IMG/VR virus record: IMGVR_UViG_3300028793_000006
Coordinates: 1-20,967 of that record
Length of the DNA stretch: 20,967 nucleotides
Source: a virus
Strand: one strand, 5' to 3'
Made by a program: the position numbers and the translations under genes. Every line of letters starts with the position of its first letter. The first letter of the stretch is position 1. A model generated the notes under the pieces. It made no database searches. It had not been told where the DNA came from and saw only the letters and a program-made list of their open reading frames with translations. This document shows, piece after piece, positions 1 through 20,967 of this stretch.

Positions 1-20
1 CCGTTCGTGATTTTATATAT

Positions 21-45
21 CCGGAACGGTTTTCCGGTCTGTTTT
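21..45. terminator. Terminator-like hairpin near the left edge
   Basis: CCGGAA (21-26) and TTCCGG (32-37) form a perfect 6-bp stem with a 5-base loop, followed by a T-rich stretch (TCTGTTTT). This resembles a weak intrinsic terminator that would end a transcript entering from the left. A second overlapping inverted repeat pairs CCGTTC (1-6) with GAACGG (24-29). The first 20 bases are unusually AT-rich for this window. A cos or pac site is often found just upstream of the terminase genes, so this segment could belong to one, but nothing here proves that. Confidence 0.35.
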
Positions 46-178
46 GGCTGGTCAGGGCGTTGCACAGTGTGTGTGTCTGTCCATTGTGGCCGCGTGTGGG
101 TCGGGGGAAGATCGGCACACCTGCCACTATGGCTACGCTGTGTGATGTGGCGTGGTCGGTCCGGCGGGTCGTGTGAGT
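46..178. other. Leader upstream of terminase genes, no supported gene
   Basis: This segment lies between the left hairpin and the small terminase gene. It has a short GT-rich run near 67-80. The only sense ORF is a 15-codon frame at 129-176 without a ribosome binding site. I see no convincing promoter; a cos/pac site could lie here but no diagnostic sequence is recognised. Confidence 0.3.
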
Positions 179-460
179 ATGGCGGCGGGGCGGCGGATGT
201 CTGGGACTGTGGAGTTGGCGGTAAAGCGCGATATCAAGGCGATGGGTGCGCGGCCGGGACGTGGGACGCTTGCGGCGTTGGCGCTCGTGTTGGCTCGGGC
301 GATTGATGATGGGCCGGCGCCATCGATGGTTTCGAAAATGGTGAGTGAGCTACGCGCGTGTATGACTGCATTGGGGAAGGGTGGCGGCGATGACGGCGAC
401 GATGACAGCGCGTTCGCTGCTGACATGTCCACCCCTGTACGGGACGCCACGCTCTCCTGA
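179..460 (+). CDS. Putative terminase small subunit
   Basis: This encodes a small protein of about 93 residues directly upstream of, and overlapping by about 70 bases, the large terminase gene. That is the usual place and size of an actinophage small terminase subunit, which recognises the packaging site and presents DNA to the large subunit. The body is helical and basic (SGTVELAVKRDI, GTLAALALVLARAID) and the C-terminus has a Gly/Asp-rich tail (GGGDDGDDD). No helix-turn-helix is certain by eye. The start is ambiguous: GTG at 152, ATG at 179 and ATG at 197 share the frame, and none has a strong ribosome binding site. ATG 179 is a compromise. The assignment rests mainly on position and size. 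Confidence 0.6.
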   Translation: MAAGRRMSGTVELAVKRDIKAMGARPGRGTLAALALVLARAIDDGPAPSMVSKMVSELRACMTALGKGGGDDGDDDSAFAADMSTPVRDATLS

Positions 461-1916
461 GCGGGCCACGCTTGGCCCTAAGGTGGCTGAGATTGCCGCG
501 ATGATGGGGCGGCCGTTCATGCCTCATCAGGCGTATATGGCGGATGTGGCGTTGGAGATTGACCCGGAGACTGGGTTGCTCGCCTACCCCGAGGTGGTGA
601 TCATCGGGCCGCGTCAGGTGACGGGTAAGACGGAGTGGCTGTTGCCGATGTTGACGCATCGCTGTATCGGGTTTGAGCATGCCGGTCCACAGCGTGTGCT
701 GTATACGGCGCAGACGGCTGATGACGCCCGGTTGAAGTGGCGGGATGTCCACTTGGAACGGTTGAGGGATGTTCCCAAGCTGGGGCGTCGGTTTTCTGCC
801 CGGTTGACGCAAAACAAGGAAGCCTTCATTTGGGCTAACGGGTCGATGTGGTCGCCGGGTTCGACGACGGGAAAGAAGGGCGGTACGGGCGACACACTCG
901 ACATGGCGGTGATCGATGAGGCGTGGTCGCGTCCGGATAGCCGGACAGAGTTGGGTATGCGTCCGGCCATGATGACGCGGCCGTGGTCGCAGCTCATCGT
1001 CGCGTCGATGATTCCGGGTCTGTCCCGGGCCAAGCCTGGCGAGTGGCCGTATCTGCGCCATAAGCGGCAGGTGGGCCGGGCGAGGGTTGAGGCCGGTGTG
1101 CGGCACGGTATGGCGTTTTTCGATTTCAGTGCACGTCCGGGTATGGATCCGGGCGACCCTGAAACGTGGTGGTCGTGCATGCCGGGCTTGGGCCGGACTG
1201 TTGCGGAGCGAAAGGTTCGTGACGACTTCGCAGCCATGGACCCGGTTGATTTTTGTGCGGAGTATCTGGGTTGGGAACCGGAAACCACTACCCCGGGGTG
1301 GAGCTTGATACGTGAGAAGACGTGGGAGGGTTTGAAGGATCCCATGAGCACGATCGACGGCGTGCCTGCGCTCTGCCTGGAGATCACGGAGGATCGCGCG
1401 TTCGGATACATTCTGGCAGCTGGCCACCGCACGGATGGGCATTGGCATGTTGAGGTGGTTGAGCCGGGCCATCGGGTGACCGGGCCGGAGGCTATGGGCA
1501 CAACGTGGATGCTGCCGCGTGCTTTGGAGTTGGTGGAGGAGTGGAAACCGTCCACTGTGGTGATCGACCCGCGCAGGCCGGCGGCGTCGCTGATTGTGCC
1601 GCTGCGTAAGGCGGGCGTGCATGTGCTCACACCGAACACGCTGGACTCTGCGGCGGCGTGTGGACGGTTCTATGACGCTACAGGGGATGCTGCGCGGGAG
1701 GAGGATGATGGTGTGCGCATGTTCCACTTAGGCCAGCCCGAGCTTGACGCATCGTTGGGTGCGGCACGCAGGCTGGATACCGGTAGTGGTGGCGCGTTCA
1801 CGTTCGTTAAGCGCGGGTCTGCGGGTACCCTGTCGCCACTGTATGGCGTGACGTTGGCGATGCATGGCGTTGAGGTCATGTCGACGAAGCCGATCCCGCG
1901 TTCCAAAATTTGGTGA
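390..1916 (+). CDS. terL: Terminase large subunit (packaging ATPase/nuclease)
   Basis: This is the motor ATPase that pumps DNA into the prohead and the nuclease that cuts the concatemer. The N-terminal ATPase domain has a Walker A-like loop, GPRQVTGKTE (residues 73-82, with G79-K80-T81), and a Walker B strand, DMAVIDEA (171-178, catalytic E177). The C-terminal half has candidate RNase H-fold nuclease acidic residues in LEITED (E331/D335) and VVIDP (D393). The 508-residue length is normal for the family. ATG 390 is preferred because GGGGAAGGG at 373-381 sits at the right distance. The alternative GTG 381 would lie inside that site and adds three residues. The gene overlaps the small subunit gene, implying coupled translation. 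Confidence 0.93.
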   Translation: MTATMTARSLLTCPPLYGTPRSPERATLGPKVAEIAAMMGRPFMPHQAYMADVALEIDPETGLLAYPEVVIIGPRQVTGKTEWLLPMLTHRCIGFEHAGPQRVLYTAQTADDARLKWRDVHLERLRDVPKLGRRFSARLTQNKEAFIWANGSMWSPGSTTGKKGGTGDTLDMAVIDEAWSRPDSRTELGMRPAMMTRPWSQLIVASMIPGLSRAKPGEWPYLRHKRQVGRARVEAGVRHGMAFFDFSARPGMDPGDPETWWSCMPGLGRTVAERKVRDDFAAMDPVDFCAEYLGWEPETTTPGWSLIREKTWEGLKDPMSTIDGVPALCLEITEDRAFGYILAAGHRTDGHWHVEVVEPGHRVTGPEAMGTTWMLPRALELVEEWKPSTVVIDPRRPAASLIVPLRKAGVHVLTPNTLDSAAACGRFYDATGDAAREEDDGVRMFHLGQPELDASLGAARRLDTGSGGAFTFVKRGSAGTLSPLYGVTLAMHGVEVMSTKPIPRSKIW

Positions 1917-1933
1917 CAGAAAGGGGTTGGGCG

Positions 1934-2182
1934 ATGAGTGTTCAGGCGGACGAAACCATGTGGCTGCCGACGATGGAGGAAACCGCAGCCAGGCCGAGGC
2001 GGCGTAGGGTTCGTGGGTTTCGGTTCAGCGCTGTGCCGTCGATGCCGCTGCTCGCGCAGGTGTGCGGTGGGGTTGCTGCGTTGGTCGGCGTGTTCCTGCT
2101 GTGGGGTTTAGCGATTACGCTGATCGCAGGTGGTATCACCACCGTTGTCCTCGGGGCACTGCGAGAGGCTGAAAAGGTCTAG
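1934..2182 (+). CDS. Small membrane protein between terminase and portal
   Basis: This 82-residue protein is of unrecognised family. An N-terminal polar part with an Arg-rich patch (RPRRRRVRGFRF) is followed by a long hydrophobic stretch from about residue 41 to 72 (AQVCGGVAALVGVFLLWGLA, then ITLIAGGITTVVLGAL). This could be one or two membrane passes. The positive patch before the first helix suggests a cytoplasmic N-terminus. ATG 1934 has AGAAAGGGG 7 bases upstream; a GTG at 1913 overlapping the terminase stop is in frame but less well placed. It ends two bases before the portal start. Its role is unknown. Confidence 0.75.
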   Translation: MSVQADETMWLPTMEETAARPRRRRVRGFRFSAVPSMPLLAQVCGGVAALVGVFLLWGLAITLIAGGITTVVLGALREAEKV

Positions 2183-2184
2183 AC

Positions 2185-3381
2185 ATGGGACTGGGGCGTT
2201 TGCTGACGCGCTCGACGCAGTATACGGCGACCGACACCATCACCGGCGCCACAGCTACGTTCACGGTGCTCGACAACCTGAATCCGCAGTTCGCCACGAT
2301 CGGCACCTATCAGGCCGGTATGACAATCCCGGGTGCGTGGCGGGCCGCGATCCTGCTGTCGGACCTGTTGGGTGAGGTGCCGTGGAATGCCTACCGGCAG
2401 ATAGCGGGCCAGCCTGAGCAGATGCTGTTGCCACGGCCACCGCTGCTTGAGCAGCCGGTACCGCCGGACACGCGGATGACCACCTTCTCATCGTGGGCGC
2501 TGGATCTGATCTGGCACGGCAACGCAGTTGGTGTGATCGCCGCACGCAACTTCCAGGGCTGGCCTACGGCTGCGATCGCGGTGCCGGCCGATAACGTGGC
2601 GGTGCGCCGGGTGACCCCGTTCGTTGATTCGCCGCTGCCTGTGGGCGCTTTGGAGTATTCGATCGGATCCATGCGCCTTGGTAGCCAGGACGTCCTACAC
2701 ATCAAAGGCCCGTGCCGGCCGGGGGCGGTGCGCGGCATGGGTGTGTTGGAGACGCAACTGTCCACACTGAATCTGGCGTTGGACCAGGGCAGGCAGGCAC
2801 AGTCGGTTTCCAACCATGGTGTGCCGACCGGGGTGTTGACGTCGTCGAATCCGGACCTGAGCGACGAGGAGGCCGCAAACCTGAAGCTGGCGTGGTTGGC
2901 GTCGCAGTCGTCGAGGACGGTCGCAGTGTTGAACGCCTCGACGACGTTTGAGCCGCTGTCGTGGAACCCCGACGAGATGCAAATGGTGGAGGCACGCAAG
3001 TACACGCTCGGCGAGTTGGAGCTGATTTTCGGCCTGCCCGTGGGTTGGCTCGGGGGAATGTCGAGTCAACGCCAGTATTCCAACATCGAGCAGGACGCCG
3101 TAAATCTGCTCAAGTTTTCCCTCGGCGGGCACCTGGCCCGGTTTGAGCAGACACTTTCGTTGGCGTTTCCGCGCGGCACAGAGGTACGCGCCAACCTGGA
3201 TTCTGTGTTGAGAGCGGACACGTTGACCCGCTACCAGGCGCATGCGATCGCACTGGATAAGGCGTTCCTGTCTGTGGATGAGGTGCGTGAGTTGGAGCAC
3301 CGTGCGCCGTTGCCGGACAAGCCGGCCACGCTCGACACGTTCGCAGAGCCGCAGATGATGCCGCAGATGGTTCAGCCGTGA
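2185..3381 (+). CDS. Portal protein, HK97 family
   Basis: This is the dodecameric ring at the capsid vertex through which DNA enters and leaves and to which terminase and connector dock. The 398-residue length and order of motifs fit HK97-type portals: an N-terminal wing region (GAWRAAILLSDLLGEVPW), HGNAVGVI near residue 112, LHIKGPCRPGAVRGMG near 171-186, and the C-terminal helical region with YSNIEQDAVNLLKFSL. ATG 2185 follows AAAAGG and lies two bases after the preceding stop. The stop overlaps the next GTG by four bases (GTGA). It stands upstream of the protease and capsid genes, the standard head-module order. Confidence 0.92.
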   Translation: MGLGRLLTRSTQYTATDTITGATATFTVLDNLNPQFATIGTYQAGMTIPGAWRAAILLSDLLGEVPWNAYRQIAGQPEQMLLPRPPLLEQPVPPDTRMTTFSSWALDLIWHGNAVGVIAARNFQGWPTAAIAVPADNVAVRRVTPFVDSPLPVGALEYSIGSMRLGSQDVLHIKGPCRPGAVRGMGVLETQLSTLNLALDQGRQAQSVSNHGVPTGVLTSSNPDLSDEEAANLKLAWLASQSSRTVAVLNASTTFEPLSWNPDEMQMVEARKYTLGELELIFGLPVGWLGGMSSQRQYSNIEQDAVNLLKFSLGGHLARFEQTLSLAFPRGTEVRANLDSVLRADTLTRYQAHAIALDKAFLSVDEVRELEHRAPLPDKPATLDTFAEPQMMPQMVQP

Positions 3382-3629
3382 CCGGGCCTGCCGGGGATTA
3401 CGGCGAACTGTTGGCCAGGGCCAGCGAATTTCTTCACATGCCCGAGGATCCCGCCGAACCTGTGCTAGACACGGGTGCCGTCATCGCTGCCGAGGGTAAA
3501 GTCCGTGCCGACGCAGAGCCGTTCCTGCGGGAACGGTTGCCCGTGCTGCCTGCACACAATACGGCCGTGGTAGCGGATGATGGTGACGACACCTGCGCAG
3601 GCGAACCGACCGAAGTGGAGCAGCCATGA
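3378..3629 (+). CDS. Hypothetical protein, acidic, between portal and SAP protein
   Basis: This 83-residue acidic protein has no recognised family. It begins with GTG 3378, which overlaps the portal stop by four bases, and ends in an ATGA overlap with the SAP gene, so it is translationally coupled on both sides. The sequence is rich in Asp, Glu, Ala and Pro, with no hydrophobic helix and a low-complexity C-terminus (DDGDDTCAGEPTEVEQP). The coupling and undisturbed frame support a real gene. A role as a capsid-assembly accessory is only a guess from position. Confidence 0.65.
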   Translation: MTGPAGDYGELLARASEFLHMPEDPAEPVLDTGAVIAAEGKVRADAEPFLRERLPVLPAHNTAVVADDGDDTCAGEPTEVEQP

Positions 3630-3943
3630 ACGAGACGTATGAGGACTGGACGGTTGCCGAGCTACAGGAGTTGCTGCGTAGCCGGGAACTGCCTGTGTCT
3701 GGCAGCAAACCTGAACTGGTTGAACGTTTGATCGCTGCGGACAAGGCGGCGGCCAAGGCCGAGGCTAAGGCGGAGGCCAAGCCTGCGGACAAGGCGGAGG
3801 CGAAGGCGGAGAAGGCCCGTCAGGCTGGGGAATGTGTTGTCGACGACGGCACGCCGCACACTGGCCGGGCCGTCAACGGGGTCATCTGTTCTGCGCATGC
3901 GATGCGCTACCGTGCGGACGGAAGGCTCCGGGCAGATGGCTGA
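3626..3943 (+). CDS. SAP-domain protein with Lys/Ala-rich linker
   Basis: Residues 7-39 match a SAP motif (DWTVAELQELLRSRELPVSG, then SKPELVERLIAAD), a helix-extended-helix fold that binds DNA or RNA. Residues 40-66 are an AEAK/ADK-type charged repeat, probably a helical linker. The C-terminal 35 residues hold C70, H78, C88 and H91 (C-x7-H-x9-C-x2-H), a possible small metal site. SAP proteins occur in head modules of some actinophages, but their function is not settled. They could bind packaged DNA or the portal. The start overlaps the previous stop (ATGA), preceded by GGAGCAG. The stop overlaps the protease start by eight bases. Confidence 0.8.
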   Translation: MNETYEDWTVAELQELLRSRELPVSGSKPELVERLIAADKAAAKAEAKAEAKPADKAEAKAEKARQAGECVVDDGTPHTGRAVNGVICSAHAMRYRADGRLRADG

Positions 3944-4550
3944 GATGCAGTACCGCTCATTCCGCCCGGACCTGGAAGTCCGGTCCGGTGGGGACGGTCG
4001 CACGATCTACGGCATCGTGGTGCCGTACAACGCGCCCACCCGCATCAACCAAGACTTGGTGGAGTCGTTCGCCCGGGGCGCCTTCAACCACCAGCTGGCG
4101 GCGCCGTCGCGGGTCAAACTGTCCCGTGAACATGTGCTGTTGGGTGGCACGCTGATCGGCGCGGGCATGATGTTCCGCGATGATGGGGCCGGACTGTACG
4201 GGGAGCTACGGGCGTCGAAAACTCCGGTCGGCGACGAGACGATTGAGCTTGTGCGCGATGGTGCGCTCAACCAACTGTCCATCATGTTTGAAGAGCGCCA
4301 AAACCGGCGTCTGGCCGGCGGCGTCACTGAGCGGGTCAAAGCACACCTGGCAGAGGTCGCAGTCGTGTTGGAAGGCGCGTACGGTGATTTGGCTGCGGCG
4401 GCCGGTGTGCGCTCCGCACATGGGGACGCAGTGTTGGCAGCCACAGATGCTGAACTCCGGGCAAAGGCCGAGGAGTATCTGAGGCAGCTGCCCGAGCCGC
4501 CCGACCACGAGCTGGCGATCCGCTCCATCCGCCTCGGCATGCCGGGCTGA
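3936..4550 (+). CDS. Prohead maturation protease, S78 family
   Basis: This serine protease is packaged inside the prohead. It removes the N-terminal delta/scaffold domain of the capsid protein before expansion. H66 lies in KLSREH and S115 in LNQLSIMFE, matching the spacing of the HK97 protease catalytic His and Ser. The fold begins with RTIYGIVVPYNAPT and SFARGAF, both family-typical. ATG 3936 is chosen because GGAAGG at 3920-3925 sits 10 bases upstream. The frame is open further back to 3834, but that part overlaps the SAP gene and reads as low-complexity shadow. The predicted product has 204 residues. Confidence 0.88.
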   Translation: MAEMQYRSFRPDLEVRSGGDGRTIYGIVVPYNAPTRINQDLVESFARGAFNHQLAAPSRVKLSREHVLLGGTLIGAGMMFRDDGAGLYGELRASKTPVGDETIELVRDGALNQLSIMFEERQNRRLAGGVTERVKAHLAEVAVVLEGAYGDLAAAAGVRSAHGDAVLAATDAELRAKAEEYLRQLPEPPDHELAIRSIRLGMPG

Positions 4551-4557
4551 CATCCGC

Positions 4558-4585
4558 CCGTTTCTGTTACCGTAGGCCGAAACGG
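4558..4585. repeat. Inverted repeat downstream of the protease gene
   Basis: CCGTTTC (4558-4564) and GAAACGG (4579-4585) are perfect 7-bp arms with a 14-base loop, beginning seven bases after the protease stop. No T-run follows, so it is at best a weak or factor-dependent terminator, or an RNA processing or stability element in the protease-capsid gap. Confidence 0.35.
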
Positions 4586-4593
4586 CTCGACAT

Positions 4594-4675
4594 CGGCACC
4601 CTCGCCTATCGACGCGACCACCCCGGCAGACTCAATGTGACGCCGGCACCGTCGCCTATCGACGCGACCACCCCG
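4594..4675. repeat. 32-base direct repeat, two copies at 50-base spacing
   Basis: Copies at 4594-4625 and 4644-4675 share 31 of 32 bases (core CGCCTATCGACGCGACCA); the single difference is C4601 versus G4651. They fill most of the non-coding gap before the capsid gene and end 20 bases before its start. The 50-base offset is not a multiple of three, which argues against a coding repeat. Copy two can form a GTCGC/GCGAC stem (4651-4655 with 4664-4668); copy one loses the outer pair. Confidence 0.85.
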
Positions 4676-4695
4676 ATCACTCGCAAGGAGCTTCC

Positions 4696-6120
4696 GTGTT
4701 TCTTGTGAATGGGGAGTGGGTGGCCGGTATGGCCGAAAACGTTTACCTGAAAGCGTTGCGCGAGCAGTACGACGCGCTCAAGAAAAGCATTGAAGGGCTG
4801 CAGATCCGCGCAGCCGAAGCCAAGCGGGATATGACCAACGAAGAGCTGCGGTCGGTTGTCGAGCAGGGCGAGAAGGCTAAGGCACTGTACACGCAGATCG
4901 AAGACCTGTCTGAGATCGAGCTGCGCAACGCCAAGGTTGAGGCGATGGGGGCAAAGGTCCTCGCCGCACTGACCGGTAACCGCACCGACACCAGCGGCGA
5001 TGACGGTGCCGGCGGGGGCGACGGGACCGATGACGGTACCCGGTCTGTGAAGCTGGGCGGCGCCAAGACTCAGGAACGCGACCCGGGCCTCTACACCCGC
5101 GGCTCGGAGTACTCGTTCGTCGGTGACCAGTACCGTGCGGCCAGAATGGGTGAGACTGCGGCAGCTGAGCGGCTGGTCAAGCATTCGCGCATCCTGGTCG
5201 ACCTGGCACGCAGCGATGTGCACCTGCGTGACGTGCTCGGCGCGGGTGCTACCACGTTCGGTGCGGGCCTGGTGCCGCCGGTGTGGCTGGCCGAGCAGTT
5301 CGCGCCCGTGTTGCACCGCAGGCTGCGGGTGGCGTCAGTGCTGCGGCAGGTTCCGTGGGCTGGCCCGTTCGCGTGGTCGATCCCGGTTGCCGGCACCGTG
5401 GCGAAGACGTCGACCGTTGCCGAGGGTGTCAACACCACAGAGTCGGATCCGGCGTACGCGATCCTGACCGTTACCCCGAAGCCCATCATGGGCTACACAG
5501 AGGTTTCCCGGCAGATGTTGGAGGCTTCGAACCCGGCTGTGGATGCCATCATCTGGGGCGACCTGACCGGGGATTTCTATGACAATGCCGAACTGGAGTG
5601 CATCGTTGCGCTCAACGGTCAGGCCAACGTCAACGCGGTGACTGTGTCGGCCGGTGTGCTCACCACTACCGACATTGCGTTGCAGCGCGCCGGCCTGCTC
5701 GACGGTATCGCCGCGATCTCTGATGCACCCGCGGGTGACGCCGACTTCTTTGTCGGCCGCACCGCGCGTTGGACCACGTACCTGAAGTTCACCGATACGA
5801 CCGGCCGTCCGCTGATTCTGGCGCAGGCATACAACCCAGCCAATGCGATCGGTCAGGGCGGCGCCACGCAAGGGTTCCGCTCGCCGATTCAGGGCACGCT
5901 GGAGAACCTTGAGGTGGTGACGTCGCCGACGGTTGCCGCGTCGACGGGGTTCATCATCAACTCGCAGGAACACCTTTTCTCCATCTCTCCGCCGATGCAA
6001 TTCCAGTTCGACCAGCCGGCCGGGCCTGCCCTCATCCGGGTCGGTATCTGGGGCTACGAGGCGGTCACGTTCGGCCGCAGGCCGAAGGCGGTCACGAAGG
6101 TCACGTATTCCGGCAGCTAA
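4696..6120 (+). CDS. Major capsid protein, HK97 fold, with N-terminal scaffold domain
   Basis: This 474-residue protein forms the icosahedral shell. Residues 12-95 are a charged coiled coil (YLKALREQYDALKKSIEGLQ and on), the built-in delta/scaffold domain. A Gly/Asp linker at about 96-116 follows (GDDGAGGGDGTDDG), and the HK97 shell fold starts after about residue 125. Motifs VPPVWLAEQF, PVAGTVAKTS, YTEVSRQMLEAS and NAELECIVALNG are typical of HK97-fold capsids. The protease probably cuts near the end of the linker. GTG 4696 is chosen because AAGGAG (4685-4690) lies five bases upstream; ATG 4729 is a weaker alternative. The leader carries the direct repeats and a strong hairpin follows the stop. 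Confidence 0.93.
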   Translation: MFLVNGEWVAGMAENVYLKALREQYDALKKSIEGLQIRAAEAKRDMTNEELRSVVEQGEKAKALYTQIEDLSEIELRNAKVEAMGAKVLAALTGNRTDTSGDDGAGGGDGTDDGTRSVKLGGAKTQERDPGLYTRGSEYSFVGDQYRAARMGETAAAERLVKHSRILVDLARSDVHLRDVLGAGATTFGAGLVPPVWLAEQFAPVLHRRLRVASVLRQVPWAGPFAWSIPVAGTVAKTSTVAEGVNTTESDPAYAILTVTPKPIMGYTEVSRQMLEASNPAVDAIIWGDLTGDFYDNAELECIVALNGQANVNAVTVSAGVLTTTDIALQRAGLLDGIAAISDAPAGDADFFVGRTARWTTYLKFTDTTGRPLILAQAYNPANAIGQGGATQGFRSPIQGTLENLEVVTSPTVAASTGFIINSQEHLFSISPPMQFQFDQPAGPALIRVGIWGYEAVTFGRRPKAVTKVTYSGS

Positions 6121-6127
6121 CCAACGT

Positions 6128-6177
6128 CCCGGCCCGCCGCCTGGGATAGCCGGCGGGCCGGGGCTTCAGCTATCCCA
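6128..6177 (+). promoter_or_regulatory. Strong hairpin with pseudoknot potential after the capsid gene
   Basis: Bases 6128-6139 and 6151-6162 form a perfect 12-bp, almost all G/C stem with an 11-base loop, seven bases after the capsid stop. The loop bases 6142-6150 (TGGGATAGC) are perfectly complementary to 6169-6177 (GCTATCCCA). The RNA could therefore fold as an H-type pseudoknot, or switch between two mutually exclusive hairpins. No T-tract follows, so it is not a classical intrinsic terminator. It could reduce read-through from the heavily expressed capsid gene or protect the 3' end of its mRNA. Confidence 0.75.
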
Positions 6178-6197
6178 ACCAAGAAAGGGCGTGCCCG

Positions 6198-7556
6198 GTG
6201 AATGGACTCGATGGAGTCGTTCAGGTGGCGTACCTGCACAACGAACACGTGAGCCACTCGTGGGTTGAGTCGATGCGGCGCATCCGCAAACACGACCAGG
6301 CCGCGGGGCACCGTATCGCGGAGGACCCGCTTAATCTGCGCTGCGGTGCGGGCATGGTGGCGCAGACCCGCAACTACGGTGCCCGCCTGTTTTTGGACAA
6401 CACAGACCATGAGTGGCTGCTGTGGGTCGACACAGATATGGGTTGCGACCCGGACGCGGTTCACCGGCTGCTCGACGTCGCAGACGCTGCGGATCGGCCC
6501 GTTGTTGGTGCGTTGTGTTTCGCCTACATGGAAGCCGCCTACGACGGCATGGGCGGGTGGCGGCGCACGATCGTTCCCACCATGTACAAGTTGGGCACCA
6601 CAGTGGAGGGTGGGCAGGCGTCGTTCTGCTACTTCGGCGAATACCCTGACGACACGGTTGTGCAGGTGGCCGCGACCGGTGGCGCATTCCTGCTGATCCA
6701 CCGTGGTGTGTTGGAGAAGCTGCGCGCAGAACACGGGGACCACTGGTTTGACCAAATGTATGACCGCGCCGGTGATGTCATCGGTGAGGACATCGCTTTC
6801 TGCGCACGGGTGTTGAAGGCCGGCATCATCCCCGCAGTCCACACCGGGGTGAAAACCACCCACCACAAAGAGGTGTGGCTGTCCGAGGAGGATTACATCC
6901 GGCAGTCCGCAACTGCGGATCCGGAGGAGATCCACCCCGAGTTGCCGTTGCACATCCACTTGGCTGCGTCGTTCGCCAGCCTGGCCGCCTACGACCATGT
7001 CCATGACGGCATGCTCAAATTCCGCCAGGATCTGGCCCGCTACGCGCAGATCATCGACGCCACCCGGCCTGAGGTGGTGGTGGAGACCGGTACACATACC
7101 GGTGCGTCGGCGCGGTGGTTTGCAGACCTGGGCGTCGACGTCATCACAGTTGACGTCCGCGAGGCAGTGATCGGCCTGCCCTACCGTGACCGGGTCACGC
7201 AGGTGATGGGCAGCTCGGTGGACCCGGCGGTGGCCGCGCGTGTGGCAGAGCTGGTCGCAGGACGCCGTTGCATGGTGTCGCTTGACTCAGACCACTCCGG
7301 CCCGCATGTGGCTAAGGAGATCGACCTGTATGGGCCGATGGTGTCCCCCGGCTGCTACCTGGTGGTGGAGGACGGCATATTCGGATACGGCGAGTCCGCC
7401 CGTGTCCAACAGGGACTCTGCGACATGGTTGGTTCGCCGCTGGACGCGATCGCGTTGAACCTCGCCACCAACCCGGACTGGTCGCGGGACATCGCGATCG
7501 AACGGGCACACCCGGTGTCGTCCAACCCGGCCGGTTACTGGGTGCGCAATGGCTGA
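6198..7556 (+). CDS. Glycosyltransferase / CmcI-like O-methyltransferase fusion
   Basis: Two enzymes are joined in 452 residues. Residues 1-235 are a GT-A-type glycosyltransferase: RNYGARLFL, then the metal-binding DxD in WVDTDMG (D78, D80), TGGAFLLIHR (160-169), and a catalytic-type ED pair in IGEDIAF (E197, D198). Residues 275-452 resemble cephalosporin hydroxylase (CmcI)/rhamnosyl O-methyltransferases: SAM loop VETGTHTGAS (295-304), VITVDV (D319), metal-site SLDSDHSGPHVAKEIDLY (361-378) and YLVVEDG (387-393). Inferred action is adding a sugar and then methylating a sugar hydroxyl. GTG 6198 follows GAAAGGG at 8 bases. The next gene overlaps by eight bases. Its place beside the capsid gene suggests virion decoration; a host-surface substrate is possible. 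Confidence 0.85.
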   Translation: MNGLDGVVQVAYLHNEHVSHSWVESMRRIRKHDQAAGHRIAEDPLNLRCGAGMVAQTRNYGARLFLDNTDHEWLLWVDTDMGCDPDAVHRLLDVADAADRPVVGALCFAYMEAAYDGMGGWRRTIVPTMYKLGTTVEGGQASFCYFGEYPDDTVVQVAATGGAFLLIHRGVLEKLRAEHGDHWFDQMYDRAGDVIGEDIAFCARVLKAGIIPAVHTGVKTTHHKEVWLSEEDYIRQSATADPEEIHPELPLHIHLAASFASLAAYDHVHDGMLKFRQDLARYAQIIDATRPEVVVETGTHTGASARWFADLGVDVITVDVREAVIGLPYRDRVTQVMGSSVDPAVAARVAELVAGRRCMVSLDSDHSGPHVAKEIDLYGPMVSPGCYLVVEDGIFGYGESARVQQGLCDMVGSPLDAIALNLATNPDWSRDIAIERAHPVSSNPAGYWVRNG

Positions 7557-7749
7557 CGACCGCTATTCCGTGCCAGGGTACGGGGGATCGTTGGGTCCCG
7601 GACCGGGTCAGTACGGCAGGCCGCACGTGTATGCACGCGACGTGCAATCCGGTGCGGGCAACTGTGTCTGCGGGCGGGACCTGCCTCACTCGGTGCACTC
7701 AGAGGCCGCACCCGGCGTGCCGGTGCCGGAGGGGATGCGCCGTGGCTGA
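7549..7749 (+). CDS. Small Cys/His protein between the two glycosyltransferases
   Basis: This 66-residue protein of unknown function overlaps the preceding and following genes by eight bases each, a pattern that supports real, coupled translation. The N-terminal third is Gly/Pro/Tyr-rich (SVPGYGGSLGPGPGQYG). The middle has C39-V-C41 and H47-x2-H50 (NCVCGRDLPHSVH), a plausible small zinc site. It is too short to be an enzyme and could be a partner or an acceptor for the flanking enzymes; that is inference only. Confidence 0.65.
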   Translation: MADDRYSVPGYGGSLGPGPGQYGRPHVYARDVQSGAGNCVCGRDLPHSVHSEAAPGVPVPEGMRRG

Positions 7750-8488
7750 CCTGGCGATCATCACCCCGACCCGTGGCCGCCCGGAGCGGTTCACCGCGAT
7801 GGTCGCAGCTGTCCGACGTACGGCCGTCTGCACTGTCGAAATATGGGCGGGTCTGGACGTCGACGACACCTGCGACTACTTCGCCGCAGCACAGGACACC
7901 CCGGGCCAAGAGATGGTCATGGCGGTGCGTGGCGAGCGGCGTTCGCTGTCTGCGTGGACAAACGAGCTGGCGTTGAGGGCGTTGAACGATACCGGCAGGT
8001 TCCGCGATCAGCCCCGCTATCTGGCATCGCTGGGCGATGACCACCTGCCCCGCACACCGGGTTGGGATCGCGCGCTGATCGAGGCCATCGAGGGTTTACC
8101 CGGCGGGTCTGGGTTCGCCTACGGCAACGACCTGCTGCAGGGTGAGCAGATGCCCACTGCGTGGGTGGTGTCCGCTGATGTGGTGCGCGCGCTGGGCTGG
8201 ATGATGCTGCCGGACTGTGAGCACATGTATGTGGACAATGCGATCCTTGCACTCGGCCGGGCGGCTGGGCGGATCGTCTACTGCCCGGAGGTCATCGTCG
8301 AGCATGTGCACCCGGCTGCGGGTAAAACGGCCTGGGATGCAAGCTACCGGGCCTCCAACACACCTGCACGGTATGCGGCAGACCGTGCCGCGTTTGAGGC
8401 CTGGCAGGCATCTGGGCTGGCTACAGACGTGGCGAAACTGGCCGCGATGACCGCATCCATCGGGGCGGAGGTAGCCGGATGGCTTTGA
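7742..8488 (+). CDS. GT2-like glycosyltransferase
   Basis: This is a second GT-A-fold glycosyltransferase of 248 residues. It opens with the family-typical nucleotide-binding start LAIITPTRGRPERF, has a DxD-like metal site in SLGDDHLPRTPGWD (D99-D100-H101), and an acceptor-side region GFAYGNDLL with a late VDNAIL (164-169) and a closing IVEHVHP (185-191). No membrane segment is visible, so it is likely cytosolic. GTG 7742 is chosen because GGAGGGG (7728-7734) stands seven bases upstream. The frame is open back to 7631, but that part is shadow of the small gene. It overlaps the connector gene by ten bases. With the preceding fusion it probably builds a sugar chain rather than a single sugar. 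Confidence 0.8.
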   Translation: MADLAIITPTRGRPERFTAMVAAVRRTAVCTVEIWAGLDVDDTCDYFAAAQDTPGQEMVMAVRGERRSLSAWTNELALRALNDTGRFRDQPRYLASLGDDHLPRTPGWDRALIEAIEGLPGGSGFAYGNDLLQGEQMPTAWVVSADVVRALGWMMLPDCEHMYVDNAILALGRAAGRIVYCPEVIVEHVHPAAGKTAWDASYRASNTPARYAADRAAFEAWQASGLATDVAKLAAMTASIGAEVAGWL

Positions 8489-9360
8489 TGCGGGTCGCGG
8501 TGACATCGGCGGTGACGCTGTCGCACACGTTCGCTGTGGACGCGGCAGCACTTGACGCGGCCGGTGCGGTCACTGTGGCGGTGAAGCGGCTCGACGGCAC
8601 AGCAGTGACGGCCGGCACCGCAAGCGTGGGGACGGTCGGGGATGGTATCTACACGTTTCCACTACCGGCACAGGCCACGCTGGACACGCTAACGGTGGAT
8701 TGGACTGGGACGTTTGGCGGGGCAGCGTTCACCGGCCGCGACTTTGTTGAAGTTGTGGGCGGGTTCCTGTTCGGGCTGCCGGAGGCGTACGCGATGAAGC
8801 CGGTGTTGGATCCGGTCAAATATCCTGTGTCCACTGTGGCGAGGAAACGCATCGAGGTTGAGCAGGAGTGCGAACAGATCTGCGGGCAGGCGTTCGTGCC
8901 GCGTTACGCCCGGGTCGCACTGTCGGGGCGCGGCATAGCACGGTTGGTGATACCGCGCAGCGAAACCGGCGGACATACGATGCTGCGCACCCTGCGCACG
9001 ATCACAGTGTCGGGGGTGGCGTGGTCGGCGCCGGACGTGGCCGCAGTCGGGTTCACAGACACAGGTGTCCTGACCCGTCCGGGCGGTGCGATGTGGCCGC
9101 TCGGGTTCCGCAACATCGTCGTCGAATATGAGCATGGTCTGGACTATCCGCCCGACGAGATCGGTACCGCGGGCATTGTGCGACTGCGCTCCAAGCTGGG
9201 CCTGGGCGACACGTCTGTGCCGTACCGTGCACTGTCGTTCACCGCTGCAGAAGGCGGTACCTACCGGCTGTCGACACCTGCGGCGGACCGCACCGGCATC
9301 CCCGATGTTGACGCCGTTTACGCCCGGCACCCGGGTCCGAAACGGACGGTGTTCGCGTAG
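8479..9360 (+). CDS. Putative head-tail connector (adaptor) protein
   Basis: This 293-residue protein has an N-terminal beta-rich domain (about 1-100: VTLSHTFAVD, GIYTFPLPAQ, TLTVDWTGTF) and a C-terminal part resembling gp6/gp15-type connector proteins, with the helix KRIEVEQECEQICGQAF (about 123-139) followed by strands. Such proteins sit below the portal and receive the tail. ATG 8479 has GGAGGT at 8467-8472, six bases upstream, an excellent ribosome binding site inside the glycosyltransferase gene. The next gene begins immediately after its stop. The function is inferred from position and a loose resemblance. The extra N-terminal domain could be exposed on the virion neck. Confidence 0.6.
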   Translation: MALMRVAVTSAVTLSHTFAVDAAALDAAGAVTVAVKRLDGTAVTAGTASVGTVGDGIYTFPLPAQATLDTLTVDWTGTFGGAAFTGRDFVEVVGGFLFGLPEAYAMKPVLDPVKYPVSTVARKRIEVEQECEQICGQAFVPRYARVALSGRGIARLVIPRSETGGHTMLRTLRTITVSGVAWSAPDVAAVGFTDTGVLTRPGGAMWPLGFRNIVVEYEHGLDYPPDEIGTAGIVRLRSKLGLGDTSVPYRALSFTAAEGGTYRLSTPAADRTGIPDVDAVYARHPGPKRTVFA

Positions 9361-9816
9361 ATGCCCACGACGAATGCCACCACGGGTAAGAAGGCGCTGA
9401 TCGACCTGTTGAAGGCGCAGGCAGCACCGGCCGGGCTGTTAGACGGAGTCGAGGTGCACTACGCCTACAACGGCAACGTGGGTGCGCGGTCGGTGTACGG
9501 CGGCGGGTGGCGGATGACGGCCGAGGACGACGTTGCCGAAACCCCGGGTGTGCTCGTGGTGGAGACCGTGTTCTACAGCCTGTATGTGCGGGTGTTGTCC
9601 CGGCCGGCATGCGACGTGGAGGAAACCGACCTGGCCGCAGACGGCATCGCCACAGCACTTGGCGCAGTGTTGAAGGCAAACCCCCGGCTGGCCGGCGGCG
9701 GTCTGTCCATCACCGGCATCTATGCCGGGCAGGGCGACTACTCCCGCACCGATGACGAAACCACCTCTGTGCACGGCTATGAGGTGCGTACGACGTCCCG
9801 GCTGAGTTGGGGGTGA
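9361..9816 (+). CDS. Probable tail terminator / tail completion protein
   Basis: This 151-residue protein begins with an N-terminal helix (KKALIDLLKAQAA), followed by alternating strands (VLVVETVFYSLYVRVLS) and the helix DLAADGIATALGAVLKANP. A C-terminal strand pair (VHGYEVRTTSRLSW) completes it. The helix-strand layout fits small tail terminator proteins that cap the tail tube and join it to the neck. ATG 9361 directly follows the connector stop. Many siphophages place the terminator after the HK97-gp10-like gene; here it comes before, so the two roles could be reversed. Confidence 0.5.
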   Translation: MPTTNATTGKKALIDLLKAQAAPAGLLDGVEVHYAYNGNVGARSVYGGGWRMTAEDDVAETPGVLVVETVFYSLYVRVLSRPACDVEETDLAADGIATALGAVLKANPRLAGGGLSITGIYAGQGDYSRTDDETTSVHGYEVRTTSRLSWG

Positions 9817-9819
9817 GCC

Positions 9820-10116
9820 GTGGCTGATGTGCGGGTTGTGGTCGACAAGGTTGCTGTCGGAGGCTTCATGCGCGGCCCTGAGGTTAAGGCGATCCTCCTA
9901 GAGGCGGCGGGGCCACCCGTGGGGCGGGCGCGGGCTGCCGCGCCGAAACGCACAGGTGCAGGTGCTGCGTCGATCCAGGCCAAACCGCGTATCGACCGCG
10001 GGGAACAGACAGTGCGGGTCGCCTGGGATCGGATCCACTTCTACATGTTTTTCCAGGAGCGCGGCACTAAGTACATCGACCCGCGTCCGTTCCTTGTGCC
10101 CAGCCTGACGATGTGA
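9820..10116 (+). CDS. HK97 gp10-like neck / head-tail joining protein
   Basis: This 98-residue protein shows the gp10-like layout: an N-terminal strand and helix region, AAPKRTGAGAASIQAK in the middle, and the C-terminal hallmark FFQERGTKYIDPRPFLVPSL (F-x-E-x-G-T ... P-x-P-F-L-x-P). These proteins are small neck components between connector and tail. GTG 9820 lies three bases after the previous stop, with GGGGGTGAG upstream. The motif makes this one of the safer neck assignments. Confidence 0.75.
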   Translation: MADVRVVVDKVAVGGFMRGPEVKAILLEAAGPPVGRARAAAPKRTGAGAASIQAKPRIDRGEQTVRVAWDRIHFYMFFQERGTKYIDPRPFLVPSLTM

Positions 10117-10126
10117 GGAGAACACG

Positions 10127-10495
10127 ATGGCCAATCCAGCACCGCCGTTTACGGGCGTAGACCTGCAGGAAATGTTCGACAACGATCCCGACCTGCAGGC
10201 GCAGATCAAGGCACAGGAACGCGAGTACGGCCACTATGTGGCCAACCAGCATATCTACGCCGGCAACGCCCTCGCCTACGCGCCGGGGCATCAGGTGCCG
10301 GTGGCCAACGTGGTCCTGCACGGCTACTGGTTTAACAATCAGGTCGACCTGGTCGAGGGCAAGGACCACCCGCAGGAAATGCGGGTGCTCATCGGCGAAC
10401 GGGAGGCCCGGGAGGCCAAGGCCGCCGCACAGAGTAAGGCACCACCCATCGACGACGAAGACGCCGACACAGTAGTTGCGGAAGGTGGAATGTAG
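10127..10495 (+). CDS. Hypothetical protein between neck and major tail genes
   Basis: This 122-residue protein has no recognised family. It has an acidic helical start (LQEMFDNDPDLQAQIKAQER), a central hydrophobic/aromatic part (YAPGHQVPVANVVLHGYWFN), and a charged, low-complexity C-terminus (REAREAKAAAQSKAPPIDDEDAD). GAGGAG at 10115-10120 lies six bases before ATG 10127, and its stop is immediately followed by the major tail protein ATG, so it should be well translated. Position suggests a virion neck or tail-assembly role, but nothing in the sequence proves one. Confidence 0.7.
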   Translation: MANPAPPFTGVDLQEMFDNDPDLQAQIKAQEREYGHYVANQHIYAGNALAYAPGHQVPVANVVLHGYWFNNQVDLVEGKDHPQEMRVLIGEREAREAKAAAQSKAPPIDDEDADTVVAEGGM

Positions 10496-11092
10496 ATGTC
10501 GCTCACGGTGGCAACACCCCTGATCCTGCAGGATCCGGGTTACCTGTTTTGGGCGCCGCTGCTGACCGCGGAACCCACCATGGCCGCATTGGCGTCGTCC
10601 TATGACGCCGACGCATGGTCGGCGTCGTGGATCCCGCTCGGCGCCACAGAAGACGGCAGCAAGTTTAGCTATGAGATCACGGTTGAGCCGGTGATGGTGG
10701 CCGAGTTCTTCGATCCGATCCGGTGGGCGACCACGGCACGCAAGGGCGCCATGGCATTCAACCTGGCCTCCGCCACGTTGAAGAATTTGCAGCGCGCCTA
10801 CAACGGTGCAACAGTCGCCACCGTATCCGGTTCGGGTGCGACGCTGTCATCGTCGCTGCTGCCACCGGCTGCCGGCGCTGAGGTGCGGGCCATGCTCGGG
10901 TGGGAGTCCACAGACCACACCCTGCGGGCGATCATGTACCAGTGCATCAACTCGGGGACGATCGAATCCGCATTCGCCAAGTCACCGTCGAAGATGACGA
11001 TTCCGTGTGTGTTCAACTTCGAAGTGCCTGCGGGTGCACCCAACCAGCCATTCAAGCTGTACGCCGCCGGCGCCGCACGGCTCGGTACGTGA
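10496..11092 (+). CDS. Major tail tube protein
   Basis: This 198-residue protein would polymerise as stacked rings to form the non-contractile tail tube. The sequence has the expected beta-sandwich character: WIPLGATEDGSKFSYEITVEP, a loop-helix region AFNLASATLKNLQRAYNGAT, and PCVFNFEVPAGAPNQPFKLY near the C-terminus. Position directly upstream of the chaperone pair and the tape measure gene is diagnostic for siphophages. AAGGTGG lies upstream of ATG 10496. The stop overlaps the next GTG by four bases. No additional Ig-like C-terminal domain is present. Confidence 0.82.
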   Translation: MSLTVATPLILQDPGYLFWAPLLTAEPTMAALASSYDADAWSASWIPLGATEDGSKFSYEITVEPVMVAEFFDPIRWATTARKGAMAFNLASATLKNLQRAYNGATVATVSGSGATLSSSLLPPAAGAEVRAMLGWESTDHTLRAIMYQCINSGTIESAFAKSPSKMTIPCVFNFEVPAGAPNQPFKLYAAGAARLGT

Positions 11093-11595
11093 TCGCTGTG
11101 GCCACCGCTCACCTTCCTGCGATGGGCACGAAGCGGGCACCGGTCGACATGGACTTTCCGTGGTTCGGCGTCACCATCCGGGTGGCGCCGAACGCCGGGA
11201 ATCCGCTGCTGCTGATGGACTTTGCACGCAGGGCAGAGAAGATCGACACACTCGACGACGTGTCGTCAATGCTGATCGTGCTGGAGTTCCTGCAAGGGCT
11301 CATCCACACAGACGATCTCGACGAGTTCATGCGTGTAGCTGTGGCCAACAACCAGCAGACGTTGGACCTGTTGGAGGTGGCCAAGGTGATCGTGGTTGCG
11401 GTGGCGCGCTTCCCTACTGGGCGGCCATCCGACTCGCCGGATGGGCCGCCGAACACCACCACGAAATCCGGGGCCGATCCGTACTCCACGGCGGTCATTA
11501 CCACAATGGACAAGTTGAAGGGCCGTGGCGATCTCAAAATGATCGTCTATCAGAACTATCTGGACCGGCGGCAGAAACAGGCGGCGGCGAGCTAG
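11089..11595 (+). CDS. Tail assembly chaperone, short (G-like) form
   Basis: This 168-residue product of the zero frame is found between major tail protein and tape measure, where lambda-like phages encode the G/GT chaperones that coat the tape measure protein during tail assembly. It has a small beta N-terminal part (PWFGVTIRVAPN) followed by helices (LDDVSSMLIVLEFLQGLIH, EFMRVAVANNQQTLDLLEVA) and a charged C-terminus. GTG 11089 overlaps the tail tube stop (GTGA). ATG 11122 is an alternative start without a better ribosome binding site. The long open frame behind the stop is the frameshift extension. Confidence 0.75.
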   Translation: MIAVATAHLPAMGTKRAPVDMDFPWFGVTIRVAPNAGNPLLLMDFARRAEKIDTLDDVSSMLIVLEFLQGLIHTDDLDEFMRVAVANNQQTLDLLEVAKVIVVAVARFPTGRPSDSPDGPPNTTTKSGADPYSTAVITTMDKLKGRGDLKMIVYQNYLDRRQKQAAAS

Positions 11596-11831
11596 ACGCA
11601 GCAACAGTCTGCGCCGTCGCGTATGTGCTCATGCTTGACGAGCTGCGTTACATCGCAGTGGCACACATTCAGGCCGCAGCATTCGCGCGGGCGCTCACCG
11701 GCGCGGGTGAGGTGCCCGACTGGTTTGAGATCCGGGAACGTTTCGACACCGCATTGGCGCAGCCACCGGAGCGGGTCGACACAGACCAGCAGGCGTTGCT
11801 GATCGCTATCGGGTTGAGGGGAGTGAGCTGA
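11089..11831 (+). CDS. Tail assembly chaperone, -1 frameshift (GT-like) form
   Basis: The -1 frame is open through the end of the short form and continues to a stop at 11829-11831, adding roughly 80 residues with sensible composition (VAYVLMLDELRYIAVAHIQA, PDWFEIRERFDTAL). A -1 shift near 11520-11590 would give a product of about 247 residues. Internal starts for the second frame (GTG 11625, ATG 11631) have no ribosome binding site, so frameshifting is more likely than a separate gene. No canonical X-XXY-YYZ heptamer exists in the zero frame from 11341 to 11595. The extension's stop overlaps the tape measure start (TGATG), which couples the two. Confidence 0.6.
11581..11620 (+). promoter_or_regulatory. 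Possible frameshift-stimulating hairpin in chaperone genes
   Basis: GCGGCGGCG (11581-11589) pairs with CGCCGTCGC (11612-11620) over nine positions with one G-U wobble. An inner AGAC/GTCT stem (11594-11597 with 11607-11610) extends it. The zero-frame stop TAG at 11593-11595 lies within it. It starts just downstream of the codons CAG-AAA-CAG (11572-11580), the kind of position where a stimulatory structure would sit. Confidence 0.4.
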
Positions 11832-13873
11832 TGGCCACACTTGCAACCGCGTTCGTAGCGATCCGGCCGGAGGCGTCGAAGTTCGGCGCCGAGCTCAAGT
11901 CGAAGACTGAGGCGACCGCAGGCAGCGTCGGCAAGTCGACCGGTACCACGTTCGGCAAGAGCATGGTCGGCGCGATCGGCGCGGCCGTCGCGGGTATCGC
12001 GGTGCTGGGCTTCTTGAAAGGTGCGATCGCAGAGGCGCAGGAAGCGGCCAAGGTCGGCAAACTCACCGAGGCTGTCATCAAGTCGACCGGCGGCACAGCG
12101 AAAGTGACCGCGACACAGATCGGGGATCTGGCCAACCGTCTGTCCAATCTGGCCGGTGTCGACGATGAAGTCATTCAGTCGAGCGAAAATGTGCTGCTCA
12201 CCTTCACCAAGGTGCGCAACGAGGCTGGGCGCGGCAACGACATCTTCAACCAGGGCACAGAGGCGGCGCTCAACCTATCTGCAGCATTGGGCACAGACCT
12301 GCAGGCTGCGACACTGCTGGTTGGTAAGGCACTCAACGATCCGATCAGTGGGCTGACCGCGCTGAAGAAGGCAGGTATCCAGCTCACAGATCAGCAGAAG
12401 GAGTCCATCAAATCCTTTGTGGAAACTGGGCACATCATGGAGGCCCAGAAGATCATTCTAGGTGAGCTGACGACACAGTTCGGCGGGGCAGCTGCGGCGG
12501 CTGCATCCCCGGCAGACAAGGCGCGGGTAGCTTGGGGCAACCTGCAGGAGGATCTGGGTAACAAGCTGCTGCCAACACTCAACCGGGTGTTGCAGTTCGG
12601 GATCCGCAACCAGGACTGGCTTGTGCCGTTGGCTGCGACGATCGCAGCCGCAGTACTCGCGACTAAGGCTCTGAGCACTGCACAAAGTGTGCTGGGGCTG
12701 AAACTGGATGCAACTGCGTCATCGGCCGGCAGGGTGGCCGGTGCGTTCGGTCTGGCGTTCACTGCGTTGACTGCCGCAGAAAGCAACGGCACACTGCGCA
12801 AGATCGGCGACGACCTTGACCACATGGCCGCAGGTTGGGGCGCCTTCTCCGACAAGGTGGCCGACGACAAAAGCACTTTCGATGCGGTGTTCGGCGATGG
12901 CGGTGTCGTCGACAACCTGATCGGTGACGGCCCTGCCGCTGAGACATCGCTGCACCGCATCGCACGCGGCGCCCACGATTTGGCCGACGCCACCGGCGAG
13001 GCTGCGGAGAAAGGCGAATCCCTCCTCGACGCATGGGACCGGCTGCACGGTGTCATGGCCACCGCAGACGAGGCCGTACTTGATGCGCGCCGCGCGATCG
13101 ACGGTTTGAAAGACACGTTCAGAGAGGGTGGCAAAGCCATCGACGGCATGTCGCTGGCAAGCTCGGAGAACCGTGTCGAGCTGGAGCAGGCTGCACGTAA
13201 AGCGGTCGAGGCGGCCACGAAATATGAGGAGAACGGTCACTCTGCGGCGGAGGCTGCGCACCTGCTGGCACAGTTCAAAGATGAGGCGGTCAAGGCGACC
13301 GGGGCAACCGGCAAAAACAAGGACCAGGTTAAAGCGCTGGCTGATGAGCTATTCCGGATCCCGGAAAACGTTCACAGCAACATTGACGTGACCGCGAACC
13401 TTTCGGTGGTGCTGCGCTCTTCGATCGCGCAGGTGCAGAAGAAGTTGAACAGCCTCGCACTGGCCGAGGGCGGCATCGTCAAGTTCTTCGCCTCCGGCGG
13501 TATCGAGGACCACGTGGCGCAGATCGTGAAGGCCGGGACGCTGCGGATCTTCGGCGAGGATGAGGCCGGCGGAGAAGCCTACATTCCGCTGTCGCCCGCG
13601 AAACGGCCGCGCTCCACAAAGATCCTCGAAACAGTTGCTCACAGTTTCGGCTACGGCCTTGTACGCGACGTAGGCGGCACAGGCGGGACCGGGGTGGCCG
13701 GTGTAGCAGGGTTGGCCGGCTGGGCTGGCAGCGGCCACGTGGTGGCCGCCATTGAGGCCAACACCCGCGCCACCTTGGCTGTGTTGGCTGCCGTTGAGCG
13801 GGTCGCACCCGGCGTCGGCCGCCAGCTCGGCGGCGCAGTGTCCGCATCCTTCCAGCTATCCCGGGCGAGGTGA
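11831..13873 (+). CDS. Tail tape measure protein
   Basis: This is the largely helical protein that sets tail length and is ejected with the DNA. At 680 residues and about 1.5 A per residue it predicts a tail of roughly 100 nm. N-terminal features are a helical start, a hydrophobic segment (MVGAIGAAVAGIAVLGFLKG) and the region GTDLQAATLLVGKALNDPIS, typical of phage tape measures. A second hydrophobic stretch (WLVPLAATIAAAVLATKAL) lies mid-protein. The C-terminus is Gly/Ala-rich (VGGTGGTGVAGVAGLAGWAG). I see no peptidase or lytic transglycosylase motif. ATG 11831 overlaps the chaperone stop, with GAGGGGAG seven bases upstream. Confidence 0.9.
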   Translation: MATLATAFVAIRPEASKFGAELKSKTEATAGSVGKSTGTTFGKSMVGAIGAAVAGIAVLGFLKGAIAEAQEAAKVGKLTEAVIKSTGGTAKVTATQIGDLANRLSNLAGVDDEVIQSSENVLLTFTKVRNEAGRGNDIFNQGTEAALNLSAALGTDLQAATLLVGKALNDPISGLTALKKAGIQLTDQQKESIKSFVETGHIMEAQKIILGELTTQFGGAAAAAASPADKARVAWGNLQEDLGNKLLPTLNRVLQFGIRNQDWLVPLAATIAAAVLATKALSTAQSVLGLKLDATASSAGRVAGAFGLAFTALTAAESNGTLRKIGDDLDHMAAGWGAFSDKVADDKSTFDAVFGDGGVVDNLIGDGPAAETSLHRIARGAHDLADATGEAAEKGESLLDAWDRLHGVMATADEAVLDARRAIDGLKDTFREGGKAIDGMSLASSENRVELEQAARKAVEAATKYEENGHSAAEAAHLLAQFKDEAVKATGATGKNKDQVKALADELFRIPENVHSNIDVTANLSVVLRSSIAQVQKKLNSLALAEGGIVKFFASGGIEDHVAQIVKAGTLRIFGEDEAGGEAYIPLSPAKRPRSTKILETVAHSFGYGLVRDVGGTGGTGVAGVAGLAGWAGSGHVVAAIEANTRATLAVLAAVERVAPGVGRQLGGAVSASFQLSRAR

Positions 13874-13874
13874 C

Positions 13875-14249
13875 ATGGCCACACTCACGTTGACACGTGT
13901 GTTTGTGAACCTACTAGCGACCGGTAGCGCCGTGTCGGCACAGTCCGGGGTGCGGCGCGGCCGTAGCCACGATGTGGTGGGGCAGGTGCGCACCTACGCG
14001 GGCGGCCGGCAGCGTGCCGTGTCCACAGCCGGTGAGCGGGGTGTGTTCACGTTCGCCATGGCCGACGTGTCCCTTGCCACGGTGGAGATCCTTCGCGGCT
14101 GGGTCAACCTGGCGGTGCAAGTTCGCGACGCCAGGGGGCAACGATTCTTCGGTGTCTACTTTGGTGTCGACGTGGGGGAGGCCCGGGACCCGGCCCTGTA
14201 CGACGTGGCCATCGACCTGCGTGTGGTGACCACAGCGGAGGGTGTGTAG
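13875..14249 (+). CDS. Minor tail protein, possibly short distal tail protein
   Basis: This 124-residue beta-rich protein directly follows the tape measure gene, the usual place of the distal tail (Dit) protein that joins tube to tip. Visible strands include RGVFTFAMADVSLATVEIL, VNLAVQVRDARGQRFFGVYF and DVAIDLRVVTT. It is shorter than a full Dit and may keep only the core. ATG 13875 is chosen because GCGAGG lies just upstream and it starts one base after the tape measure stop. The open frame back to 13752 lies inside the tape measure gene. The assignment as a tail protein is by context. Confidence 0.6.
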   Translation: MATLTLTRVFVNLLATGSAVSAQSGVRRGRSHDVVGQVRTYAGGRQRAVSTAGERGVFTFAMADVSLATVEILRGWVNLAVQVRDARGQRFFGVYFGVDVGEARDPALYDVAIDLRVVTTAEGV

Positions 14250-15376
14250 TGCAGTACCCGAATGCCGGCCCCCGCAGCGGGTTCACAGTCGCGCAGATCA
14301 CTGCGCTGATCCGTGACGCCCCATCGATTGCGGTGGGCGCCGGGTGTGAGCTGATCGACACGGGGCTCAATGTTTTGGCCGACATCACAGACGACTTCGC
14401 CGGTGGTTTCGTCGGCCGCAACTCGTATGCGACGCTGCACGGCACCGCGACGCTGGGTATCAGCCGGCGCCTTGACTGGGGTCAGGCTGTCGTGCGGCCG
14501 TACATGACACTGTCGGACGGCACAATCACTGCACGGTTCAACCTGGGCGCCTACTACACTTCGGTGCCTGCGACGTCCACTGTGGAAAGCCCGGCCACAT
14601 TTGACGTGACCGGCTTCGACCTCATCCACGGCCTCAACACCCCTGTGGGTGAGTCGTTCGCACTGGACACAGGCGCAGTGGTGTTAACGGAAATCCAAAG
14701 CATTCTCACCGCTCTTGGCTTCACCAACGTGCTGACTGATCAGACGGCCGCCGCGTCGGTGTTGCCGGCACCGCGGGTGTGGCCGATAGACGATGACGCG
14801 ACCTGGCTCACCGTCGTCAACGATTTGTTGGGGTCGATCGGCTATCAGGGCATCTGGTCGGACTGGGACGGCTACCTACGCCTGCAGGCCTACGCAACGC
14901 CGATCACACGGCTGTCGGAGTGGACCTACGACACAGACCCGGCAACAGCCATGTTGGACCCCGACCGCACCTACGTGCGGGACTATTTCCAGGCGCCTAA
15001 CCGGTGGGTTGCGGTGCGAACCAACAATGTGGATGGTGCGGCGCCGGTGGAAGGCGCCGGCATATTCACCTACACCAACGAGTTCGTGGGAGACACATCT
15101 GTACAGGCACGCGGCGGCCGTGTCATCACCCGCAGGCTACCGATTGAGGCCACAGACCAGGATGCGCTCGTGCGTGCGGCGCAGGTGTCCATCGACGCTG
15201 ACATCAATGTCAAGTCGACGATGCGGGTATCGACATCGCCTAACCCGCTGCACTGGCACTTCGACCGCATCACAGTGGACGACACCGCGATGGGGCCGCC
15301 GTTTGAGGCGATGGATACACAGTGGAGCCTGCCGCTTGACGGCGGCAACCAAACCCACGAATGGACAGCACTGTGA
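14249..15376 (+). CDS. Minor tail protein, tail-hub candidate
   Basis: This 375-residue protein is third after the chaperones, the position of the tail-hub or baseplate (gp27-like) protein. The sequence is beta-rich with paired segments (GRNSYATLHGTATLGISRRL, GTITARFNLGAYYTS, ATFDVTGFDLIHGLN). The region WPIDDDATWLTVVNDLLGSI and GYLRLQAYATPITRLSEWTY resembles tail-hub proteins that contact the phage tip. GTG 14249 shares its first base with the previous TAG stop (TAGTG). It overlaps the next gene by 16 bases. Exact family not established by eye. Confidence 0.65.
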   Translation: MQYPNAGPRSGFTVAQITALIRDAPSIAVGAGCELIDTGLNVLADITDDFAGGFVGRNSYATLHGTATLGISRRLDWGQAVVRPYMTLSDGTITARFNLGAYYTSVPATSTVESPATFDVTGFDLIHGLNTPVGESFALDTGAVVLTEIQSILTALGFTNVLTDQTAAASVLPAPRVWPIDDDATWLTVVNDLLGSIGYQGIWSDWDGYLRLQAYATPITRLSEWTYDTDPATAMLDPDRTYVRDYFQAPNRWVAVRTNNVDGAAPVEGAGIFTYTNEFVGDTSVQARGGRVITRRLPIEATDQDALVRAAQVSIDADINVKSTMRVSTSPNPLHWHFDRITVDDTAMGPPFEAMDTQWSLPLDGGNQTHEWTAL

Positions 15377-16437
15377 CCTACTTCGGCAAAGACCTCATCG
15401 ACGTGATTGATGCACGCATCACCGAGCACGAGGCGTCGGTGACTGCGGTGGGTACCGTGGTGACCCGTACCGGCAACACCACCGCGATGATCACATTCGA
15501 CGGGTCTGCTCTGGCGGTGCCGGTCAAATGCTTCGGGGATGTGAACGTCGACGAGGGTGACCGGGTCGGGCTCGCCCGCCTTGGTGTGGACTGGACGATC
15601 ATCGGGACGTTCACCCGGCGCAGGCAGATAACCATGCCCGACGGTGCCACCACGGGTGAGCAGCGCACAGTGTACGGGGCGGACACACCACCCGAGCTTG
15701 CGTCTTTCGGTGTGTCCGTGGCTGTGCTCTTCTACGTCACCGATGTTACATCCGGGTTGGAGGTGGGCTACTTCTTTATCGGGCAGTCCAACCATGTCGA
15801 CGCGCCCGCACCAGGGTTCCGCGCGCTCGGGTTCGGCAACGTCACCTACCCAACCGCGGGCCGTCCGGACACAGCCACAGCAGCGGACGTCAAATGCAAT
15901 TTCCAGATGGGCATGTGGGCGCAGACCAAGGCCACAGTGTTCAAGGATCACGACGTCGAGTTTTGGAAACCGTCCGGGGCCCCTGCGCCGGTAAGCGTGT
16001 CCATGTTTGATGAGATCGACGGCACCCGGCATCGCATGACGCCGATGAGTGAGGGCGGGATCAACGGCACAGCTGCTGCGGACTCGCTCACCTCCACGTC
16101 CAATGTGGCGTTGAATGAGTTTGGCTGGAATTTCCGCAAGAACTATGACGATACGGCCGTGTTGCTGACGTTGAGCATTGCCGGATCGTCCAGTGTGGTC
16201 AACACGTCTTTCACTGCGGGCATCGACATAGGCGGCACCAAAACCGACATCACCAAACACTGGTTCAACACGATCACAGAGCATCACACTGCGCCGTTTG
16301 GCTACAGCCATATCAGCGGGATCCCGGCCGGCGCATATGTGCCGTTCGCCTATTGGCGGCGCTCGGCAGGCACAGGCACGATCACCCGCAACTCCGATGA
16401 CTGGATCAGCGCACACACTGTCGAAGTCGCGATGTAG
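15361..16437 (+). CDS. Minor tail protein with N-terminal OB-like domain
   Basis: This 358-residue protein has residues about 25-85 matching an OB-fold pattern seen in tail-spike/hub proteins (VGTVVTRTGNTTAMITFDG ... VPVKCFGDVNVDEGDRVGLA ... DWTIIGTF). The rest is beta-rich, with several Thr/Ser/Gly strands and an aromatic region (FGYSHISGIPAGAYVPFAYW) typical of exposed tail-tip proteins. No peptidoglycan hydrolase motif is visible. ATG 15361 lies inside the end of the previous gene (16-base overlap), so translation is coupled. Its role in host contact is inferred from position. Confidence 0.65.
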   Translation: MDSTVTYFGKDLIDVIDARITEHEASVTAVGTVVTRTGNTTAMITFDGSALAVPVKCFGDVNVDEGDRVGLARLGVDWTIIGTFTRRRQITMPDGATTGEQRTVYGADTPPELASFGVSVAVLFYVTDVTSGLEVGYFFIGQSNHVDAPAPGFRALGFGNVTYPTAGRPDTATAADVKCNFQMGMWAQTKATVFKDHDVEFWKPSGAPAPVSVSMFDEIDGTRHRMTPMSEGGINGTAAADSLTSTSNVALNEFGWNFRKNYDDTAVLLTLSIAGSSSVVNTSFTAGIDIGGTKTDITKHWFNTITEHHTAPFGYSHISGIPAGAYVPFAYWRRSAGTGTITRNSDDWISAHTVEVAM

Positions 16438-16448
16438 GAGCGTCCACT

Positions 16449-18521
16449 GTGGCCAGTACGATCACGACGAGCACCAACACGACACCGTTCCAATACCCGG
16501 GCAACACGCTGATGGACATGCGGCCCGGTGACCGCCGCCTCCTGGCAATGATCAAAGTGACGACGGCCAACACATATCAGATCTTCATTTCAGATAGCCC
16601 GTGGTCGTCGTGGACCGCGTATACCTCCACGTCACGCAGCAACCTGGTCGACTTGGGCTCGGTGTGGGTGTCGGCCAACAACTGGCTGTACTGGTGCTAC
16701 CGCACCAACGAGTCCTCGCAGGACCGTATCTACATTCGGCGGCTCAACCTTTTCAACGGGGCGTGGGACACAGAGATCCTTGTCGACGCGGTGGCCAACG
16801 GCGGCGCGGCCGGGGCCGTCTACACAGGATTAGACCTGGTCGAGTGGACGCTGTCGGGCCAGGAGTACGCGGTGATCGCCGCCGGCATTGTGGTCGGGTC
16901 TCAGGTGGGCGTGACCCTACTGTCTGTGTACTGGTCCACTGCGGGGGTGCCGTGGGTGACGATGAACCCGCTGCCCAACAACCGGCGCTGGCTGTACACC
17001 GGGTCGGGCCGGGTCGGGCCGTCCATCGACATCGAGCACACCGGCGACGGCAAGTCTTCCACCACACCGAACTTGTGGGTCACGTTCGGCCGCGACCGCA
17101 TCCTGATGGTCAAGCTCGCCTATGTGGGCGGGGGCTGGTCGGGGCCGGTGTCTGCGCAGGAGCTTCTTACCGGCATGGCCGCGCATGACTATGTGTCGGG
17201 CCGGTGGGACGGTGCCCGATGGCTGATGGTGGCACCCAACCCACTATCCGGGTTAACGGACACGGTGGTCCTGATTGAACGCAACCAGGCCAACACGACC
17301 ACGATCACCCGTACGACGCCGCCGCACACGACCGGGGTGATCCGCCACTGTGGAGTGTCGTACAACGTGGTGACCCGGGACACCCGGGTATATGCGATCG
17401 GCACCTCCACCACAGTGCTGTACTACATCGATTTTGTGCGTGCCACAGGCCTGTGGACATCGTGGGCCACGGTCACCGCAACGGCTGTGCTCGGCACGAC
17501 CGGTGACCAATGGGGTGTGCGGCGCTCCAGCTTCGGGGATGCCCGCTACGACGTGTACACCGCGCACGCATCCAATGCGCTCGTGCACACCAACCAGACC
17601 CTGACCTATGCGCCGTCGACACCGACGTGGGTCAACACGACCGGGCAGGCCGCTGACGTCGCAGCGTCCCTTGTGCTGGACTGGAATTTCATCGACGCAG
17701 ACCCGGGCGACACACAGGGCTCGTTCGCACTGTCGCGGCAGATAGGTGCCGGCGCGCTTGCCTACTTCCGGGTGAGCGACAGCACCTGGCAGGTTGCCGA
17801 GGTGCAGAACACGTCGGCCACGTCGGCGCGCACCCTCGCCGCGTCGTGGGGGGCCGGCACTGATGCGCCGCACACCTACCGGGTAAAAGTGTGGGACGCA
17901 GGGGGGACAGCATCGGCCTACTCGGCTGCGCTGGTGGTGATCGCGTCAACAATCGTCAACCCCGCCATCGTCACACCAACCCCGGCGCAGGTACTCACCG
18001 GCGACTCGGTGACGCTCACGTGGACAGCCGCAGAGCAGATCGCCTACCGGATCACCCTGTCCATCACGTCGGGTGCGCTGCTGTACGACACGGGCTGGGT
18101 AGCCGGCACAGTGCTCACCTTTACTGTGCCGGTGGTGCTGCTCAACGGCGGCGCCTACACAGTCACACTCGAAACCGAAAACAACGAGGGCTTGGGCTCG
18201 GTTGCACAAACCCGCAACGTCACCGTCTCATTCCTGGCACCCAACACGCCGACAAATGTGAATACGCCGGTGCCCGCATCGGGCTGGATCGCGGTAGTGG
18301 TCACCAACCCCACACCGTCCGGTGGCCGCCCCGCTGTGTCCTACAACGACATCTACCGCCGCACTGTCGGGGACACCTCCGACGGGATACGGGTCGGTGG
18401 AGCGATCGCCAACAGCGGCACACTCAACGACTGGCGGGCAGTCAGTTCTGTCTCGTATGAATACCGCGTCCTGGCAGTAGGGGTCAATGGGACCAGTGTC
18501 TATGGCAGCTGGACAACGTAG
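16449..18521 (+). CDS. Large minor tail protein, candidate receptor-binding protein
   Basis: This 690-residue protein is the last tail gene before lysis, where actinophages often place the receptor-binding protein. Residues about 1-400 are Trp/Tyr-rich repeating strands (SPWSSWTAYTSTS, NNRRWLYTGSGRVG, LWVTFGRDRILMVKLAYVGG, GRWDGARWLMVAP) consistent with a beta-propeller. After about residue 385 there appear to be three Ig/FN3-like units, near 390-500, 500-597 and 600-690 (APHTYRVKVWDAGGTASAYS; GAYTVTLETENNEG; VSYEYRVLAVGVNG). AGGAG at 16437-16441 precedes GTG 16449 by seven bases. The propeller is a visual inference; sugar or cell-wall binding is plausible. Confidence 0.7.
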   Translation: MASTITTSTNTTPFQYPGNTLMDMRPGDRRLLAMIKVTTANTYQIFISDSPWSSWTAYTSTSRSNLVDLGSVWVSANNWLYWCYRTNESSQDRIYIRRLNLFNGAWDTEILVDAVANGGAAGAVYTGLDLVEWTLSGQEYAVIAAGIVVGSQVGVTLLSVYWSTAGVPWVTMNPLPNNRRWLYTGSGRVGPSIDIEHTGDGKSSTTPNLWVTFGRDRILMVKLAYVGGGWSGPVSAQELLTGMAAHDYVSGRWDGARWLMVAPNPLSGLTDTVVLIERNQANTTTITRTTPPHTTGVIRHCGVSYNVVTRDTRVYAIGTSTTVLYYIDFVRATGLWTSWATVTATAVLGTTGDQWGVRRSSFGDARYDVYTAHASNALVHTNQTLTYAPSTPTWVNTTGQAADVAASLVLDWNFIDADPGDTQGSFALSRQIGAGALAYFRVSDSTWQVAEVQNTSATSARTLAASWGAGTDAPHTYRVKVWDAGGTASAYSAALVVIASTIVNPAIVTPTPAQVLTGDSVTLTWTAAEQIAYRITLSITSGALLYDTGWVAGTVLTFTVPVVLLNGGAYTVTLETENNEGLGSVAQTRNVTVSFLAPNTPTNVNTPVPASGWIAVVVTNPTPSGGRPAVSYNDIYRRTVGDTSDGIRVGGAIANSGTLNDWRAVSSVSYEYRVLAVGVNGTSVYGSWTT

Positions 18522-18545
18522 GCTGCTCCAAAAGGGAGGGACGAA

Positions 18546-19550
18546 ATGGCGCTGTACGGTGTGGACGTCCATGACGGATACCAGGCTGGGTTGTCGTTCC
18601 CTGTGCTCGCACGGCAGGGCTACACGTTTGCTGCGGTCAAGCTGACGCAGGGCACCGACTACACGCGGGACATGGGCGACGATTGGGTGCGCGCTGCCCG
18701 TGATGCAGGCCTGATCCCTGGCGGGTATCACTGGCTCAACTCCAGCGACGGTGCGGTGCAGGCCAGGTGGTTTCACCGCAAGGTTGTGGAGTGTGGCGGG
18801 CCGGAGGGCATGCTCATCCAGCTCGACTGCGAGGACAACGGCTACGGCCCGCAGATGCGGGCATGGACGGCAGAGTGGGCGCGGTTGACCGGCGGGCACC
18901 CGTTCCTGATCTACAGCGGGGCATGGTGGTGGAACGACCCGAACCGTCCAATGAGGCCGGTACGCGGGGTCGACCTGACCCCGTACCTGTGGCATTCGCG
19001 GTACATCACAGCCGACACAGACACGGCACCTGACGACCCCGCGGCGGTAGCTGCGGCCATCCCCGCGACGTACTGGACACCGGGCTATGGCGGTTGGCCG
19101 CGGGCAACCTTCCTGCAGTTCACGAGCAAGGGTGATGCGGGTAGCCTCGCCAATAAGGTCGACCTGAACGTCTACCTGGGCACACGTGCCCAGCTTTTGG
19201 CACTGACCACAAAGGCCGGTGCCGCCACGCCGTCTACATCGGAGGTTGACATGTATGAGAAGTTTGACCGCGACCGGGTAGCGGCCACGTTCGAGACGGT
19301 GGCCCGCATCGAGGCCGCGCTTACTGCGATAGCCAAAAAGGTCGACATCGACCCGGCTGAGCTGGACGCCATCAAACAGGCCAGCGCTGCGGCGTCGGTG
19401 GAGGCGATCCGCCAGGCCGCACCCGATCTGGTTGAGGCCATCATTGCCAAGCTGCCGGACGGAGGCGTCGCCTCGACGATGACTCGCGGAGACATCGAGC
19501 TGGCTGTACGCGAGGTGTTCGCGGACGCAGCTGCACCCGACCTGCCATAG
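18546..19550 (+). CDS. lysA: Endolysin, GH25 muramidase
   Basis: This 334-residue lysin cuts the glycan strands of peptidoglycan. The catalytic GH25 barrel spans about residues 1-215: GVDVHDGY (D7), AAVKLTQGTDY, PGGYHWL, QLDCED (93-98, D94 and E96 as the D-x-E catalytic pair), LIYSGAWWW and LQFTSKGD, with VDLNVYLG closing it. A linker (about 216-235) leads to a helical C-terminal region (about 236-334) that I do not recognise; it probably binds the wall or multimerises. There is no signal peptide, so a holin is needed. AAAGGGAGGG precedes ATG 18546. GGAGG at 19241-19245 and ATG 19251 form a strong in-frame internal start at residue 236. Confidence 0.9.
   Translation: MALYGVDVHDGYQAGLSFPVLARQGYTFAAVKLTQGTDYTRDMGDDWVRAARDAGLIPGGYHWLNSSDGAVQARWFHRKVVECGGPEGMLIQLDCEDNGYGPQMRAWTAEWARLTGGHPFLIYSGAWWWNDPNRPMRPVRGVDLTPYLWHSRYITADTDTAPDDPAAVAAAIPATYWTPGYGGWPRATFLQFTSKGDAGSLANKVDLNVYLGTRAQLLALTTKAGAATPSTSEVDMYEKFDRDRVAATFETVARIEAALTAIAKKVDIDPAELDAIKQASAAASVEAIRQAAPDLVEAIIAKLPDGGVASTMTRGDIELAVREVFADAAAPDLP
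19241..19550 (+). CDS. Possible separate C-terminal lysin product from internal start
   Basis: ATG 19251 is in frame with the endolysin (residue 236) and is preceded by GGAGG at 19241-19245 with five bases between, a better site than most starts in this window. It would yield a helical protein of about 99 residues (MYEKFDRDRVAATFETVARI to VREVFADAAAPDLP), starting exactly at the linker-to-C-terminal-domain junction. Other phage lysins are known to make extra copies of their wall-binding domain this way. Here it is inferred from sequence only. Coordinates include the ribosome binding site. Confidence 0.5.
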
Positions 19551-19555
19551 ATCCA

Positions 19556-20095
19556 ATGACCGACCCGACCCGGTCTACGCCCGGACCCGGCGTGGATGCG
19601 CAAGGCAAACCGGTGATTGACCCGACACAGAATGTTTTGCAGCTGGTCGCGGCTGCGATCCAACGTCAGGACGATTTGCGTGAGCAGGCCGACCGGCACG
19701 TCCGCGAGATAGCGGCACTGCGGGCCGGATATGACGAGGAACTACGCAAGGCCGAGACTGCACGCATCGATGCTATCCGGGCTGTCGACGTCGGGGCGGT
19801 CAACCGGGCGGCTGAGGTGTCCGCGCAGCAGGCAACGACGCTGGCCGCGCAGGTGGCCACCTCTGCGGAGACTCTACGCACACAGGTAGCAGCAGCAGCC
19901 ACCGCAGCGACAGTAGCTCTGGCTGCGGCGTTGGAACCGATACAGAAAGACATCGCAGACCTGCGCCGTGCACAGTATGAGGCGCAGGGTGTCAAGTCGA
20001 ATGTGGGCGAAGCACGGTTGAATCTGGGCGCGATATTCGGGGGCGTGGCGGCGCTGGTTGCGCTAGTCGGTCTGGTTATTCTGCTGGCCCGCTGA
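19556..20095 (+). CDS. Coiled-coil protein with C-terminal membrane anchor
   Basis: This 179-residue protein has a Pro-rich start, then a long Ala-rich helix (about 25-150) with heptad character (QDDLREQADRHVREIAALRA, AEVSAQQATTLAAQVATSAE). A single hydrophobic segment (AIFGGVAALVALVGLVILLAR) closes at the last residues. It is thus a tail-anchored coiled coil, most of which faces one side of the membrane. The gene starts five bases after the lysin stop. It could take part in lysis as an inner-membrane partner of the holin or lysin, but it matches no family I recognise, and a virion or superinfection role cannot be excluded. Confidence 0.7.
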   Translation: MTDPTRSTPGPGVDAQGKPVIDPTQNVLQLVAAAIQRQDDLREQADRHVREIAALRAGYDEELRKAETARIDAIRAVDVGAVNRAAEVSAQQATTLAAQVATSAETLRTQVAAAATAATVALAAALEPIQKDIADLRRAQYEAQGVKSNVGEARLNLGAIFGGVAALVALVGLVILLAR

Positions 20096-20125
20096 ACTGC
20101 ACAGGACGATCCCGCGGCCTGGACC

Positions 20126-20138
20126 CCGCCGTGGGCGG
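20126..20138. repeat. Small GC hairpin in the gap between lysis genes
   Basis: CCGCC (20126-20130) and GGCGG (20134-20138) form a 5-bp stem with a GTG loop in the 68-base gap after the coiled-coil gene. No T-run follows. It is at best a weak processing or attenuation site. Confidence 0.2.
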
Positions 20139-20163
20139 CACAACCCGAGGTGGACGGGCCGCT

Positions 20164-20502
20164 ATGAGTATCGAAATGTGGACAGCGCTCGGCATCATCT
20201 CTGGGGCTATTCTCGCAGTCATCGAGGTATTCCGAAGGGTGGTGCGTCCGATGTGGAGATACCTTCGGCGCACCCTGCGCAACGTCAACGCCCAGCATGA
20301 GCTGTTTGTCGGTGACGCGGTGAAGGGTATTCCGAGTGTGCCAGCACGGCTGTCTGATGTGGAGCGGAGGCTTGTCGAGCTACGCGATGCGATGGACCGG
20401 CATGTCCAGTGGCATGCCGACCCGGGCGGCACACCAGCTGCTGCCGCACAGAATCCGCCGCGACCTAACGGCAGCCGGCGGCGCCGACCCAACAACCAGT
20501 GA
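20164..20502 (+). CDS. Small membrane protein with N-terminal anchor
   Basis: This 112-residue protein has one membrane helix (about residues 3-25, EMWTALGIISGAILAVIEVF) and then a basic juxtamembrane stretch (RRVVRPMWRYLRRTLRN). A helical region (about 45-80, LSDVERRLVELRDAMDRHV) and a basic, Pro/Asn-rich tail (RPNGSRRRRPNNQ) follow. The positive charges predict that the bulk is cytoplasmic. ATG 20164 is preferred with GACGGG six bases upstream; the frame is open to GTG 20131 without a ribosome binding site. Its place in the lysis region suggests a holin-associated or antiholin-like role, which remains inference. Confidence 0.65.
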   Translation: MSIEMWTALGIISGAILAVIEVFRRVVRPMWRYLRRTLRNVNAQHELFVGDAVKGIPSVPARLSDVERRLVELRDAMDRHVQWHADPGGTPAAAAQNPPRPNGSRRRRPNNQ

Positions 20503-20513
20503 GAGGATCCATC

Positions 20514-20834
20514 ATGGACAGAGACACGGTGTGGTGGCGCATCATTCACTTGGACCCGGCGTTGTGGCGCGGCGCGGTGGTGGCTGTGGTGGCGCTGCTC
20601 GGGGCAATCGGCATACTCGTAACCCCGGCTTTGCCGGACGCACTGTTGGGTGCCCTTGTGGCGGTCGCTGCGGTCGCTCAGGCGTTGTGGACCCGGCCGG
20701 CGGTGACCGCAAACGCGAGGGTGGTGGTTGAGGCACCTGAGCCGATCCGCTCACCGGGCACTGTGGTTGCCGGTGAGGCGGTCACCCGGGCCAGCGACAC
20801 GGCGATCATTGACGCGGCGAGGGACACCGCATAA
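20514..20834 (+). CDS. Holin-like small membrane protein
   Basis: This 106-residue protein has two hydrophobic segments, WRGAVVAVVALLGAIGILVT (about 18-37) and LLGALVAVAAVAQAL (about 44-58), separated by a short turn (PALPDA), and a soluble C-terminus (VVVEAPEPIRSPG and on). This layout and the gene's place after the endolysin fit a class II-type holin that would release the muramidase through the membrane. GAGAGG (20502-20507) lies six bases before ATG 20514; an upstream GTG 20499 overlapping the previous stop is in frame but worse placed. Holins are recognised by topology more than sequence, so the call is provisional. Confidence 0.65.
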   Translation: MDRDTVWWRIIHLDPALWRGAVVAVVALLGAIGILVTPALPDALLGALVAVAAVAQALWTRPAVTANARVVVEAPEPIRSPGTVVAGEAVTRASDTAIIDAARDTA

Positions 20835-20859
20835 AGCCGCACTGTCCGATTTCGGCTTT
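20833..20859. terminator. Terminator-like inverted repeat after the holin-like gene
   Basis: AAAGCCG (20833-20839) and CGGCTTT (20853-20859) form a perfect 7-bp stem with a 13-base loop. It overlaps the stop codon of the holin-like gene. A shorter stem (CCGA/TCGG) can form within it. Only three T residues end the 3' arm, so termination would be weak. It may mark the end of the structural-lysis transcript. Confidence 0.4.
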
Positions 20860-20881
20860 CCTGCGGATCCAGACCAAACGG

Positions 20882-20967
20882 ATGACTGCGATCAATGCCT
20901 TGTGCTGTCACTGTGGCGGCCATGTCCCCTCGATGGAAGCATTTGTTGATTGCGCTGGGAGTGGCGG
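20882..20967 (+). CDS. Possible Cys-rich small gene, cut by the right edge
   Basis: From ATG 20882 an open frame runs off the window and reads MTAINALCCHCGGHVPSMEA, then a short tail with another Cys. The C-C-H-C-x2-H cluster followed by FVDC looks like a small zinc-ribbon start, common just after the lysis genes in actinophages. The ribosome binding site is weak. The frame is also open further upstream (with another Cys, HCPIS), so the true start is uncertain. Confidence 0.35.
   Translation, partial: MTAINALCCHCGGHVPSMEAFVDCAGSG

Follow-up and report, generated by a model that had tools for sequence, protein, structure and literature searches.

To our knowledge, the isolates of tailed phages for which glycosylation of the virion has been demonstrated are few. 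The closest described systems are those of the mycobacteriophages Che8, Corndog and Myrna, in which, according to PMC12363180 and PMC11256854 citing Freeman et al. 2023, glycosyltransferases encoded by the phage modify capsid or tail proteins of the same phage. The glycosyltransferase genes of Maravista, a related phage, are found towards the 3′ end of its genome. A differently arranged cluster is found in phiAsp2, where the consecutive, overlapping genes pas33 to pas35 encode a glycosyltransferase, a fusion of a second glycosyltransferase (GT2) with a methyltransferase, and a further glycosyltransferase. CmcI and the macrolide-sugar methyltransferase MycE share the fold of SAM- and Mg2+-dependent O-methyltransferases.

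Here, we analyzed the linear 20,967-base IMG/VR virus record IMGVR_UViG_3300028793_000006, which is probably a fragment; the whole stretch is referred to as the window. Like Che8, Corndog and Myrna, the window encodes glycosyltransferases, which likely work as those of Che8 and Corndog do. Unlike those systems, the window carries a fused sugar O-methyltransferase and its relatives carry swapped tailoring enzymes, and, unlike in Maravista, the genes lie behind the capsid gene. In tblastn searches at 1e-5 with both glycosyltransferases (GT1 and GT2), no match was obtained in mycobacteriophage records, so homology to the Che8 and Corndog enzymes was not found at the sequence level. The phiAsp2 cluster is similar in arrangement and its GT2 is 35% identical to that of the window, whereas its methyltransferase is attached to GT2 instead of GT1 and is of the Methyltransf_24 type, and the cluster is located downstream of the tail genes. 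The predicted methyltransferase domain shares with CmcI and MycE a common fold and the D/H/D active-site residues; unlike them, it is joined to a glycosyltransferase and is encoded by a phage. Our best reading is that positions 6198-8488 of the window are one local form of a polymorphic island for glycosylation of the capsid, which in many uncultivated actinobacterial phages has a fixed place between the capsid and connector genes. Virion glycosylation itself is known; the form that we propose differs in its fixed island on the capsid side, in tailoring enzymes that are exchanged, among them a sugar O-methyltransferase fused to GT1, and in an RNA element of which we found no description.

Organization of the cassette

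Assignments by Pfam and PHROG gave the gene order TerL, portal, prohead protease, major capsid protein, cassette, head-tail connector and tail genes, the last on the same strand as the cassette, in agreement with a preliminary description of this DNA that had placed the cassette within a head-to-tail gene block. The features are as follows.

4696..6120, plus strand: major capsid protein gene, HK97-type (Pfam Phage_capsid 6.9e-7; PHROG 2263 5.5e-19)
6126..6177, plus strand: pseudoknot-like RNA element (hairpin and loop complementarity; seen in related loci)
6182..6189, plus strand: putative ribosome-binding site AGAAAGGG of the GT1-MT gene, directly 3′ of the RNA element (sequence)
6198..7556, plus strand: GT1-MT fusion, 452 aa, with a GT-A glycosyltransferase at about residues 6-237 and a CmcI/MycE-type O-methyltransferase at 269-450 (Pfam, PHROG, PDB profile search, AlphaFold2, Foldseek)
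7549..7749, plus strand: 66-aa ORF with a CxC...H..H stretch (PHROG 15751 1.6e-10; mycobacteriophage hypothetical proteins), optional
7742..8488, plus strand: GT2, second GT-A glycosyltransferase, 248 aa, GTG start (PHROG 14945 glycosyltransferase 2e-33; AlphaFold2; Foldseek)
8479..9360, plus strand: head-tail connector gene, 3′ border of the slot (PHROG 442 head-tail adaptor 4.8e-12; PHROG 30828 1.9e-60)

The capsid gene ends at 6120 and the GT1-MT gene starts with GTG at 6198 (stop at 7556), leaving a 77-bp gap that contains a strong RNA fold and no overlap. The junctions from GT1-MT through the 66-aa ORF and GT2 to the connector overlap by 8, 8 and 10 bp, which reproduces the coupling overlaps of 8-10 bases initially claimed. 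We presume that the HK97-type capsid protein is the acceptor; at the least, its gene anchors the slot. The 66-aa Cys/His protein had also been counted as a member of the cassette, an assignment that we rejected because the ORF has no convincing homologue in the collected relatives and is absent from the closest relative, L010, where GT1-MT and GT2 overlap directly; it is probably an incidental insertion. An integron-like pair of flanking sites was also put aside, only overlapping genes being present at the 3′ border. At the nucleotide level, the window as a whole had no match among isolate phages.

Folds and active-site residues of the encoded enzymes

Searches of the PDB with each domain as a single sequence returned nothing useful, and profile and fold searches were needed. 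The following motifs were located in the GT1-MT fusion.

6429..6437, plus strand: DTD (D78-D80), the DxD motif of GT1 for metal and nucleotide sugar (both aspartates are invariant in 35 relatives)
7080..7109, plus strand: SAM-binding motif VETGTHTGAS, residues 295-304 (sequence)
7284..7373, plus strand: methyltransferase active site D363, H366, D392 (profile alignment to 3ssm and 2bm8)

The GT1 domain matched a PHROG glycosyltransferase over residues 8-233 (2.4e-22) and reached 15.9 bits with Pfam Glycos_transf_2, below the cut-off of 23.3. An AlphaFold2 model of the fusion had a pLDDT of 94.2 and a pTM of 0.77, the latter making the relative placing of the two domains less sure. The best Foldseek matches of the GT1 domain, assigned by description and length, include the archaeal-virus protein STIV A197, mimivirus R699, and the polypeptide glycosyltransferases GalNAc-T2 and LH3 glycosyltransferase, with which it has the GT-A fold in common at an identity of only 10-16%. 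Together with D78 and D80, the residues E197, D198 and H222 are invariant among the 35 GT1 relatives, in line with the GT-A enzyme and DxD motif originally proposed.

For the methyltransferase domain, PF04989 (RMNT_CmcI) aligned to residues 269-450 with E=1.4e-29 and 103.7 bits against a cut-off of 23.2, covering profile positions 11-205 of 206, and the additional motifs SLDSDHS and VVEDG were found at residues 361 and 389. A profile built from 59 family members retrieved MycE (9.7e-4) and CmcI (0.0096) from the PDB, and in the profile alignment D363, H366 and D392 correspond to D275, H278 and D304 of MycE. These are conserved active-site residues of the sugar O-methyltransferase group, the two aspartates of which bind Mg2+ (MycE/ThnM1; PMC9275233). 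Residues 275-452, on whose placement in the CmcI fold the preliminary description had staked its reading, matched CmcI 2bm8 (E 2.6e-8) and also MycE 3ssn when the model was searched with Foldseek, so that motifs, Pfam and structure prediction agree on a fused CmcI-type methyltransferase.

The GT2 model (pLDDT 95.6, pTM 0.92) likewise matched GT-A glycosyltransferases, such as AvpGT, K4CP, WrtF and SpsA, whereas none of the Pfam glycosyltransferase families scored above its cut-off. It carries an acidic metal motif, with D39/D41/D42 and D99-D100-H101; the latter is the DDH motif previously noted, in which D100 is invariant and D99 and H101 are nearly invariant across 37 relatives. Both cassette genes are under purifying selection, with dN/dS values against L010 of 0.22 for GT1-MT and 0.27 for GT2.

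Hypermodified bases are glucosylated by some phages, and enzymes of this kind could instead glycosylate or methylate the phage DNA. We regard this as highly improbable, given that the methyltransferase adopts a sugar/small-molecule O-methyltransferase fold, that the genes are located among head genes, and that base-hypermodification genes were not found among the scanned proteins of the window, itself a fragment.

Distribution of the GT1 family

GT1 relatives were present in at least 331 IMG/VR contigs, of which 80 were kept for comparison, and at nine loci in bacterial genomes, eight of them actinobacterial (Streptomyces, Rugosimonospora, Microbacterium, Amycolatopsis, Nonomuraea and Acrocarpospora). 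Among them are prophages of Streptomyces speibonae (L155) and S. chumphonensis (L156), in which GT1 adjoins the capsid gene. The sole non-actinobacterial genome locus, in Oryzibacter (L163, 7119-10376), consists of tandem GT1-like genes beside a GtrB-like gene. By contrast, tblastn with three different GT1 members against 50,697 isolate phage records yielded only two distant matches, and when actinobacterial genomes were sampled in two sets (395 and 296), none matched apart from the genome at the centre of each set. GT1 is therefore a gene of uncultivated phages and rare prophages, and from the prophages we infer that the host of these phages is actinobacterial.

A fixed slot with swapped partners

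Genes at the loci were called with a home-made gene caller and profile HMMs, and divergent capsid proteins were checked with PHROGs. A capsid gene lies one to four genes upstream of GT1 in 69 of the 75 distinct loci with enough upstream sequence (median gap, 351 bp), and three of the six exceptions (L002, L137 and L146) also have a capsid gene nearby according to PHROGs. Since the capsid proteins of these loci have a median pairwise identity of 32%, the adjacency does not reflect simple close kinship.

In 62 of 73 loci GT1 is overlapped by the next gene, and what follows varies: a fused CmcI-type methyltransferase and then GT2 (15 loci), a separate CmcI-type methyltransferase and then GT2 (7 loci), GT2 with a methyltransferase and an epimerase (7 loci), or an epimerase with another glycosyltransferase (6 loci). 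Other loci carry GT1-glycosyltransferase fusions with a methyltransferase, a 2OG-Fe(II) oxygenase or an NDP-hexose-type C-methyltransferase. The partners of GT1 are sugar-tailoring enzymes, namely NDP-sugar epimerase, methyltransferases, C-methyltransferase, 2OG oxygenase and other glycosyltransferases. On the GT1 tree, the state of the gene (alone, fused to a methyltransferase or fused to a glycosyltransferase) requires 12 changes, an approximate number because the quick tree has many weakly supported forks and a few of the genes scored as alone are cut by contig ends. Within the clade of the window itself, the arrangement GT1-MT with GT2 is interleaved with that of GT1, epimerase and glycosyltransferase.

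Comparison of the window with L010 also points to exchange. The capsid and connector proteins are 96% identical between the two (dS 0.39 and 0.41), whereas dS is 0.75 for GT1-MT and 0.80 for GT2, and DNA identity drops from 0.99 to 0.42 inside the gap between the capsid gene and GT1, to rise again over the connector gene. The cassette was therefore apparently exchanged as a unit, and recombination is the simplest account; relaxed protein constraint is not enough, because it alone would not raise dS. The cassette genes also evolve faster at the protein level (dN/dS against L010 of 0.22-0.27 versus 0.06 for the capsid gene), which fits changeable coats but fits weaker constraint as well.

The conserved position behind very different capsids, the folds and the sugar-tailoring partners make virion glycosylation, as first proposed from the window, a much stronger reading than the window alone would allow. 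From position, predicted fold and partners, we consider glycosylation of the capsid the best explanation, and a likely one. Adjacency suggests but does not prove the acceptor, and GT2 relatives in isolates can be far from head genes, as in the case of phiAsp2 pas34. The cassette of the window contains no enzyme of sugar-nucleotide synthesis; therefore, host donors would be needed.

Alternatively, the cassette could glycosylate a tail or other virion protein and sit behind the capsid gene only because the late operon tolerates an insertion there. In favor of this, the tail genes lie downstream in the same orientation, and in Che8-type systems, as reviewed in PMC12363180, capsid and tail tube are both modified. 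A neutral site should drift, however, and GT1 stays beside the capsid gene across the divergence described above, which leads us to regard a tail target as unlikely.

Alteration of the host envelope is common among phage glycosyltransferases. Seroconversion or superinfection exclusion would accord with this and with the GtrB-like gene adjoining the distant bacterial array in Oryzibacter. Against an envelope target, the cassette overlaps the connector gene, its partners are tailoring enzymes, and genes for a membrane flippase or polymerase were not recognised in the slot; we judge it very unlikely.

An RNA element between the capsid gene and GT1

Stem 1 of the element comprises 14 bp (6126-6139 with 6151-6164), and the hairpin loop TGGGATAGC at 6142-6150 is the reverse complement of GCTATCCCA at 6169-6177, just before the likely ribosome-binding site of GT1-MT. 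A simple finder located the element between the capsid gene and GT1 in 52 of 78 GT1 loci. Across 964 kb, 65 intergenic matches were obtained on the plus strand, 56 of them in the capsid-GT1 gap; minus-strand matches at the same sites are expected, because the reverse complement of the element is again such an element. The element was found in 35 of 76 capsid 3′ flanks compared with 2 of 1520 dinucleotide shuffles; it was absent from all 14 related loci that lack GT1, although these are phylogenetically apart. A search of Rfam 15 with the capsid-GT1 element returned five matches, all far below the gathering score (for example, M23 at 17.9 versus 41.2 bits).

The sequence of the loop arms is highly variable, with 39 distinct versions among 56 elements, and the match is kept. 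This is illustrated by L011 and L012, in which flanking genes are mostly 80-100% identical while the elements are only about 50% alike, each with its own complementarity. Covariation counts on a MAFFT alignment were dropped in favor of a swap permutation, as gaps misplaced the 3′ arm of the second stem. In the swap test, strong hairpins were picked regardless of any second pairing, and a downstream match to the loop of at least 7 nt was scored. A hairpin of at least 10 bp was present in 72 of 78 loci; 43 of these 72 matched their own downstream sequence, compared with 3.7% for swapped partners and a maximum of 11 in 10,000 permutations.

The element could alternatively be a strong terminator-like hairpin, typical of high-GC phages, with the loop complementarity as a by-product. 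It would then be understandable that only 43 of the 72 hairpins show the second pairing, and that the third loop is often 0-5 nt long against a first stem of 12-18 bp, so that both stems cannot be complete at once. The excess of own over swapped partners and the match kept across the 39 loop sequences argue against a by-product, and we hold this alternative to be doubtful. With many third loops too short to span all of stem 1, the element is also hard to reconcile with a classical pseudoknot in which the two stems form completely. It is more likely that stem 1 opens in part, for instance when a ribosome finishes the capsid gene 3-20 nt upstream, or that the two pairings alternate. Programmed frameshifting or stop-codon readthrough of the capsid gene was put aside, as the element lies 3-65 nt (once 121) past the capsid stop and elsewhere behind another small gene.

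Proposed mechanism

In the model that we propose, GT1 would place the first sugar onto a protein of the virion, for which the newly made product of the upstream capsid gene is the most likely candidate. A second sugar would come from GT2, and O-methylation of a sugar hydroxyl, with SAM and Mg2+, from the fused CmcI/MycE-type domain. How much enzyme is made, compared with the highly abundant capsid protein, would be set by the RNA element, probably through attenuation that is relieved when a ribosome terminating on the capsid gene opens the fold. The benefit would be a changeable coat, which may affect charge, adsorption or recognition. More tentatively, and with somewhat less than even confidence, we suggest for many uncultivated actinophages a capsid-locked, exchangeable "serotype" island, in which one protein-glycosylating GT1 is kept behind the capsid gene while the sugar-tailoring enzymes that follow are swapped, as in bacterial O-antigen loci, the whole being gated from capsid translation by a new class of RNA element with hypervariable sequence and conserved structure.

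A glycosyltransferase family carried by at least 331 metagenomic phage contigs and essentially missing from isolates marks a fixed site of glycan-enzyme exchange. If our reading is true, the surface chemistry of the capsid would be a diversifying trait of these actinophages that is readable from sequence and testable on Streptomyces prophages. The RNA element offers a clean test of how a catalytic enzyme is tuned against the most abundant protein of the phage.

Other genes of the slot

In many lineages, the RNA element and GT1 are separated by a gene for a protein of about 87 aa that is rich in proline and charged residues and weakly resembles the head-tail connector PHROG 9538 (48 ORFs of the slot, among them L100 4182-4445). 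In related phages that lack GT1, the capsid and connector genes often flank a solitary Methyltransf_24/CmcI-like gene of about 190 aa (L042, L048, L051, L052, L066, L067, L033, L060 and L063), and its motifs look eroded in L060 and L063. In two loci without GT1, portal, prohead protease and major capsid domains follow one another in one ORF of about 1035 aa (L037 1710-4820 and L045 2043-5144), an apparent head polyprotein. Finally, an ORF at 5523-6140 of L002 covers only the C-terminal part of the capsid gene, possibly reflecting a split gene or a frameshift, and is followed by an endonuclease VII-like gene at 6247-6897.
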